Positions 1-64,000 of a DNA stretch of 64,000 nt are shown here, in pieces. Below the pieces are notes generated by a model. The model did no database searches. It was not told the origin of the DNA and was given only the letters and a program-made list of their open reading frames with translations. This DNA comes from an uncultured Roseburia sp. Lineage in GTDB: Bacteria > Bacillota > Clostridia > Lachnospirales > Lachnospiraceae. The stretch's first letter is position 1. Each line of letters opens with the position of its first letter. The translations under genes and the position numbers were made by a program. The stretch is from the NCBI GenBank assembly GCA_947567625.1, contig CANONN010000005.1:1-64000 (forward strand), written 5' to 3'.

Positions 1-211
1 AAAGAACACATGATGGCCGTGTGTCAGTGTATGGCATAGAAAGAACACATGATGGCCGTGTGTCAGTGTATGGCATAGAAAGAACACATGATGGTCGTGT
101 GTCAGTGTATGTCAAGGAAAGATCACACGATAGCCGGCGTGCCATTGTATGGCAAGGAAAGATGACATGATGGCCGTGTCCGGTGTATGTCAAGGAAAGA
201 TCACATGACGG
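1..211. repeat. 39-bp minisatellite, about six units
   Basis: Contiguous units start at 1, 40, 79, 118, 158 and 196. The first three are 39 bp and nearly identical; the fourth is 40 bp, the fifth 38 bp and both are degenerate; the sixth is cut short by the PAP2 ribosome site. There are no spacers. In the frame starting at base 3 the units encode a 13-residue repeat (ERTHDGRVSVYGI) that enters from the left edge and reaches a stop near 170. The array probably continues outside the window. From general familiarity, such repeats occur in Lachnospiraceae genomes; whether they are translated is unknown. Confidence 0.85.
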
Positions 212-221
212 GGAGGAAGCT

Positions 222-716
222 GTGACAAGAGAGAGTTATATCAGAGTGACAGGGCTGATCAGGGAACATCCAGGGCGAATCCGGTTTGTACAGACGGCAA
301 ACCGGATTTTGACCGCCCTGGTATTTTTGTCTTATCCGCTGCTGCTGCTTGGGCTTTTGGCGGAAAAAAATCAATTTTTTGTGCGCGCGCTTTTGGTTCC
401 GGCAATCTCGTTTTTGCTTTTAAGCACAGTGCGCGGCGCAATTCGCGCGCCAAGGCCGTATGAGAAATTCGGTATTCCGCCGGTGTTAAAAAAAGAGACC
501 AGGGGCAAGTCTTTTCCCAGCCGTCATGTGTTCTCGGCTTTTATGATTGCTATGACAGTGTACGCGCGCGTTCCCTGGGCGGGCGCCGCTATCGGCGTCT
601 GCGGACTGCTCATCGGATGCCTGCGCGTGGCGGGCGGTGTGCATGAGCCGAGAGACGTTATCGCCGGGGCTTTGTTTGGCATTGCCTGCGGTCTCCTGTT
701 TTATCCTATTTTTTGA
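222..716 (+). CDS. PAP2-family membrane phosphatase
   Basis: This is a small integral membrane protein of the type 2 phosphatidic acid phosphatase (PAP2) superfamily, about 164 residues. All three family motifs are visible in order: a basic stretch ending in APRP, then FPSRH (usually PSGH), then a motif ending in GGVHEPRD. The His of PSRH and the His of the third motif would be the catalytic pair. Several hydrophobic segments surround them. The likely reaction is dephosphorylation of a lipid phosphate or pyrophosphate such as undecaprenyl-PP or phosphatidate; the substrate cannot be told. I chose the GTG at 222 because GGGGAGG lies just upstream. The in-frame ATG at 183 lies inside the minisatellite and has no ribosome site. 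The 3' end overlaps the convergent araC gene by 11 bases. Confidence 0.8.
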   Translation: MTRESYIRVTGLIREHPGRIRFVQTANRILTALVFLSYPLLLLGLLAEKNQFFVRALLVPAISFLLLSTVRGAIRAPRPYEKFGIPPVLKKETRGKSFPSRHVFSAFMIAMTVYARVPWAGAAIGVCGLLIGCLRVAGGVHEPRDVIAGALFGIACGLLFYPIF

Positions 717-1614
717 AATGTTTGCGGTATTCCCTTGGCGTCTGGGCATACCGCTTTTTAAATAGCCGGTTAAAATAAGAAAGGTTTTCAAAACCACATT
801 CTTCCGCGATGGCGAGTACGGAGGATTCCGATGACAGCAGAAGACGCTGCGCCATGGTAAGACGGTATTCGTTCAAATAGGAGATAAAAGAAATCTCCAT
901 CTTGCTTTTAAAATATTTCATAAAGTGTGAGGTGCTTAAGCCTGCCTCGCTGGCGGCGCTCTCTACCGTGATTTTTTCCGTGTAATGGTTTTCCACATAT
1001 TTTAAAATCACTTTCATGCGGTCCAGGGAATGGTGCGAATGTTTGGGTATGCGCGCATGGCTGCGGTTTTGCAGCAGGAGATAGAAAAATAAATACAATT
1101 GCCCTTTGATGATCAAAGGATAGCCGTAAGGCTGTTTGTCGCTCGCCGCGTCGTTGGCGTCGAGGCAGGCGGCGATCGCGGAGTAGACCGGCATATCCGG
1201 CGTATAGACGGAAGGGACGCTGATTTCCCCGGAGAGAAGCGGCGCAATAAACTCCCCGTTGCAGATATCATGCTGTTTGGACAATAGGAGATTCGGATGA
1301 AAAATGATATTTTCGTACTCCATATTGAGCACGGTCTCCGATTGGGACAGCGACGGGGGGGCCGTTTGGTCAAGCGAATGAAGCTGTCCGGGCAAAATAA
1401 GCGCAATCGCCCCGGCCGATACCTCGCGGCGGTTAAAGTCTATCGTCAGGATGCCGCTGCCTTTTTTGATATAAATGATTTCGACTTCCCCGTGCCAGTG
1501 GAGCGGTACGGAAGGGAAATCCAGCGGTATCGAGCAGGGATAAGTGATATAGGGAAATTCAAAATTGCAGTGTGCGGTTTTTTCTTTATAATTTTCGTAT
1601 TCTAGGATATGCAT
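706..1614 (-). CDS. AraC-family transcriptional regulator
   Basis: A 302-residue regulator with an N-terminal cupin-like sensor domain (PLHWHGEVEIIYI, roughly residues 35-90) and a C-terminal AraC DNA-binding domain of two helix-turn-helix motifs (about 200-300, including AEECGFENLSYFNRLFKK). The architecture is typical of sugar-responsive AraC regulators in Clostridia. It is divergent from the glycogen phosphorylase at 1797 with only 180 bases between the starts, so control of that gene or of itself is a reasonable inference. The ATG at 1614 has no ribosome site in front. The predicted promoter puts transcription start at or next to the ATG, so the mRNA may be leaderless. Confidence 0.85.
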   Translation of the reverse strand: MHILEYENYKEKTAHCNFEFPYITYPCSIPLDFPSVPLHWHGEVEIIYIKKGSGILTIDFNRREVSAGAIALILPGQLHSLDQTAPPSLSQSETVLNMEYENIIFHPNLLLSKQHDICNGEFIAPLLSGEISVPSVYTPDMPVYSAIAACLDANDAASDKQPYGYPLIIKGQLYLFFYLLLQNRSHARIPKHSHHSLDRMKVILKYVENHYTEKITVESAASEAGLSTSHFMKYFKSKMEISFISYLNEYRLTMAQRLLLSSESSVLAIAEECGFENLSYFNRLFKKRYAQTPREYRKHFKK

Positions 1615-1620
1615 GATAGA

Positions 1621-1650
1621 ATTGTACCATTTTTTAATCTGATACTACAA
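1621..1650 (-). promoter_or_regulatory. predicted promoter of araC (706-1614)
   Basis: On the minus strand, TTGTAG (1650-1645) and TACAAT (1626-1621) are separated by 18 bases. The expected start point, about seven bases after the -10, falls on the ATG at 1614. Read by eye only. Confidence 0.5.
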
Positions 1651-1671
1651 GAAAAATATGGAAAAAAAATA

Positions 1672-1677
1672 TATAAT
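1672..1677 (+). promoter_or_regulatory. possible -10 box for the first glycogen phosphorylase
   Basis: A TATAAT hexamer lies 119 bases before the chosen ATG at 1797, in a very AT-rich stretch. No convincing -35 partner is visible, so activation by a regulator such as the divergent AraC protein is possible. Confidence 0.35.
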
Positions 1678-1796
1678 GATTTTCGATGAGACAGGAACAC
1701 TATAGTAAACGACAATTCATTTGCCGGCTGCTATACCATATAAAAGTTACCAAATCAAATTCATTACGCGCGTTGCGCGGGAGAGGACGGGAAACG

Positions 1797-4049
1797 ATGG
1801 ATTTAGAAAAAATCACCCTAAAGCGCTGCGATAAAAAAATTGCGCAGTGTACCAACGAGGAACTTTATTATTCTCTGCTGGAGATGACCAAAGACATGGC
1901 GGGAGAAAAAGAGAGCAATGCGGGCAAAAGAAAGCTCTACTATATTTCCGCAGAGTTTTTGATCGGGAAATTATTGTCCAACAATCTGATTAACCTTGGC
2001 ATCTATGACGAGGTAAAGGAGCTTCTCGCAAAGAACGGTAAAAATATCAGTGAGATCGAGGAGATTGAGCCGGAGCCGTCCCTTGGAAACGGCGGACTCG
2101 GACGTCTGGCCGCATGTTTTCTGGATTCGATCGCAAGCCTTGGCCTAAACGGCGACGGCGTGGGCTTGAATTACCACTATGGCCTGTTTAAGCAGGTATT
2201 TGAAAACCGTATCCAGAACGAGACGCCGAATCCCTGGATGGAAAAAGAAAGCTGGCTGCATAAGACCGACGTATCCTACGATATCTTGTTTGGCGGATTT
2301 ACGTTGAAATCCAGGCTTTACGATATTGATGTGATCGGCTATGACAACCGCACGACAAAGCTGCATCTGTTTGATGTGGAGACGGTAGACGAAACACTCG
2401 TGAAAGACGGCATCTCGTTTGACAAGGAAGATATCGCTAAAAATCTGACGCTGTTTTTATATCCCGATGATTCCGACGACAAGGGCCGTATCCTGCGCGT
2501 TTACCAGCAGTATTTTATGGTCAGCAACGCGGCCAGGCTTATTATAGATGAGGCGATCGCGCGCGGCAGCAATCTCCACGATTTACATGAATATGCGGCG
2601 ATTCAGATTAACGACACGCACCCGAGTATGGTGATTCCCGAGTTAATCCGTCTGCTGCAGGAGAGAGGGATTTTGATGGAAGAGGCGATCTCCATTGTCT
2701 CCCAAACCTGTGCATATACCAACCACACGATTTTGGCCGAAGCGCTGGAAAAATGGCCGATGCATTTTCTCGAGAAAGCGGTTCCGCAGCTGCTGCCGAT
2801 CATATTCGAGTTAAACAACCGCGTGACGGAGAAATACAGCGACAAGTCGGTGGCGATCATCGATGACGACAACCGTGTGCATATGGCGCACATGGATATT
2901 CATTATGGGTACAGTGTCAACGGCGTTGCGTATCTGCACACCGAGATTTTAAAGAATTCCGAGTTAAATAATTTTTATAAGATTTACCCGGACAAATTTA
3001 ACAATAAGACCAATGGCATCACGTTCCGCCGCTGGCTGCTGCACTGCAATCACGAGCTGTCGGATTTGATTACGGAGCTGATCGGAAGCGGTTACAAGAA
3101 GGATGCCGACGAGCTGGAAAAACTGGGAAAATATGTCGCGGATGAGGCAGTTTTAAACCGCCTGCTTGCCATCAAGAAAACAAAGAAAACGCAGCTGGGG
3201 GAATATCTCTGGCGCACGCAGGGTATCAAGCTGGATGACGAGTCAATCTTTGATATACAGATCAAGCGTCTGCACGAGTACAAGAGACAGCAGATGAATG
3301 CGCTCTATGTCATTCACAAATATTTCGAGATCAAGGCGGGCAGGAAACCGTCCCACCCGATCACCGTGATATTTGGCGCCAAGGCGGCGCCGGCTTATGT
3401 GATTGCCAAGGATATCATTCATTTGATTCTCTGCTTGCAGGAGCTGATCGGTAAAGACCCGGAGGTTGCGCCGTATCTTAGAGTCGTGATGGTGGAAAAC
3501 TATAATGTCACATTGGCGGAGAAGCTGATTCCTGCGGCCGATATCCACGAGCAGATCTCTCTGGCGTCGAAAGAGGCGTCCGGGACGTCAAATATGAAGT
3601 TTATGCTAAACGGAGCGGTGGCGATCGGTACGATGGACGGGGCAAATGTCGAGATGCACCAGTTCGTCGGCGATGACAATATCTATATCTTTGGCGAATC
3701 CTCCGAAGCAGTGATCGAACACTACGAGAAAGCGGATTATGTGGCAAAAGATTACTATGAAAAAGATGAAACCATCAAGCGCGCGATTGATTTTATCGTG
3801 GGCGAGGAAATGATGGCGGTAGGCTGCAAAGAGAACTTAGAGCGCCTGCACAAGGAGCTGATCGGCAAGGACTGGTTTATGACGCTGCCAGATTTTAAGG
3901 ATTATGTTGCGACGAAAGAGCGCATCTATGCGGACTACGAGGACAGGATGGCGTGGGCGAAGAAGATGCTTGTCAACATCAGCAAGGCCGGATTTTTCTC
4001 TTCCGACCGCACAATTGCCCAGTACAATGAGGATATCTGGAAATTATAA
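1797..4049 (+). CDS. glgP: Glycogen/alpha-glucan phosphorylase (first copy)
   Basis: A GT35-family phosphorylase of 750 residues that releases glucose 1-phosphate from glycogen or maltodextrin in the cytoplasm. Visible signatures are [19 protein letters not shown] near the N-terminus, [11 protein letters not shown] in the middle, and the pyridoxal phosphate site [12 protein letters not shown], with Lys601 as the Schiff-base lysine. The ATG at 1797 follows GGGAGAGGACGGG and matches the family start ([15 protein letters not shown]). An in-frame ATG at 1686 would add 37 atypical residues. It is clearly shorter and diverged from the 823-residue copy at 31977. A hairpin terminator follows directly, so it is probably monocistronic. 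Confidence 0.93.
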
Positions 4050-4066
4050 AATAAATTGATACAGGG

Positions 4067-4100
4067 AAAGGGCCGTTTCATTGGTGAAGCGGCCTTTCTT
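4067..4100 (+). terminator. intrinsic terminator after glgP
   Basis: The arms GCCGTTTC and GAAGCGGC pair with one wobble, flanked by AAAGG and CCTTTCTT. Confidence 0.75.
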
Positions 4101-4214
4101 GCCGCAGCGGGGTTTTGCCGTGCGTGATATTATCGTGAAGTTTTCCTTTTCCCGCCTGGCGTTTTATGTTAAAATAAAGGCGGAAGAAGTATTTTGCTGA
4201 GAATGGAGATTTCA

Positions 4215-5303
4215 ATGAAACGAAGATTGTGCGCCCTGTTCGCGGCCGTCATGATGCTGGCGACGGCCGCGGCCTGTGAGGACGAAAAACTGGAGGATGA
4301 AATTGCCTACCGCCAGGTGGGTATTTTAAATATGGACAGTGGCAATTATGAGGAGGCGGTGCTGGCTTTTGACACGGCATTGGAGCAGCGCATCGGCGGG
4401 ATTACGGAGACCGAACTGGACATCTGCTATTATCGGATTGAGGCGCTCTATGCGTCGGGAGATGTGGCCGGAGCCATGGAGAGCGTGCAGGCGCTGCTCG
4501 AGTACGATAAGAAAAACGGGACGGCCTATTTTTTGCGCGGCAGCATGCTGTTAGAACAGGGGGACGGGGAAGCAGCTCTCTCGGACTATAAAAATGCAGT
4601 AAAATACTGCGCCAAAGATTATGATCTCTACATAAAAATATACGAACGCCTTTCCGCTTATAATCTGCCGGAAGAAGGGAAAGAATATTTAAATCAGGCA
4701 TTGGACAAAAAAGGAAACAGCGCCTCAGACAGCGCCAGCCGCGGCAGAATCTATTATCTGCTGGGCGATTATGCCAGCGCGCAGAAAGAATTGGAGCGCG
4801 CGGTAGAAAAAAAGAACATAAAGGCCAATCTCTATCTGGCGCAGGTGTATGACGCGCTGGAGGACGCGGTGAAGGCCGAGGAATACTATCAGGCCTATCT
4901 CTCCTCGGGGGAGGCCGATGCCGTGGCAATGAGCGGTCTGGCAGCGATCGAGATACAGAAGGGCAATTATGCCGGGGCGCTTCCTTATATTCGGCAGGGC
5001 CTTTCCATGGAGGAAGTTCCAAACCGCCGGGAGCTTTTGTATCAGCAGATCATTGCCTGTGAATACACGTATGATTTTGCCGGAGCCTGGGACAGCATCA
5101 ACATTTATGCGACGGAGTATCCAGACAGTTATCAGGCCGATGAACAGCTTCAGAGGGAGTTTGTGTTTCTTCAAAACCGGCAGGGCGTGAAGGCCGACGA
5201 CGCAGCGGGCGAGGGCTTGACAGCGCCGCCGGATGGCAGCGAGACAGGGCAGAGCGAGGCGGCAGAGACGGCTGGAAGCGAGGAGCCGAATAGCGGCCAG
5301 TGA
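4215..5303 (+). CDS. TPR-repeat lipoprotein
   Basis: A 362-residue exported protein. The N-terminus MKRRLCALFAAVMMLATAAAC looks like a lipoprotein signal with the lipidated Cys at about residue 21, although the -3 position is Ala rather than Leu. The rest is tetratricopeptide-like helical repeats, for example NMDSGNYEEAVLAFDTALEQ, YFLRGSMLLEQGDGEAALSD and LLGDYASAQKELERAVE, and it ends in an acidic, low-complexity tail rich in Ser, Glu and Gly. Such proteins act as protein-protein scaffolds at the outer face of the membrane; the partner is unknown. I chose the ATG at 4215 because it begins the signal peptide and has GGAG upstream. It lies 17 bases before hflX and may be co-transcribed. Confidence 0.75.
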   Translation: MKRRLCALFAAVMMLATAAACEDEKLEDEIAYRQVGILNMDSGNYEEAVLAFDTALEQRIGGITETELDICYYRIEALYASGDVAGAMESVQALLEYDKKNGTAYFLRGSMLLEQGDGEAALSDYKNAVKYCAKDYDLYIKIYERLSAYNLPEEGKEYLNQALDKKGNSASDSASRGRIYYLLGDYASAQKELERAVEKKNIKANLYLAQVYDALEDAVKAEEYYQAYLSSGEADAVAMSGLAAIEIQKGNYAGALPYIRQGLSMEEVPNRRELLYQQIIACEYTYDFAGAWDSINIYATEYPDSYQADEQLQREFVFLQNRQGVKADDAAGEGLTAPPDGSETGQSEAAETAGSEEPNSGQ

Positions 5304-5320
5304 AGACGGAAAGGGACAGG

Positions 5321-6568
5321 ATGGCAGAGACGATTGAGACAGAGGAGTTAAAAGAGAGAGTGATCCTGATCGGCGTGAGCCGGCAGGATGGGGACGACAC
5401 GCAGGATTCTGTGGCCGAATTGGCGGAGCTGGTGCAGACGGCGGGCGCGCTGGTGGCGGGCACCTTGATACAAAACCGCGAGCAGATTCATCCGGGCACT
5501 TATGTGGGTACCGGCAAGGTTGCGGAAATAAAAGAGCTGATTGAGCAGACGGGCGCGACCGGAATCGTGTGCGACGACGAGCTTACGCCGGCGCAGCTTA
5601 AGAACCTGGAGGAGCTACTTGACACAAAAGTCATGGACAGGACACTGATTATCCTGGATATTTTTGCCGCGCGGGCGACCACCAGTGAAGGGAAAATCCA
5701 GGTGGAGCTGGCCCAGTTAAAATACCGGCTCAGCCGGCTTACGGGGCTGGGGCGCTCTATGTCAAGGCTGGGCGGCGGCATCGGCACAAGAGGACCCGGA
5801 GAGAAGAAGCTGGAGATGGACAGGCGGTTGATTAAGGACCGCATCGCCATGCTGGGCGGGGAGTTAAAGGAGGTGCAGCGGCACCGGGAAATCACCCGGG
5901 CAAAGCGGGAAAAAAATCAGATGCCCGTGGCGGCGATCGTCGGCTACACCAATGCCGGCAAATCGACGCTGCTCAATCACCTGACCGGGGCGGGGGTACT
6001 CGAGGAGGACAAGCTGTTTGCGACGCTTGACCCGACTACGCGCATCCTGACCCTGCAAGGGCAGCAGGAGATTTTGCTGACCGATACCGTCGGCTTTATC
6101 CGCAAGCTCCCGCATCATTTGATTGAGGCGTTTAAAAGCACCCTGGAGCAGGCCAAATATGCGGACTATATTATTCATGTGGTCGACGCCTCCAATCCGC
6201 AGCGGGAAAAGCAGATGCATATTGTGTATGATACGCTCTACCAGCTCGATATCAGAGAGAAAACGATTATCACACTGTTTAATAAACAGGACAAAGTGAC
6301 AGAGAAGGAGCCGCTCAGAGATTTTAAGGCGGATTATACGATTGGCATTGCGGCGGCCCGCGATGAGGGCTTAGAGGAGCTCAAAGAGCTGCTCGGCCAG
6401 GTATTGCGCGAAAATAAGACGCTGGTCGAGGCGGTGGTCTCATATCAGGACGCCGGTATTCTCCAGCAGGTGCGCAGACATGGTGAGCTGCTGGAGGAGG
6501 AATACCGGGAGGACGGTATCTATATCAGGGCGTATGTACCCAATCAATACCGTCACCTGATTTCGTGA
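5321..6568 (+). CDS. hflX: GTPase HflX
   Basis: A ribosome-associated GTPase of the HflX family, about 415 residues; the family splits or rescues stalled 70S ribosomes under stress. The N-terminal HflX domain carries the glycine-rich RGPGEKKLE segment. The G domain shows GYTNAGKST (P-loop), DTVGFI (G3) and FNKQDK (G4). The length is normal. The ATG at 5321 has AAAGGGA upstream. A GTG at 5300 overlapping the preceding stop (GTGA) would add seven residues and cannot be excluded. It sits between the TPR lipoprotein and pyrC; no functional link to the pyr genes is implied. Confidence 0.93.
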   Translation: MAETIETEELKERVILIGVSRQDGDDTQDSVAELAELVQTAGALVAGTLIQNREQIHPGTYVGTGKVAEIKELIEQTGATGIVCDDELTPAQLKNLEELLDTKVMDRTLIILDIFAARATTSEGKIQVELAQLKYRLSRLTGLGRSMSRLGGGIGTRGPGEKKLEMDRRLIKDRIAMLGGELKEVQRHREITRAKREKNQMPVAAIVGYTNAGKSTLLNHLTGAGVLEEDKLFATLDPTTRILTLQGQQEILLTDTVGFIRKLPHHLIEAFKSTLEQAKYADYIIHVVDASNPQREKQMHIVYDTLYQLDIREKTIITLFNKQDKVTEKEPLRDFKADYTIGIAAARDEGLEELKELLGQVLRENKTLVEAVVSYQDAGILQQVRRHGELLEEEYREDGIYIRAYVPNQYRHLIS

Positions 6569-6648
6569 GAGCTTCATTCACAGAGTGTTGTCACGGGATT
6601 TTTGGAACGGAATGTCCTGCCTTGTCGGAGAAAGGAGCATGTAGACAG

Positions 6649-7986
6649 ATGGTAATAGTAATAAAAAACGGAACGGTGATCAATCCTGCTTCTGGGATGC
6701 AGGAGGAGACGGATGTGCTGATCGAGAACGGCATAGTAAAAGAAATGGGCGGCGCCATCGCGGCGAAGCCAGATCAGGTCATTGACGCGAAAGGCTGTTA
6801 TGTTATGCCGGGCTTTATCGACCTGCACGTACATTTGAGAGACCCGGGGTATGAGCACAAGGAGACGATCGAGACGGGCTGCCGGGCGGCTGCCAGAGGA
6901 GGTTATACGACCATTGTGGCTATGCCAAACACCAAGCCCGTGGTGGATAACGCCGACGTGGTAAATTATGTGCACAATAAGGCGAAAATGGTGGGGGCTG
7001 TCAATGTCATGCAGGCAGGCGCAGTCACGAAAGGACAGCAAGGAAAAGAGCTTGCCGATATCGAAAAGATGGCGGACGCCGGGATTAAAGCGATCAGCGA
7101 GGACGGCAAGAGCGTGATGGATTCCGGTCTGTACCGGCAGGCGATGCAGCTTGCAGTGAAACGGAATCTGGTGATCCTGGCTCACTGTGAGGATATAAAT
7201 CTCGTGGACGGTGGCGTGGTAAATGCCGATGCGCGCACGGAGGAGCTGGGACTTAGGGGAATCAGCAATGCCGTGGAGGATGTGATTATCGCGCGCGATA
7301 TTCTGCTTAGCGGTGAGACGGGGGCGAAGCTGCACCTGTGCCATTGCTCTACCAGCGGTTCGGTGACGATGGTGGCGGCGGCAAAAGAAAAAGGGACTCT
7401 GGTGACGGCGGAGGTGTGCCCGCATCATTTTACGCTGACGTCGGACGATATCAAGGCGGTGGAGGCGTCCATCGAACAGGAGACCAGACTGCGCGTAGAT
7501 TCCAAGGCGGACACCAATTTTAAAATGAACCCGCCGCTTAGGACAAAGGCTGATGTGCAGGCGCTCAAGGAAGGACTGCGGGACAATATTATGGACGTCA
7601 TCGCGACTGACCATGCGCCGCACACGTTGGAGGAAAAAACGACGTCCATGGAAAAGGCGCCGTTTGGCATTGTAGGGTTGGAGACGGCGGCCTGTCTGAC
7701 TTATACGGAGCTGGTTTTGGGCGGTTATCTGACGCCCATGCAGATGGCTGAAAAGATGAGTTATAATCCGGCGAATGTTTTGGGGATTGACAAGGGGGAC
7801 ATCTCGCCGGGCAAAATTGCAGATATTGTAATCTTCGACCCAAATGTGACGTATCAGATCGATAAGAATCAATTTGCGGGTAAGTCGAAAAACACGCCGT
7901 TTGACGGCAGGACCGTTACTGGCAAAGTCAAATACACGCTGGTAAACGGAAAGGTTGTCTACAAGGATAGGGAAACGGGAGCATGA
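6649..7986 (+). CDS. pyrC: Dihydroorotase
   Basis: Zinc amidohydrolase of de novo pyrimidine synthesis that interconverts N-carbamoyl-aspartate and dihydroorotate. The 445-residue length fits the class I enzyme. Metal-binding and substrate motifs are clear: GFIDLHVHLRDPG near residue 60, a conserved AHCED, HLCHCSTSG and DVIATDHAPHT (catalytic Asp of the family). The start at 6649 gives the usual MVIVIKNGTVINP beginning; AAAGGAG lies 11 bases before it. Upstream in-frame ATG codons would add residues that do not resemble the family. pyrK begins 32 bases after its stop, and pyrK and pyrD follow as one operon. Confidence 0.93.
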   Translation: MVIVIKNGTVINPASGMQEETDVLIENGIVKEMGGAIAAKPDQVIDAKGCYVMPGFIDLHVHLRDPGYEHKETIETGCRAAARGGYTTIVAMPNTKPVVDNADVVNYVHNKAKMVGAVNVMQAGAVTKGQQGKELADIEKMADAGIKAISEDGKSVMDSGLYRQAMQLAVKRNLVILAHCEDINLVDGGVVNADARTEELGLRGISNAVEDVIIARDILLSGETGAKLHLCHCSTSGSVTMVAAAKEKGTLVTAEVCPHHFTLTSDDIKAVEASIEQETRLRVDSKADTNFKMNPPLRTKADVQALKEGLRDNIMDVIATDHAPHTLEEKTTSMEKAPFGIVGLETAACLTYTELVLGGYLTPMQMAEKMSYNPANVLGIDKGDISPGKIADIVIFDPNVTYQIDKNQFAGKSKNTPFDGRTVTGKVKYTLVNGKVVYKDRETGA

Positions 7987-8018
7987 TGAGAAGCAAAACT
8001 GGGAGGACAGGATAGAAA

Positions 8019-8795
8019 ATGGCAAAAGAGCGCGGAAAGTTTGAGGAGACTGCAATCATTATACGGCAGGAGGAGATTGCAGACAATATTTACAGTATGT
8101 GGCTGCGAACCGAACAGATCGCGGTACATACCAAACCGGGACAATTCATTTCTATTTATTGCAGAGACGGAAGCATGCTGCTTCCGCGGCCAATCAGCGT
8201 CTGCGAGGTAGATAAGTCGGACGGGGCCGTCCGTGTGGTGTACCGTGTGGCGGGCAAGGGAACAGCAGAGTTTGCAAAATTTAGAACCGGCAAGCACTTA
8301 AAAATAGTAGGCCCTCTGGGCAACGGATTTCCGCTGCTCGACAAGAAAGCCTTTCTGATCGGCGGCGGTATCGGTATCCCTCCTCTGTTGGAGCTGGCCA
8401 AAAAGCTGGACTGTGAAAAACAGATTATTTTGGGATTTAAGGACGAGCTGTTTCTTCTAGAGGAGTTTTGTTCCAGAGGAGAGGTCTATCTTGCGACCGA
8501 GGACGGCAGTGCGGGCACAAGGGGTAATGTGCTGGATGCCATCCGGGACAATCATCTGGAAGCGGAAGTGGTCTATGCCTGCGGGCCTCTGCCGATGCTT
8601 CGCGCACTCAAAAGCTACGCCGCAGAAAAAGACATGATCTGTTACCTGTCCATGGAGGAGCGCATGGCCTGCGGTATCGGGGCATGTCTTGCCTGCGTGT
8701 GCAAGTCTACCGGGATAGACCCGCACACCAATGTAAAAAATAAGCGGGTATGTAAAGAGGGGCCGGTGTTTCTGGCAGAGGAGGTGGATTTATGA
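8019..8795 (+). CDS. pyrK: Dihydroorotate dehydrogenase electron-transfer subunit
   Basis: A 258-residue iron-sulfur flavoprotein that passes electrons from PyrD to NAD+ in the class 1B enzyme. The N-terminal part is a ferredoxin-reductase-like FAD/NAD fold with RPISVCEV and GGGIGIPPLL. The C-terminus holds the [2Fe-2S] cysteines in MACGIGACLACVC and RVCKEGP. The TGA stop overlaps the pyrD ATG (ATGA at 8792), which indicates translational coupling. Confidence 0.93.
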   Translation: MAKERGKFEETAIIIRQEEIADNIYSMWLRTEQIAVHTKPGQFISIYCRDGSMLLPRPISVCEVDKSDGAVRVVYRVAGKGTAEFAKFRTGKHLKIVGPLGNGFPLLDKKAFLIGGGIGIPPLLELAKKLDCEKQIILGFKDELFLLEEFCSRGEVYLATEDGSAGTRGNVLDAIRDNHLEAEVVYACGPLPMLRALKSYAAEKDMICYLSMEERMACGIGACLACVCKSTGIDPHTNVKNKRVCKEGPVFLAEEVDL

Positions 8796-9697
8796 TACAT
8801 ACAGAGATAAATTTGTGTGGCATACCATTGAAAAATCCCGTCATGACGGCCTCCGGTACGTTTGGCTCCGGCGCCGAATATGCCGAGTTTGTGGATTTGA
8901 ACCGATTGGGAGCCGTGGTGACAAAGGGCGTTGCAAGTGTTCCCTGGGAGGGCAATCCCACGCCGCGCGTAGCGGAGGTATACGGCGGGATGTTAAACGC
9001 CATCGGCCTGCAGAATCCGGGAATAGACTTGTTTATTGAGCGCGATATACCGTTTTTAAAAAAGTATCACACCAAAATCGTCGTCAATGTCTGTGGGCGC
9101 ACGACGGAGGAGTACATAGCCGTGGTGGAACGTTTGGCCGATCAGCCGGTCGATCTGCTCGAGATCAATATTTCCTGTCCCAATGTGGAAGCAGGCGGTA
9201 TCGCCTTTGGGCAGAATCCGAAGACGGTCGAGACGATCACCAGAGAGATCAAGAAATATGCAAAGCAGCCGGTGATGATGAAACTTTCTCCGAATGTGAC
9301 CGATATCACCGAGATGGCGCGGGCGGCGGAGGCGGGCGGCGCCGATGCGCTTTCCCTGATTAACACCATTACCGGGATGAAGATTGATATTCACCGGCGC
9401 AAGTTTGCGCTGGCGAACAGGACGGGCGGCTTGTCGGGACCGGCTGTGCATCCGGTGGCCGTGCGCATGGTTTATCAGACTTTTCATGCGGTAGGGATAC
9501 CGATTGTCGGCATGGGCGGCATCATGAACGCGGACGATGCGATCGAGATGATACTGGCGGGGGCTTCCGCAATTGCCGTGGGGACGGCGAATTTTGCGAA
9601 TCCGAAGGCGACGGAGGAGATTGTGGACGGCATCGAAGCTTATATGAGGAGATATGGAGTCAAAGATGTGCGGGAATTGATTGGTTGCGTTTCCTGA
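8792..9697 (+). CDS. pyrD: Dihydroorotate dehydrogenase, class 1B catalytic subunit
   Basis: FMN-dependent oxidation of dihydroorotate to orotate. The 301-residue TIM barrel shows KNPVMTASGTFG at the start, the catalytic-loop Cys in NISCPNV, and the phosphate-binding GMGGIMNADDA and AVGTANF near the end. Pairing with PyrK by a four-base overlap supports the NAD-linked 1B type. Orotate made here would be the substrate of PyrE, whose gene lies separately at 19284. The 442 bases after the stop hold a duplicated palindromic element rather than an obvious simple terminator. Confidence 0.94.
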   Translation: MIHTEINLCGIPLKNPVMTASGTFGSGAEYAEFVDLNRLGAVVTKGVASVPWEGNPTPRVAEVYGGMLNAIGLQNPGIDLFIERDIPFLKKYHTKIVVNVCGRTTEEYIAVVERLADQPVDLLEINISCPNVEAGGIAFGQNPKTVETITREIKKYAKQPVMMKLSPNVTDITEMARAAEAGGADALSLINTITGMKIDIHRRKFALANRTGGLSGPAVHPVAVRMVYQTFHAVGIPIVGMGGIMNADDAIEMILAGASAIAVGTANFANPKATEEIVDGIEAYMRRYGVKDVRELIGCVS

Positions 9698-9716
9698 GAA
9701 AAAAGGTAACCGTCCA

Positions 9717-9962
9717 GCATGCAACTGCGCACTTGCTGCGCAGTTAGCAGCCAGTAGTGTTGAATTGCAGGGAATCCGCTCCTTTGCCGCAGGCAAATTA
9801 AAAATGGAGCGGATTCTGTAACAGGGAAGCCAGGCGTAACCTTTTAGCCTGCAACCGCGCACTTGTTGCGCAATTAGCAGCCAGTAGTGTTGAATAGCCC
9901 AAAATCCGCTCCTTTGCCGCAGGCAAATTAAAAATGGAGCGGATTTCGTAACAGGGAAGCCG
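9717..9962. repeat. two direct copies of a palindrome-rich intergenic element
   Basis: Two copies of about 116 bp (9717-9832 and 9847-9962, period 130) are nearly identical. Each contains a hairpin TGCGCA-cttgc-TGCGCA (the second copy is diverged) and a larger nested structure in which AATCCGCTCC pairs with GGAGCGGATT around an inner TTTGCC-gca-GGCAAA. No convincing coding capacity was seen. It fills most of the gap between pyrD and the gene at 10140. A lone GGAGCGGATT recurs at 17595. Confidence 0.8.
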
Positions 9963-9977
9963 AAGGCTGAACTGTTA
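9949..9977. repeat. small palindrome TAACAG...GCCGAAGGC...CTGTTA
   Basis: A hairpin with outer arms TAACAG and CTGTTA and an inner GCC-gaa-GGC stem. It overlaps the end of the second large repeat copy. A very similar hairpin occurs at 53299-53329. Confidence 0.6.
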
Positions 9978-10139
9978 CAGCCAGGCTTAATTGTTACGAA
10001 AAAAGAGTTGCATATCAGTAAACAATGAGAGTATAATAGATGCAAAAGTATATCGTTTTGGGAGATCGACAGAAGGTGACGGGCAGCGGAACATGACAGG
10101 CAGTTTTGACTGCCGTGCCAGGAAAGGAAAGGGTAAGAG

Positions 10140-10526
10140 ATGAAGAATTATGAGAAACCGGCAGTGATAATCCCGGAGGGATTTGCGGAGGGCGTTTATC
10201 TGGCAAGCGGAGCGCAGACAGGCGGTGACAGTGCTTCCGACGTCACATACACGACGCGTATGGAGGATGCCTGGAGCGGCGTGAAGTATTGTTATGTGAC
10301 CGTGACAAACAATGCCGATGCAGAGAAAGCCGATTGGCAGATCGTACTCACGGCGGAGGGAACGCTCACGGGCGCACAGATTTACAATGGCTGGCTGGCG
10401 AGCGCCACAGTGGATGGCAGCAAGATCACCGTGACGCCGGGAGGCGGCGGAGTGCTCGCAGCGGGTGCGAGTGTTGAGATTCAGGTAGTGGTAAACTACA
10501 GCGGGGACACGATTGTGGTAAAGTAA
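10140..10526 (+). CDS. Small protein with peptide-leader-like N-terminus and CBM2-like domain
   Basis: A 128-residue protein with GGAAAGGG nine bases upstream of its ATG. Residues 1-24 (MKNYEKPAVIIPEGFAEGVY plus LASG) resemble the acidic leader segments of some clostridial precursor peptides and are not a Sec signal. Residues about 35-128 look like a carbohydrate-binding module family 2 beta-sandwich: VKYCYVTVTNNADAEKADWQ, a conserved YNGWLASATV, then VLAAGASVEIQVVVNYSG. CBM2 domains normally sit on secreted glycosidases, so a stand-alone copy without a signal peptide is odd. No modification enzyme or transporter lies next to it. It has its own terminator. The function is not known to me; CBM2-like similarity is moderately sure, the leader idea is weak. 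Confidence 0.7.
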   Translation: MKNYEKPAVIIPEGFAEGVYLASGAQTGGDSASDVTYTTRMEDAWSGVKYCYVTVTNNADAEKADWQIVLTAEGTLTGAQIYNGWLASATVDGSKITVTPGGGGVLAAGASVEIQVVVNYSGDTIVVK

Positions 10527-10555
10527 CACATATAGTAGTTGAAGATAAGACATCA

Positions 10556-10582
10556 GGTGCGCGTATCACGCGCACCTTTTTT
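10556..10582 (+). terminator. intrinsic terminator
   Basis: A GGTGCGCGT-atc-ACGCGCACC stem followed by six T. It ends the transcript of the CBM2-like gene. Confidence 0.9.
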
Positions 10583-10708
10583 GCGCAGATCCGCATATTG
10601 AATTTAGCTGCTGACACTGCATGTGGGCTGCGCGGCACATTTTTTATCTTTGCTGCATACGATACATTGAGAAAAAGAGGCCCAACAGCCAGAAAAAGGA
10701 AGAGGGCA

Positions 10709-11488
10709 ATGTGCGTACTTCTGGGGTTAATGATACCGTTTTTGGGAACCGCACTGGGTTCTGCCATGGTATTTTTCATAAAAAATAAGATGAGCAGCGG
10801 ACTGCAAAAACTGCTGCTCGGTTTTGCTTCGGGCGTGATGATCGCGGCGTCGGTGTGGTCGCTTTTAATTCCGGCGATTTCTCTAGCGGGAGAACAGGGG
10901 AAGGTTGCGTGGGTGCCGGCGACTGTGGGTTTTTTGCTTGGTATCTTGTTTTTCCTCGCGCTAAATGGCATGATGCCTCATTTGCGTATCGAGAGCGCGG
11001 GGGTTTTGGGCGCGCAGGCAAAGAGCAGGAAGCGTACCATGCTGGTTTTGGCAGTGACGCTGCACAATATTCCAGAGGGAATGGCAGTGGGGGTTACATT
11101 TGCAGGGGCGATGATCGGCGATATGGGAATTACAATGGCGGGAGCTTTTGCGCTGGCACTCGGGATTGCCATTCAAAATTTCCCGGAAGGCGCGATTATT
11201 TCCCTGCCGTTGTGCAGTGAGGACATTTCCAAAATGAGGGCATTTTTTTACGGCGCCATGTCCGGGATTGTGGAACCTTTGGGGGCGGTGATTACGATTT
11301 TATTCACCCGCCACGTCGTTTCGGTGTTGCCCTATTTTTTGTCTTTTGCTGCGGGAGCGATGCTCTATGTCGTGGTGGAGGAATTGATTCCCGAATTAAA
11401 ACAGGGCGAGGAGGATGACAGCCGTGGAACAATCGGGGTGGCGGTTGGTTTTGCTCTGATGATGATCTTGGATGTGGCGCTCGGATAA
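10709..11488 (+). CDS. ZIP-family metal transporter
   Basis: A 259-residue membrane protein of the ZIP family (ZupT/GufA-like), which imports divalent metal such as zinc. The helix IV and V metal-site signatures are visible as LHNIPEGMAVG and IQNFPEGAIISLPL, plus about eight hydrophobic helices. I chose the ATG at 10709 because AAGGAAGAGGG lies just upstream and the protein then begins MCVLLGLMIPFLGTALGSA as in the family; upstream in-frame ATG codons fall in the previous intergenic region. No metal regulator or partner is adjacent. Confidence 0.87.
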   Translation: MCVLLGLMIPFLGTALGSAMVFFIKNKMSSGLQKLLLGFASGVMIAASVWSLLIPAISLAGEQGKVAWVPATVGFLLGILFFLALNGMMPHLRIESAGVLGAQAKSRKRTMLVLAVTLHNIPEGMAVGVTFAGAMIGDMGITMAGAFALALGIAIQNFPEGAIISLPLCSEDISKMRAFFYGAMSGIVEPLGAVITILFTRHVVSVLPYFLSFAAGAMLYVVVEELIPELKQGEEDDSRGTIGVAVGFALMMILDVALG

Positions 11489-11575
11489 AGACCGCATAAA
11501 GCGCGCAGGACCGCAGGGCGGTATAGCCCAAAGCCGCCAAAATCAGTTGATAAAGCGTCAAAAAACGGCAAATCA

Positions 11576-11604
11576 TTGCAACTAAATTTTATTGCTGTTA
11601 TAAT
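11576..11604 (+). promoter_or_regulatory. predicted promoter of the STAS gene
   Basis: TTGCAA and TATAAT with a 17-base spacer, 60 bases before the ATG at 11664. Confidence 0.65.
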
Positions 11605-11663
11605 TAATGCATATATATTGTCGAAGTATCGGTTGTGTCAGTGGCGAAGAGAGGAAACGGGAT

Positions 11664-11969
11664 ATGACGATTGAGGTATGGAGAGACAACGAAAGACTGA
11701 CGGTCAAGCTGCTGGGCAGTCTGGATGAAGTCGCCGCTGATCAGCTTGAGAAGACGCTTGATGGCAGACTGCTGTCTGTCCCTATGTTTGTGCTGGATGT
11801 TACAGGACTTACATGTCTATCTTCTGCGGGCCTCAGGGTCTTTTACCGGGCACATCAAATGATGAAAAGACAAAAGAGCGTGATGCTCATCAAGGGGGTC
11901 GGGCAGGAGACGGAGCAGATTTTTCGTGAGACCGGTTTTGCGGATGTTTTCGATTACTTTGTCGACTGA
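11664..11969 (+). CDS. STAS-domain protein (anti-sigma factor antagonist type)
   Basis: A 101-residue single-domain STAS protein of the SpoIIAA/RsbV class, which binds a serine-kinase anti-sigma factor and is switched by phosphorylation of a serine. The motif LDVTGLTCLSSAGLRVFYRA carries the likely phospho-acceptor Ser. GAGGAAACGG precedes the ATG. No anti-sigma kinase or sigma factor gene is adjacent, so the partner must be elsewhere; stand-alone STAS proteins of this kind are common in Lachnospiraceae. Confidence 0.8.
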   Translation: MTIEVWRDNERLTVKLLGSLDEVAADQLEKTLDGRLLSVPMFVLDVTGLTCLSSAGLRVFYRAHQMMKRQKSVMLIKGVGQETEQIFRETGFADVFDYFVD

Positions 11970-12029
11970 CGATGGAGAAAGGAAAGCGCTCCGTAATGCT
12001 ACAGCACAAAAACATACAAACATAGGCGC

Positions 12030-12058
12030 TTGACCAAAAATCCATAAAGCGGTATCCT
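12030..12058 (+). promoter_or_regulatory. predicted promoter of the small membrane protein gene
   Basis: TTGACC and TATCCT with a 17-base spacer, 49 bases before the ATG at 12107. Confidence 0.5.
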
Positions 12059-12106
12059 GAATAAAAATAGTCACATTCTGTGATAAACAAAGGAGGAGTT
12101 TTATTT

Positions 12107-12403
12107 ATGAGAAAAATAGCTCATACACTGGGAATTGCTTTTATGATTTTGGGGATTATCGGCTCTATCGCCTTGGCGCGTACGAATGGCGTTACGATAG
12201 ACTACGATTCCTATCGCGTTGTCGGAGAGCGAAGCATCTTTCTCACGATAGTTTGGTTTGCAGCCGGCATTTTTGGCACGGCGGTCGGCACGGTAATATT
12301 ATTTGCACTCAGCGAGATTTTGGAGAATCAGGAGATGCTTTACAGGAGAATTTCAGCGGTGGAGGAAAATGTAGAGCAGATGTGTAAGGAGCACAAAAAT
12401 TAA
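12107..12403 (+). CDS. Small two-TM membrane protein, function unknown
   Basis: A 98-residue protein with AGGAGG before the ATG at 12107. Two hydrophobic segments are visible (IAHTLGIAFMILGIIGSIALA and IFLTIVWFAAGIFGTAVGTVILFAL), separated by a polar loop, followed by a charged helical tail (ENQEMLYRRISAVEENVEQM) that could form a short coiled coil. I do not recognise the family. It is a single-gene unit with its own promoter and terminator. Confidence 0.7.
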   Translation: MRKIAHTLGIAFMILGIIGSIALARTNGVTIDYDSYRVVGERSIFLTIVWFAAGIFGTAVGTVILFALSEILENQEMLYRRISAVEENVEQMCKEHKN

Positions 12404-12436
12404 CAACGATATCGATCTTTACATAAGCGCGAAAGG

Positions 12437-12464
12437 GATTCCGGGAAGACTCGGAATCTTTTTT
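12437..12464 (+). terminator. intrinsic terminator
   Basis: The arms GATTCCG and CGGAATC are followed by TTTTTT. Confidence 0.85.
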
Positions 12465-12477
12465 GTTGCGCCATTAT

Positions 12478-12506
12478 TTGCTTTTTTATGGGAATACTAC
12501 TATAAT
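12478..12506 (+). promoter_or_regulatory. predicted promoter of the alpha/beta hydrolase gene
   Basis: TTGCTT and a perfect TATAAT with a 17-base spacer, 65 bases before the ATG at 12572. Confidence 0.6.
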
Positions 12507-12571
12507 ATGCCATAATGCCAGAATATGCGGGGATAGAAACCGCTGTCTGCCAATCAGGAAAAGAGGGAAAA

Positions 12572-13546
12572 ATGATGAGAGATAAAGTGATGAAAAGTAT
12601 TGGCGCTATTTGCGCAGTGTTTACCGTTTTTATGGCGTCCGGCTGGTCTTTTTTTAAGATGATTGTCTGCTGCAAGGAAAATAAAAGGCTGATGAAAAAG
12701 AAATGGTTTGCGCTCTCGCACACCAAGGTAAACCATCCCAGATATAAGTTTGAACAGGAGTATGAGGAGGGAAAAGCATGGTGCATGCGGCAGCAAATGC
12801 GTGACTGCTATATCAAGAGCGCAGACGGCTTAAAGCTGCATGCTTCCTATCTGCCGGCAGAGCAGGCCAGAAGGATTGTGCTCTTAAGCCACGGATATAA
12901 AGGCAGCGGGTTCGGCGACTTTGCGTATATTTCACGCTTCCTCCATGAGAACCATTGCGACCTGCTCTTTCTTGACCAAAGGTGTTGCGGGGAGAGCGGC
13001 GGCGCGTATATAACTTTTGGGGCGATGGAGCAGTATGACGTACAGAAATGGGCGTACTATCTGGCCAAGCGCAACGATAGAAACCTTCCCATTTACCTCT
13101 ATGGGGAATCAATGGGGGCGGCTTCCGTGCTGATGGCATCCGGGCACAGTCTGCCGCAGGATGTGAAAGGGCTGATTGCAGACTGCGGATTTCGCTCGAT
13201 GAAGGGGCAGGTTCAGGATATGGCCGCTAATTGGTTTCATCTCCACTGGATTGGTTTGCTGCTGCTGCGCCTTGATTTGTTTTGCGCTCTGTTTGCAGGA
13301 TTTCGCATGAGGGATGCGGATACCTCACGGGCGATGAAGACCAACCAGAGGCCGGTATTGTTTTTCCACGGCGCCAAAGACACGTATGTAGACCCCGGGA
13401 ATTCGCTCTACAATTATTCTTTGTGCCGGGCGCCGAAAGAGCTTGTCGTGATACCCGAAGCAAGGCATCTTTGCAGCGCGTACGAAGAACCCCAGTTGTA
13501 CCGGGAAAAATTAATGGGATTTTTTGAAACGATAGAAAGCAAATAA
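12572..13546 (+). CDS. Membrane-anchored alpha/beta hydrolase
   Basis: A 324-residue serine hydrolase with one N-terminal transmembrane helix (about residues 8-30). The fold shows an oxyanion-type LLSHGYKGSG, then FLDQRCCGESGG, the nucleophile elbow YGESMGAAS (Ser180), an acid in FFHGAKDTYVD and a His in PEARHLCSAY, so the catalytic triad is complete. It resembles the YqkD/BEM46-like group of hydrolases. The substrate is unknown; esterase, acyltransferase or thioesterase action all fit. It lies 123 bases upstream of the condensation/carrier/ligase operon in the same direction, so a role in releasing or trimming that product is possible but unproven. GAAAAGAGGGA precedes the ATG. Confidence 0.8.
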   Translation: MMRDKVMKSIGAICAVFTVFMASGWSFFKMIVCCKENKRLMKKKWFALSHTKVNHPRYKFEQEYEEGKAWCMRQQMRDCYIKSADGLKLHASYLPAEQARRIVLLSHGYKGSGFGDFAYISRFLHENHCDLLFLDQRCCGESGGAYITFGAMEQYDVQKWAYYLAKRNDRNLPIYLYGESMGAASVLMASGHSLPQDVKGLIADCGFRSMKGQVQDMAANWFHLHWIGLLLLRLDLFCALFAGFRMRDADTSRAMKTNQRPVLFFHGAKDTYVDPGNSLYNYSLCRAPKELVVIPEARHLCSAYEEPQLYREKLMGFFETIESK

Positions 13547-13669
13547 AATAACAAGTGATGCAAAGTCTCGGTCAATTTTGGGTAAACTGTTTGCTAAGTC
13601 CCAAAGGGGGTAGAAATCAGAATCAAAATGTGTTAGGTTCTCATCAGAAAGAAAAAGAGGAGGTCGTGC

Positions 13670-15055
13670 ATGAGAGAATATTATCCATTGACAGCGGCAC
13701 AAAAAATGCATCACAATTGGATTTTGGATTACAAGACACAGCAGGTATCGGGGGTCAGCGTTGTGGCATCCCTGAAAGCAGCGCTTGATTTTGGCCTGTT
13801 GAAAAAATGTATCCAGTTGGAATTTGAGCGCTATGGGTGCATGAGAATCCGTTTTACCAAACCCGATGCAAACGGGGAAGTAAAACAGTATATTGTGGAA
13901 AAGGAAACCAGGGATATTCCGCTTAAGGATTTGTCGGGCATGAGCCTGGCTGAGGCGGACAATCTGATGCAGCAGTGGGCGTATGTGACGTTTGACGGGG
14001 ATGATATTCCATTGTGCGATGTGACCATGGTAAAGCTTGCGGAGGGTTACAACGGCTTTTTTATCCATATGGACCACAGATTGATCGATTCCTGCGGATT
14101 GGTAGTGATGATCAACGACCTGATGCAGCTGTACACGCATTATCGTTTTGGCTCCGAATACCCGAAGGATTTGGCGGACTTTGAGATGGTGCTCGAAAAA
14201 GACCTGAAAAAGGCGGGCAACGAAAAGCGCGCGGCCAAGGACAAAAAGTTTTGGGACGACCAGTTAGACGCGCTGGGGGAGCCGCTTTATTCGGACATCC
14301 AGGGGCCGTCTGTTCTCGAGGAGGCCAGAAAGCGGCACGGCGACAAAAACCTAAGAGCCGCCGATATCGAGTTAAAAAATTTATTTGTGGCGGTGAAAGA
14401 TTATGTGTTAGAGCCGGAGCCCACGAGAAACCTGATTGCATTTTGCATGAACCATCAGCTTTCCATGACCAACCTGTTGCTGCTTGGCATAAGGACTTAT
14501 CTGTCAAAAGTCAATAACGGGCAGGAGGATATTACGATCGAAAACTTTATTTCACGGCGGTCGACGCATGACGAGTGGACATCGGGCGGCAGCAGAACGA
14601 TCATGTTCCCCTGCAGAACAGTGATTCCTCCCGAGATGGAATTTTTGGCGGCCGCGTATGAGATTCAGAATGTGCAGAACAGAATCTATATGCACAGCAA
14701 TTATGACCCGGCGCTGATTGTGGAGGAGATGAGGAAACGCTACCACACGCCGGAGCACACCACATACGAGAGCTGTTATCTGACCTATCAGCCGATGCCG
14801 GTTAAGATGGACAATCCACATCTTGAAAGTATTGCGCAACATTCCAAATGGTTTGCCAACGGGGCGGCTACCAAGAAAATGTATCTGACCGTCTCCCATA
14901 CGGAGTACGGCGGCATGAACTTTTCTTATCATTACCAGACCGCTCATCTGGAAGAACATGATATGGAGCTGTTGTATTATTATATGATGCGGATTCTCTT
15001 TAAAGGAATCGCCGAACCGGATATGACCATCGGGGAAATCATGGAGCAAATATAA
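13670..15055 (+). CDS. Stand-alone condensation-domain protein
   Basis: A 461-residue protein with the fold of an NRPS condensation domain or related acyltransferase (the HxxxD superfamily that also holds PapA-type and wax ester synthases). It begins MREYYPLTAAQKMHHNW like many condensation domains. The active-site motif is HMDHRLIDSCG, with catalytic His136 and Asp140; the first His of the usual HHxxxD is Asp135. A C-terminal latch region with GGMNFSYHYQT is present. No adenylation or carrier module is fused; both are separate genes directly downstream (36 and 284 bases on). It probably transfers an acyl group from the carrier protein to a free amine or alcohol. AGGAGG lies eight bases before the ATG. 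Confidence 0.85.
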   Translation: MREYYPLTAAQKMHHNWILDYKTQQVSGVSVVASLKAALDFGLLKKCIQLEFERYGCMRIRFTKPDANGEVKQYIVEKETRDIPLKDLSGMSLAEADNLMQQWAYVTFDGDDIPLCDVTMVKLAEGYNGFFIHMDHRLIDSCGLVVMINDLMQLYTHYRFGSEYPKDLADFEMVLEKDLKKAGNEKRAAKDKKFWDDQLDALGEPLYSDIQGPSVLEEARKRHGDKNLRAADIELKNLFVAVKDYVLEPEPTRNLIAFCMNHQLSMTNLLLLGIRTYLSKVNNGQEDITIENFISRRSTHDEWTSGGSRTIMFPCRTVIPPEMEFLAAAYEIQNVQNRIYMHSNYDPALIVEEMRKRYHTPEHTTYESCYLTYQPMPVKMDNPHLESIAQHSKWFANGAATKKMYLTVSHTEYGGMNFSYHYQTAHLEEHDMELLYYYMMRILFKGIAEPDMTIGEIMEQI

Positions 15056-15091
15056 ATAGGGATGATGCGGAACTTAAAATAGGAGGAAAAA

Positions 15092-15331
15092 ATGGATCAG
15101 GAATTGCAGTTTAAGACGATTGTAGCACAGTATTGTGAGGTAAAACCGGAGGAAATGACAAATGATATGAGATTCCGGGAAGATCTGGGCTTTAGTTCCC
15201 TTGACTTTATGTCTTTTCTGGGGGAACTGGAAGATACGTTTGACATTGAGCTCGAGGAGGAACATGCGCTGCAGGTTGTCACGATCGCGCAGGCGCTGGA
15301 ATTATTGGATAAGTTGCAGCAGGAGGTGTAA
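15092..15331 (+). CDS. Acyl carrier protein
   Basis: A 79-residue four-helix carrier protein. The phosphopantetheine site is DLGFSSLDFMSFL, with Ser36 as the attachment residue; the usual Asp before it is Ser35. Helix II and III are acidic (LEDTFDIELEEEHAL), as in acyl and D-alanyl carriers. AGGAGG lies just before the ATG. It sits between the condensation protein and the AMP ligase, eight bases from the latter, and is best read as their dedicated shuttle rather than the fatty acid synthase ACP. No phosphopantetheinyl transferase is in the window. Confidence 0.9.
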   Translation: MDQELQFKTIVAQYCEVKPEEMTNDMRFREDLGFSSLDFMSFLGELEDTFDIELEEEHALQVVTIAQALELLDKLQQEV

Positions 15332-15339
15332 AAGGAAAA

Positions 15340-16896
15340 ATGGGAATGTTGATTCGTGATATCTTGGAAAATAGTGAAAAAGAGTTCGCCGAAATCAAGG
15401 CGGTAAAGTGGCTGCATAAAAAGGACATTTTAGAGAGAAGCTACCATGAGCTGGCGGGACATGTGGTGACGATAAGAAAGGGACTGCTCAAAGAGGGATT
15501 CTCTGGAAAGCATATCGCTTTGATCGGCGCCAGTTCCGTGGAATGGATTGAAAGCTATCTGGCGGTTATTACCGGTGATACGGTTGCGGTGCCGCTCGAT
15601 GCGGGCCTTTCGGGCGAGGATTTGATCGATCTGATCAATCGGTCGGATGCGGAGGCGCTCTTTTTAAGCCCGAAGAATCAGGCGCTTTTGGATGCGGTTT
15701 TGGCAGAGTGTCCGAAGATTAGAAAGATCTGGATGCTTCAGGAGGAAAAGGCGGAAGCTGTCGATGAAAAAGTGGCCTCTCTGGCAGAGTTAAAGAAAGC
15801 GGGAGAAAACAGCCAGGCTGACGCGGAAAGGCCGTCTGCCGATGATGTGGCGACCATTATTTTTACGTCGGGTACGACCGGAAAGAGCAAAGGAGTGATG
15901 TTGACGCAGAATAACTTGGCGGCCAACGTGATCGCTGTCAACTACACGGCCGACCCCGGCACCGTTATGCTGAGCGTACTGCCGATTCACCATGCATTTT
16001 GTCTGGTGATGGATTGGCTCAAGGGATTTTCGCTTGGCGCTACCGTGTGTATCAACGATTCTCTGCTGCATCTTGTGAAAAATATGAGTGTCTTCCAGCC
16101 GGAAGTGATACTGATGGTACCGATGATGGTGGAGACAATCTATAAAAGGCTTGCGGCGGCTGACCCGGCAATACCCAAACAGGCCCTGGCCGCGCATGTA
16201 TTTGGCGGCAGGCTCAAGATTATCTTTACCGGAGGCGCGCATCTTGACCCCTATTATATCGAGCAGTTTGCGGAATACGGCGTGAATATCTACGAGGGAT
16301 ACGGCATGTCGGAATGTTCCCCGGTCATCAGTTCCAATATGCCGGGAGATCACAAGCCGGGTTCGATCGGAAGGCCGCTCGCCAACGCCGAGATCGCATT
16401 TGACAACGGGGAGATACTGGTAAGAGGAAGCAGCGTCATGAAAGGATACTATCAAATGCCGGAGGAGACTGCCGAGACATTAAAGGACGGCTGGTTACAT
16501 ACCGGCGACAAGGGATATCTCGATGAAGACGGTTTCCTGTTTATCAACGGGCGTGTGAAGAACCTGATTATTCTTTCCAACGGCGAGAATATTTCGCCGG
16601 AGGAGATCGAGAATAAGCTTTCGCTCGGCGCGCTGGTCGGCGAGGTGATCGTCACAGGTGAGAACAACGGACTGACGGCGAGGATCTATCCTGACATGGA
16701 AGTCGTTCAGGCCAAGGGTCTGGATGAAGAGGCTGTCAGAGCCGGAATCCAGGAGTTTTTGGATCAGTACAATAAGACCCAGCCCACCTACCGCCAGATA
16801 ACAGGGCTTGTTGTGCGGAAAAATCCGTTTATCCGCAGTTCAACAAAGAAGATCAAGCGGCAGGAGGCATTGATCGACGAGCCGCTTCCTATGTGA
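15340..16896 (+). CDS. AMP-dependent acyl-acid ligase (ANL superfamily)
   Basis: A 518-residue adenylate-forming enzyme that should activate a carboxylic acid with ATP and load it on the neighbouring carrier protein. Motifs: IIFTSGTTGKSKGVMLTQNN (P-loop), YEGYGMSECSPVIS, TGDKGYLDEDGFLFINGR and the C-terminal catalytic lysine region RSSTKKIKRQEA. YGMSECSP and GRVKNLIILSNGENI are closer to fatty-acyl ligases than to amino-acid adenylation domains (NxYGPTE), so a fatty or aryl acid is the likelier substrate. Length is normal for a free-standing ligase. It is the last gene of the condensation operon and ends 11 bases before the convergent tetR gene. Confidence 0.88.
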   Translation: MGMLIRDILENSEKEFAEIKAVKWLHKKDILERSYHELAGHVVTIRKGLLKEGFSGKHIALIGASSVEWIESYLAVITGDTVAVPLDAGLSGEDLIDLINRSDAEALFLSPKNQALLDAVLAECPKIRKIWMLQEEKAEAVDEKVASLAELKKAGENSQADAERPSADDVATIIFTSGTTGKSKGVMLTQNNLAANVIAVNYTADPGTVMLSVLPIHHAFCLVMDWLKGFSLGATVCINDSLLHLVKNMSVFQPEVILMVPMMVETIYKRLAAADPAIPKQALAAHVFGGRLKIIFTGGAHLDPYYIEQFAEYGVNIYEGYGMSECSPVISSNMPGDHKPGSIGRPLANAEIAFDNGEILVRGSSVMKGYYQMPEETAETLKDGWLHTGDKGYLDEDGFLFINGRVKNLIILSNGENISPEEIENKLSLGALVGEVIVTGENNGLTARIYPDMEVVQAKGLDEEAVRAGIQEFLDQYNKTQPTYRQITGLVVRKNPFIRSSTKKIKRQEALIDEPLPM

Positions 16897-16907
16897 CAAA
16901 AATCTTT

Positions 16908-17486
16908 CTATGTGATAAAAGGGAGCATGACTGCCATAAAGGATTGGGTTAAAAGATCGGCGACGTCGTTGGCGGGAATCTGAAAATTCTCCGTGCTCCA
17001 TTTGTGCAGCACGCCGATCGTACTGCCGATCACGCAGGCGATCATATAGGAGAACGCTTCTTTGCTGTGGCGGGGCGGCGTGGTATCCTGCGTCACCCTG
17101 GCGACGTAGCGGTGAAACATGGTAATGAGTTTCTCAAAAAACGGCTCGCCTCCCGGATTTTTGAGGAGGTTGGCTAAAAACAGATTCGTTGTGGTGTACT
17201 CACAGATCGTCAGAAAGTAAGATTTGCAAATTTCTTTATCACTTTTGGGGTGAAAAGTCTCCATGAGGGAGAAGATATCCTTTATGGTCTTATCTTCGAT
17301 GGCGCTCACAAGAGCCGGAATGTTTTCGTAGTGGTTGTAGAACGTACTGCGGACGATTCCGGCTCTTTTGATAACGTCGGAAACGGTAATTTTATCGATA
17401 TCTTTTTCCCTGAGTACCAAAAAGAACGCGTCATAGATGGCTTCATCTGCGACATGGTAGCGCTCATCTTGTATATCATTTGTCAT
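16908..17486 (-). CDS. TetR-family transcriptional regulator
   Basis: A 192-residue regulator. The N-terminal helix-turn-helix is plain: KITVSDVIKRAGIVRSTFYNHYENIPALVSAI. The C-terminal half would be the ligand-binding and dimer domain (TetR_C-like). It is convergent with the ligase gene, and control of that operon through its acyl product is a plausible inference. I chose the ATG at 17486 because GAGG stands seven bases before it; an ATG at 17498 overlaps that ribosome site. Its leader carries one of the dispersed palindromic elements. A TATAAT (minus strand, 17551-17546) is the probable -10. Confidence 0.88.
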   Translation of the reverse strand: MTNDIQDERYHVADEAIYDAFFLVLREKDIDKITVSDVIKRAGIVRSTFYNHYENIPALVSAIEDKTIKDIFSLMETFHPKSDKEICKSYFLTICEYTTTNLFLANLLKNPGGEPFFEKLITMFHRYVARVTQDTTPPRHSKEAFSYMIACVIGSTIGVLHKWSTENFQIPANDVADLLTQSFMAVMLPFIT

Positions 17487-17492
17487 AACAGA

Positions 17493-17530
17493 CCTCATTT
17501 CTGCACGGCGAACAGCGTTTGCGTGTGCTT
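17493..17530 (-). repeat. dispersed palindromic leader element, copy before tetR
   Basis: On the minus strand the sequence shows GCAAAC-gct-GTTCGC followed by CGTGCAGAAATGAGG, which is the tetR ribosome site. The same end (TGCAGAAATGGAG) occurs at 53488-53500 and CGCAGAAATGAGG occurs at 23519-23531. Confidence 0.6.
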
Positions 17531-17696
17531 TGTTTCGTTACTTTTATTATAGCAAGCCGGCGGCGCGGCGGCTAGATTAAAAATGGCAAAATTTGGAGCG
17601 GATTGGGCTTTCATGGCGGGAGATCTGTTCCATGAAAAAAATAGAGAAAATGTGCCAAAACAGATGTTCTGTCTATAATCGTGCAGTTAATTCGTA

Positions 17697-17702
17697 TATA
17701 AT
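17697..17702 (+). promoter_or_regulatory. possible -10 box
   Basis: TATAAT stands 33 bases before the ATG at 17735. No good -35 is visible at 17-18 bases. Confidence 0.35.
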
Positions 17703-17734
17703 ATAGACTGTGATATATGGGGAGAAACGAAATT

Positions 17735-18730
17735 ATGAAAAAGAATGAACGTTTTTTTAACAAGTTTGGTCTATATGCAATCTCTATCATTGGAGTAATT
17801 TTAGGAATAACTCTGATTGCCTTTTCAAAAAATGTCCCTGATGTAGAAAATACACTAAATACCATAGGTCAGTTGATGATTACCGTTTCACTTGGTTCTT
17901 TATTTATGGAATGGTTTGGGTATGTCAATTATACCAGAAAAAGAATGTGTGAAATATTGGTGGAGGATGAAGTGATTAAGGTTCTCGATATCAATCGAAA
18001 AATGGAACTGAAGTCCGCACTGATTAAGAATATATACATGTATAATGCCCCCATGCTCCAAAATGAAGAGAATAATATTTCTACCATTATTGATAATGAA
18101 ATGGATAATATTCTTCGCGACTACTACTTTGAAGAATACATTATCTATATTGATGTGGCGGTCATTGAATATGAGGGGAAAAAATTTATACGAAAAAAGT
18201 TTCGCCATACATTTACAGCCAAAACTGTCAATAAAGATAAAACCATTTTAGAATCGCCCATCAATACTTTCTTAGAACCTCCGTCCGATCATTTAGAAGT
18301 GTTTGAATTGGACAAATTTATCATAAATGGAGAAAAGCAGGATGTTTCGGACTGGCAGGTTACCGTGGAAGAAAATAGGGATACCATGCAGCAGTCCTAC
18401 TCAAAACATTATTCGTTTGACAATATAATCGAACAAAACAAAAAGAAATTTACATTTCATGATAAGATTGACATTGATTTTGAATACCATACCTATGTTG
18501 CGATTGACGATATCGTTTATACTTACCAGATCAGAAAAGCTTGTAAACATTTTTGCATCCATTACAACGCCCCGATGGAATATAAAATTTTGATGGAAGG
18601 ATTTGGGTTTATGTCTACAGGCAATTCGCAAAGACAGAGAGTGGTGGAAACGGAGACCGGATGTATGTTAAGATTTCTTGACTGGATTCTTCCGGGTAAT
18701 GGCGCAATTATTGTATTGCAGAAAAGGTAG
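17735..18730 (+). CDS. AT-rich two-TM protein, function unknown
   Basis: A 331-residue protein I do not recognise. Residues about 10-30 (FGLYAISIIGVILGITLIAF) and 45-65 (TIGQLMITVSLGSLFMEWFG) are hydrophobic, giving two membrane helices. The remaining 260 residues are soluble, rich in beta-type sequence with many Tyr, Ile and Asn, and probably cytoplasmic. It contains EEYIIYIDVAVIEYEGKK and CKHFCIHYNAPMEYKILMEG. Base composition is clearly more AT-rich than the flanking pyr and pur genes, which suggests recent acquisition. GGGGAG before 17735 decides the start; an ATG at 17717 overlaps it. The layout (membrane helices plus one unknown domain) is seen in some bacterial defence effectors, but nothing here proves that. 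Confidence 0.75.
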   Translation: MKKNERFFNKFGLYAISIIGVILGITLIAFSKNVPDVENTLNTIGQLMITVSLGSLFMEWFGYVNYTRKRMCEILVEDEVIKVLDINRKMELKSALIKNIYMYNAPMLQNEENNISTIIDNEMDNILRDYYFEEYIIYIDVAVIEYEGKKFIRKKFRHTFTAKTVNKDKTILESPINTFLEPPSDHLEVFELDKFIINGEKQDVSDWQVTVEENRDTMQQSYSKHYSFDNIIEQNKKKFTFHDKIDIDFEYHTYVAIDDIVYTYQIRKACKHFCIHYNAPMEYKILMEGFGFMSTGNSQRQRVVETETGCMLRFLDWILPGNGAIIVLQKR

Positions 18731-18762
18731 TCATTTTACACTGTTTGTATATATTTGTCAAG

Positions 18763-18791
18763 TTGACAAATATTATTGAATATATTATACT
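18763..18791 (+). promoter_or_regulatory. consensus promoter of the 19-residue peptide gene
   Basis: A perfect TTGACA (18763-18768) and TATACT (18786-18791) with an exact 17-base spacer. This is one of the two best promoters in the window. Expected start is near 18798. Confidence 0.8.
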
Positions 18792-18831
18792 GACCATAAC
18801 AGAAACGATATTAGGATTAGGAGGGATTTAT

Positions 18832-18891
18832 ATGAGAACAAGATATGGTGACGTTGTATATCCGATCGGATATGGCGAGAAAAACTGGTAA
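18832..18891 (+). CDS. 19-residue peptide gene
   Basis: A short reading frame encodes MRTRYGDVVYPIGYGEKNW and ends in TAA. It has a near-perfect ribosome site (AGGAGGG, seven bases before ATG), a consensus promoter about 35 bases upstream of the ribosome site's end, and an intrinsic terminator at 18960, so it forms its own transcript of about 200 bases. The peptide has no Cys and only one Thr, is rich in Tyr and Gly, and is not hydrophobic enough for a membrane toxin. It could be a linear signalling or precursor peptide, a leader peptide, or part of a small dual-function RNA. No processing enzyme is adjacent. Confidence 0.6.
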   Translation: MRTRYGDVVYPIGYGEKNW

Positions 18892-18959
18892 GATTTACTT
18901 TATATGTCAATTTATATAGTAGTAAATACAATTCAACCGAACAAAATATTTAACCTATC

Positions 18960-19002
18960 AGAGCAGGAGAAACGATTTTAGTTTGATCTTCTGCTCTTTT
19001 AT
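18960..19002 (+). terminator. intrinsic terminator of the short peptide transcript
   Basis: The arms AGAGCAGGAG and CTTCTGCTCT (one wobble) enclose an 18-base loop and are followed by TTT-A-TT. Confidence 0.8.
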
Positions 19003-19283
19003 TGTGCAAAAACAGAACGGGAATTCGGGTGATTTGGCGGTTGAAAAAAAGCGGAAATTGTGATACTCTGTAAAAGTATATCTATACATATTATATCTAT
19101 ACATATTTTTGGGTTTCAGTACGAACCGGAAAGAGCAGTATTGTGCTATCATACATAATTACAGCTTTCCACAGATCTGTGTGCGCATGTCGCACAGGAC
19201 TCCTTTTGGCGGTGTGAAGCAATAGGAGGGAGCGGTAAGAACAAAGCAAATGAAAATGCTTAAAATTAAGGAGATAACAGAAC
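19003..19283 (+). promoter_or_regulatory. pyrE upstream region
   Basis: No gene is supported here. It holds a 15-bp direct repeat (two copies of TATATCTATACATAT, about 19078-19107) of unknown role, and a hairpin TGTGCG-catgt-CGCACA near 19181-19197. A PyrR-type attenuator was looked for and not recognised. The promoter of pyrE probably lies in the AT-rich part near 19040-19110. Confidence 0.4.
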
Positions 19284-19961
19284 ATGGAACAATACAAACA
19301 GGAATTTATTGAATTTATGGTGGAGAGTGATGTCTTAAAATTCGGGGAGTTTACCCTCAAAAGCGGCAGAAAATCTCCTTTCTTTATGAACGCGGGCGCT
19401 TATGTCACCGGCAGCCAGCTGATGCGTCTCGGGGAATATTATGCGCGGGCGATTTATGAGCGCTACGGGGCGGATTTTGATGTGCTGTTTGGGCCGGCGT
19501 ACAAGGGGATTCCGCTTTCCGTGGCCGCAACGATCGCATTTTCCAGATTATACGGAAAGGAGATCCGCTATTGCTCCAACCGCAAGGAGGCGAAAGATCA
19601 CGGCGATGCAGGCATCTTACTGGGAAGCAAAATAAAAGACGGGGACCGTGTCGTCATTATCGAGGACGTCACCACCTCCGGCAAGTCGATCGAAGAGACA
19701 TTTCCGATCGTAAAGGCGCAGGGAGACGTTACCATTTTAGGGCTTATGGTTTCGTTAAACCGCATGGAGAAGGGGCTTGGCGGGGAGAAGAGCGCACTCG
19801 AGGAGATCAGGGAAAAATACGGCTTTGACGCCAATGCAATTGTTACGATGGAGGAGGTTGTGGAACATCTGTACAATCGCCCATGCCAGGGGCGCGTTGT
19901 CATCAATGATGAAATCAAAGCTGCAATTGACGAATATTATAAGCAGTATGGCTGCAATTAG
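19284..19961 (+). CDS. pyrE: Orotate phosphoribosyltransferase
   Basis: Converts orotate and PRPP to orotidine 5'-monophosphate in pyrimidine synthesis. The 225-residue protein shows the type I phosphoribosyltransferase PRPP loop VVIIEDVTTSGKSIEET, and an N-terminal LKFGEFTLKSGRKSPFFMN typical of PyrE. The family lysine loop is seen in YCSNRKEAKDHG. AAGGAG lies eight bases before the ATG. It is separate from the pyrC-pyrK-pyrD operon. The next gene overlaps its 3' end by 14 bases. Confidence 0.94.
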   Translation: MEQYKQEFIEFMVESDVLKFGEFTLKSGRKSPFFMNAGAYVTGSQLMRLGEYYARAIYERYGADFDVLFGPAYKGIPLSVAATIAFSRLYGKEIRYCSNRKEAKDHGDAGILLGSKIKDGDRVVIIEDVTTSGKSIEETFPIVKAQGDVTILGLMVSLNRMEKGLGGEKSALEEIREKYGFDANAIVTMEEVVEHLYNRPCQGRVVINDEIKAAIDEYYKQYGCN

Positions 19962-20406
19962 AAAAAAGCGGGTGCTGGCCGGCATCCTGTTTGCCGCATA
20001 TCTGATTGTGCTCTGCTATTTTCTCTTTTTCTCGGAGGAGATGGGAAGGACATACAGTGAGAGACAATATCATTACAACCTGGTTCCATTCAAGGAAATC
20101 TGGCGATTCCTACACTATTGGAAAAAGCTTGGAATCGGGGTTGTCCTGATGAATATTGTGGGAAATGTCGCGGCCTTTGTGCCGTATGGCACTTTTCTGC
20201 CGATTTTTTCTAAACGGGCGAGAAGTTTCTGGCGCACAACGCTGCTGGGATTTGATTTCAGCCTCTGCGTGGAGCTGGTGCAGCTCGTCTCAAAAGTGGG
20301 CAGCTTTGATGTGGATGACCTTTTGCTCAACACCATCGGCGCCGCATGCGGATATGCCGTGTATTACAGTTATATCCACCGGAAAAAACGCGGGAAAGAT
20401 AAATGA
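19948..20406 (+). CDS. VanZ-like membrane protein
   Basis: A 152-residue protein with about four hydrophobic segments. The VanZ-family landmarks are present: YNLVPFKEIWRF after the first helix, NIVGNVAAFVPYGTFLP, and CVELVQLVSKVGSFDVDDLLLNTIGAACGY. VanZ-like proteins are linked to low-level teicoplanin resistance, but most, including those without a van cluster, have unknown roles in the envelope. The ATG at 19948 overlaps pyrE and has no strong ribosome site, so translation may be coupled. Confidence 0.8.
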   Translation: MAAIRKKRVLAGILFAAYLIVLCYFLFFSEEMGRTYSERQYHYNLVPFKEIWRFLHYWKKLGIGVVLMNIVGNVAAFVPYGTFLPIFSKRARSFWRTTLLGFDFSLCVELVQLVSKVGSFDVDDLLLNTIGAACGYAVYYSYIHRKKRGKDK

Positions 20407-20447
20407 TTTTATGACAAAATAGATATACTAACGAGGAGGGAAAACAG

Positions 20448-20771
20448 CTGGCACGTCGTAGAAGAGGTTACAAGTTTACAGAAAAAAAGCAGTCTGTGCG
20501 GGGGATTTTTTCGTTTATTCTGGCGTGTATTTCCGCGGGCATTTTTGCCGCGGTGGTGTGGTGCGCTTACCGGAGCCGGGGAAGTGTGAATCTTTATCTG
20601 GGAAGCGCCGGAGTTGCGTCGATGTTATTAGGCGTTTTGGCTTTTGTGCTCGCGATTATGAGTCTTCGGGAAGAGAATTCCTTTAAAATTTTCCCCTACC
20701 TTGCCACATTATCCTCTTTTTTGGTGACGGGGGTGTGGATTGCCTTATATGTGGTGGGATTCTTATTATAG
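20448..20771 (+). CDS. DUF6142-like small membrane protein, probable CTG start
   Basis: A 107-residue protein with three hydrophobic segments after a basic N-terminus (xARRRRGYKFTEKKQSVRG). A perfect GAGGAGGG at 20433-20440 stands seven bases before CTG (20448). The first conventional in-frame start, GTG at 20496, has no ribosome site and would remove the basic N-terminus that I recall as typical for this small Lachnospiraceae membrane family. Hence CTG is the likely start codon, which is rare. The function is unknown. It lies between the VanZ-like gene and the peptidase in the same direction. Confidence 0.65.
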   Translation: MARRRRGYKFTEKKQSVRGIFSFILACISAGIFAAVVWCAYRSRGSVNLYLGSAGVASMLLGVLAFVLAIMSLREENSFKIFPYLATLSSFLVTGVWIALYVVGFLL

Positions 20772-20829
20772 GAAACGACAAATAAAGTTTTTGTTGTAAA
20801 CAATAAAATCATGGACAGGAAGGGTCTAT

Positions 20830-22845
20830 ATGGGATATCAGGACATATACAGGGAGACGAACGAGGCGACGGAGGAGCGGTTTGCGCTGGCGTGCGGACG
20901 TATCGAAGAGATGGGACGCGAAGCGGTGGCGGCGGGAGCCCTTGGCGAATATTTTCGTTCAGCGGCTGTGTTGTGCGGCAGGCTTGCAGAAATTTATCGT
21001 AAGAAGTTGGACGGTTCCCTGGCAGGGTGCAGCCAAACGCAGTTGGAGCAGTGGAATGAGGCGCTCTATGCAGAGATCGCAGAGAAAGAAAAGTACGAAC
21101 AAAGTTTTGCGAATCCCGCTTACGCGGTGCAGCGGCTTGGCCAGCTTGGAAAGGCGCTCTCGCTTCTTTACGCGCATCTCAGAGGCGGCATCCGAAGCGC
21201 GTTTCTCGGCAACGGGCAGAGACTTACGATCGCGTTTGAACTGCTGATTGAGAGTTACAATTGTTTGGAAAACGGGGAAGAGGAGGAAGTTAGGGCTGCG
21301 ATCTGTTCTTATTTTCACGATTACAGCGAGATCTTCGAGGAAGAAAATATTCGTCGGCTGATTGATGCCGGGGAGGATTTCGAGTCAAGTATCGTCATGG
21401 AGGCAGATCTTGCCGATCTTCGTTATCTCTATTTCTATGGCGCCTTTATCGGGGAAAATGAGCGCCGAACGGCAGCGTTTTTTAGATCTCTTTCCGAGGA
21501 AGAGATCGTAAAAATGGCGGACACGTTTACAGAGGGATACCGCATCGGTTTTGAAGTGACAGGGAAAGACCTGGGGAAAAAGAAAACGGCGCAGATTCGC
21601 TATCCGATCGGTTTTGAGCGCATGGTGCGCCGGGCGGTTGAGAATCTGCAAAAGCTTGGCCTGAAAGCGACGATGTCCGCGCAGAGCGTGTCGCCGAACC
21701 GGCAGTACGACTATGACCATAAAGAAGACCGCGCCTACTATTTTGACAAGGCTTATGTGGAGCGCTGCCTCGAAGTAAAACGGGCATATTTTGAGGAAAA
21801 CAAAAAAATGGCCGCCGGACACGCGGGTCCTGCGGTGATCGAGGTGTTTGGGGAGAAACCCTTTGCTCCGAAACAGAAAAAAGAGGCGATCCGCTACAGC
21901 GGGAAACAACAGCAGCTGCGCGTCTATGAGATGGGGGCGGCGGGACAGCTGACGAACCAATATATCAAAGGGGATGAGCGCAGCTTTACGATCATTGCCT
22001 TTCCGTTACCGGAGATTGGCAGCCGGTATGAGGAAATCTTCCGGGAGACCATGAAGATCAATACGCTCGACTATAATCTGTACCGCGACATGCAGCAGAA
22101 AATCATCGACGTGCTCGATTCGGCGGAGCGTGTGCATATTACCGGCAGAAACGGAAACAAGACGGATTTGTATGTAAAGATTTATCCGCTTGCGGACAGA
22201 GCGAAGGAGACGGCGTTTGAAAACTGTGTGGCGGACGTCAATATTCCGGTCGGGGAAGTATTTACCTCCCCGGTGCTCTCCGGAACATCTGGGACGCTGT
22301 TTGTCAGTCAGGTTTATTTGAACGGCCTTTGTTTTAAGAATCTTGAGATTGATTTTAAGGACGGTAAGACGACGGATTATACATGCACAAATTTTGAAAG
22401 TGAGGAGGAAAACAGGCAGTATATCAGGGATAATGTGCTGATGCACCACGATATGCTGCCGATGGGAGAATTTGCCATCGGCACCAACACGACGGCGTAC
22501 CGGATGGCCAGGGATTATCAGATTGCGGACAAGCTGCCGATTTTGATTGCCGAAAAAACAGGTCCGCACTTTGCGGTGGGCGACACCTGCTACAGCCATG
22601 AGGAGGAATTGACGACCTACAATCCTGACGGCAAGGCGATTGTGGCGCGGGCAAACGAGATATCCATGCAGTATAAGACAGATGCGGAACATGCATATTT
22701 TAACTGCCACACCGATATCACGATACCGTATGACGAGCTTGACCGGGTGACGGCGCTGCGTGCGGATGGAAGCAGCGAGGATATTATCGCGGCGGGCAGA
22801 TTTGTTCTGCCGGGGACGGAAGAATTGAACCGTCCGTTTGATTAA
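20830..22845 (+). CDS. M29-like metallo-aminopeptidase
   Basis: A 671-residue cytoplasmic protein whose C-terminal half (about 370-671) resembles the M29 (AmpS/PepS) leucyl aminopeptidase family. Metal-ligand-like residues are seen in MGEFAIGTNTTAYRMAR, ILIAEKTGPHFAVGDTC and YFNCHTDITIPYDEL. The N-terminal 300 residues are helical and not typical of the 370-410-residue M29 enzymes, so this is an extended member of the family. The likely role is removing N-terminal residues from peptides for amino-acid recycling. AGGAAGGG precedes the ATG. It is followed by the pur genes without a clear terminator. Confidence 0.75.
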   Translation: MGYQDIYRETNEATEERFALACGRIEEMGREAVAAGALGEYFRSAAVLCGRLAEIYRKKLDGSLAGCSQTQLEQWNEALYAEIAEKEKYEQSFANPAYAVQRLGQLGKALSLLYAHLRGGIRSAFLGNGQRLTIAFELLIESYNCLENGEEEEVRAAICSYFHDYSEIFEEENIRRLIDAGEDFESSIVMEADLADLRYLYFYGAFIGENERRTAAFFRSLSEEEIVKMADTFTEGYRIGFEVTGKDLGKKKTAQIRYPIGFERMVRRAVENLQKLGLKATMSAQSVSPNRQYDYDHKEDRAYYFDKAYVERCLEVKRAYFEENKKMAAGHAGPAVIEVFGEKPFAPKQKKEAIRYSGKQQQLRVYEMGAAGQLTNQYIKGDERSFTIIAFPLPEIGSRYEEIFRETMKINTLDYNLYRDMQQKIIDVLDSAERVHITGRNGNKTDLYVKIYPLADRAKETAFENCVADVNIPVGEVFTSPVLSGTSGTLFVSQVYLNGLCFKNLEIDFKDGKTTDYTCTNFESEEENRQYIRDNVLMHHDMLPMGEFAIGTNTTAYRMARDYQIADKLPILIAEKTGPHFAVGDTCYSHEEELTTYNPDGKAIVARANEISMQYKTDAEHAYFNCHTDITIPYDELDRVTALRADGSSEDIIAAGRFVLPGTEELNRPFD

Positions 22846-22951
22846 GAGTAAGTAATGGGTGAAAGACAGCGCAGGGAAGAGACAGAATAAAAATCATAGA
22901 TAAGTGTATGTGCGGCGAAATTTGCAGGCGCATCAAGAATGGAGGGATAAT

Positions 22952-23458
22952 ATGGCACAAGTGGGAATTGTGATGGGCAGTGATTCGGATATGCCGGTTA
23001 TGGCGAAGGCGGCGGATATTTTAGAGGAATTGGGTGTCTCGTATGAGATGACGATTATTTCCGCCCACAGGGAGCCGGATGTTTTTTTTGAGTATGCCAA
23101 ATCTGCGGAGGAGAAGGGGTTTCAGGTGATCATTGCCGGTGCGGGCATGGCGGCGCATCTGCCGGGTATGTGCGCGGCGATCTTTCCGATGCCGGTGATC
23201 GGTATTCCGATGCACACGACATCGCTGGGCGGCAGGGATTCCCTGTACTCGATTGTACAGATGCCTTCGGGGATACCGGTAGCCACGGTGGCGATCAACG
23301 GCGGAGCGAACGCCGGCCTTTTGGCGGCAAAGATACTGGCGACTTCCGACGCACAGTTATTGCAGCGGGTAAAGGATTATGCAAAGAACTTAAAAGAACA
23401 GGTGCAGGCCAAAGACGCCAGGTTACAGGAAGTGGGATATAAAAATTACACAAAATAG
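22952..23458 (+). CDS. purE: N5-carboxyaminoimidazole ribonucleotide mutase
   Basis: Class I PurE of purine synthesis, 168 residues, which moves the carboxylate of N5-CAIR to give CAIR. Motifs: GIVMGSDSDMPVM at the N-terminus, ISAHREPD with the catalytic His, and AGAGMAAHLPGMCAA. GGAGGG precedes the ATG at 22952; an upstream ATG at 22904 would add residues outside the family. It heads a purE-purM-purN-purD run. The matching PurK is not in the window. Confidence 0.94.
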   Translation: MAQVGIVMGSDSDMPVMAKAADILEELGVSYEMTIISAHREPDVFFEYAKSAEEKGFQVIIAGAGMAAHLPGMCAAIFPMPVIGIPMHTTSLGGRDSLYSIVQMPSGIPVATVAINGGANAGLLAAKILATSDAQLLQRVKDYAKNLKEQVQAKDARLQEVGYKNYTK

Positions 23459-23469
23459 CTGCTGCAAGG

Positions 23470-23531
23470 TTTGTGTCTGCGCGCACTTGGCACAAACTTG
23501 ATATGCGCAAAAAACGTGCGCAGAAATGAGG
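23470..23531 (+). repeat. dispersed palindromic leader element, copy before purM
   Basis: A TTTGTG (23470) and CACAAA (23491) hairpin is followed by TGCGCA (23504) and TGCGCA (23517), then GAAATGAGG, which is the purM ribosome site. The opening TTTGTGTCTGCGCGC and the GATATGCGCAA segment recur at 53406-53461. Confidence 0.7.
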
Positions 23532-23536
23532 ATACT

Positions 23537-24562
23537 ATGGATTATAAGAATTCCGGAGTGGATATTGAAGCCGGGTACAAGTCGGTGGAACTGATGAAAA
23601 AATATGTGCAGGGCACGATGCGTCCAGAGGTTTTAGGCGGTCTTGGCGGATTTTCCGGCGCGTTTTCGATGAAATCGTTTATGAATATGGAAAATCCGAC
23701 GCTGGTGTCCGGCACGGACGGGTGCGGCACCAAGGTAAAGCTGGCGTTTTTGCTGGATAAGCACGATACGATCGGTATCGACTGTGTGGCCATGTGCGTC
23801 AACGATATCGCCTGTGCGGGCGGCGAGCCGTTGTTTTTCCTGGACTATATCGCCTGCGGCAAGAATTATCCAGAAAAGATTGCCACGATTGTCAGCGGCG
23901 TGGCCGAGGGGTGTAAGCAGGCGGGATGCGCCTTGATCGGCGGGGAGACTGCGGAGCATCCGGGACTGATGCCGGAGGATGAGTATGATCTGGCGGGATT
24001 TTCCGTCGGTATTGTGGATGAAAAAGATATCATAACAGGCGCCGATCTGCAGGCCGGCGACGCGCTGATCGGCATAGCCTCCTCGGGCGTACACTCCAAC
24101 GGCTTTTCGCTGGTGAGAAAGATCTTTACGATGGACAGACCGACGCTTGATACATATCACGACGAGCTTGGAAAAACCTTGGGAGAGGCGCTTTTGGCGC
24201 CGACCAAGATTTATGTCAAAGCGTTAAAGAGCATAAAGGAAGCCGGCGTGCGCGTGCGGGCGTGCAGCCATATTACGGGCGGCGGTTTTTACGAGAATGT
24301 GCCGCGTATGCTGCCGGAGGGACGTCATGCCGTAATCAAAAAAGACAGCTATGAGGTTCCGGCGATCTTTCAGATGATGGCGCGCGAGGGCAAGGTCGAG
24401 GAAAAGATGATGTACAACACATACAACATGGGTCTTGGCATGGTGCTTGCGGTTGCCCCGTCTGATGTGGACAAGACGATGGAAGCCATCCGTGCGGCCG
24501 GCGAGACGCCCTATCAGATCGGTGAGATCACAGAGGGAGACAAAGGGGTGACCTTATGTTAA
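23537..24562 (+). CDS. purM: Phosphoribosylformylglycinamidine cyclo-ligase
   Basis: AIR synthetase, 341 residues, ATP-dependent ring closure of FGAM to AIR. Family motifs: GGLGGFSGAF near the N-terminus, VSGTDGCGTKVKLAF, DCVAMCVNDIACAGGEPLFFLDY, GGETAEHPG and IASSGVHSNGFSL. The ATG at 23537 follows GAAATGAGG, which is supplied by the palindromic element. The last seven bases overlap purN, indicating coupled translation. Confidence 0.95.
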   Translation: MDYKNSGVDIEAGYKSVELMKKYVQGTMRPEVLGGLGGFSGAFSMKSFMNMENPTLVSGTDGCGTKVKLAFLLDKHDTIGIDCVAMCVNDIACAGGEPLFFLDYIACGKNYPEKIATIVSGVAEGCKQAGCALIGGETAEHPGLMPEDEYDLAGFSVGIVDEKDIITGADLQAGDALIGIASSGVHSNGFSLVRKIFTMDRPTLDTYHDELGKTLGEALLAPTKIYVKALKSIKEAGVRVRACSHITGGGFYENVPRMLPEGRHAVIKKDSYEVPAIFQMMAREGKVEEKMMYNTYNMGLGMVLAVAPSDVDKTMEAIRAAGETPYQIGEITEGDKGVTLC

Positions 24563-25179
24563 AGCTTGCGGTTCTTGTATCTGGCGGCGGCACCAATCTT
24601 CAGGCAATTTTGGACGCAATGGACAGGGGAGAGATCACGAACGCCGGAGTGGAAGTGGTCATCAGCAACAACCGTAATGCGTATGCCTTAGAGCGCGCGA
24701 AGAAGCATGGCATTGATGCGCTTAGCATCTCGCCCAGAGATTATGGCGACCGCGGTGCGTTTCATCAGGCTCTGCTTCAGACGCTGGATTCGTATGGAGT
24801 GGATTTGGTGGTTCTGGCCGGATATCTGGTAGTGATTCCGGGGGAGATGATCGCCAAATACCGCAATCGCATCATCAACGTTCATCCGTCGCTGATTCCG
24901 TCGTTTTGCGGCACCGGTTATTATGGTTTAAAAGTGCACGAGGCAGCGCTCGCCCGCGGGGTCACAGTGACCGGGGCTACCGTACATTTTGTGGATGAGG
25001 GAACCGATACGGGGCCTATCATTTTGCAGAAAGCCGTCGAAGTGCATAAGGGGGATACTCCCGAAATCCTGCAGAGGCGTGTGATGGAGCAGGCGGAGTG
25101 GGTGATACTGCCCAGGGCGATTGATTTGATTGCCAATGATAAGGTGAATGTGGAGGATGGCAGGGTTGTGATTGCGTAG
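24556..25179 (+). CDS. purN: Phosphoribosylglycinamide formyltransferase
   Basis: A 207-residue GAR transformylase that uses 10-formyl-tetrahydrofolate. Motifs: VLVSGGGTNLQAI at the start, VVISNNRNAYAL, the catalytic NVHPSLIPSF and VHFVDEGTDTGPII with the conserved Asp. It overlaps purM by seven bases. Its product feeds the PurL and PurM steps. Confidence 0.95.
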   Translation: MLKLAVLVSGGGTNLQAILDAMDRGEITNAGVEVVISNNRNAYALERAKKHGIDALSISPRDYGDRGAFHQALLQTLDSYGVDLVVLAGYLVVIPGEMIAKYRNRIINVHPSLIPSFCGTGYYGLKVHEAALARGVTVTGATVHFVDEGTDTGPIILQKAVEVHKGDTPEILQRRVMEQAEWVILPRAIDLIANDKVNVEDGRVVIA

Positions 25180-25344
25180 CTTTTTTCAAAGGCGAATATT
25201 CAAAAGGCCAGATGTTGTTGCGGTTTTGCCGATTGTATTGCTATATTCTAAACGAACCGTTATTACAGATAGGATTGGCATTGTCAGGGGGCAGGATTTG
25301 TATGATGATAATTATGATTTTTGAGGAAAAAGAGAGGATAGAAC

Positions 25345-26622
25345 ATGAGAGTATTGGTAGTGGGCAGCGGCGGACGTGAGCACGCGATTGTCACGAGCGT
25401 GGCGAAGAGCCCCAAAGTAGATAAAATCTTTTGTGCACCCGGAAATGCAGGGATCGCCGCGCTGGCGGAGTGCGTGCCGATCGGCGCGATGGAGTTTGAC
25501 AAATTGGCTGCTTTTGCCAAGGAGCATGAGATCGATTTTACCATCGTCGGCATGGATGACCCGCTGGTGGGAGGCATCGTGGACGTGTTTGAGGCTAAGG
25601 GCCTGCGCGTGTTTGGACCGCGCAAGAACGCCGCCATTTTGGAGGGCTCAAAGGCATTCTCCAAAGATTTGATGAAAAAATATGACATCCCCACGGCGGC
25701 GTATGAGAATTTTACATCCGCCAAGGACGCGCTGGCCTATCTTGAGACGGCCAAAATGCCGATCGTCCTAAAAGCGGACGGGTTGGCGCTAGGCAAAGGC
25801 GTGTTGATCTGCAATACCTTAGAGGAGGCGAGGGCCGGCGTCAAGGAGCTGATGGAGGATAAGAAGTTTGGCTCCGCCGGCAATACGATTGTCATTGAGG
25901 AGTTTATGACGGGGCGTGAGGTTTCCGTTCTCTCGTTCGTGGACGGAAAGACCATCCAGATTATGTCCTCGGCTCAGGACCATAAGCGGGCCAAGGACGG
26001 TGATCAGGGCTTGAATACCGGGGGTATGGGCAATTTTTCGCCGAGCCCGTTTTATACCGATGAAGTGGATACATTCTGCAAAAAACATATCTACCAGGCT
26101 ACCGTGGATGCTATGGCGGCCGAGGGCAGACCGTTTACCGGCGTTATCTTTTTTGGCCTGATGCTGACCGCGGACGGGCCGAAGGTGTTAGAGTATAACG
26201 CCCGCTTCGGCGACCCCGAGGCGCAGGTCGTGCTGCCGCGCATGAAAAATGACATTATCGAGGTGATGGAAGCCTGTGTGGACGGGAAGCTGGATACGAT
26301 CAAGCTGGAGTTTGAGGATAACGCGGCCGTCTGCGTCGTGCTGGCCTCCGACGGCTATCCGGTTTCCTACGAGAAAGGGTATGAGATCAAAGGGCTGGAT
26401 GCGTTTGACGGGAAAGACGATTATTATTGTTATCACGCGGGGACGAAGTTTAACGACCAGGGCGCCGTTGTGACAAACGGCGGCCGCGTGCTGGGGATAA
26501 CGGCTACCGGGAAGGATTTGAAAGAAGCGCGGGCCAAAGCGTACGAGGCCGTCGAGTGGGTGGATTTTGCCAACAAATATATGCGCCACGACATTGGTAA
26601 GGCGATCGACGAGGCCAGATAA
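25345..26622 (+). CDS. purD: Phosphoribosylamine-glycine ligase
   Basis: GAR synthetase, 425 residues, ATP-grasp fold; joins glycine to phosphoribosylamine. Motifs: MRVLVVGSGGREHAI, the ATP-grasp LKADGLALGKGV, the PurD signature GLNTGGMGNFSP and EYNARFGDPEAQVVLPRM. AAGAGAGGA lies just before the ATG. A 165-base gap separates it from purN, long enough for its own promoter, although none was convincing. The HAD gene starts 22 bases downstream. Confidence 0.95.
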   Translation: MRVLVVGSGGREHAIVTSVAKSPKVDKIFCAPGNAGIAALAECVPIGAMEFDKLAAFAKEHEIDFTIVGMDDPLVGGIVDVFEAKGLRVFGPRKNAAILEGSKAFSKDLMKKYDIPTAAYENFTSAKDALAYLETAKMPIVLKADGLALGKGVLICNTLEEARAGVKELMEDKKFGSAGNTIVIEEFMTGREVSVLSFVDGKTIQIMSSAQDHKRAKDGDQGLNTGGMGNFSPSPFYTDEVDTFCKKHIYQATVDAMAAEGRPFTGVIFFGLMLTADGPKVLEYNARFGDPEAQVVLPRMKNDIIEVMEACVDGKLDTIKLEFEDNAAVCVVLASDGYPVSYEKGYEIKGLDAFDGKDDYYCYHAGTKFNDQGAVVTNGGRVLGITATGKDLKEARAKAYEAVEWVDFANKYMRHDIGKAIDEAR

Positions 26623-26644
26623 AGAGATAGGCAGGAGGAGTATT

Positions 26645-27301
26645 TTGAGCAGTTTTAATCCAAATACCGGCATTATATTTGACATGGACGGGACGCTGTG
26701 GGATTCCGCCGAAAATGTGGCAGTCTCATGGAATCTGGCGATTCAAAAGGACGGCAGGCTGGCCAAAACACTGACTACGGCGGATATCCAGCGGGTGATG
26801 GGGAAAACGATGGATGTGATCGCAGACCTTTTATTCCCCGAATTAACCAAACAAGAGCGGATGGCGCTTTTGACGGACTGCTGTATGGCGGAAAACGAAT
26901 ATCTGCGCATCCACGGCGGTGTGCTTTATCCTGATTTGGAGGAGACGCTCTTAATTTTGCAAAAGCGTTATCCGCTGTTTATTGTCAGCAATTGTCAGGC
27001 GGGATATGTCGAGGCATTTTTAGACCATTATGATTTTTGGCGCTATTTTAAGGATATCGAGTGTTACGGCAATAACTTCAAACAAAAAGGCGAGAATATA
27101 CGCCTGATCGCGGAGCGCAATCAGCTCAAGCAGGCCGTTTATGTCGGCGATATTCAGGGGGATTATGAAGCCAGTGTACAGGCGAAAGTCTCGTTTGTCC
27201 ACGCCGCCTACGGCTTTGGCACGATAAACGTGCCGGTGCCTAAAATCAGCAGTTTTCGGGAATTGGTGGAGATGGAGCTGCCGTTTGTTTCAAATAAATA
27301 A
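26645..27301 (+). CDS. HAD-family phosphatase, TTG start
   Basis: A 218-residue haloacid-dehalogenase-like hydrolase. Motif I is IIFDMDGTLWDS with both catalytic Asp; motif II is FIVSNCQAG; motif III and IV are the lysine region and VYVGDIQGDYEA. The helical cap after motif I places it near phosphoglycolate phosphatase or beta-phosphoglucomutase-type enzymes; the substrate is not known. GCAGGAGGAG stands a few bases before TTG at 26645, and no ATG fits as well, so TTG is the start. It lies between purD and the DHH gene and may belong to their transcript. Confidence 0.83.
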   Translation: MSSFNPNTGIIFDMDGTLWDSAENVAVSWNLAIQKDGRLAKTLTTADIQRVMGKTMDVIADLLFPELTKQERMALLTDCCMAENEYLRIHGGVLYPDLEETLLILQKRYPLFIVSNCQAGYVEAFLDHYDFWRYFKDIECYGNNFKQKGENIRLIAERNQLKQAVYVGDIQGDYEASVQAKVSFVHAAYGFGTINVPVPKISSFRELVEMELPFVSNK

Positions 27302-27347
27302 TAGCAAGGAGAAGACGTTTCCGCATGAAGAAACGCCAGAGGTCTCT

Positions 27348-28328
27348 ATGACGAAGTTGGATGAGTTATTGACAAAGATTTACCGCAAACATGTTTATAT
27401 TCAAACGCATAATTTCCCCGATCCCGATGCCATTGCCAGCGCATACGGCTTACAGGCCCTGCTTGGGGCCAGAGGGGTCTCCTCCACAATCTGTTACAGC
27501 GGCAAGATTGACCGCTACAGCACGGCAAAACTGGGAGAGCTTTTGGGGATAGAACTCCATCACATTGAAAACCTTGCCTCGATACTTCGCGAGGAGGACG
27601 AGGTGATCCTGGTGGATGCCCAGAAGGGCAATTCCAATATTATTGATATGACCGGCGACGAGATCATTTGTATTGACCATCACCCGGAAAATGAAAAATA
27701 CCAGTATCGTTTTAAGGACATCCGCCCGGAGATCGGAGCCTGCGCAACGATTATCGGCCACTATTTTTTTGAGAACAACGTGCCTGTCACCAAAAATATT
27801 GCCACGGCGCTGACTTACGGCATCCGCATTGACACCAATAACCTCTCACGAGGCGTCTCGAAGCTGGATGTGGATATGATTTACAAATTGTATGATGAAT
27901 GTGATTACGAAATCATCCATATTCTGGAAAACAGCACGCTCTGTTTTGACGACCTGCTCGCGTATTCCAAAGCCATTTCGAGCGTGGAAGTCTTTGACAA
28001 CATCGGCTTTGCCGACGCCGGCAAAGACTGCCCGGTTATCGCCAATGTTTCGGATTTTATGCTCGCCTTAAAAGAGGTGTCGTTTTCTGTCGTCTGCTCC
28101 CACAAGGAGGGCGGTTTAAAATTATCCGTCCGCAGTGAGCTGGCGGCTCTCGATGCGGGAAAGATCGTCCATGAGGCGCTCGCGGCAGTGGGCGGAAGCG
28201 GCGGCGGCCATGCGGAAATGGCGGGCGGTTTCGTTCCGTTCTCCGGCGATGAGGCAGAGCTTGCCATCTTGCAGGACGAGATGAAAGAGAGTTTTCTTGC
28301 GGTGATTGAAGCGGTCAAAAATAGATAA
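27348..28328 (+). CDS. DHH-family phosphoesterase (NrnA-like)
   Basis: A 326-residue DHH/DHHA1 phosphoesterase. Metal-site motifs: THNFPDPDAIASAYG, VILVDAQ, CIDHHPENE, and the DHHA1 substrate motif GGSGGGHAEMAGGF. The family degrades nanoRNA, pAp or cyclic-dinucleotide products; NrnA-like activity is the most likely assignment. Start at 27348 follows AGAGG and gives the usual short N-terminus. It is the last gene before the ileS T-box promoter. Confidence 0.87.
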   Translation: MTKLDELLTKIYRKHVYIQTHNFPDPDAIASAYGLQALLGARGVSSTICYSGKIDRYSTAKLGELLGIELHHIENLASILREEDEVILVDAQKGNSNIIDMTGDEIICIDHHPENEKYQYRFKDIRPEIGACATIIGHYFFENNVPVTKNIATALTYGIRIDTNNLSRGVSKLDVDMIYKLYDECDYEIIHILENSTLCFDDLLAYSKAISSVEVFDNIGFADAGKDCPVIANVSDFMLALKEVSFSVVCSHKEGGLKLSVRSELAALDAGKIVHEALAAVGGSGGGHAEMAGGFVPFSGDEAELAILQDEMKESFLAVIEAVKNR

Positions 28329-28343
28329 ATTTCACGCGGCCGC

Positions 28344-28372
28344 TTGACAGAACAGGCATTTGCCGCTATACT
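28344..28372 (+). promoter_or_regulatory. consensus promoter of ileS
   Basis: A perfect TTGACA (28344-28349) and TATACT (28367-28372), spacer exactly 17 bases. It is located directly before the T-box leader. Confidence 0.85.
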
Positions 28373-28384
28373 AAAAACCAGTTA

Positions 28385-28644
28385 AAAAGTATCAAAGACG
28401 ATGACGAAGCCAGTACTTTGCGGGGAAAGGCAAAGAGAGCCGGAGCAGGTGGGAGCCGGTACGAGTATCCGCAGGGGAATATCCCTTCCAAGTCGCAGTC
28501 CGAACGGCATTGGCCAAGTAGAGGCTGACGTATTTTCTGCGTTAAAGAAACGGGTATCATTTTCAGCAATGAAGATCGTACAGCAGTAACAGGTGGTATA
28601 ACGAACAGACAGCTTTCGTCCTATTACGGGACGGGAGCTTTTTT
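28385..28644 (+). promoter_or_regulatory. T-box riboswitch of ileS
   Basis: A leader of about 260 bases between promoter and ileS shows the T-box pattern. There is a Stem I region with GACGAAGC, AGAGAGCC and GGTGGGAGCCGG, and ATC (isoleucine) codons in the expected specifier stretch (GAGTATC and GAATATC). An antiterminator core AACAGGTGGTATAACGA (28588-28604) has the TGG that pairs with the tRNA acceptor end. The competing terminator is AGCTTTCGTCC / GGGACGGGAGCT then TTTTTT (28611-28644). Uncharged tRNA-Ile should favour readthrough. Which ATC is the specifier needs folding. Confidence 0.87.
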
Positions 28645-28688
28645 CGATTGACGCACGCACCGAAGCATATTTGAAAGGAGTCACAGCG

Positions 28689-31600
28689 ATGTACAAAAAA
28701 GTAGACAGCAACCTAAACTTTGTTGACCGCGAAAAGGAAGTGGTTGAGTTCTGGAGAGACAACCATATTTTTGAAAAGAGCATGGAGAACCACAAGGAGG
28801 GCGAGACATACACATTTTACGATGGACCGCCGACGGCCAACGGCAAGCCGCATATCGGGCATGTGCTCACGCGCGTGATCAAGGATATGATTCCGCGCTA
28901 TCAGACGATGAAGGGCAAGTATGTGCCGCGCAAGGCCGGGTGGGACACACATGGTCTGCCGGTGGAGCTTGAGGTGGAGAAGCTTTTAGGCTTAAACGGC
29001 AAAGAGCAGATCGAGGAATATGGCATGGAGCCGTTTATCAAGAAATGCAAGGAGTCCGTGTGGAAATACAAAGGGATGTGGGAGGATTTCTCGGAAACCG
29101 TCGGTTTCTGGGCCGATATGGACAATCCCTATGTCACCTATGACGACAATTTTATCGAGTCCGAGTGGTGGGCGCTCAAGGAAATCTGGAATAAAAAGCT
29201 GTTGTACAAGGGCTTTAAGATCGTGCCGTACTGTCCGCGCTGCGGTACGCCGCTTTCCTCGCAGGAAGTGGCGCAGGGCTATAAGACGGTAAAAGAACGT
29301 TCCGCCGTCGTGCGCTTTCGGGTGGTCGGTGAGGATGCGTATTTTCTCGCGTGGACGACGACGCCGTGGACGCTGCCCTCTAACGTGGGTCTCTGTGTCA
29401 ACCCGGAAGATACTTACTGTAAGGTGAAGGCGGCGGACGGGTATACCTACTATATGGCAGAGCTTTTGCTTGACGCGGTTTTGGGTAAACTGGCGAACGA
29501 GGACGAGGGTAGAAAGGCATATGAGATACTCGAAACCTTTACCGGAAGGGATTTGGAATACAAAGAGTATGAACCGCTGTTTGCCTGTGCTGCGGATGTG
29601 GCGGCAAAGCAGCATAAAAAGGGATTTTTCGTGACCTGCGACGACTATGTCACCATGTCCGACGGTACAGGCATCGTGCATATCGCGCCGGCGTTCGGTG
29701 AGGACGACGCGAAAGTGGGCAGAAAATATGACCTGCCGTTCGTGCAGTTTGTAAACGGCAAGGGAGAGATGACCGAGGAGACCGCCTATGCCGGCACCTT
29801 TGTCAAAAAAGCGGACCCTGTGATCTTAAAGGACCTCGATGCGCAGGGCAAGCTGTTTGACGCGCCGAAGTTTGAACACGACTATCCGCATTGCTGGAGA
29901 TGCGACACACCGCTCATCTATTATGCGCGCGAGTCCTGGTTTATCAAAATGACCGAGGTAAAGGATGATTTGATCCGCAACAACAATACGGTCAATTGGA
30001 TTCCCGCGTCGATCGGCAAGGGGCGTTTCGGCGATTGGCTGGAGAATATCCAGGACTGGGGAATTTCAAGAAACCGCTACTGGGGCACGCCGCTCAACGT
30101 ATGGGAGTGCGAGGGCTGCGGCCATCAGGAGTCGATCGGCAGCCGCGCCGAGCTCGCGGAGCGCAGCGGTGACCCGGCAAATGCCGCGATCGAGCTGCAC
30201 AGGCCGTACATTGACGCGGTGACGTTTTGCTGCCCGGACTGCGGGGGAACGATGAAGAGAGTTCCCGAGGTGATCGACTGCTGGTTTGATTCCGGGGCGA
30301 TGCCGTTTGCGCAGCATCATTATCCGTTTGAAAATAAAGAGCTTTTTGAGCAGCAGTTCCCGGCGCAGTTTATCTCGGAGGCAGTGGACCAGACAAGGGG
30401 ATGGTTTTACTCGCTGATGGCCGAGTCCACGCTTCTTTTTAACAAGGCGCCCTATGAAAACGTGATCGTCCTTGGCCATGTGCAGGATGAGAACGGACAG
30501 AAAATGAGCAAATCCAAGGGCAATGCCGTAGATCCGTTTGAGGCGCTAAAAACCTACGGCGCAGACGCGATCCGCTGGTATTTCTATATTAACAGCGCGC
30601 CGTGGCTGCCGAACCGTTTCCACGGCAAGGCGGTGCAGGAGGGACAGCGCAAGTTCTTAGGCACGCTTTGGAATACCTACGCATTTTTTGTGCTGTATGC
30701 CAATATTGACCAGTTTGACGCCTCCAAGCATACGCTTGACTATGATAAACTATCCGTCATGGATAAGTGGCTGCTCTCCAAACTAAATACCGTAGTCAGA
30801 GCAGTGGACGACCATCTTGGCAATTACCGCATCCCGGAGGCTGCGCGGGCGCTGGATGAGTTTGTGGACGATATGAGCAACTGGTATGTCAGAAGAAGCA
30901 GGGAGCGCTTCTGGGCGAAGGGCATGGAGCAGGACAAGATCAATGCCTACATGACGCTCTATTCTTCACTTGTCACAATTTGTAAATGCGCGGCGCCTTT
31001 GATTCCTTTTATGACGGAGGATATCTACCGCAATCTGGTATGCGAGATTGACAAATCAGCGCCGGAAAGCGTACATTTGTGCAAATTTCCGGTTGCCAAA
31101 GAGGCATATATAGATGTAGAATTAGAAAAGAGCATGGATGAGGTACGAAAGCTTGTGGTGATGGGACGTGCGTGCCGCAACGCGGCAAACATCAAAAACC
31201 GTCAGCCGATCGGCAAGATGTATGTCAAGGCGCCGTTTGAGCTGTCGGCGTATTTTGTCGAAATCATCGAGGACGAGTTAAACGTCAAGGATGTATCGTT
31301 TACCGACGACGTGAGCGGGTACACGACCTATATCTTGAAACCGCAGCTGCGCACCGTGGGACCAAAATACGGCAAGTTCCTGGGCCAGATTCAGAAATGT
31401 CTGGCAGAGATAGACGGTAACGCCGCCATGGCCGAATTAAAATCCGCCGGATATATTACTTTATCGACAATAAATGACGATATAAAACTTATGGAAGAAG
31501 ATTTGCTCATCACCATGGTACAGAGCGAGGGCTATGTGACGGAGGGGGATAACACCGCAACGGTCGTCCTTGACACCAATCTGACCCCCGAACTGATCGA

Positions 31601-31856
31601 GGAGGGCTTTGTGCGTGAGATCATCAGTAAGCTTCAGACCATGCGCAAGGAAGCGGGCTTTGAGGTGATGGACCAGATCACGGTTGGCTATGAGGCCGGA
31701 GGCAAAGTGGCCGATATCTTTGCAAAGTGCGGTGATCTGATTATGGCGGATGTTTTGGGCGTGTCTATATCTGCCCATATCCCTGCGGACGCTTTCACGA
31801 AGGAGTGGAATATTAACGGGGAGAAGGTAGTATTGGGCGTAAAGAGACAGCGATAG
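28689..31856 (+). CDS. ileS: Isoleucyl-tRNA synthetase
   Basis: A 1055-residue class I synthetase that charges tRNA-Ile. Motifs: GPPTANGKPHIGHVLTRV (HIGH), an editing domain with AWTTTPWTLPSN, and GQKMSKSKGNAVDPF (KMSKS). The length and the long C-terminal anticodon-binding region fit the eukaryote-like (type 2) IleRS group found in many Clostridia, often linked with reduced mupirocin sensitivity; the type assignment is inference. The ATG at 28689 follows GAAAGGAG. It is controlled by the T-box upstream. Confidence 0.95.
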   Translation: MYKKVDSNLNFVDREKEVVEFWRDNHIFEKSMENHKEGETYTFYDGPPTANGKPHIGHVLTRVIKDMIPRYQTMKGKYVPRKAGWDTHGLPVELEVEKLLGLNGKEQIEEYGMEPFIKKCKESVWKYKGMWEDFSETVGFWADMDNPYVTYDDNFIESEWWALKEIWNKKLLYKGFKIVPYCPRCGTPLSSQEVAQGYKTVKERSAVVRFRVVGEDAYFLAWTTTPWTLPSNVGLCVNPEDTYCKVKAADGYTYYMAELLLDAVLGKLANEDEGRKAYEILETFTGRDLEYKEYEPLFACAADVAAKQHKKGFFVTCDDYVTMSDGTGIVHIAPAFGEDDAKVGRKYDLPFVQFVNGKGEMTEETAYAGTFVKKADPVILKDLDAQGKLFDAPKFEHDYPHCWRCDTPLIYYARESWFIKMTEVKDDLIRNNNTVNWIPASIGKGRFGDWLENIQDWGISRNRYWGTPLNVWECEGCGHQESIGSRAELAERSGDPANAAIELHRPYIDAVTFCCPDCGGTMKRVPEVIDCWFDSGAMPFAQHHYPFENKELFEQQFPAQFISEAVDQTRGWFYSLMAESTLLFNKAPYENVIVLGHVQDENGQKMSKSKGNAVDPFEALKTYGADAIRWYFYINSAPWLPNRFHGKAVQEGQRKFLGTLWNTYAFFVLYANIDQFDASKHTLDYDKLSVMDKWLLSKLNTVVRAVDDHLGNYRIPEAARALDEFVDDMSNWYVRRSRERFWAKGMEQDKINAYMTLYSSLVTICKCAAPLIPFMTEDIYRNLVCEIDKSAPESVHLCKFPVAKEAYIDVELEKSMDEVRKLVVMGRACRNAANIKNRQPIGKMYVKAPFELSAYFVEIIEDELNVKDVSFTDDVSGYTTYILKPQLRTVGPKYGKFLGQIQKCLAEIDGNAAMAELKSAGYITLSTINDDIKLMEEDLLITMVQSEGYVTEGDNTATVVLDTNLTPELIEEGFVREIISKLQTMRKEAGFEVMDQITVGYEAGGKVADIFAKCGDLIMADVLGVSISAHIPADAFTKEWNINGEKVVLGVKRQR

Positions 31857-31976
31857 CAGACCGTATCCATAGCGGGCAGCCGCTATAGAATTGACGGCAA
31901 ATATGACGTTTTCAAATGATTAAAATATCATATAATATATTTTGTGGTTATAGAATAGGATCTAAGGAGGAGAAGA

Positions 31977-34448
31977 ATGAGTTCTAGTTTGTTTGACAAG
32001 GAAGCCTTTATCGCGGAGGTGCGTGATCATGTAAAAAACCTTTACCGTAAAACATTAGACGAAGCGACGCAGCAGGAGATTTTTCAGGCGGTTTCGTATG
32101 CGGTCAAAGATGAGATCATTGATCAGTGGCTGGATACGCAAAAGACGTTTGACAGTGAAGACCCCAAGATGGTTTACTATATGTCCATGGAGTTTTTGAT
32201 CGGACGTGCACTGGGCAATAACCTGATCAATCTGAAGGCTTACAAGGAGGTAAAAGAAGCGCTTGAGGAGATTGGTCTGGATCTCGATGTGATCGAGGAT
32301 CAGGAGCCGGACCCGGCGCTTGGAAACGGCGGACTTGGAAGACTGGCGGCTTGTTTTATGGAATCTCTCGCGACATTGGGATATCCGGCGTATGGCTGTG
32401 GCATCCGCTACCGCTATGGCATGTTCAAGCAGCAGATCAAAGACGGATTTCAGATTGAGGTCCCGGACAATTGGTTAAAGAACGGTTATCCGTTTGAGCT
32501 GCGCAGGCCGGAGTACACCTATGAGGTGAAATTTGGCGGTTATGTGCGGGCGCAGCAGGAGCCGGACGGTATCACAAAGTTTGTGCACGAAGGATACCAG
32601 TCCGTGATGGCGATTCCTTATGATATGCCGATTATCGGTTATGGCAACCGCATGGTAAATACCCTGATGATCTGGGATGCGGAGGCAAAGGAAAGCTTTG
32701 AGCTCAACTCTTTCGACAAGGGCGATTATCACAAGGCTGTGGAGCAGGAGAATCTCGCGCGCAATCTCGTGGAGGTATTGTATCCGAACGACAACCATGT
32801 GGCAGGAAAAGAGCTTCGCTTAAAACAGCAGTATTTCTTTATCTCAGCGAGCGTGCAGCGCGCCCTCGCCAAATATAAAAAGAACCATGACGATATCAAT
32901 AAATTATACGAGAAAGTGACGTTTCAGTTGAATGACACGCATCCGACCGTGGCAGTGGCCGAGCTGATGCGGATTCTTTTGGATGAGGAAGGATTGAGCT
33001 GGGAGGAAGCGTGGGAGATCACCTCTAAGACCTGCGCTTACACCAACCATACCATCATGGCGGAAGCCCTCGAAAAATGGCCGATTGAGATATTCTCGCG
33101 TCTGCTGCCGCGTATCTATCAGATCGTGGAGGAGATTAACCGACGTTTCCTGTTGCAGATACAGGCAAGTTTTCCGGGCGACAACAATAAGATCGCCAAG
33201 ATGGCGATCATCTATGACGGCCAGGTAAAAATGGCCAATCTCGCGATCGCGGCGGGCTACTCGGTAAACGGTGTGGCGAGGCTGCACACCGAGATCTTAA
33301 AGAACGAACAGCTGCATGATTTTTACCAGATGTTCCCCAAAAAGTTTAACAACAAGACCAACGGTATCACACAGAGGAGATTCCTGCTGCACGGCAATCC
33401 TCTGCTCGCCGACTGGGTGACGGAGCATATCGGGGACGACTGGATCGTGAAGCTTTCACATCTGGAAAAGCTGGCAATCTACGCGGATGACGAGAAAGCA
33501 CAGCAGGAGTTTATGAATATCAAGTACCGCAATAAGGTGCGGCTTGCCAAATATATCAAAGAGCACAACAATATAGAGGTTGACCCGCGCTCCATATTTG
33601 ACGTCCAGGTAAAGCGTCTTCATGAGTACAAGCGTCAGCTCTTGAATGTTCTGCATATTATGTATTTATATAATGAGCTGAAAGAGCATCCTGATATCGA
33701 GTTCTATCCAAGAACATTTATCTTTGGCGCCAAGGCTGCGGCGGGCTACAAGAATGCAAAGCTTACCATCAAATTGATCAACAGCGTCGCCGATGTCATC
33801 AATCATGACCGCAGTATCGGCGGTAAGATCAAGGTGGTGTTTATAGAGGACTACCGGGTATCCAATGCGGAGTGGATTTTTGCGGCCGCCGATGTATCGG
33901 AGCAGATTTCCACCGCGAGCAAGGAGGCGTCCGGCACCGGCAATATGAAGTTTATGTTAAACGGTGCGCTGACGCTCGGGACGATGGACGGCGCCAATGT
34001 GGAGATGGTGGAAGAAGTCGGCATTGAGCACGCATTTATCTTCGGCCTGACGTCCGACGAGGTGATCGCCTATGAACACAGCCGCAGTTATGACCCGATG
34101 GAGATCTTTAACAGTGACCCGGACATCCGCAAAGTGCTGATGCAGTTGATCAACGGATTTTATTCACCGAGTGATCCGGAGATGTTCCGTGATTTGTACA
34201 ATTCATTGCTGAATACAAAGTGTACACAGTATGCAGATACTTACTTTATATTGAAAGACTTCCGGTCTTACGCAGAGGCGCAGAGGCGTGTGATGGAAGC
34301 CTATATGGACGAAAAGAACTGGGCGAAAAGCGCGATCTTAAACGTCGCACATTCGGGCAAGTTCTCTTCGGACCGTACCATTCAGGAATACGTTGACGAT
34401 ATCTGGCACTTAGACAAAGTGACTGTGAGATCGTCTGTAGAGAAATAA
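31977..34448 (+). CDS. glgP: Glycogen/starch phosphorylase (second copy)
   Basis: A GT35 phosphorylase of 823 residues, full length for the classical family. Motifs: [33 protein letters not shown] and the pyridoxal phosphate site [20 protein letters not shown] with Lys658. The N-terminal extension relative to the copy at 1797 includes the region that in other family members contacts the partner subunit. AAGGAGGAG lies before the ATG. The upstream 120 bases include TATAAT at 31931 without a good -35. Two copies suggest separate substrates, for example stored glycogen and imported maltodextrin, or separate regulation. Confidence 0.95.
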   Translation: MSSSLFDKEAFIAEVRDHVKNLYRKTLDEATQQEIFQAVSYAVKDEIIDQWLDTQKTFDSEDPKMVYYMSMEFLIGRALGNNLINLKAYKEVKEALEEIGLDLDVIEDQEPDPALGNGGLGRLAACFMESLATLGYPAYGCGIRYRYGMFKQQIKDGFQIEVPDNWLKNGYPFELRRPEYTYEVKFGGYVRAQQEPDGITKFVHEGYQSVMAIPYDMPIIGYGNRMVNTLMIWDAEAKESFELNSFDKGDYHKAVEQENLARNLVEVLYPNDNHVAGKELRLKQQYFFISASVQRALAKYKKNHDDINKLYEKVTFQLNDTHPTVAVAELMRILLDEEGLSWEEAWEITSKTCAYTNHTIMAEALEKWPIEIFSRLLPRIYQIVEEINRRFLLQIQASFPGDNNKIAKMAIIYDGQVKMANLAIAAGYSVNGVARLHTEILKNEQLHDFYQMFPKKFNNKTNGITQRRFLLHGNPLLADWVTEHIGDDWIVKLSHLEKLAIYADDEKAQQEFMNIKYRNKVRLAKYIKEHNNIEVDPRSIFDVQVKRLHEYKRQLLNVLHIMYLYNELKEHPDIEFYPRTFIFGAKAAAGYKNAKLTIKLINSVADVINHDRSIGGKIKVVFIEDYRVSNAEWIFAAADVSEQISTASKEASGTGNMKFMLNGALTLGTMDGANVEMVEEVGIEHAFIFGLTSDEVIAYEHSRSYDPMEIFNSDPDIRKVLMQLINGFYSPSDPEMFRDLYNSLLNTKCTQYADTYFILKDFRSYAEAQRRVMEAYMDEKNWAKSAILNVAHSGKFSSDRTIQEYVDDIWHLDKVTVRSSVEK

Positions 34449-34544
34449 GTGAGTAGAGATACGGGGGTACGCCTGCTGCATTGAGGCGGCGGGATGGCAG
34501 TAAGTACAACATGGCACTGATTTTTAGGAAAAAGTGAGTGTTGT

Positions 34545-34578
34545 ACAAGGCGTTTGTGATGATTCATAAACGCCTTGT
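34545..34578 (+). terminator. hairpin after second glgP
   Basis: A perfect 11-bp stem ACAAGGCGTTT / AAACGCCTTGT. The T-run after it is poor (GTCGTTCT), so termination may be partial. It sits 36 bases before the next ATG. Confidence 0.6.
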
Positions 34579-34614
34579 GTCGTTCTCGATTCAGAGAAGA
34601 AATGAGGGAATATT

Positions 34615-37600
34615 ATGGCAGAGAAGTGGAAACTGAGGGGTAAAAGGATTGTTGCGTGGCTGCTTGTCTTTCTGATGAGCGTGACGTCGCTGGCCTTTGG
34701 CGACGCCGGTGCGGTGCAGGTTGCGGCGGCGGGGGTATCTGATTCCGGCGGGGTGGAGGTTAGGCCAACCGTGGAGGCAGACTGGTATGACAGGATCAAT
34801 CTTCCGCAGTACGGGAGGGACTTGTATATGTCCGTACAGTCGGCCAGCAATTACCAAAAGAATATTTTGGCCGGCAGGTATTTGATCTATGAGTCCGCCT
34901 TAAAGAGTGCGGACTACAAATTGCGGAATAATTCAATGGGTATCTTTTATGCAAAGAGGATTACAACCATCAACCGCAGCGCGGAGATGGAGGACAACGA
35001 TCCGGAAGACCTCAATATTAGACAGAGCGTCCGCACGGCCTTTGACGTGTTGCAGATGGACCACCCGGAAGTGTTCTGGCTGATTGGCGAACCGAAGATT
35101 TACCGTGAAGAGAGCGGCAGCAATACATCCGGTTATACCTATACATACTATCTTATGACATCTTGTGACAAGCGCAGCTACGATATCAGGGACAGCGCTT
35201 ATATAGACATTGACGACGGGACCAGTAAACTGTTGACAAACAAGATTGATAAGTTTAATACCGAGGTGAGCGCTATCGTCGGCAAATATGCCTCGCAGGA
35301 TGACGCCCATAAGGTTGCTTCTTTCCAGGAAGAGCTGATTAAAAAAGCAAATTATGCCTGCGAGTCGAGAGCAGGTTCCTCCTTTTATGCAAACCAGAGC
35401 CTTGCCCCCATCATGGGAGCGGGAAATACCGACGGCGCGGTGCCGACGGATATCGGCTATGCAAAGGCATTGAAGGTCCTCTGTGACAAAGCCGGTATTC
35501 CCTGCGTGATCACGGAGGGAACCGTAAATGGCCAGGCGCATATGTGGAATTATGTATATATGAACGACACCGACGCGTGGTATGCCGTGGACGTGGCCGC
35601 TGACGCGCTGCTTAGCAGCTCGGGCAGTATCTCACAGAAGTGGCTGCTTGTCGGCTCGGAGAGTATTGTCGATAAGGCGAGCGGTGAGAAGTATGGAGAT
35701 TCCCATGTCGGCGGTGCAAACCAGCTTTATACGGGCGGAATCGATCTTCCCGCCAGTATTGGTTTTACCAATGAGCCGGAGCTTAGCACGACACGATATA
35801 TTCTCAATCCCGTCAGAATCAACGGTGTCATTATTAAGGCTCCAACCAAGGGAAGCGGTACGGAGCAAAAACCGTATCAGATTTCTACCGAAGAGCAGAT
35901 GTTTTGGTTCGCTGCGTTGATAAACGGAGAGCTTGAGGACGGTGCACAGGAAAATGCGTGCGCAATTTTGCAGGAAAATATTACGATCAGCCATCCGTGG
36001 GTGCCGATTGGCAAGAGCGGCACGACGGGGGCCCATACATTTAGAGGCGTATTCGACGGTAATTATAAGACCGTAACCGGGTTAAATATCGACAGCGGAA
36101 GTACCGATAAACCGGGCGACAAATGGGGACTCTTCGGGTCCGTCAGCGGTACGGTAAAAAATCTGCATCTTGCAGGGGCCGCATACACAAATCCCGGTAC
36201 GGGAGTTTCCATCGGAACGGTTGCAGGCAGTTTAGCGTCAGGCGGTATCATCGACTACTGTTATGTGGACAAAAGTGTAGAGCAGCAGGGCGGTATGGCG
36301 CAGACGATCGGCGGTATGGTTTATGAAAATTTGGGGACGATCAATCACAGCTACACACTGTGCGGACCGTTGAAAGTGTCTGGTAATAATCGCTATACGG
36401 CCAGCTTTTTCCTTGATGCGGACGATTCCTCGGCAGATCCGGAGGGAAAGACACAAAAAGAGTTTGCCAACGGTTCCGTTACCTGGGCGCTAAACGAGGG
36501 CAACGAGGGAGAGACGAGCGAACCGATCTGGCGTCAGAATATTGATATGGGCAGCATCGACGCGTATCCGGTGTGGTATGAAGAGAGCGGCGTCGTATAC
36601 TACAGTACAACCGACAAAACGTATTCCAACAAGCGCTATCTGGATATCGCGTCCTGCTTTGTCAATAAGAATTACGCGTTCAACAATGCAAACAGGGATG
36701 TCGTACATGTGGAGCTGCCGGAGGACGTAAAAGGAAATCCGAAGATTTACTATTCCGTGCAGAAGGCGACAGGCAGTATGCCGGATGAGAACAAATGGCG
36801 CGACTACGATACGTTTGACTGTACTACCTTTGCGCCGGGAAGCTATTTTATTCTGGCAACCATGGAGGGAGCGCTCAATTACAGCGACGCCCAGGGTTAT
36901 ACCATGTTTACGGTAACCTCCAAGTCCTTTGCTCTGGACCCGGAGATTACCGGGCTTACCATTACGCTCAATTACCCGTCGGATGCGAAGATTCCGTACA
37001 GCGGTCAGGATGTGACGCCGATCATTACGGTTCGCGACGGTTCGCGCACATTGACGCAGGGAACCGATTACAGGTTTGAGGCGTATTCCCCCAATCCCTA
37101 CAACGCCGCAAGCGCAGGCGATAAGGTGTGGAGGGTGACAGGTATCAATGATTATACGGGTTCCCGAGACATTACTTTTACGATTACAAAGGCGGACGCG
37201 GGCGTGCGCATTGCCAGCAGCTATCCGCTCACTTACGATTATAGCGGGAATAATATTGCGTCCCCGACCGATGCGCAGATCATCCGTGACAATCAAAAAG
37301 ACGATCCCAACGCGACCGTGCGCATCGCATGGTACCGAGGCGACCAGACGACCGGAGAGTTAGATGAGGCCGAGCGGCTGGGCAATACCGAGACGCCCAA
37401 AAATGCGGGCACATATACGCTGGTGGTTACGGTAAGTTCGGCAACCGGCAACTATGAAGAGTCTTCGGTGCGCAAGCTGGTTACCATCAACAAGATCAAA
37501 CCGACCAAGGATTTGTACAATACGACGTCGTTTGCGGATTCCTATGAGTTTGACGGAAGAGAGAAAGAAGTAACCATTCAGCCAAACGGCGGCGTCGAAG

Positions 37601-40600
37601 GCTTAGGAGAACTCTCAATCCGATACCGCAAATCCGGTTCCAGCAATTATATCGACGGAAAGCCCAAGGACGCCGGAACTTATGAAGTAGTCGCGGTGAT
37701 TGCGGAGGGCGATAACTACCTGTCGAGCACCGTGGCTCTGGGCACATTTACGATCACGCCAAAGCCGCTGGCGGTGCATATGTTCCAGCTCGATGTCACC
37801 CAGTATTATAAGGGAATGGAGATTCGGCCGGATATTGATACCAGTGCGGAGCCGTCCCTGACGACCAACGATTATACGGCATCCTACCGCGACAATACCA
37901 GTATCGGTACGGCAACCGTGACGTTTACCGGTAAGAATAATTACAGCGGCTCGGTGAGTATGCAGTTTGAGATCAAGCCGAAGACGCTGCCGGAAAGTGA
38001 TTTCTACCGTCTCGAGTGCCTTGGAACCGTGGTGGATTATACGGAAAACTGGTATACCGGCGGAGTGAGAATCTATCCGGGTACGGTGCCTGGAAAGACG
38101 ATGACGATCTGGCGCAATAACAGTGCCGTCGGTTCCGCTTATATTGATATCACGACGGAGGGAACGACAAACGTCCAGTTCTATCTCAAGGACGGTGACG
38201 GGTATATCTACTATATGGAGAAAGACGACGGCACCTACGGGCTGGCCGATATGGATTTCAATATTGACCTGAATGCGCCAAGCTTTATCGGAGGCGGACT
38301 GAAAATTGGAAATCAGACGGTTACGACTTCCAACAATATGTTAGGTACGATTACGTTCCGCGACAGTGAAATCTACACCGAATCACTGACGGGTTCCGTG
38401 CAGGCGCAGGACAAATTTTCCGGCGTGGCAACCTGTTACTATTATGTCTATGTGTATACGGGCGAGGAGGACAGTATCAAGCCGCTGACAAAGGAGGAGC
38501 TGGATGCGATTACGTTTTACGAGGCATCGGAGAATGTCGGCGAGTTTAGCATTACCAATGACGGCAGATATGTGGTTTACGCATACGCGGTAGACCATGC
38601 GGGCAATAAGAGCGGCTATATCTGTACGCAGGGTATCACAATCGACACGATTCCGCCGGAGATTGTGGGTGTCATAGAGCCGAAGAAATCCAACGGTACG
38701 CTGCTGGATGTCGAGGCAACCGTGCAGTTTAAGGCGAGCGAATACGGTACATTTTACTATACCGTGCAGGAGAGCGGCGAAAATGCGCCGACCGTAGACC
38801 AGGTGATTGCAAACGGTACGTCGGGCGTGATGTCGGGCGGTTCACAGGATTCCTACCAGAATTTTATCAACCTGAAAGATTTGAAACCGAGCACGGAGTA
38901 TGTTCTCTACATTGCAGCGAAAGATAAAGCAGGAAATAAAATTCTCGATGTAAAAGCAGTGCCTTTTAAAACTTTAAAAATTATACCTAAATTTGATAAA
39001 CAGCCGACATGGAGCGGCGTCTATGGAACGATGATTAAGGATATGGAGGTCAAGACCGAGGATATCACCAGCACCAACGGGGCGACGGGTACCTGGTCGA
39101 TCAAAGATCCGTCGACGTCTGCCAATACGGCAATTTTGCAGGTCAACGACGAGGCGGCTCCGATGATTACGCTCGTGTATACGCCGGATGACACGGCCAA
39201 ATATGAGACGATCGAGGTGTCCGTGCAGCCTACCGTCATAAAACGGCCGGTGACAGTTACCATCCCGAACGTAACCAAGGTATATGGGGAAGAGATGACC
39301 ACCATTAAGATCGAGGGCGTGGCGATGACCGGCGCAACTCCCGAGGAGAGCATTGCCGCGGCATGTCAGGACCGCGTCACAAGCGACTACAATCCGATCT
39401 ATGTGACAAGAAACGGAGTTACGGATACGGTGGCTGATCTGAGCATCCATGTGACCATTCGCGCAGACAAAGATACGGATGCGGGTACTTATGCCGTTGA
39501 GGGCGCTTCCACCAGCCGCAACTATGATGTGACGTTTGTGAACGGCACGATTGAGATCACGAAGGCGACTCCGGTGATTACGATCGGCACGGCGTCCTAT
39601 GTGAAAGTATTTGGAGACGGCAGATTTGCCCTGGAGGGACTTGAGCACACCAACACGGATGTGGACGGCGTTTTACAGTTTGAGGTCATCAATTCGACGC
39701 CGGAGACACCGGGAGAGGCGGATGTGCATCCGGTGATCGACGTCCTCGCCAAGGGCGATGTGGATATTTTAGGCGCCGGAAGAGCAAAGATCAGGGTTTC
39801 CCTGCCGGAGACCAAGAACTATTTCGCAGTGCCCGGAACCGTCAACAAAGCGATCGAAGTGAGGGTCAATAAACGAGATGCCCAGGAGATTGCCCCGGAG
39901 ACGCGCAGATATGTATACGCGGCGGGGTCTAAGGATGCGCCTGTGGTGATCGACCTCAACGAGAAAGTGCCGGAGGATAAGGGGGCAATGGCCTGCACCG
40001 TGACAAAAGTGGTTGACGATTACGGTATGATCAAAGACGGCAAGGTGGAAGTGGATGCCGACGGCAATCTGACCTATGAAGTCAACAGAGGAGAGGAATC
40101 GCAGATTGGGCTGGGCGCAGACATAACGATAGAATATTTAATGCAGAATTACAAAAAGGCCGTTGCGTTGCTTCACATCGAATGGCGTGATAAGATCAAC
40201 GTAAAGCAGAGCAGCACAAATCCGGTGCGCATCGTGGGCGGCAACAGTCTGGTCTACGGTGACAGGCTTGATCAGCTGGTATTAAACAGCGATACGGTCA
40301 TATTTGTCGAGGACGAGGACCCGGAGACCGGTATTGAGGTTGCCGGCGAGCTGATGTGGATCAGCCCGGGAGAGGCTTTTGATGCGGGTACGGAGTCGGC
40401 CGACTGGGAGTATGTCCTGGAAGATACCGAGACTTACCGTGAGCCGGTCAGGGGGTCGCTGCCGATTATCATTGAGCGCGCCTCTGCGAATCTGGAAACG
40501 CCAACTGCCACCATCAGCCCGGACGAAGGCAATGAATGTGTGTACAATCCGACGAGAACGCTGGAAAAGGACGTGAGGATTCTTGGCGATAACGGCACCT

Positions 40601-42759
40601 GGACTGTGGCAGAGGAGGAAGTGACGGTCGAGGGAACCTGGAGCTGGGAGGAGGGCGCTACCGTTCCGACGGTGGATAAGACAGAGTACCCGGCAGTGTT
40701 TACGCCCAATGACATAACAAATTATCAGCCGGTGACGAAGATGGTTGCACTCACCACGACAAAGGCATTGCCTTATCTGGTGGAGAAGCCAGAGGCGGCA
40801 GCGATTACCTACGGCGACATGCTTTCTGCGGCCACATTTACCGGCGGTCTGGTAAGGCACAGCGAGGACACGGAAATTGTGGGCTATGATGTCGCAGTGC
40901 CCGGAACATTCCGGTGGGAATTAGAGGATGAAAAGCCCTGGGTGAAAGACAGTGAAAAAACCATTTATACGGTAATCTTTACGCCGGATGATTCCATTGA
41001 TTATGAAACGATCACGACCGAGATGACGGTGAAAGTAAATCCGGCGGAATGGCCGCCGCTGACACCGGAGGATACGCTTCATGTGCCGTTTGCCGTAAAA
41101 GGCATCTACGAGGTCGACTGGCCGCAAAGCTGGATACCCAAATCGTATGAGGCCGGCTGGGATCTCAATGAGCTGTCCCCTGTGACGATAGAAGTCAGAT
41201 ACGAAGGGGAAGACAGCGGTGTGGGCAATTATTTACACGAAGAGAAATCCGTGACCGTGATCCGCGCGGCCTGTGAGCACGACGGCGATAAAGAATACCG
41301 CAACGCCAAAGTGCCGACCTGTACCAAGGAGGGATATACCGGAGATACCTACTGTGCGATCGAGGGATGCGGCAGGTTTATCATGATGGGTGAAGTGATA
41401 CCGGAGCTGGGCCATGATTTAGATACGGCGCATCTGCTCGACAAAAAAGAGCCGACCTGTACCGAGGACGGTTATGCTGTGTATCCGTGTAAGCGGTGCG
41501 GCAGGGAAGCGCAGGTGGAGCTGTTATCGCTCAACCATGACTGGAGCAGCGAGTACACAATCGAAGAGCCGACCTGTACAGAGATTGGCAGAAAGTATAT
41601 TGTCTGCAACCGCTGCGGTGAGATCAATGAGGGAACCATGGAGGTGACGGAGGCGCTCGGACATATCGGAGGCGAAGCTACCTGTACCAAACTTGCTGTA
41701 TGCGACCGGTGCGGGGAGTCTTACGGCGCGCTCGATGCGAACCATCATCCTGATACAGAGGTGCGCAATGCCACAACGACAAGTTGCAGCCATGCGGGAT
41801 ATACGGGAGATACCTACTGTAATCTCTGCGGAACGCTGGTGAAGAAAGGCGAGACGATTGCGGCGATGCCGCACACATGGCAGCCGGGAGCAGTCACACA
41901 GCAGCCGACCTGTACGGCGGCCGGGGCGGAGAGCTTGGTTTGCAGTGTCTGCGGCGAGAAAGGAACGCATGTGATCGAGCCGTTGGGTCACAAGTGGGAG
42001 ACGACGCTTACGGTTGACAAACAGCCGACTGCTATGGAGCAGGGCAGCAAGTCCATCCATTGCAGCAATTGCGGAACGAGCAAACCGGGTACTGCGGTGG
42101 CGATACCAAAACTAAATATTACAAACGGCAGCGCGGTATACGACAACCAGGCGACTTATACAGTGACAAAGACAGGTAGCCAGGCGACCGTGGAATATAC
42201 GGGTACGAAGACCAATTCCACGACAGTCAATATTCCGGCGACGGTTAAGATTAACGGCAAGTCCTATAAGGTGACAGCGATTGCCAACAATGCCTTTAAA
42301 AATAACAAAAAGATCACCAAGGCAGTGATCGGCAGCAACGTGACAAAAATCGGTAAATCCGCGTTTGCGGGCTGTACGAAGCTAAGCACGGTCAGCATGG
42401 GCGGTAAAGTTACCGAGATCGGCGACAGCGCGTTTTCAGGCTGTACGAAACTGAAATCACTGACGATCGGCAAGAGTGTGACGACGATCGGTGCGAAGGC
42501 ATTTTATAAGTGCAGTGCGCTGAATAAGCTGACGATTCCGGCCAAAGTGAAAAAGATTGGCAGTCAGGCGTTTATGGGATGTAAGAAGTTAAAGAACATC
42601 ACCGTTAAGACGAAGAAGCTGAAAGCGGGCAAGGTGGGCAGCAAAGCCTTTAAGGGAATCAACGCGAAAGCGGTAATCAAAACACCGAGCGGAAAGAAAG
42701 CTTCTTACAAGAAGATATTTACCAGCAAAGGAGCGGGTAAGAAAGTTACTTACAAATAA
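34615..42759 (+). CDS. Giant BspA-like surface protein with inactive-looking transglutaminase domain
   Basis: A 2714-residue secreted protein. Residues 1-38 form a Sec signal. About 60-370 is a transglutaminase-like fold with the His (AHMWNYVYM) and Asp (WYAVDVAAD) but no Cys at the usual place (VPTDIGYAKAL instead of the family's VCEGYA). About 430-640 looks like GLUG-type beta repeats (FRGVFDGNYKTVTGL). About 640-2200 is a long array of MBG/Ig-like units (NAGTYTLVV, YSGSVSMQFEI) with a fibronectin-like segment. About 2219-2500 has five Cys-pair modules (PTCTEDGYAVYPCKRCG type). About 2505-2714 is a BspA-type leucine-rich repeat (IGKSAFAGCTKL). No LPxTG signal is seen. A role in adhesion or surface binding is inference. 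Confidence 0.88.
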   Translation: MAEKWKLRGKRIVAWLLVFLMSVTSLAFGDAGAVQVAAAGVSDSGGVEVRPTVEADWYDRINLPQYGRDLYMSVQSASNYQKNILAGRYLIYESALKSADYKLRNNSMGIFYAKRITTINRSAEMEDNDPEDLNIRQSVRTAFDVLQMDHPEVFWLIGEPKIYREESGSNTSGYTYTYYLMTSCDKRSYDIRDSAYIDIDDGTSKLLTNKIDKFNTEVSAIVGKYASQDDAHKVASFQEELIKKANYACESRAGSSFYANQSLAPIMGAGNTDGAVPTDIGYAKALKVLCDKAGIPCVITEGTVNGQAHMWNYVYMNDTDAWYAVDVAADALLSSSGSISQKWLLVGSESIVDKASGEKYGDSHVGGANQLYTGGIDLPASIGFTNEPELSTTRYILNPVRINGVIIKAPTKGSGTEQKPYQISTEEQMFWFAALINGELEDGAQENACAILQENITISHPWVPIGKSGTTGAHTFRGVFDGNYKTVTGLNIDSGSTDKPGDKWGLFGSVSGTVKNLHLAGAAYTNPGTGVSIGTVAGSLASGGIIDYCYVDKSVEQQGGMAQTIGGMVYENLGTINHSYTLCGPLKVSGNNRYTASFFLDADDSSADPEGKTQKEFANGSVTWALNEGNEGETSEPIWRQNIDMGSIDAYPVWYEESGVVYYSTTDKTYSNKRYLDIASCFVNKNYAFNNANRDVVHVELPEDVKGNPKIYYSVQKATGSMPDENKWRDYDTFDCTTFAPGSYFILATMEGALNYSDAQGYTMFTVTSKSFALDPEITGLTITLNYPSDAKIPYSGQDVTPIITVRDGSRTLTQGTDYRFEAYSPNPYNAASAGDKVWRVTGINDYTGSRDITFTITKADAGVRIASSYPLTYDYSGNNIASPTDAQIIRDNQKDDPNATVRIAWYRGDQTTGELDEAERLGNTETPKNAGTYTLVVTVSSATGNYEESSVRKLVTINKIKPTKDLYNTTSFADSYEFDGREKEVTIQPNGGVEGLGELSIRYRKSGSSNYIDGKPKDAGTYEVVAVIAEGDNYLSSTVALGTFTITPKPLAVHMFQLDVTQYYKGMEIRPDIDTSAEPSLTTNDYTASYRDNTSIGTATVTFTGKNNYSGSVSMQFEIKPKTLPESDFYRLECLGTVVDYTENWYTGGVRIYPGTVPGKTMTIWRNNSAVGSAYIDITTEGTTNVQFYLKDGDGYIYYMEKDDGTYGLADMDFNIDLNAPSFIGGGLKIGNQTVTTSNNMLGTITFRDSEIYTESLTGSVQAQDKFSGVATCYYYVYVYTGEEDSIKPLTKEELDAITFYEASENVGEFSITNDGRYVVYAYAVDHAGNKSGYICTQGITIDTIPPEIVGVIEPKKSNGTLLDVEATVQFKASEYGTFYYTVQESGENAPTVDQVIANGTSGVMSGGSQDSYQNFINLKDLKPSTEYVLYIAAKDKAGNKILDVKAVPFKTLKIIPKFDKQPTWSGVYGTMIKDMEVKTEDITSTNGATGTWSIKDPSTSANTAILQVNDEAAPMITLVYTPDDTAKYETIEVSVQPTVIKRPVTVTIPNVTKVYGEEMTTIKIEGVAMTGATPEESIAAACQDRVTSDYNPIYVTRNGVTDTVADLSIHVTIRADKDTDAGTYAVEGASTSRNYDVTFVNGTIEITKATPVITIGTASYVKVFGDGRFALEGLEHTNTDVDGVLQFEVINSTPETPGEADVHPVIDVLAKGDVDILGAGRAKIRVSLPETKNYFAVPGTVNKAIEVRVNKRDAQEIAPETRRYVYAAGSKDAPVVIDLNEKVPEDKGAMACTVTKVVDDYGMIKDGKVEVDADGNLTYEVNRGEESQIGLGADITIEYLMQNYKKAVALLHIEWRDKINVKQSSTNPVRIVGGNSLVYGDRLDQLVLNSDTVIFVEDEDPETGIEVAGELMWISPGEAFDAGTESADWEYVLEDTETYREPVRGSLPIIIERASANLETPTATISPDEGNECVYNPTRTLEKDVRILGDNGTWTVAEEEVTVEGTWSWEEGATVPTVDKTEYPAVFTPNDITNYQPVTKMVALTTTKALPYLVEKPEAAAITYGDMLSAATFTGGLVRHSEDTEIVGYDVAVPGTFRWELEDEKPWVKDSEKTIYTVIFTPDDSIDYETITTEMTVKVNPAEWPPLTPEDTLHVPFAVKGIYEVDWPQSWIPKSYEAGWDLNELSPVTIEVRYEGEDSGVGNYLHEEKSVTVIRAACEHDGDKEYRNAKVPTCTKEGYTGDTYCAIEGCGRFIMMGEVIPELGHDLDTAHLLDKKEPTCTEDGYAVYPCKRCGREAQVELLSLNHDWSSEYTIEEPTCTEIGRKYIVCNRCGEINEGTMEVTEALGHIGGEATCTKLAVCDRCGESYGALDANHHPDTEVRNATTTSCSHAGYTGDTYCNLCGTLVKKGETIAAMPHTWQPGAVTQQPTCTAAGAESLVCSVCGEKGTHVIEPLGHKWETTLTVDKQPTAMEQGSKSIHCSNCGTSKPGTAVAIPKLNITNGSAVYDNQATYTVTKTGSQATVEYTGTKTNSTTVNIPATVKINGKSYKVTAIANNAFKNNKKITKAVIGSNVTKIGKSAFAGCTKLSTVSMGGKVTEIGDSAFSGCTKLKSLTIGKSVTTIGAKAFYKCSALNKLTIPAKVKKIGSQAFMGCKKLKNITVKTKKLKAGKVGSKAFKGINAKAVIKTPSGKKASYKKIFTSKGAGKKVTYK
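41270..42110 (+). repeat. Cys-pair module repeats within the BspA-like gene
   Basis: About five in-frame modules share PTCTxxGY...CxxCG with conserved His or Gly-His (LGH) spacers. Each unit has two Cys pairs and may bind metal or form disulfides. They separate the Ig-like array from the leucine-rich repeats. Confidence 0.7.
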
Positions 42760-42778
42760 GACAGCAGTTGTTTTACAT

Positions 42779-42815
42779 GGAAAGGGCCTATTTGCAGCAG
42801 CAGTAGGTCCTTTCC
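42779..42815 (+). terminator. hairpin after BspA-like gene
   Basis: A 12-bp stem GGAAAGGGCCTA / TAGGTCCTTTCC with one wobble. No long T-run follows. Confidence 0.6.
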
Positions 42816-42836
42816 GTTACTGATATGGAGGGAATG

Positions 42837-43691
42837 ATGATACAGGATATTTTACCACAGCGGATGCGAAATATGTTTGAGCGGAAGGAACCGTGCGATA
42901 CGGATCGCTTGATGTGTTTTTCGGCGGACAAAATACTTTTAAGGTGCAATGCGATGATAACGTATCCGCTTTACGGCGATCTGCGCCGCTGGTGCGCGCA
43001 AAAGAATGAGGCAGACCCGCAGATGATCTATCTTTTTTCTGTCGGTTCCGCGGCCTATTTTTTGGCAAAGCTGCCTGTGGAGTACACTGCGGCTTTGCGG
43101 CAGGACGGGTATGAATTTGTGCGGATGTTTGATATCAGGCGCTTGGCGCCAAGAGAGGAGGTTTTTGCGGCCGCGACGGCGTGGCACCTTTACGCGTGGT
43201 ACCGCGATAACAGGTTTTGCGGAAGATGCGGGCGTATGCTGGTACACGGTGAGAGCGAGCGCATGCTGCGCTGCATGGACTGCGGCAATATCGTTTTTCC
43301 GAAGATTGCCCCGGCCGTGATCGTGGGGGTCACAGACGGCGATAAGCTGCTGATGACAAAATATGCCGGGAGAGAATACAAGCGTTATGCGCTGATCGCC
43401 GGATTTACGGAGATCGGGGAGACGGCGGAGGAAACGGTACAGCGGGAGGTTATGGAAGAGGTGGGGATAAGGGTAAAAAATATTCGCTATTACAAGAGCC
43501 AGCCGTGGGGATTTGACATGAATCTGTTGATGGGATTTTTTTGTGAGACGGACGGTGAGCCGGAGATACATCTGGACGAGCGTGAATTGTCCGTGGCCGA
43601 GTGGGTGAAGGCCGGGGACATTCCAGACGATACGGAGGGCCTTAGCTTAACGCGGGAAATGATGAGCGTATTCAAGTCAAACTTTTCTTAA
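42837..43691 (+). CDS. nudC: NADH pyrophosphatase, NudC type
   Basis: A 284-residue Nudix hydrolase with an N-terminal variable domain, a four-Cys zinc ribbon (CGRCGRML and LRCMDCG) and the Nudix box GFTEIGETAEETVQREVMEEVGI in the C-terminal half (a SQPWGF motif follows, typical of the NADH-specific family). It splits NADH to NMNH and AMP and in known cases removes NAD caps from RNA. GGAGGG at 42827-42832 fits the ATG at 42837 best; ATG codons at 42825 and 42834 are too close to it or overlap it. Confidence 0.9.
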   Translation: MIQDILPQRMRNMFERKEPCDTDRLMCFSADKILLRCNAMITYPLYGDLRRWCAQKNEADPQMIYLFSVGSAAYFLAKLPVEYTAALRQDGYEFVRMFDIRRLAPREEVFAAATAWHLYAWYRDNRFCGRCGRMLVHGESERMLRCMDCGNIVFPKIAPAVIVGVTDGDKLLMTKYAGREYKRYALIAGFTEIGETAEETVQREVMEEVGIRVKNIRYYKSQPWGFDMNLLMGFFCETDGEPEIHLDERELSVAEWVKAGDIPDDTEGLSLTREMMSVFKSNFS

Positions 43692-43848
43692 CAGAGACTT
43701 CTTTTTTTCTTAAAATTACCTTAAACCCCTTTATCTCAAAAATATATGTGCTACAATGGGAACGTGCCGGAATAGATATGCTATTAAGAAACGGCAAATT
43801 AATTTCGACGTAAGTGAAAAGAAGATTTCAGAAAGGATGCTTTGGAAA

Positions 43849-45282
43849 ATGGGCAGAAAACAAAAATTTGACGATCGCTTAGAGGGGAGTGCCCCGGTTG
43901 TGACACCGGCGGCAGCAAAAAGGAAAAAGAAAAAAATCTGGCTGCTCCTCATACTTATTGTAGCAGCGTTAGTGGTGGTTTGGCTTGTAATTTCAGCCCA
44001 AAACGCTTCCAAACAGATTGAGACCATGACAAACCAGATCGAGATTGCGCCGGTGGAGCAGCGCGATCTGTCGGATACGATATCCCTGAAAGGGACGGTT
44101 GCAGGCATCAGTTCCGTCAATGTCACATCAAAGGCGTTTTCCGAGGTGACGGCTGTCAATGTGCAGCTGGGAGATGTCGTCAAAAAAGGAGATGTGCTCT
44201 GTACGCTGGACTCTGCGTCTATTCAGGAGCAGATTACCGATCTGGAGAAGTCCATCTCAAATACATCGGCCATCAATAACCTCAACAGCAAGCAGGCGCG
44301 GGATGCGCTGGCACAGGCGAAGAAAGATCAGGAGACGGCCTTGGCGGACGCGCAGTTGGAAATCACACATGCGGAGGAGAGCTATAACGGGACTAAGATG
44401 CTGTATGACAGAGGGGAAGCAGATTTTCCAACGCTTCTGGCGGCGCAGCGCGCGGTAGAAGCGGCCCGCAAGAGCTACGATTCTGTGGTGGAGAGTACGA
44501 CGCGTGCGATTCAGAGTGCGGAGAACGCCGTGCGTATGGACAGCTATCAGAGTGACGATTCAAAAAGCGGGGATACCTTAAAGAGCTTAAAAGAGCAGCT
44601 TGAGGACTGTGAAATCAAAGCGCCGTGCGGCGGTGTGATCACGGCCATCAACGTGTCTGTCGGCGACATTAATGCAGATAAACTGACCCTGATGACCATC
44701 GAGGATACCAGCAAGTTAAAGATGGTTGCCAGCGTGACCGAGGCCAATATCCTAAAGCTGCAGGAGGGCATGAAAGCGGTTCTCACCGCAGATGCGACAG
44801 GCGAGGAGGAGATCGAGGGAGAGATCACGAGGGTTGTGCGTGTCAAAGCGCAGCCATCGGCACAGGATACCAGCGGCGGCGGTTATTCGGTGGAGCTTTC
44901 CGTCAACAACAAGGATCTTTTGATCGGTATGGCAATCAAGGCCAAAGTCATGGTAAAAGATAAGGGCTTGGCGCTTGCGGTACCGTATGATCTGATCCGC
45001 TACGACGAATCCGGCAATGCCTATGTCCTGACGGCGGAAAAGCAGGCGGACGGTATGGCTCTTGCAAAGCGCGTGGATATCGAGGCCGGGGAAGAGGTCG
45101 ATTATTATACCGAGATCTTGGGCGGCGACTTAAAAGAAGGAGATTATCTCGTTTACGACTATGCGGGCACATTAAATGACGGTGATACTTTTAGCGCGTT
45201 TGACATGAGTGAGTTTGGCGCTATGGGTATGGACGGCGACATGTCAGGCGCAGGAACTGGCGCGGAGGTTATGGTAAATTGA
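43849..45282 (+). CDS. MacA/HlyD-like efflux adaptor
   Basis: About 477 residues with one N-terminal membrane helix (KKIWLLLILIVAALVVVWLV). The periplasmic-adaptor-like part has a split lipoyl/biotinyl motif (VQLGDVVKKGDVLCTLD and APCGGVITAINVSVGD) on either side of a long helical hairpin (about residues 125-240), followed by a beta-barrel and a membrane-proximal domain. In Gram-positive cells such adaptors join ABC exporters of the MacB type. Start is uncertain: ATG 43837 abuts AAAGG, ATG 43849 is 12 bases away. It overlaps the ATPase gene by four bases and is the first gene of a three-gene exporter operon. Confidence 0.85.
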   Translation: MGRKQKFDDRLEGSAPVVTPAAAKRKKKKIWLLLILIVAALVVVWLVISAQNASKQIETMTNQIEIAPVEQRDLSDTISLKGTVAGISSVNVTSKAFSEVTAVNVQLGDVVKKGDVLCTLDSASIQEQITDLEKSISNTSAINNLNSKQARDALAQAKKDQETALADAQLEITHAEESYNGTKMLYDRGEADFPTLLAAQRAVEAARKSYDSVVESTTRAIQSAENAVRMDSYQSDDSKSGDTLKSLKEQLEDCEIKAPCGGVITAINVSVGDINADKLTLMTIEDTSKLKMVASVTEANILKLQEGMKAVLTADATGEEEIEGEITRVVRVKAQPSAQDTSGGGYSVELSVNNKDLLIGMAIKAKVMVKDKGLALAVPYDLIRYDESGNAYVLTAEKQADGMALAKRVDIEAGEEVDYYTEILGGDLKEGDYLVYDYAGTLNDGDTFSAFDMSEFGAMGMDGDMSGAGTGAEVMVN

Positions 45283-45977
45283 GTGAGCCAGTAATCCGTA
45301 TGGAAAATATTATCAAGCGGTATTATGTCGGAAAACCCAATGAGCTGGAAATTTTACATGGCATTGATCTTAAGGTGAACAAAGGAGAGTTTGTGTCGGT
45401 TGTGGGAGAGTCCGGTTCCGGCAAGAGTACGCTGATGAATATTATCGGTGTCCTAGACAGACAGACTGCGGGCAATTATTATCTGGAAGGGCAGGATGTC
45501 AATCAGATGACGGACGAGGTGCGCAGTGATGTGCGCAACCGCCGCATCGGGTTTGTATTTCAGAATTTTAATCTGCTGCCCCGGGCCAATGCCATGAAGA
45601 ATGTCATGGTGCCTCTGATGTATGCGACGGCGAGTAAAAAGAACCAGAAAGAGCGCGCGATGGAGATGTTAAAAATGGTGGGGATGGAGGACCGCGCGGC
45701 TCACAGGCCCAATGAGTTGTCCGGCGGACAAAAGCAGCGAGTAGCGATCGCGCGCGCGATGATTAATGATCCGGCGATTATTTTAGCCGATGAGCCGACC
45801 GGCGCGCTGGATTCCAAAACCGGCCACATGGTGATGGATTTGTTTCACAGGCTGCACGAGGACCAGGGGAAGACGATCGTGCTCATCACCCATTCGCAGG
45901 AGCTGGCAGCCGAGACACAGCGCATTGTGACGCTGCTTGACGGGGAGATCGTGGCAGATAACGGAGGTGGTAAGTAG
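45279..45977 (+). CDS. ABC exporter ATP-binding protein, MacB/LolD-like
   Basis: A 232-residue ATPase. Walker A is [14 protein letters not shown], the signature is [14 protein letters not shown] and Walker B is [12 protein letters not shown], followed by the His of the switch (LITHSQEL). The start is TTG at 45279, overlapping the previous stop as TTGA, with GGAGG ten bases earlier. The partner permease begins on the last base of its stop codon. This is the MacB-type family that exports peptides, antibiotics or lipoprotein-linked substrates; the substrate here is not known. Confidence 0.9.
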
Positions 45978-47305
45978 TGTTTTTTGAAAATATCAAAGAG
46001 GCTGTCACCAGTATTTTCAGCAATAAGATGCGTTCTGTTCTGACGATGCTGGGAATCATTATCGGTATCAGCTCCGTGATCATCATTACCACGATCGGCG
46101 GCTCGATTCAGAGTACGCTCACCTCCACGCTCAATTCACTGGGCGGCAATACGATTTCTGTCTATGTGGAGGCGCGTTATCCGGAAAGTGAAGAGGAGTG
46201 GGAGACCTGGGTGTATCCCGACATGACCGATGATGATTATGTGTCCCAGGAGATGATCGACGGACTGATCGCGGCATACCCGGACGAAGTCACCGGGGTT
46301 GCGGCGCAGGAATATTATGGCAGCGGTAAGATTTCGGACGATACCGATTCCGACAATTATGCCAATGTCAATGTTACCGGTGTCACACCGGAGTACTTAG
46401 ATTATATGAAGCTGGATATCGTGCGCGGGCGCAACTTTTCCGCGGAGGACAATACCGGGAAAAAGCGCGTCTGTATCGTGGCGGATACGATGGCGGAGAA
46501 CTATTTTAACGGGGAAAATCCGATCGGCCAGCAGGTATCTGTCGCCCTGGCCGACGGCGGCTATTCCGATTTTGTCGTGGTGGGAGTCTACAAATACAAT
46601 CAGGCTATGTTCGGCCAGGTGGATACGTCCATACCGGCCAAAGACAGGGTGACAGAGATGATGATACCGCTTCAGACCTGTTTTAAGCTGAACGGAAAGG
46701 AACAGGCCGGCTACCAGTATTTTAATCTGCTGTTGAAGCCGCTGGCGGATGTTGAGCTGGCGACCTCCCATGTGCTGGAATATTTTGACGAAGTGTATGC
46801 CGAAAACGAGAATTTTCATATCTACGCATACAATATGGCATCCGATATGGGAATGATCAATACTGTCATCAATGTCATCACGATCGCGGTGTCCGGTATT
46901 GCGGCGATTTCGCTGATCGTCGGCGGCGTCGGCGTCATGAATATCATGTTGGTGTCGATCACGGAGCGGACGCGCGAGATCGGTGTCCGTATGGCGCTTG
47001 GCGCCAAGCGGCGGACGATCAAGATGCAGTTTGTCATAGAAGCGATCGTGCTGTGCCTGATCGGGGGGATGATCGGTATCTTGATCGGCGTGGGAATCGG
47101 CGCGCTGCTCGGCAAAGTAGCGGGATTTGTGATACAGAATATGTACGCGGAGTATTCCAACTACATCATTATGGAGATACACCCGTCTGTGACGGCGATT
47201 ATGCTGTCCCTGTTTTTCTCGATGCTGACCGGAGTGTTTTTTGGTTACTATCCGGCCAACAAGGCATCCAAGATGGAAGTTATCGACGCGCTGCGTTACG
47301 AATAA
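45977..47305 (+). CDS. ABC exporter permease, MacB-like
   Basis: A 442-residue permease with the MacB layout: first membrane helix (about 20-40, LTMLGIIIGISSVIIITTIGG), a large extracytoplasmic MacB_PCD domain (about 45-270) and a C-terminal FtsX domain with three helices (GVGVMNIMLVSITERTREIG and ALGAKRRTIKMQF are the family landmarks). GTG at 45977 is used; the preceding TAG and this GTG share one base and GGAGG is upstream. A strong terminator follows, closing the operon. Confidence 0.9.
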   Translation: MFFENIKEAVTSIFSNKMRSVLTMLGIIIGISSVIIITTIGGSIQSTLTSTLNSLGGNTISVYVEARYPESEEEWETWVYPDMTDDDYVSQEMIDGLIAAYPDEVTGVAAQEYYGSGKISDDTDSDNYANVNVTGVTPEYLDYMKLDIVRGRNFSAEDNTGKKRVCIVADTMAENYFNGENPIGQQVSVALADGGYSDFVVVGVYKYNQAMFGQVDTSIPAKDRVTEMMIPLQTCFKLNGKEQAGYQYFNLLLKPLADVELATSHVLEYFDEVYAENENFHIYAYNMASDMGMINTVINVITIAVSGIAAISLIVGGVGVMNIMLVSITERTREIGVRMALGAKRRTIKMQFVIEAIVLCLIGGMIGILIGVGIGALLGKVAGFVIQNMYAEYSNYIIMEIHPSVTAIMLSLFFSMLTGVFFGYYPANKASKMEVIDALRYE

Positions 47306-47313
47306 ACAAACTC

Positions 47314-47352
47314 AGTACCTGAATGTGTTTTGCACATTCAGGTACTTTTTTT
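47314..47352 (+). terminator. strong intrinsic terminator of the exporter operon
   Basis: A perfect 14-bp stem AGTACCTGAATGTG / CACATTCAGGTACT with a five-base loop and seven further T. Confidence 0.95.
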
Positions 47353-47676
47353 GGCGAAACCTTCTTTTGCCTGCTCCGACATCGAAAAGATTTATTGGCA
47401 TCAAAATGCACAAATACCTTGGGAGGTTTTTTGTAATAAATCACACAAAATATAGTAAAAAATTAAATTTGCTGACATATTTGGCGATTTTGTGTTAAAC
47501 TATATACTATATCAGGTTTTTTATGGTATTGTGTTGTGAATCACAGATAAGGCCGTTCGCAGAGGCAGCGGTGAGAACGGACACAGTCGTCGGTCAGGAT
47601 GCAGGGCAAGTATTTCATGTGCCCTGTGCAAAAGATAGTCAAAGACAATATTGGAAGAAGAGATGGGAGGGAGTGT
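47353..47676 (+). promoter_or_regulatory. carD promoter region and structured leader
   Basis: A predicted promoter TTGGCG (47481-47486) and TATACT (47503-47508), spacer 16, lies 170 bases before the carD ATG. The leader has short inverted repeats, CCGTTC/GAACGG (about 47552-47580) and GGGCA/TGCCC (about 47604-47624). No gene was seen here and no known riboswitch was recognised. Confidence 0.5.
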
Positions 47677-48183
47677 ATGTTTCAAGTCGGAGAGTATGTA
47701 GTGTATGGCTCTAAAGGTGTATGTAAAATCGTCGATATTGCGCAGTTGGATATAGCCGGAGCGGATCGGGAGAGGTTCTATTATGTCATGGAAAAACACG
47801 GAGATGCCGGTGGCAGAATCTATGCCCCCACCGACAACCCCAAAGTAGTGATGCGCAGGGTGATCACCAAAGAAGATGCAAGACAGTTGATTCGGGAGAT
47901 GCCGCAGATCGAACTGTTATTGGTGCCGGATGACAAGCAGCGCGAGGCGGCGTATAAGGAAGCGCTCAAGTCCGGTGATTACCGTTCCTGGGTCAGCGTG
48001 GTAAAAACGCTGCACGTCAGACAGCGGGAACGCCTGGCGCAGGGGAAAAAGGTCACGGCGCTGGACGAGCGCTATATGCGCGCGGCCGAGAATGAGCTGT
48101 ACAATGAACTGTCATTGACATTGGAGGTTCCCAAGGACGAGATGGAGGCTTATATCAGGGAGCAGCTGCAGGTGAGTAAGTGA
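47677..48183 (+). CDS. CarD-family transcriptional regulator
   Basis: A 168-residue protein with the CarD/Mfd-type RNA polymerase-interacting Tudor domain at residues 1-60 (MFQVGEYVVYGSKGVCKI, IYAPTDNPK) and a helical C-terminal DNA-binding domain (VKTLHVRQRERLAQGKKVTALDERYMRAAE, quoted in two overlapping parts of the helix region). CarD binds the polymerase beta subunit and stabilises open complexes. GGGAGGGAG precedes the ATG. It is a single-gene unit. Confidence 0.9.
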   Translation: MFQVGEYVVYGSKGVCKIVDIAQLDIAGADRERFYYVMEKHGDAGGRIYAPTDNPKVVMRRVITKEDARQLIREMPQIELLLVPDDKQREAAYKEALKSGDYRSWVSVVKTLHVRQRERLAQGKKVTALDERYMRAAENELYNELSLTLEVPKDEMEAYIREQLQVSK

Positions 48184-48208
48184 TAGAATATTGGTTATAA
48201 CGTGGCGG

Positions 48209-48240
48209 GGCTGTCTGCGAAGCGGACAGCCTTATTTTTA
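48209..48240 (+). terminator. intrinsic terminator of carD
   Basis: A GGCTGTC...GACAGCC stem (the full arm pairs as GGCTGTCTG / CGGACAGCC) followed by TTATTTTTA. Confidence 0.85.
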
Positions 48241-48622
48241 TGCACAGGGTTGCATAAGGAAATTAGCAGCTTTGCTGCATGCACCCCGCGCGGCGAGTAG
48301 GGGGGAAATCTTCCTACTCGATTGCACAGCCCCGTACAGAGGAAACGTGCCGCCGTGTGGCGCACGGGGGAGCAGAAGCATTTCGTCAGAAAAGAAATTG
48401 TTTCTGGAAGTAAAGGGCGCCATTTTGTGGAAAAAGATAATTTTGTAATAGTTTAGCAAATTTTTATTGTGTACTTTGTGTGAAAAATAATGTATAATTT
48501 ACGCAGAACAGGTGTGGCTGCAATGATACATAAATACAAAATCAACCAAAAGTCTGCCATGACATATGTTGGGGGCTGTTTCCTGGGATTGCGGCCATAG
48601 GGATAAGGAAAGGAGAGCATGG
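48241..48622. other. structured intergenic region before the esterase gene
   Basis: No supported gene. Inverted repeats are dense: GCAGC-ttt-GCTGC (48266-48278), CGAGTAGG/CCTACTCG (48294-48320) and a GC-rich CCGTGTGGCGCACGG near 48353. TGCACAG is repeated at 48241 and about 48324. The last 150 bases are AT-rich and contain TATAAT at 48493-48498, the probable -10 of the gene at 48623, without a clear -35. A small RNA is possible but no family is recognised. Confidence 0.5.
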
Positions 48623-51600
48623 ATGAGGAACGGAATATGTAAAAAAGCGTTATCGCTTGGGCTGGCTGTCATGCTGACTGCCGGCAGCTTGTTTATGACG
48701 CCGTCGACGGAAGTCTCCGCAGCTGCCAAGGCGCCAAGTAAGATTACGCTCAACGCGAAGACGAAGACGATTGGGGTGGGGGAGAAGTTTAAACTCAAAG
48801 TAAAATCCGTCACTCCCAAGGCGGCTTCTAAGAAAGTGACTTTTAAGACCAGCAGCAAAAAGGTTGCGACGGTGTCAAAACAGGGTGAGGTAAAGGGCAT
48901 CAAGCCTGGCAAAGCCAAGATTACTGTCACATCCCAGGCCAAGAAATCCGTTAAGGCCACATGTACGGTAACGGTAGCGGGTATTGTCGTAAAAAATGCG
49001 GTAAACGGTGTTTTGACCGTGGATGTGAATAAGACAATGACACTGAAGCCGACTGTTTCCCCTAAGAAAGTGACGACGGCAAGTTTTACCTATTCGATCA
49101 AAGATAAGAAAGTGGCGACGGTTACAAGCGGGGGAAAATTGACCGGAGTGCGTGCCGGAAAGACGACACTGACGATCAAGACGAAGAAAAAGAAGAAGAG
49201 CGACAAAGTGCTTACATTAAAACTGTCAGTAGTTGTTCCGGGAACGTCTGCTGATTCGCAGCAGCCGGGCAGCTCCGAGGCGCCGAATCCGCCGCTGCCG
49301 GGAGGAGACACGCAGACACCGGGAAGCGAGACGGGAAATACGCAGACACCGGGAAGCGAGACAGGAAATACGCAGACACCGGGAGGAGATACGCAGACAC
49401 CGGGAGGAGACACACAGACACCGGGAAGCGAGACGGGAAATACGCAGACACCGGGAAGCGAGACAGGAAATACGCAGGTGCCGGGAGGAGACACACAGAC
49501 ACCGGGAAGCGAGACGGGAAATACGCAGACGCCGGGGAGCGAGACAGGAGATACGCAGACGCTGGGAAGCGAGACGGGTGATTCTGAAACAACGGACCCG
49601 AATGTAATTAAAACGTGGAAGTTTGATTTTGGTACGGCAGAGGATGTCGCTCCAGGTTACACGGCGGTGACGGCGGATAAGGATTACTATGCGGACGATA
49701 ACACCGACGGATACGGATTTTTAGGTATCAATAAGAACTCTGACAAAATCAGTAACCGCCTGGACGGTTTCGGAAACCAGCCCGGCCAGGTGCAGGATTT
49801 GCGGATTGGCGGCGGAAGCGGATTAAACGATGCGATAGGGTGCGTAGGCATCTTGGGGCTGGACGGACAGCAGCCGGCAGAGCTTGACCCGCTGGGCGAT
49901 GCATATTATCCTACCCGCTTTGCTTTGAAGGTAGAGGATGAGACGTATTACCGGGTGACGGCGACTGTTACTACGCTTGATCCCACAAAGGATGCTACGG
50001 CGACGCTCTATACGGAGAGAAAACATCCGATCTATACGGATAGAAAGATTGCGGCCGGAGAGACGAGCGAAGAGGTATTTACCATCCGGGTAACGCCGAT
50101 CTATTACGAGAAATCCGAGCCGAAAGGCTTGATCGCGGACGGCATGGTAAATGTATGTGTGGCGGGTGACAATACGGCGCTTGCCGCGCTTAAAATTGAA
50201 CAGATTAAGACGGCGCCGACGCTGTGGGTACTCGGCGACTCGACTGTGACGGACGGGAATACCACGCTTCCGTTTTTCCGGCTTCAGAATTATACCGGCG
50301 TCGGCACAGGACTCACAAAGTATCTGCCGAGTAATATCGCCATGGTCAATGAGGGCGAGGGTGGATTAAATGCGGCCGACAACAATCATTTTAATGTTGT
50401 CAAAGACAGAATCAAAGAGGGCGACTGGATGTATGTCGAGTACGGCCATAACCACAAAAATGACGGGCCGGAGGGCTACAAGAGCGCGCTCGATAAATAT
50501 TTTAATGTTTGCGAGGAAAAAGGCGCGAAGCTCCTGATTGTAAGCCCCATCGAAAGAATTAACACATTCGAGGATAATGAATACAAGCACACGCTGGATG
50601 CCTTTGCGGCAACGGGACAGCAGTATGTGCAGGAGAAGATCGCTGCGGGCAAGACAAATATCGCGTTTGTGGATTTGAACAAAACGAGTTATGAATTTTA
50701 CAATAAGATCACGAGCGACAATAATAACGATCCTAATATGATCAAATTCTACTTCTGTACATTGGCGGGCGGCACCACGGACGCAACCCACCCGAATGAC
50801 GCGGGGGCGGAGAATCTGGCTTACTGTTTCTTCGAGGCGGCAAAGGCAGTCACAGACGAAACGCAGAAAAAAGTTCTTTCCGGTCTGATAGACGTTATGC
50901 GCGATGAGACGCCGAACCTTGTGCCGAAGGAGATCACCGACCTTGGACCGGCGCCAAACAGCGCATGGCCGGTATATAACGTGCCGGTAGACGAGAAGTA
51001 TCCGGTGGTTGTAAAAGACGTGCGGTTTGATGCGGAAGGAAATCTCACCACTGTCAAGGTAAACGTACAGCAGGCACAGACGGCGATGACAGCTTACGGG
51101 ATTATCGTTGTGACGATAAAGGATGCGTCCGGTAATCTAAAAGGGATTCTTTATGCGGTAGATCAGGTCGACAATTCGACGGGCTATGGCGCACAAACGA
51201 TTACCAATTTCCGTGGAGTAGACGCAGCCGGAAACGCAGCCGATATTAAGCTTGCCGAAGGTGATGCGTATGTGGCTGTAGTAATGAAAGCCGCGCAAGG
51301 CAATGAGCCGCTTGTTCCTGATCAGGAAAATATTGCGTATTCGGCTGAGTTTACCGAAGCTGACCGGACCGAGATTGACACTTATCTGCTGCCGGGCGAG
51401 TCGGATGATGTGGAAGACTTTAACTATTTTGCTCAGACTGAGCTGACCGGAGGCAAAAAATGGACCTTTGGCGGAAGCAGCGGAAATGATTTGACACTTG
51501 GAAAAGAGGCGGACGGAAGGACATATACCAATCTTATGGCTAAACAGACAGCGGACGGAAGGCTTGGTTCTTGGTTTGTGTGGCGTGCGTTGGAGAATCT

Positions 51601-53161
51601 AACCGATGCAAGCGGCAATAACATCGGAACCGGCAATACCGGCAACTATCTGATTGAGATGGATGTTAATTTTATTTCGGGCAGCAATCTGAGATTTTCT
51701 ATGGTTCAGGAGATGAAGAACACTTCTCCGTTTATCGTGGAAGGAACTGCTGTGGCGGATGTGTTGACCATCGGCAGCGGCGGTGTGCTGACGTCACACG
51801 GAAAGGCGCTCTCTGCCAAACTGACGCCAAATCAGTGGACGCATGTGAAGTATGTGCTCCATATGGATGCGGGAACGGCTGAAGTTACGGTCGGCAGTCA
51901 GGAGACAGAGATCATAGAAATTGCGGAATTTTCGACCTTGGGTGAAGTGGGTGTAGAAACCTATAAGAATTTTGTTATTACGCAGACAGAAAACAGATCG
52001 ACTTTCTATGCGCGTTTGTCTAATCTTACCGTGGCGAAGCTTGCCGTGAACAAGCAGGTGACGGTGACAGCGGGGCTGACCGATGAAGCGGCTGGTTTAG
52101 GCACCGTGAAGATAGACGGTGAGGAGACCGGGACGGCAAGCGTAGCGCAGGGTTCGATGGTGACAGTTGAGGCGGTGCCACAGGGCGAAGGCGGATTTAT
52201 CGGCTGGTTTATGGACGGCAGCGATACGCCGTACTCTACCAATATGAAACTTACGGTTCGGGCTTATCGGGATATCGATTTAAAAGCAAAATTTATTGTC
52301 GGTACGGCTACCGATGTCACCGTAAACTTTAAAGATAAAGACGGCAATCCCATCGAAGGCAAGGATGCTTTGATCATCACGGAAGTGGACGGCGCCAAAC
52401 TGTACGAAGAACAGCCGTTTACGCTTGCGGATTCGTATCGGCAGATGTTCAAAATTGCCGACGGCGCGCTCACGAAAGTGTATCTGTATGACAGCGAAGC
52501 CAGCGTTCATACAACGATAGAATCGCTGGGAGCAAAAGGCACGAATGTCATTGATCTCGTGTTTGAACTGGATGGAATCTATGATGAGTTTGAGGATTTT
52601 AACGGGGATACGCTGACACCTGAAAATTGGGGATTTGTTGCTGGCAGATCTGGCGATATCGTTTTAAAGGACGGTGCGCTGGGCATTTATCAGGCGACTT
52701 CCATGTCGGATAAACCGGATACGAAAACCCTGGATGAGAAAATTACATCTGCGAAGAAACTTACGGTTCGTTTTGATTGGTGCAGCGATTCAGAGCTGGG
52801 GAAAGGCAGATATTCTACCTTTAATCTAAAAGATTCTAATGGAAATGTTGTATTTTCCCTGTTTGGAAAGGGTGTTAAAAATACGACGAAAACAACGACA
52901 TACGCAGTAAATGCGATTGCAGAAGAGACGAGTACCAACGTAGGCAATGTAAATGAATGGATACGCGTCAAGCTCACCATTGATTTTGAGGCAAAAACGA
53001 TTTCTGGAACCATTGTAAATCTGGCGACGGGCGTTGAGACTGCCATTCAGGAGACAGCGATCACGTCAGCGGAAAACCTTGCGACATTGAGTGCGGAGTA
53101 TGGATATTCAGCGTCTCCGCAGCGGCTTGACAATTTCGGTATCCGCTATACGGCAGAGTAA
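48623..53161 (+). CDS. Secreted SGNH/GDSL esterase, CE12-like, with Big_2 domains
   Basis: A 1512-residue exported protein. Residues 1-33 are a signal; about 36-207 hold two Big_2 Ig-like domains (FKTSSKKVATVSKQGEVKGI); about 208-327 a Thr/Gly/Glu-rich repeat linker; about 328-530 a beta-sandwich (TWKFDFGTAEDVAPGY) as found ahead of rhamnogalacturonan-type esterases; about 533-755 the SGNH hydrolase with LWVLGDSTVTDG (nucleophile Ser), VNEGEGG, YGHNHKND and the acid-base pair DATHPND. The remainder has concanavalin-like and Ig-like modules and a C-terminal module shared with the GH115 protein at 54429. Likely role: removing acetyl groups from pectin or xylan outside the cell. No sorting signal is seen. 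Ribosome site AAAGGAGAG. Confidence 0.83.
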   Translation: MRNGICKKALSLGLAVMLTAGSLFMTPSTEVSAAAKAPSKITLNAKTKTIGVGEKFKLKVKSVTPKAASKKVTFKTSSKKVATVSKQGEVKGIKPGKAKITVTSQAKKSVKATCTVTVAGIVVKNAVNGVLTVDVNKTMTLKPTVSPKKVTTASFTYSIKDKKVATVTSGGKLTGVRAGKTTLTIKTKKKKKSDKVLTLKLSVVVPGTSADSQQPGSSEAPNPPLPGGDTQTPGSETGNTQTPGSETGNTQTPGGDTQTPGGDTQTPGSETGNTQTPGSETGNTQVPGGDTQTPGSETGNTQTPGSETGDTQTLGSETGDSETTDPNVIKTWKFDFGTAEDVAPGYTAVTADKDYYADDNTDGYGFLGINKNSDKISNRLDGFGNQPGQVQDLRIGGGSGLNDAIGCVGILGLDGQQPAELDPLGDAYYPTRFALKVEDETYYRVTATVTTLDPTKDATATLYTERKHPIYTDRKIAAGETSEEVFTIRVTPIYYEKSEPKGLIADGMVNVCVAGDNTALAALKIEQIKTAPTLWVLGDSTVTDGNTTLPFFRLQNYTGVGTGLTKYLPSNIAMVNEGEGGLNAADNNHFNVVKDRIKEGDWMYVEYGHNHKNDGPEGYKSALDKYFNVCEEKGAKLLIVSPIERINTFEDNEYKHTLDAFAATGQQYVQEKIAAGKTNIAFVDLNKTSYEFYNKITSDNNNDPNMIKFYFCTLAGGTTDATHPNDAGAENLAYCFFEAAKAVTDETQKKVLSGLIDVMRDETPNLVPKEITDLGPAPNSAWPVYNVPVDEKYPVVVKDVRFDAEGNLTTVKVNVQQAQTAMTAYGIIVVTIKDASGNLKGILYAVDQVDNSTGYGAQTITNFRGVDAAGNAADIKLAEGDAYVAVVMKAAQGNEPLVPDQENIAYSAEFTEADRTEIDTYLLPGESDDVEDFNYFAQTELTGGKKWTFGGSSGNDLTLGKEADGRTYTNLMAKQTADGRLGSWFVWRALENLTDASGNNIGTGNTGNYLIEMDVNFISGSNLRFSMVQEMKNTSPFIVEGTAVADVLTIGSGGVLTSHGKALSAKLTPNQWTHVKYVLHMDAGTAEVTVGSQETEIIEIAEFSTLGEVGVETYKNFVITQTENRSTFYARLSNLTVAKLAVNKQVTVTAGLTDEAAGLGTVKIDGEETGTASVAQGSMVTVEAVPQGEGGFIGWFMDGSDTPYSTNMKLTVRAYRDIDLKAKFIVGTATDVTVNFKDKDGNPIEGKDALIITEVDGAKLYEEQPFTLADSYRQMFKIADGALTKVYLYDSEASVHTTIESLGAKGTNVIDLVFELDGIYDEFEDFNGDTLTPENWGFVAGRSGDIVLKDGALGIYQATSMSDKPDTKTLDEKITSAKKLTVRFDWCSDSELGKGRYSTFNLKDSNGNVVFSLFGKGVKNTTKTTTYAVNAIAEETSTNVGNVNEWIRVKLTIDFEAKTISGTIVNLATGVETAIQETAITSAENLATLSAEYGYSASPQRLDNFGIRYTAE
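49302..49595 (+). repeat. in-frame repeat linker of the esterase gene
   Basis: Alternating 30-bp (GSETGNTQTP) and 21-bp (GGDTQTP) units, about eleven in total. They encode a flexible linker between Ig-like and catalytic parts. Unit order is irregular, as expected from recombination or slippage. Confidence 0.85.
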
Positions 53162-53204
53162 CTATTTTTATTCCCGTAACGGTAAGAAATAATTTTTAGA
53201 AACA

Positions 53205-53256
53205 AAGAAAACCTTACGGATTTTCGTGTGATATCGAAGATCTGTAAGGTTTTCTT
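53205..53256 (+). terminator. strong terminator after the esterase gene
   Basis: A 17-bp stem AAGAAAACCTTACGGAT / ATCTGTAAGGTTTTCTT with one wobble, containing its own T-run. Confidence 0.9.
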
Positions 53257-53298
53257 AATAAATGAATGTTTGTGTCATACGGTGGCCGCTGTCTTACA

Positions 53299-53329
53299 AT
53301 AACAGCGAAGCCGAAGGCCAAACTGTTAT
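53299..53329. repeat. small palindrome ATAACAG...GCCGAAGGC...CTGTTAT
   Basis: Same hairpin design and largely the same sequence as 9949-9977: arms ATAACAG/CTGTTAT and inner GCC-gaa-GGC. Confidence 0.65.
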
Positions 53330-53405
53330 GCGCATGACGGGAGAACATGCCGCTTATGTTGGCAAAGAGGAGGAAGATTGAAAATTAAAATTTTCAATCG
53401 CGAGA

Positions 53406-53501
53406 TTTGTGTCTGCGCGCTGCAAAGCCATTTATGGCTTACACAAACTCGATATGCGCAATAAAGCTAATGCGAACATCGTTCGCAATGCAGAAATGGA
53501 G
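53406..53501 (+). repeat. dispersed palindromic leader element, copy before 53509 gene
   Basis: Three nested hairpins: TTTGTGT/ACACAAA (53406, 53441) enclosing AAGCCAT-tt-ATGGCTT, then TGCGAAC-atc-GTTCGCA (53471-53487). It ends in TGCAGAAATGGAG, the ribosome site of the next gene. Shares its start with the purM copy (23470) and its end with the tetR copy. Confidence 0.7.
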
Positions 53502-53508
53502 AAAAAAT

Positions 53509-54246
53509 ATGGAACAGGGATTTTTGGAACAGGAGGCAAAGGCGGCGAGCAAGAAAAACAAAACACTTTTTTCGGTATTGACGATCGTGTATGTTGTTCT
53601 TATGGCGGCGGTATGTTTCGCTGTGAAGGATATGCTCGATTTTGATGATGTCAGGACGGTAAAAGTAGTTGTCTGTCTGGGCGTTTTGTCGGGCGTTATG
53701 TTGATTTCCGTAGTAATCGGGTTAATTGCGTCCATCCGGTCAGTGGCGGACGCCAGCAGAAGTTTGCTGCTGCCATTTGCGGAACGTACAAAAGAGGAGG
53801 CAGCCCACTTGATTAACCGGGAAGCGGCGGAAGGAAAGATTTTGTTTGACGAATATATTTATAAATTCACGCAGGGGCAGAAACCCTATGGAGCAAGAGT
53901 TGTATTGCTCCCGTCCTATCTGCTGCTAGGCAACGGGATGGGTAAAATAACGGCAATTCCCCGCGAACACATATATTGGCTCTGCGCCCAGGTTGGCCGC
54001 AAGGGATCGTCCTCCTTTATTGTCCGGTTATTGATTTTTACCGGGAAAAAGACGTTTTCTGTGGAGGGGGTCGACGTTGAACACGTGGAAAAGCTGGCGG
54101 AGCGGCTCTATCAGTACATACCCAATGTTTTTTGCGCCTACGACCCTTTTGTGCTGTCCTATGAGCTGGAGAAATTGTTTGACAAAAACCGTGCTGAGTT
54201 TTTGAAATTTTATGAGGAAGAAAAGAATAAAACCGCCCAGGAGTAA
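53509..54246 (+). CDS. Two-TM protein with PH-like C-terminal domain, function unknown
   Basis: A 245-residue protein. Two hydrophobic segments lie at about residues 20-40 (LFSVLTIVYVVLMAAVCFAV) and 52-75 (VVVCLGVLSGVMLISVVIGLIA). The C-terminal part (about 120-220) has alternating beta-strand sequence (ARVVLLPSYLLLGNGMGKIT, LLIFTGKKTFSVEGVDVEHV) like small PH-type or YcxB-like domains, but that is only a resemblance. Start at 53509 follows TGGAGAAAAAT. It lies between the two secreted polysaccharide enzymes and need not share their function. Confidence 0.7.
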   Translation: MEQGFLEQEAKAASKKNKTLFSVLTIVYVVLMAAVCFAVKDMLDFDDVRTVKVVVCLGVLSGVMLISVVIGLIASIRSVADASRSLLLPFAERTKEEAAHLINREAAEGKILFDEYIYKFTQGQKPYGARVVLLPSYLLLGNGMGKITAIPREHIYWLCAQVGRKGSSSFIVRLLIFTGKKTFSVEGVDVEHVEKLAERLYQYIPNVFCAYDPFVLSYELEKLFDKNRAEFLKFYEEEKNKTAQE

Positions 54247-54325
54247 CATACTTTGTCGATCGTGAAAAGGCAAGTTTTGCAATGAATATGGCAATTTCTT
54301 AGATGTTTATTGCTAATAAAGCAGA

Positions 54326-54331
54326 TATAAT
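54326..54331 (+). promoter_or_regulatory. possible -10 box of the GH115 gene
   Basis: TATAAT lies 98 bases before the ATG at 54429 in AT-rich DNA. No convincing -35 is seen, which fits an activator-dependent promoter. Confidence 0.35.
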
Positions 54332-54428
54332 AAAATAAGTAATTATCGTAAATGTCAAGAATTTTGATTTTCGTTTACGAAAGATGGCAGCAAGAGCCAA
54401 TGTTCATGCAAAGTGAAAGGAGAACGGT

Positions 54429-57400
54429 ATGAGGCAACGACGATGGGGAGCGAGAACACACAAAAGGGTGTTGGCGTTTGCACTGGCGGTCTTACTGACG
54501 GTCGGCAGCTTTTATGGGGGGCCTGCCGCAGAGGTTTTGGCGGCAGACAAAGCGCCGACGAAGATTACGCTCAGCGCGACAAAAAAATCGGTGGAAGTGG
54601 GAAAGAAGTTTACCCTGAAGGTAAAGGCCGTGACACCGAAAAATGCATCTAAGAAAGTGACGTATAAGACGAGCAATAAGAAAGTTGCCACGGTCACAAA
54701 AGAAGGGGTGGTGACCGGAATTAAGGCAGGCACGGCAAAAATTACGGCAGTGTCGACGGCAAAGAAATCCGTTCAGGCGATATGTAAGGTTACGGTGACG
54801 CCGCCCAAAGCGAAATCCATTGTCGTCAAGGATGCGGTGAGTAAGACATTGGCGGTTGACGCAAAGAAAACGATCACCGTGAAGCCGTCGGTTCTTCCGC
54901 AGGGCGCGAAAGTGGCGGGCTATACATATGCGGTCAAGAATAAAAAGATCGCTTCTGTGACGAAGAAGGGCAAACTAAAAGGCGTGAAAGCGGGCAAGAC
55001 GACGCTTACGATTAAAAATAAGAAAAAAGCCGGTCAAAAGAATCTGACGCTCAAGCTTACGGTGATCGTTCCGAAAGTGCCGGTGACAGGCGTTGCGCTG
55101 AATGAGTCGGCGATGCGTCTTGCGGTGGGGGAGAGCACCTCATTGGGTGTAACGGTTGCGCCGGCCAATGCGACGTGTAAGCTGGCAAGCTACGCATCCT
55201 CGGCGGAACGCATTGCGACAGTCGACGCAAAAGGCAATATTCGGGCATTGGCTGCGGGTACGGCCGTAATCACCGTAAAGACGCTGAACAATGCAAAGAA
55301 AGCGTCATGTACGATAACGGTTACAGAAAACGGCGGCTCGACCGGGGGAAGTGAAGCCGGAGGGAACAGTGAGACAACCGGAAGCAGTGAAGCCGGAGGG
55401 AACAGCGAGACAGCCGGAAGTAGTGAGGCCGGAGGGAACAGCGAAACGACCGGGGGAAGCGAAGCCGGAGGGAACAGCGAGACAACCGGGGGAAGCGAAG
55501 CCGGAGGGAACAGCGAGATAACCGGAGGAAGCGAAACCGGAGAAAACAGCGAGACGACGGGAAGCAGTGAAGCCGGAGGAAACAGCGAGACGACCGGAGG
55601 GAGCGAAGCCGGGGGAAACAGTGAAACGACCGGGGGAAGCGAAGCTGGAGGAAACAGCGAGACGACGGGAAGCAGTGAAGCCGGAGGAAACAGTGAAACG
55701 ACCGGAGGAAGCGAAACCGGGGGAAACAGCGAGACGACCGGAGGGAGCGAAGCCGGAGGAAACAGCGAGACGACCGGAGGAAGTGAGACAGAGGACACGG
55801 AGGAGCCCGAAAACGAGGGAGAAAACAAAGCCCTATTTGGCTATGTGTCGGCAACAGAAGGAGATCTCACACTGGCAGCGTCCGGTAAGACGACGACAAT
55901 CTATGTCGACGCGAACGACGACAAGAGTGTGGCGCGCGCAGTCTCTAATCTGGCGGAGGATATCGCGTCTGTTACCGGGATAACGCCGCAGATTCACAAT
56001 GATGCGCCCGTCTCCGGCAGCACAGATGGCGCTTCCGTTATCGTTGGAACCGTCGGGAAGAGCGCGGCGGTGGACGCGCTTGTGAGCGGCGGCAAACTGG
56101 ATGTCAGTGCAATCAAAGATAAGTGGGAGAGCTTTACGATACAGAATGTGGACAATACGCTCGTCATAGCAGGTTCCGATAAGCGCGGCACAATTTTTGG
56201 CGTGTATGACCTGTGCGAAAAAATCGGTGTATCTCCGTGGAAGTGGTGGGCGGATGTAGACCCTGTCCATGCGGACGCGCTCTATATCAATCTGCCGTCG
56301 GGCGGATACACCGAGGGAGAGCCGTCGGTCAAATACCGCGGTATTTTTATCAACGACGAGTTCAATCTGAATCAGTGGTCGATGTCGCAAAGCGCCGACG
56401 GCACGGCGATGTCACACGAGACGTATGAGAAAGTATTTGAACTGCTGCTGCGTATGAAAGCAAATTTCCTGTGGCCTGCCATGCATGCATATTCGCCCGC
56501 ATTCCACAGCGACGCCGAAAATGCGAAGCTGGCCGACGAGTACGGAATCATTATGGGTTCGTCCCACTGTGAACCGCTCATGCGCAATAACCTGGGTGAG
56601 CTTGACGCGTTCCAGGACAAATGGGAGGCGGACAATCCGGGGAAAACGCTCTACAAGGCGCTGAAGAACGAGTCGGGCAAATCTGTGGCATACTACTGGA
56701 CCGACCATGATAATAACAATAATCCGGTGGACAACAAGGAGTTCCTCGAGGCATACTGGAGAGAGAGCGTGCGCTCTTACGGCGGATACGACAATGTGTA
56801 TACGCTTGGTATGCGCGGCGTCCACGACGGTTCATTCCAGACCAATATGGATTACGCCACGGCCTTGCAGGAAATCATTGATGTGCAGAGAAAGATTATT
56901 AAAGAGGAGATCTGCGACAAGACGGGCAGGGATATCACGGATATTCCGCAGGTATTTATTCCGTACAAGGATATTTTAAAATATTATAACGAGGGGTCCA
57001 TTCAAATCCCCGCGGACGTTACGATCATGTGGACGGACGATAACTTTGGTTATGTGCGTCAGAACGCGAACGATACCGAGCGCGCCAATGCGGGCCGCAC
57101 GGGTATATACTACCATATTTCCTATTATGGTTATCCGACCAGTTATCTATGGCTGACGACGACGCAGCCGGGACTGATTCGCGAGGAGATGGGCAAGTCC
57201 TATGATATGGGCGCCGACCGGATGTGGATTTTAAATGTCGGCGATATTAAGCCGGCCGAACAGGATATCGAATACTTCCTGAGACTGGCGCGGGATATCA
57301 GGACGAGAGACCGCGACGTCAGCAGAGTATTTGCCGCGAACGCAAGGCGTGATTTTAACCTGACCAACAAGGATGCGGCGGAATATGCCGCCATCATGGA

Positions 57401-60400
57401 TGAGTTTTATGAGCTTGCCAATGCAAAACGCCCGGAATTTATCAGAAGCGGCGAGTTTTCCGTGACGGCATACGGCGACGAGGCAGGGCGCTTCTTAGAG
57501 CGGTGCAAAAACCTTACGGCGAGGGCCGAAGCGCTCTATGGCAAGCTTGCCGAAGAGAAGAAGGACGCGTTCTTTGAACTTGCGCTCTATCCGATTCGCA
57601 CGTTCCAAAACATGATGATCGATTACATCCAGACGGACCGCGCCAATCTTTACGCGGCGCAGGGAAGAGGGATGGCGCCGTACCAGTACGCAAAAGAGAC
57701 GGCCGCGGCCGTGGCGCAGATCGATGCGGATTTGGCGGCGTATAACGCACTGCGGGGCGGTAAGTGGGATAAGATGATGAATAATAATCCGTCCAAGTTA
57801 CAAGGTTGTGACGCCCATATTACGACGAGTCTCGCCGTCGATACGCCAAGCTCCCTCGACTATACGTCGCTTGCAGTGGCTGTCGATACGGCGGCATCTC
57901 TTGGTGAGCAAAATGCGCTTTCGCTTTCGGTATATGACACATATCGCAAGTTTATTGATATCGTCAATCAGGGATACGGCTCGTTTGACTATACCGTGTC
58001 ATCGGATGCGGATTACATCACATTCAGTAAGACGGAGGGAACGGTCAACGGCAGCGACCGGGTTTATGTGGAACTTGCTCCATCCAAAGTTCCGGCGGGA
58101 AGCTCTGTGGCGACGATTACCGTGACGCAGAAGCTTGGCGCTATGACGGTCGATGCGAAAGAGATTACCGTAAATGTCTCCAATCCGGCGGTCGGCTCTG
58201 ATGCAAAACTGTATGTGGAGGCCGGGGGAACCGTTTCCATCGAGGCGGAGCATTATTCGTCTGCTGTGGCGAAAGACGCCCGTGAGTGGAAAGTAGAAAA
58301 AGATTTCGGCAGAAGCGGCAATTCTGTGAAAGCTTATCCCGATCTGGCGGCGGAGGTCGCCTCACCGGGCAGCGCAAATACCGCTTATCTGACCTATGAT
58401 ATTTATTTTGAAAACAGCGGCACCTACACGCTCGATGTTTACCGGATGCCTACGCTGAACGAGCGCGGCAGCATGAAATTTGCAGTCGGTGTGGACGAGG
58501 AGACGCCGGTGATTCTCACCGGAAGAAATACGGTCAGCAGCGACACCAAAAACAAAAACGACCCCTGGTGCAGAGGCGTTCTCGATAATACGCAGAGACT
58601 GCGCACGACGATTACGATTCCGACAGCCGGAAAACACACACTGCGGCTCTATCAGGTATCGCCGGGTGTTGTCGTAGATAAAATGGTACTCACGCACGGT
58701 ACGGATGTGCCGGTTTCCTACTTCGGCGCACCGGAGAGTTATAATACGACTTACCGTACCGAGATGGAAGAGGCGCTCCCGTATACGGATACGGCCGCAA
58801 CAGAGCAGATCAAAAAGGCTTATGAGCCGGATGTCCTTGTGGGCGCCGTAAACAAAACGGCGGCACAGATCGACAGCGTCAATCTGATTAAGCTCACGGA
58901 AACATACAGCAGCGCGGTCGTTGCGGTGACGGCTTATGACGACAAAGGCAATATGACGGCGGTGCAGATCGCCAAAGCAGATCTTTCGGCGGTAAATGCG
59001 GGAAGCGAGACGACGGTTCCCGTGGCGCTTGCTCTGCCTGATTCGGCAGTGGCGTACGCGGTGACGGTGTTTGACAGTTTTGCCAATATGCAGCTGATCG
59101 CGCCCTACAAGGAGTGGGGAACGGTGGTCACCGAGGCGGAGACAGACGGCATGACGATCAAGGCCGATTTGCAGGAATACAAAGGGAAAAAATCAATAGC
59201 GCTGATTGCCGACTGTGAGATTACAGAGGAGATCACGGCGGAGCATATCAAATATCTGCACGGTGAGACGGTCACGGCGTCCTCCTACAAGTCCATACCG
59301 TTTGGCGGCAACGGACAGGGGGTTTATTACATCAGAACCGGCATCTATGGCGAGGCAGCGATCGATGAGAGAAAGAATACGGTAGTCAACATTCTGCCGG
59401 ACAATGACGGTGTGAATGAGGTATTAAATACCTGGAGCTTCACAAACGGCCTTGCCGACGACAACGGCAAAGACGCGTTTACCGTAACCGGAGGGGCTTC
59501 CCGCACGGACGACGGCAGGATCAAGATGAATACGGCGTCCACAGGCACGGCTTTGGTGACCTATGACAGCCCGGTTGTAGTGGCGCAGGGCGGTAAGATT
59601 ACGGTGGAATTTGATATTTACTACGGCAAGCTGTCCGCTAAGACGATGAATTACGCCATAAAGGATTCCGCGGGTCATACGCTCACTACCGTGAAGCTGT
59701 CTGCCTATAATCCGTCCTCTTCCAATACCAGCGTTATGATCGGCGGTGAGGAAAAACTCGAAGGCGATACCGGGTATACGGCCCTCTCGAGTGTGACGGA
59801 CCGGACCACCAATTTTGCGGCGCAGAATGGGCCGACCCACTATAAGAACGTATTTGATTTTGCATCCGGGAAAGCGACCGTCACGGTTTCCTCGAAAAAC
59901 GGCACGGCGGAGTTTTCCGGGAAATTAGGCGAAACGACAAACAACATCAAGACGATTCTGTTTGAGACCAATTATAATAATACCGACCGGGCATGTCTTG
60001 TCGATAACGTAGAGGTTTCCAGCATGTCGCCGCCGCAGTACGCGATGGAGATTGGCGCGGTCAGTGCGGAGGATGGCAGTGCGGTAAACGGCGCGGCGAT
60101 CACCGTGACCGACGACGTCAGCCAGGCCGAAATCAAACCGAACAATGCGGGCAAATATATGCTCAGCGAGGGAGGTTATACGATCACGGCGGCTGCGGCC
60201 GGTTTCCGCACGGCGGAAATGAAGTTTGAATTGACGCCGGCGTTAGAGTCAAAGCAGGTTTTGGTTCCGATGACGTCGGATGCAGATTTGGAGACGGCGA
60301 AAGTGACAGTGAAATATACGGATGAGGAGGGAAATACGCTCAAACAGGATACGGTGATAACGGAAGGATTGTATGTCGGCGACAGCTATACGCTTGCGGA

Positions 60401-61157
60401 TTCCTATCAGGCGGATATTGTATGCAAGGATGAGCAGGGAAAGACAAATGTGTATCAGTTTAATCCTTCTTTATCGACGACAAGCACGACGCTCGTTGCC
60501 GACACCGTACTGACGCTTGTGTTCCATATGGCTGCCCAGTATGATTATTTTGAGAATTTTGATAATTATACGCTCGACCAGGCGGCGTGGAATACGGGAG
60601 CGGGGAAATTGTATCCCACGGCGGATAACGGAGTTTTAAACATCTTATCTACGGGCAAATCACAGGGGGCCTACACATTGCTGCCGGAGATTGCCTGCGC
60701 GGGAAAAACTGTAAAGATAACGTGTGATTTAAAGATCGGCCCGGCGTCGATAGCCGGGGAAAGCCAGTTCTCGATCGGCGATACGGCGCCTGCGTTCAGT
60801 TCCAATAATATTGACTATGGCGTGAAGGATTCCGCAGGGCACATCATCAGCCTGCTGCACAATAAGACGACTCTGACGCTGAATGGACAGAGCATCAGCG
60901 CAAATTGTCTCGGCAGTTGGGTGCACATGGAGGCTGACGTGGATTTTGTCTCCAAAAAGGTGACGGTAACACTGACCAATGACAGCGGATATGCCGCGGA
61001 GGTAAAGGACGTCGGTTTTTACAGCACGACGGTTGGTTCCACCGTGGGTGAGAGCATCGGTTCCCTCTATCTGCGCGCCGGTTCGAGCGACGGCTCGGTG
61101 AGCGTCGACAATCTGGCGATTTCGGTGACGGGCGACGCGGCATCGGAAAACCCGTAA
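54429..61157 (+). CDS. Secreted GH115 xylan alpha-1,2-glucuronidase, multimodular
   Basis: A 2242-residue exported enzyme. Residues 1-38 are a signal; about 42-300 three Big_2 Ig-like domains; about 303-458 a 12-residue repeat linker; about 473-630 the GH115 N-terminal beta domain (ends GVYDLCEKIGVSPWKWWADV); about 632-1120 the GH115 catalytic barrel (KYRGIFINDEFNLNQW, MWTDDNFGYVRQ, YYHISYYGYP, MWILNVGDIKPAE); then the GH115 C-terminal domain with IEAEHYSSA to about 1440. After that come further beta modules including a carboxypeptidase-regulatory-like unit (about 1865-1945) and a C-terminal pair shared with the protein at 48623. It should remove (4-O-methyl)glucuronic acid from xylan outside the cell. 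No LPxTG is visible. AAAGGAG precedes the ATG. Confidence 0.9.
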   Translation: MRQRRWGARTHKRVLAFALAVLLTVGSFYGGPAAEVLAADKAPTKITLSATKKSVEVGKKFTLKVKAVTPKNASKKVTYKTSNKKVATVTKEGVVTGIKAGTAKITAVSTAKKSVQAICKVTVTPPKAKSIVVKDAVSKTLAVDAKKTITVKPSVLPQGAKVAGYTYAVKNKKIASVTKKGKLKGVKAGKTTLTIKNKKKAGQKNLTLKLTVIVPKVPVTGVALNESAMRLAVGESTSLGVTVAPANATCKLASYASSAERIATVDAKGNIRALAAGTAVITVKTLNNAKKASCTITVTENGGSTGGSEAGGNSETTGSSEAGGNSETAGSSEAGGNSETTGGSEAGGNSETTGGSEAGGNSEITGGSETGENSETTGSSEAGGNSETTGGSEAGGNSETTGGSEAGGNSETTGSSEAGGNSETTGGSETGGNSETTGGSEAGGNSETTGGSETEDTEEPENEGENKALFGYVSATEGDLTLAASGKTTTIYVDANDDKSVARAVSNLAEDIASVTGITPQIHNDAPVSGSTDGASVIVGTVGKSAAVDALVSGGKLDVSAIKDKWESFTIQNVDNTLVIAGSDKRGTIFGVYDLCEKIGVSPWKWWADVDPVHADALYINLPSGGYTEGEPSVKYRGIFINDEFNLNQWSMSQSADGTAMSHETYEKVFELLLRMKANFLWPAMHAYSPAFHSDAENAKLADEYGIIMGSSHCEPLMRNNLGELDAFQDKWEADNPGKTLYKALKNESGKSVAYYWTDHDNNNNPVDNKEFLEAYWRESVRSYGGYDNVYTLGMRGVHDGSFQTNMDYATALQEIIDVQRKIIKEEICDKTGRDITDIPQVFIPYKDILKYYNEGSIQIPADVTIMWTDDNFGYVRQNANDTERANAGRTGIYYHISYYGYPTSYLWLTTTQPGLIREEMGKSYDMGADRMWILNVGDIKPAEQDIEYFLRLARDIRTRDRDVSRVFAANARRDFNLTNKDAAEYAAIMDEFYELANAKRPEFIRSGEFSVTAYGDEAGRFLERCKNLTARAEALYGKLAEEKKDAFFELALYPIRTFQNMMIDYIQTDRANLYAAQGRGMAPYQYAKETAAAVAQIDADLAAYNALRGGKWDKMMNNNPSKLQGCDAHITTSLAVDTPSSLDYTSLAVAVDTAASLGEQNALSLSVYDTYRKFIDIVNQGYGSFDYTVSSDADYITFSKTEGTVNGSDRVYVELAPSKVPAGSSVATITVTQKLGAMTVDAKEITVNVSNPAVGSDAKLYVEAGGTVSIEAEHYSSAVAKDAREWKVEKDFGRSGNSVKAYPDLAAEVASPGSANTAYLTYDIYFENSGTYTLDVYRMPTLNERGSMKFAVGVDEETPVILTGRNTVSSDTKNKNDPWCRGVLDNTQRLRTTITIPTAGKHTLRLYQVSPGVVVDKMVLTHGTDVPVSYFGAPESYNTTYRTEMEEALPYTDTAATEQIKKAYEPDVLVGAVNKTAAQIDSVNLIKLTETYSSAVVAVTAYDDKGNMTAVQIAKADLSAVNAGSETTVPVALALPDSAVAYAVTVFDSFANMQLIAPYKEWGTVVTEAETDGMTIKADLQEYKGKKSIALIADCEITEEITAEHIKYLHGETVTASSYKSIPFGGNGQGVYYIRTGIYGEAAIDERKNTVVNILPDNDGVNEVLNTWSFTNGLADDNGKDAFTVTGGASRTDDGRIKMNTASTGTALVTYDSPVVVAQGGKITVEFDIYYGKLSAKTMNYAIKDSAGHTLTTVKLSAYNPSSSNTSVMIGGEEKLEGDTGYTALSSVTDRTTNFAAQNGPTHYKNVFDFASGKATVTVSSKNGTAEFSGKLGETTNNIKTILFETNYNNTDRACLVDNVEVSSMSPPQYAMEIGAVSAEDGSAVNGAAITVTDDVSQAEIKPNNAGKYMLSEGGYTITAAAAGFRTAEMKFELTPALESKQVLVPMTSDADLETAKVTVKYTDEEGNTLKQDTVITEGLYVGDSYTLADSYQADIVCKDEQGKTNVYQFNPSLSTTSTTLVADTVLTLVFHMAAQYDYFENFDNYTLDQAAWNTGAGKLYPTADNGVLNILSTGKSQGAYTLLPEIACAGKTVKITCDLKIGPASIAGESQFSIGDTAPAFSSNNIDYGVKDSAGHIISLLHNKTTLTLNGQSISANCLGSWVHMEADVDFVSKKVTVTLTNDSGYAAEVKDVGFYSTTVGSTVGESIGSLYLRAGSSDGSVSVDNLAISVTGDAASENP
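55336..55800 (+). repeat. 36-bp in-frame linker repeats in the GH115 gene
   Basis: About thirteen units encode GGSEAGGNSETT with minor variants (GSSEAGG, GSETGEN). They form an acidic flexible linker between Ig-like and catalytic domains. Unit similarity at the base level indicates recent expansion. Confidence 0.9.
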
Positions 61158-61196
61158 TACCATTCGTTTGCGGTAAGTGAAAAAGACAGCAAATGT

Positions 61197-61236
61197 TTTC
61201 TTCCCCATGATGATTCCTGCATCATGGGGAAGAAAC
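61197..61236. terminator. bidirectional terminator between GH115 and araC
   Basis: A 15-bp stem TTCTTCCCCATGATG / CATCATGGGGAAGAA lies between the convergent genes and could end both. Confidence 0.85.
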
Positions 61237-61244
61237 AACAATTG

Positions 61245-62057
61245 TCAGCCCATTTCCCGGGGAGATTTCCCGGTCTGTTTGATATAGGATTTATAGAAAT
61301 TGGCGTAACTGTTAAAGCCTGCATTGAGGCTGGCCTGCATCAGCGTCTGTCCGTTTTTGTGCAGCTCCTGCGCCAATAATACTCGTTTAAAATTGATATA
61401 CTGGTTTACTGTGTAGCCGGTGCTTTCTTTAAAGATGCGGCACAGAGAGTATTTTGAGAGAAAGAACGTTTGGGAGAGTAAATCCAGATTTAAATGATCG
61501 GAGAGGTGTTCGTTGATATATAATATGATATTGCGGACCCTCTCATCTTTTATATAGACATCGGCTGTGCTTTTTTTGCAATGATTGATCAGGTATAAAA
61601 ATTCTATGATGGCATGTTCGACGACATCGTAGGCTTTTTCTTCGCAATAGGAGTACAGACGCGTCATACAATCTTTCAGCGCGCGGTCCGCGATCTCGCA
61701 GGGAATGCAGTTTCCCATCCCAAGCTGTCTGTTTTCAAAGATAGCGAGAAATTCTTCACAGTGATACTTTTTAAAATAATCCGTCTTGATGTAGAGAATC
61801 ATGCGCTCGTAAGCCTTGGCGGTTAAACATACGATATGATGCATTTCAAACGGGCGTGTAAAGAGAATGTCGCGCGGATTTAACCGGTAAGTGTTCCCTT
61901 CCACACAAAATTCACAGTCGCCGTTTAAAAATAAAATAATCTCATACAGATCATCATGATTGTGGAGCTGAAAATTGATCGTATGTGGATTCTCGTCGAT
62001 ATCATGGACCATGCCAAAATCCCTGTTCTCGAAAATTACAACCGATTTTCTTGCCAT
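61245..62057 (-). CDS. AraC-family regulator of the glucuronoxylan locus
   Basis: A 270-residue regulator with an N-terminal cupin sensor (NFQLHNHDDLYEIILFLNGD, LNPRDILFTRP) and a C-terminal AraC double helix-turn-helix (LDLLSQTFFLSKYSLCRIFK, ASLNAGFNSYANFYKSYIKQ). Divergent from the cytoplasmic GH115 gene at 62365 and convergent with the secreted GH115 gene, so it most likely senses a xylan-derived sugar and controls both; this is inference from position. GGAGG stands eight bases before the ATG and comes at the end of a palindromic element. Confidence 0.9.
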   Translation of the reverse strand: MARKSVVIFENRDFGMVHDIDENPHTINFQLHNHDDLYEIILFLNGDCEFCVEGNTYRLNPRDILFTRPFEMHHIVCLTAKAYERMILYIKTDYFKKYHCEEFLAIFENRQLGMGNCIPCEIADRALKDCMTRLYSYCEEKAYDVVEHAIIEFLYLINHCKKSTADVYIKDERVRNIILYINEHLSDHLNLDLLSQTFFLSKYSLCRIFKESTGYTVNQYINFKRVLLAQELHKNGQTLMQASLNAGFNSYANFYKSYIKQTGKSPREMG

Positions 62058-62068
62058 AGAAATCCTCC

Positions 62069-62192
62069 ATTCCGAAGCGATTTATCGCGCAGGAACGCAA
62101 GCCGAATGTCAGATTCGGCAATGCGATTTAAATTTGTGACGCTTCGGCACAAATTTGTCTGTGAAAAATCAGCGATCAAACTGATTTCTCAC
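62069..62192 (-). repeat. palindromic leader element before araC (61245-62057)
   Basis: Read on the minus strand, three hairpins follow one another: GTGAGAAATCAG/CTGATTTTTCAC, AAATTTGTG/CACAAATTT, and GCCGAAT/ATTCGGC, then GGAATGGAGG, the ribosome site. It shares the TTTGTG...CACAAA stem and the AATGGAG end with the copies at 23470 and 53406 but is more diverged. Confidence 0.6.
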
Positions 62193-62234
62193 ACTATCCT
62201 CCTCTCAGAGCTGATTTGAACGATCCGTGTGTTC

Positions 62235-62264
62235 ATTTTAGCATAAGAATGCCTATATTTGCAA
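62235..62264 (-). promoter_or_regulatory. predicted promoter of araC (61245-62057)
   Basis: On the minus strand TTGCAA (62264-62259) and TAAAAT (62240-62235) with an 18-base spacer. The transcript would have a leader of about 170 bases that carries the palindromic element. Confidence 0.5.
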
Positions 62265-62364
62265 TGTTTTATACAAGAAGGGAAAGGAATATTTACTATA
62301 TTTGTGTTACATTGATAGCGATAGGCGAAGTGAAAAAGTATGAAAAATGGTATGGAGGAGCAAA

Positions 62365-64000
62365 ATGGAGTTTGAAATCAATTGTCACACGGTTGTCTGT
62401 TATGAAGGAGGTTCTGTTGCCGTCCGAAATGCTGTCGGTATATTGAGAAGGGACTTACGGAAAAAATTGGGAGCTGCCGGGCAGGAAGGGAACAGAATTG
62501 TATTGCGCGGGGATGATACGCTTGGCAGCGAAGAATTTTACATAGAGGCGGCCGATGAGATGACCGTGTTTGCGGGCGATGATCTCGGTTTTGTATATGG
62601 TCTTCTTTTTATCAGCGAAAAATTTTTGGGCATCGCCCCTTTTTGGTTTTGGATGGACCAAAAGATTGACAAAGTAAGTGTAATCCCGGTAAAATATGGG
62701 CAGTACCGCGCGGGCAAACCGATCATTAAATACCGCGGCTGGTTTATCAACGACGAAGTGCTTATCATGAAGTGGAAGATAGACGGAGATCCGGCGCAGC
62801 CGTGGCGTATGGTATTTGAGGCGCTCTTAAGATGCGGCGGCAATATGGTGATTCCGGGAACCGATAAAAATTCCAAAATATACAGGCAGATGGCCGCGGA
62901 TATGGGGCTTTGGATTACCCACCATCACGCCGAGCCGCTTGGTGCGGAAATGTTTGTGCGCCGTTATCCCGACAGGGAGCCAAACTATGCGCAGGCGCCG
63001 GAATTATTTCATGCGCTGTGGGAAGAGGGGATTCAGGCGCAAAAGGATTACAACGTAATCTGGAGCCTTGGCTTTCGCGGTCAGGGAGACTGTCCGTTTT
63101 GGGAGCATGATTCGAGCGGATGCTTTGACACGCCCGAGAAGCGTGGGAAGTTAATCGGCGATGTGATTGAGTTACAGCGTGAGCTTGTCCTAAAATATGT
63201 TGAGCATCCGGTACTTTGTACCAATTTGTACGGGGAAATCATGGAGCTGTATGAGCAGGGATATCTTAAGCTCCATGAAGATATTATCAAAATATATGCC
63301 GACAACGGCTTTGGAAAGATGGTGACGAGGCGGCAAAACAACCATACGGCGCGTTTGTCTTCTTTGCCGAAAGAGCCGACAGAGCACGGCGGCATCTATT
63401 ATCATGTGTCCTTTTATGATTTGCAGGCCGCCAACCATATCACGATGCTGCCCAATTCGGTGGATTTTGTCGACCGGGAGCTGACGGAAGTAGCAGAGAT
63501 GAATATGACAGACTACTGGATTGTCAATTGTTCCAATATCAGGCCGCACGCATATTATCTGGACGCGATACGCAAAAAATGGTTTGGGGAGACGGTCGGT
63601 GACGTAAGGCACAGCAGAGCGTTTGCGGAATGTTACTTTCAGAGCAGCCTGTCCGTGGCCGAAATGTACCGTGATTATCCGAGCGCGATGACGCCATACG
63701 GGACATGGGAGGATGAACACGCGGGAGAACAGTTTTATACCGAAAATGTACGGCTGCTTGTCCATGAAATTTTCAACGGCAAGTACGGCGGTACTGCCAG
63801 ATTAAACTGGCTGGTGGGGGAACACGCGTTGGATGAGCAGATCAAGATGTTTACCGATATCTGCCGCAGAAATTTTGCCAATTTAAAGGCGTATTATCGG
63901 CGCTGTCAAAAAGCCGGCGCTGCACTTTCCGGTGATATGAAAACACTTTTTGACGCGACGCTTTTTTTGCAGGTTTCCATCCATTATTATTGTACCGCGG
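62365..64000 (+). CDS. Cytoplasmic GH115 glucuronidase, partial at right edge
   Basis: An open frame runs from the ATG at 62365 (GGAGGAG four bases before) to the window end, 545 codons without a stop. There is no signal peptide. GH115 landmarks: FGLVYG-like start domain with DDLGFVYGLLFISEKFLG, KYRGWFINDEVLIMKW, GMVTRRQNNHTAR and YYHVSFYDLQAANH, and YWIVNCSNIRPHAYYLD. It is thus a paralogue of the catalytic part of the secreted protein at 54429, without the Ig-like and linker parts. It probably acts on glucuronylated oligosaccharides after import. It is divergent from araC, whose product may control it. The C-terminal part lies outside the window. Confidence 0.88.
   Translation, partial: MEFEINCHTVVCYEGGSVAVRNAVGILRRDLRKKLGAAGQEGNRIVLRGDDTLGSEEFYIEAADEMTVFAGDDLGFVYGLLFISEKFLGIAPFWFWMDQKIDKVSVIPVKYGQYRAGKPIIKYRGWFINDEVLIMKWKIDGDPAQPWRMVFEALLRCGGNMVIPGTDKNSKIYRQMAADMGLWITHHHAEPLGAEMFVRRYPDREPNYAQAPELFHALWEEGIQAQKDYNVIWSLGFRGQGDCPFWEHDSSGCFDTPEKRGKLIGDVIELQRELVLKYVEHPVLCTNLYGEIMELYEQGYLKLHEDIIKIYADNGFGKMVTRRQNNHTARLSSLPKEPTEHGGIYYHVSFYDLQAANHITMLPNSVDFVDRELTEVAEMNMTDYWIVNCSNIRPHAYYLDAIRKKWFGETVGDVRHSRAFAECYFQSSLSVAEMYRDYPSAMTPYGTWEDEHAGEQFYTENVRLLVHEIFNGKYGGTARLNWLVGEHALDEQIKMFTDICRRNFANLKAYYRRCQKAGAALSGDMKTLFDATLFLQVSIHYYCTA

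Follow-up and report, generated by a model that had tools for sequence, protein, structure and literature searches.

The fatty acid amide (FAA) or 'CTA' operon of gut Clostridia is traced to Chang et al. 2021 (doi 10.1038/s41564-021-00887-y) in two preprints (PMC13142362, PMC13060934), on excerpts of which the following description draws. The hallmark of its condensation (C) protein family is the motif DHxxxDS, with (D/H)HxxxDS as the definition (PMC13142362), and the gene order C-T-A is given for CTA operons (PMC13060934). In Coprococcus eutactus the proteins OaaA, OaaACP and OaaC carried out amide formation in vitro, with aminovaleric acid and GABA as amines in the OaaC assay. OaaC is a homodimer that is opened by holo- or acyl-ACP, and according to the data-availability statement PDB entry 12KH is OaaC (PMC13142362). 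Blautia cultures yielded ethanolamides and oleoyl dopamine, and fatty acid detoxification was reported alongside product formation (PMC13060934). The evidence for both genera comes from comparing species or isolates that have the operon with others that lack it, and no gene deletion appears in the excerpts (PMC13060934, PMC13142362). FAA operon lipids reportedly act on human receptors; for Blautia an association with protection from fatty acids is reported.

We analysed a 64,000-nucleotide stretch of DNA from an uncultured Roseburia sp., in the following called the window. Judged by its sequence relatives, a three-gene set in this window is very probably an FAA operon, the product of which would be an N-acyl amine. 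The initial annotation had described a minimal NRPS-like set of condensation protein, carrier and ligase with gaps of 36 and 8 bases, a convergent TetR gene and an upstream hydrolase, and both the open reading frames and the Pfam matches agree with this layout (Table 1). Its view of the pathway as possibly undescribed has to be given up: the same three genes form the FAA/CTA cluster of the preprint excerpts (PMC13142362, PMC13060934). The gene set itself is thus already described, and the locus is a further example that contributes one more genome carrying the operon.

Table 1. Features of the operon region (window positions).
Feature	Position	Strand	Details
Alpha/beta hydrolase	12572-13546 (likely start 12572, inside ORF 12515-13546)	+	Hydrolase_4, 58 bits; candidate accessory gene
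Conserved cis element, about 70 nt	13563-13632	+	putative regulator site upstream of C; nhmmer 71 bits
Condensation protein (C)	13670-15055	+	stand-alone, FAA-type, 461 aa; Pfam Condensation 112 bits
Acyl carrier protein (T)	15092-15331	+	stand-alone, 79 aa; PP-binding 45 bits
Fatty-acyl-AMP ligase (A)	15340-16896	+	stand-alone, 518 aa; AMP-binding 215 bits plus AMP-binding_C_3
TetR-family regulator	16908-17498	-	convergent with the ligase; TetR_N and TetR_C_8 over cut-off

The residues to which the initial annotation had pointed, i.e. His136 and Asp140 of C and Ser36 of the carrier, were read directly in the translations. The C motif D135-H136-R-L-I-D140-S141 is encoded at positions 14072-14092, while the predicted phosphopantetheine-bearing Ser36 lies within LGFSSL (codon 15197-15199); a phosphopantetheinyl transferase is encoded in the same genome. 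The top NCBIfam model for the ligase is the long-chain-fatty-acid-CoA ligase PRK06187 with 261.9 bits, below the cut-off of 476. As had been proposed, an amino-acid adenylation module is missing, the ligase being of the fatty-acyl type. For the TetR gene the assigned family and the convergent orientation stood, and the start was moved: position 17486 is the second Met of an ORF that opens at 17498. A scan returned 9 promoters, compared to 7.0 (sd 2.8) in shuffled sequences, and 6 terminators, compared to 5.2 (sd 2.2).

The window resembles the C. eutactus FAA cluster in having a fatty-acyl A protein, an ACP and a C protein as three free-standing, adjacent proteins, and its C protein carries the (D/H)HxxxDS motif as DHRLIDS at residues 135-141. 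OaaC is the closest solved relative of this protein, with a full-length match of 637 bits and 56.6% identity across 459 residues. In a 64-row tree of C proteins, midpoint-rooted and including every fifth C of the best-80 set described below plus six chosen sequences, with other NRPS C-domain classes left out, a branch (support 100/98) separates the window C together with OaaC and 31 other C-T-A relatives from the remaining rows; OaaC itself lies immediately outside the group of 32 close C-T-A rows. The C protein of Blautia wexlerae falls inside the 29-row group of the window (100/99). The CTA operon of B. wexlerae likewise has the order C-T-A (PMC13060934), and identities to strain MSK.20.46 were 82.7% for C (462 columns), 74.5% for the ligase (514 columns) and 69.7% for the carrier. 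CTA homologues were delimited at 70% identity or more, over 80% of the length, to the proteins of Chang et al. (PMC13060934); C and ligase exceed this value relative to MSK.20.46, which is a different reference from the Chang et al. proteins. The B. wexlerae locus (L073) also shares the upstream hydrolase, the convergent TetR gene and the cis element with the window, with 61% identity for the hydrolase and 59% for TetR.

NRPS starter condensation domains have the same acylating fold, and the FAA C domains were placed nearest to them; however, starter domains typically use an acyl-CoA donor and a carrier-bound amino acid acceptor (PMC13142362), whereas the window encodes separate proteins and lacks such an amino acid module. 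A canonical NRPS module, in which C, amino-acid A and PCP are joined in one protein with HHxxxDG, was rejected on account of the separate proteins, the DHxxxDS motif and the fatty-acyl-type ligase.

Gene neighbourhoods were compared for the best 80 of 168 C relatives, a sample that leans to close relatives and in which ORFs were called mechanically. Here a same-strand carrier followed C in all 74 loci that had 900 or more bases downstream, and a ligase did so in all 72 that had 1300 or more. The ACP was accepted at distances of up to 1900 bases, which admits early-start ORFs (L050, L059, L135). Two loci lay outside these counts, L075 with 31 bases downstream and L037 with 761; the latter is a counter-case, with TetR directly after C and neither carrier nor ligase within those 761 bases. 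Carrier and ligase also followed C in all 11 close family loci, and of the 62 close relatives that had 3000 or more bases downstream, 57 carried a convergent TetR gene. Since carrier and ligase regularly accompany C across related loci, the gene set is not a chance arrangement, and the conserved co-occurrence for which the initial annotation had suggested looking was indeed found. Less well founded was its impression that the motifs of C and carrier had drifted together: within the same best 80 of 168, DHRLIDS occurred in 73 of 80 C proteins (two more differed at one position and in five the pattern was not found), and all 78 carriers that were located had S/T-S-L. With both conserved across relatives, the changes from HH to DH and from DSL to SSL are a family signature and not drift.

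By analogy with the relatives, the ligase would activate a free fatty acid at the expense of ATP and load it onto the phosphopantetheine arm at Ser36 of the carrier. C would then transfer the acyl group via His136 to a small diffusible amine, e.g. ethanolamine, dopamine or an amine derived from an amino acid, and release an N-acyl amine. These loading and amide-forming steps are experimental in the relatives and inferred for the window proteins; the choice of amine and fatty acid is not readable from sequence. The likely benefit to the cell would be detoxification of free fatty acids, and in the host the products would act as GPCR ligands. Control of expression probably lies with TetR and the conserved element upstream of C, and the hydrolase probably acts on the same lipids.

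The hydrolase has an N-terminal hydrophobic helix and a triad of Ser199 (nucleophile, within GESMG), Asp289 and His318 in the numbering of the ORF starting at 12515. Of 72 close relatives (from the best 80 of 168), 58 have a monoglyceride-lipase-like hydrolase directly upstream of C, as do 28 of 31 loci of a more distant lineage. No hydrolase was detected within 4.5 kb in 9 of the 72 close loci, nor in 5 of the 10 family loci that belong to the close lineage. The C proteins of the two lineages are at most about 40% identical, and in both lineages C is adjoined by hydrolases of the same family. In a tree that included every fourth hydrolase of the best-80 loci, the C-linked hydrolases fell into two separate groups of 23 rows (99/100) and 28 rows (100/99). 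Two independent recruitments were nevertheless not adopted, as an AU test, before which row L179 had been dropped for not matching the hydrolase, did not reject a single origin (p 0.0715).

We tentatively consider CTA to be the core of a fat-handling unit, which is possible though rather doubtful: the membrane-anchored, monoglyceride-lipase-like hydrolase would act at the cell surface and free fatty acids from lipids of the diet or the host, CTA would immediately convert them into harmless N-acyl amines, and the adjacent TetR would sense fatty acids and switch the unit on via the element upstream of C. Instead of supplying fatty acids, the hydrolase might degrade the product as a bacterial fatty-acid-amide hydrolase, giving a make-and-break cycle. 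The serine hydrolase triad, found in 51 of 51 aligned linked copies, and the linkage to C in both lineages would suit this role as well. We regard it as unlikely, given that human FAAH belongs to a different fold and that esterases, monoglyceride lipases and a thioesterase are among the solved structures closest in fold, although the fold does not decide the substrate.

The control part of the fat-handling unit would work through the cis element. The 71-bit window copy, itself a training sequence of the model, was the sole nhmmer match in the 64 kb window. Among close-lineage loci the element was detected in 73 of 91 (33 of 51 for loci outside model building), and in the distant lineage nhmmer found it in 0 of 31. 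To look for an RNA element upstream of C, positions 12300-17800 were searched with Rfam, and nothing matched at E values up to 1. In some relatives the element contains the inverted repeat TATCAAACA-N13-TGTTTGATA, which is as compatible with a DNA operator as with a hairpin. This repeat was discovered in the same regions in which it was later counted, and the control was a single plain shuffle of each region. The window copy matches 11 of 16 half-site positions (left 4/8, right 7/8), i.e. the level of shuffled regions, for which reason the fat-handling reading was given a lower probability. A palindrome scan of the window sequence ahead of C and ahead of TetR had no result above the chosen score. 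Autoregulation of TetR was rejected: the repeat was absent upstream of TetR, with a best value of 12/16 in 65 regions of related loci, a value that shuffled C-upstream regions also reach. TetR is therefore no more than a candidate reader of the putative site. In the close lineage, among loci with 3000 or more bases downstream and 260 or more upstream, the element was present in 54 of 65 loci with a nearby TetR gene versus 1 of 5 without (Fisher p 0.006, uncorrected for relatedness); 11 loci had TetR without a detected element. In L054, L076, L124 and L125 the TetR gene lies upstream and is not convergent.

Compared to the preprint excerpts, the hydrolase and the upstream control site beside CTA are what may be new. 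If true, they would tell where the fatty acids originate and when the operon is on, two points beyond those excerpts (PMC13142362, PMC13060934).

For the product, the expectation of the initial annotation that an N-acyl amide is most likely agrees in substance with the FAA operon relatives. Condensation-fold proteins include ester-forming members, and with no acceptor readable from sequence an alcohol or thiol could replace the amine, giving an acyl ester (wax-like or acyl-glycerol). We judge this very improbable, as the window C groups with OaaC and B. wexlerae in the tree, and the reported products are amides for OaaC in vitro and acyl amines for Blautia with the operon (PMC13142362, PMC13060934).

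The two DSL carriers of the genome, which by their translations adjoin plsX/rnc and a FabK-like gene, are 37% and 33% identical to the operon carrier, and the two other ligases 30% and 28% identical to the operon ligase. This comparison with housekeeping copies, also raised by the initial annotation, came out in favour of a dedicated pathway: from the low identities and the co-occurrence of the three genes, carrier and ligase are most likely dedicated. A carrier of type II fatty acid synthase (DSL, FAS context) was rejected in view of the SSL motif and the C-T-A context. That the set instead serves primary lipid metabolism, i.e. fatty acid scavenging or recycling via the carrier with C incidental, deserves hardly any credence: the ligase is of general fatty-acyl type and the carrier scores resemble those of FAS carriers, yet under the NCBIfam cut-offs, whereas the other carriers and ligases of the genome lie elsewhere (23-37% identical), carrier and ligase accompany C in 74/74 and 72/72 loci with enough flank (best 80 of 168), and the operon is patchy, with C matches in 55 of 299 family genomes and none in the sole other genome of the same genus among them.

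The distant lineage resembles the window in that carrier and ligase, like the upstream hydrolase, each stand beside C in 28 of 31 loci. Its C proteins are mostly 33-40% identical to the window C (27% in L161), with a motif that is mostly xHxxxDA. Two annotated loci of this lineage (L137, L149) have an added gene for an SCP2 lipid-binding protein and a different, divergent TetR. In L161 the gene order is C-ligase-ACP.

ORF calling and a domain search recovered all five genes of the initial annotation, i.e. the condensation protein (C), the carrier (T), the ligase (A), the TetR regulator and the hydrolase, at their coordinates. The C protein is a complete stand-alone domain, with a Pfam match spanning 2–444 of 456 model positions. 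The carrier is likewise complete and the ligase matches AMP-binding and AMP-binding_C_3. The window sits on contig C5 of a 3.42-Mb draft genome of 110 contigs and contains no tRNA according to ARAGORN.

Coordinates of features in the window and in related loci
Feature	Location	Strand	Remark
Stem, T run and TATAAT	12437-12506		just upstream of hydrolase
Hydrolase, alpha/beta type	12572-13546		upstream of C
Conserved element (~70 nt)	13563-13632		upstream of C
C	13670-15055	+	motif DHRLIDS
Carrier	15092-15331	+	SSL
Ligase	15340-16896	+	
TetR	16908-17498	-	convergent with ligase
337-aa protein	17717-18730		adjoins TetR gene; no Pfam/NCBIfam match at E 0.001; no counterpart in related loci searched
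BspA-type leucine-rich repeat region protein, 2714 aa	34615-42759		very large, probable surface protein
Big_2 protein with weak GDSL-lipase match, 1531 aa	48566-53161		very large, probable surface protein
GH115 glycosidase with Big_2 domains, 2242 aa	54429-61157		very large, probable surface protein
L037	10001-12144		C, TetR
L137	3401-8720		distant lineage
L149	3728-9087		distant lineage
L132	5441-6829		stand-alone C
L133	5072-6475		stand-alone C
L002	G000:C67:247-603		second condensation-like gene

A PDB search with the window C yielded 12KH as top relative, which is OaaC of Coprococcus eutactus according to PMC13142362. The C-T-A set is named CTA operon in PMC13060934, where it is present in 36 Lachnospiraceae species and tied to the formation of acyl amines and the relief of fatty acid toxicity. 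A passage of the review PMC11979265 credits oleoyl ethanolamide production by Eubacterium rectale to Chang et al. 2021. In a midpoint-rooted tree of 64 C proteins (other C-domain classes left out), OaaC and 31 further close C-T-A rows joined the window C on one side of a 100/98 branch. Blautia C proteins fell within the 29-row group of the window, and OaaC just outside the close rows. The finding is sound but for the most part already known; follow-up is left for the hydrolase, the control site and the SCP2 gene observed in the distant lineage.

Scanning the collection with the C protein alone provided 168 relatives, of which the best 80 were kept. Their record titles point mostly to Lachnospiraceae, Eubacterium, Blautia, Lachnoclostridium and other Clostridia, with gut or rumen as a frequent sample source; one is a MAG labelled Alistipes, for which we suspect wrong binning. 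In a mechanical check of the gene neighbourhood in these 80, counting only loci with enough flank, a same-strand carrier (74/74) and a ligase (72/72) followed C, TetR was convergent in 57/62 and a same-strand hydrolase lay at most 1 kb upstream of C in 58/72. In L037 the convergent TetR directly follows C, with no carrier or ligase within its downstream flank of only 761 bases, due to either a deletion or an assembly fault.

Among 299 genomes drawn from Lachnospiraceae, a C match of any strength occurred in 55, a count that includes the genome of the window. From the stronger places we examined 42, of which 11 were close (C >500 bits) and the other 31 distant. Close places had the carrier and the ligase in 11/11 each, convergent TetR in 7/11 and the hydrolase in 4/10; distant places had carrier, ligase and hydrolase in 28/31 each and the window-type TetR in 0/27. 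The operon is patchy, since the only other same-genus genome drawn had no C match; PMC13060934 describes it as likewise patchy in Blautia and Coprococcus.

Three further carrier-like places in the genome are 37%, 33% and 23% identical to the window carrier. The first two have canonical DSL and, by reading of translations, adjoin plsX/rnc and a FabK-like gene, respectively. The genome's two further AMP ligases share 30% and 28% identity with the window ligase, and one phosphopantetheinyl transferase was found. Given this low identity together with the co-occurrence in relatives, the dedicated pathway proposed in the initial annotation survives the refuting conditions set there. It is not undescribed, coinciding with the known CTA/OaaC pathway.

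The C motif of the window is of the published FAA (fatty acid amide) type. Across the 31 distant places the motif begins with D in 22, N in 6 and H in 3, and its Asp is followed by Ala (28) or Ser (3). PMC13142362 reports Ser in 42%, Ala in 36% and Gly in 17% of its 127 FAA sequences, a set that we infer to cover both lineages. The carrier SSL, previously taken as drift, is conserved: S or T precedes the serine in 78/78 carriers found among the best 80 of 168 loci.

In the two distant loci annotated, L137 and L149, an SCP2 lipid-transfer gene lies upstream of hydrolase-C-T-A and TetR is divergent. The stand-alone C proteins L132 and L133, 40% identical to the window C, are placed beside the OaaC group; no carrier or ligase was found next to them, and a carrier encoded at another genomic place may be their partner. 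L132 adjoins a LacI-type regulator. The second condensation-like gene of L002 scored 24.5 bits, under the Pfam cut-off; by eye it has an HHLAGDG motif and a perhaps broken frame, and a helix-turn-helix gene seemingly comes next.

The conserved element upstream of C was described by a profile from 41 sites, the window's copy among them. At E < 0.05 it matched 73/91 close loci, including 33 of the 51 outside profile building, and 0/31 distant loci, with a single match in the window. The element is naturally read as a putative regulator binding site, and adjacency suggests TetR as its reader. A subset of C-upstream regions carries a near-perfect inverted repeat, TATCAAACA-N13-TGTTTGATA. At least 13/16 half-site positions were found in 28/83 regions vs 0/83 shuffled, a contrast that is no independent test, the repeat having been discovered in the same 83 regions. 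In L047, L123 and L126, changes in one half are paired with matching changes in the other. The window's copy reads TGTTTGCT in its right half and is weak in its left; this repeat (11/16 by manual count) does not exceed shuffled sequence, so that the site is backed only by the longer profile. Upstream of the hydrolase, the stem GATTCCGGGAAGACTCGGAATC precedes the T run and TATAAT; absent from the output of a consensus promoter/terminator scan, this feature likely marks the end of the preceding unit and the start of a hydrolase-led one.
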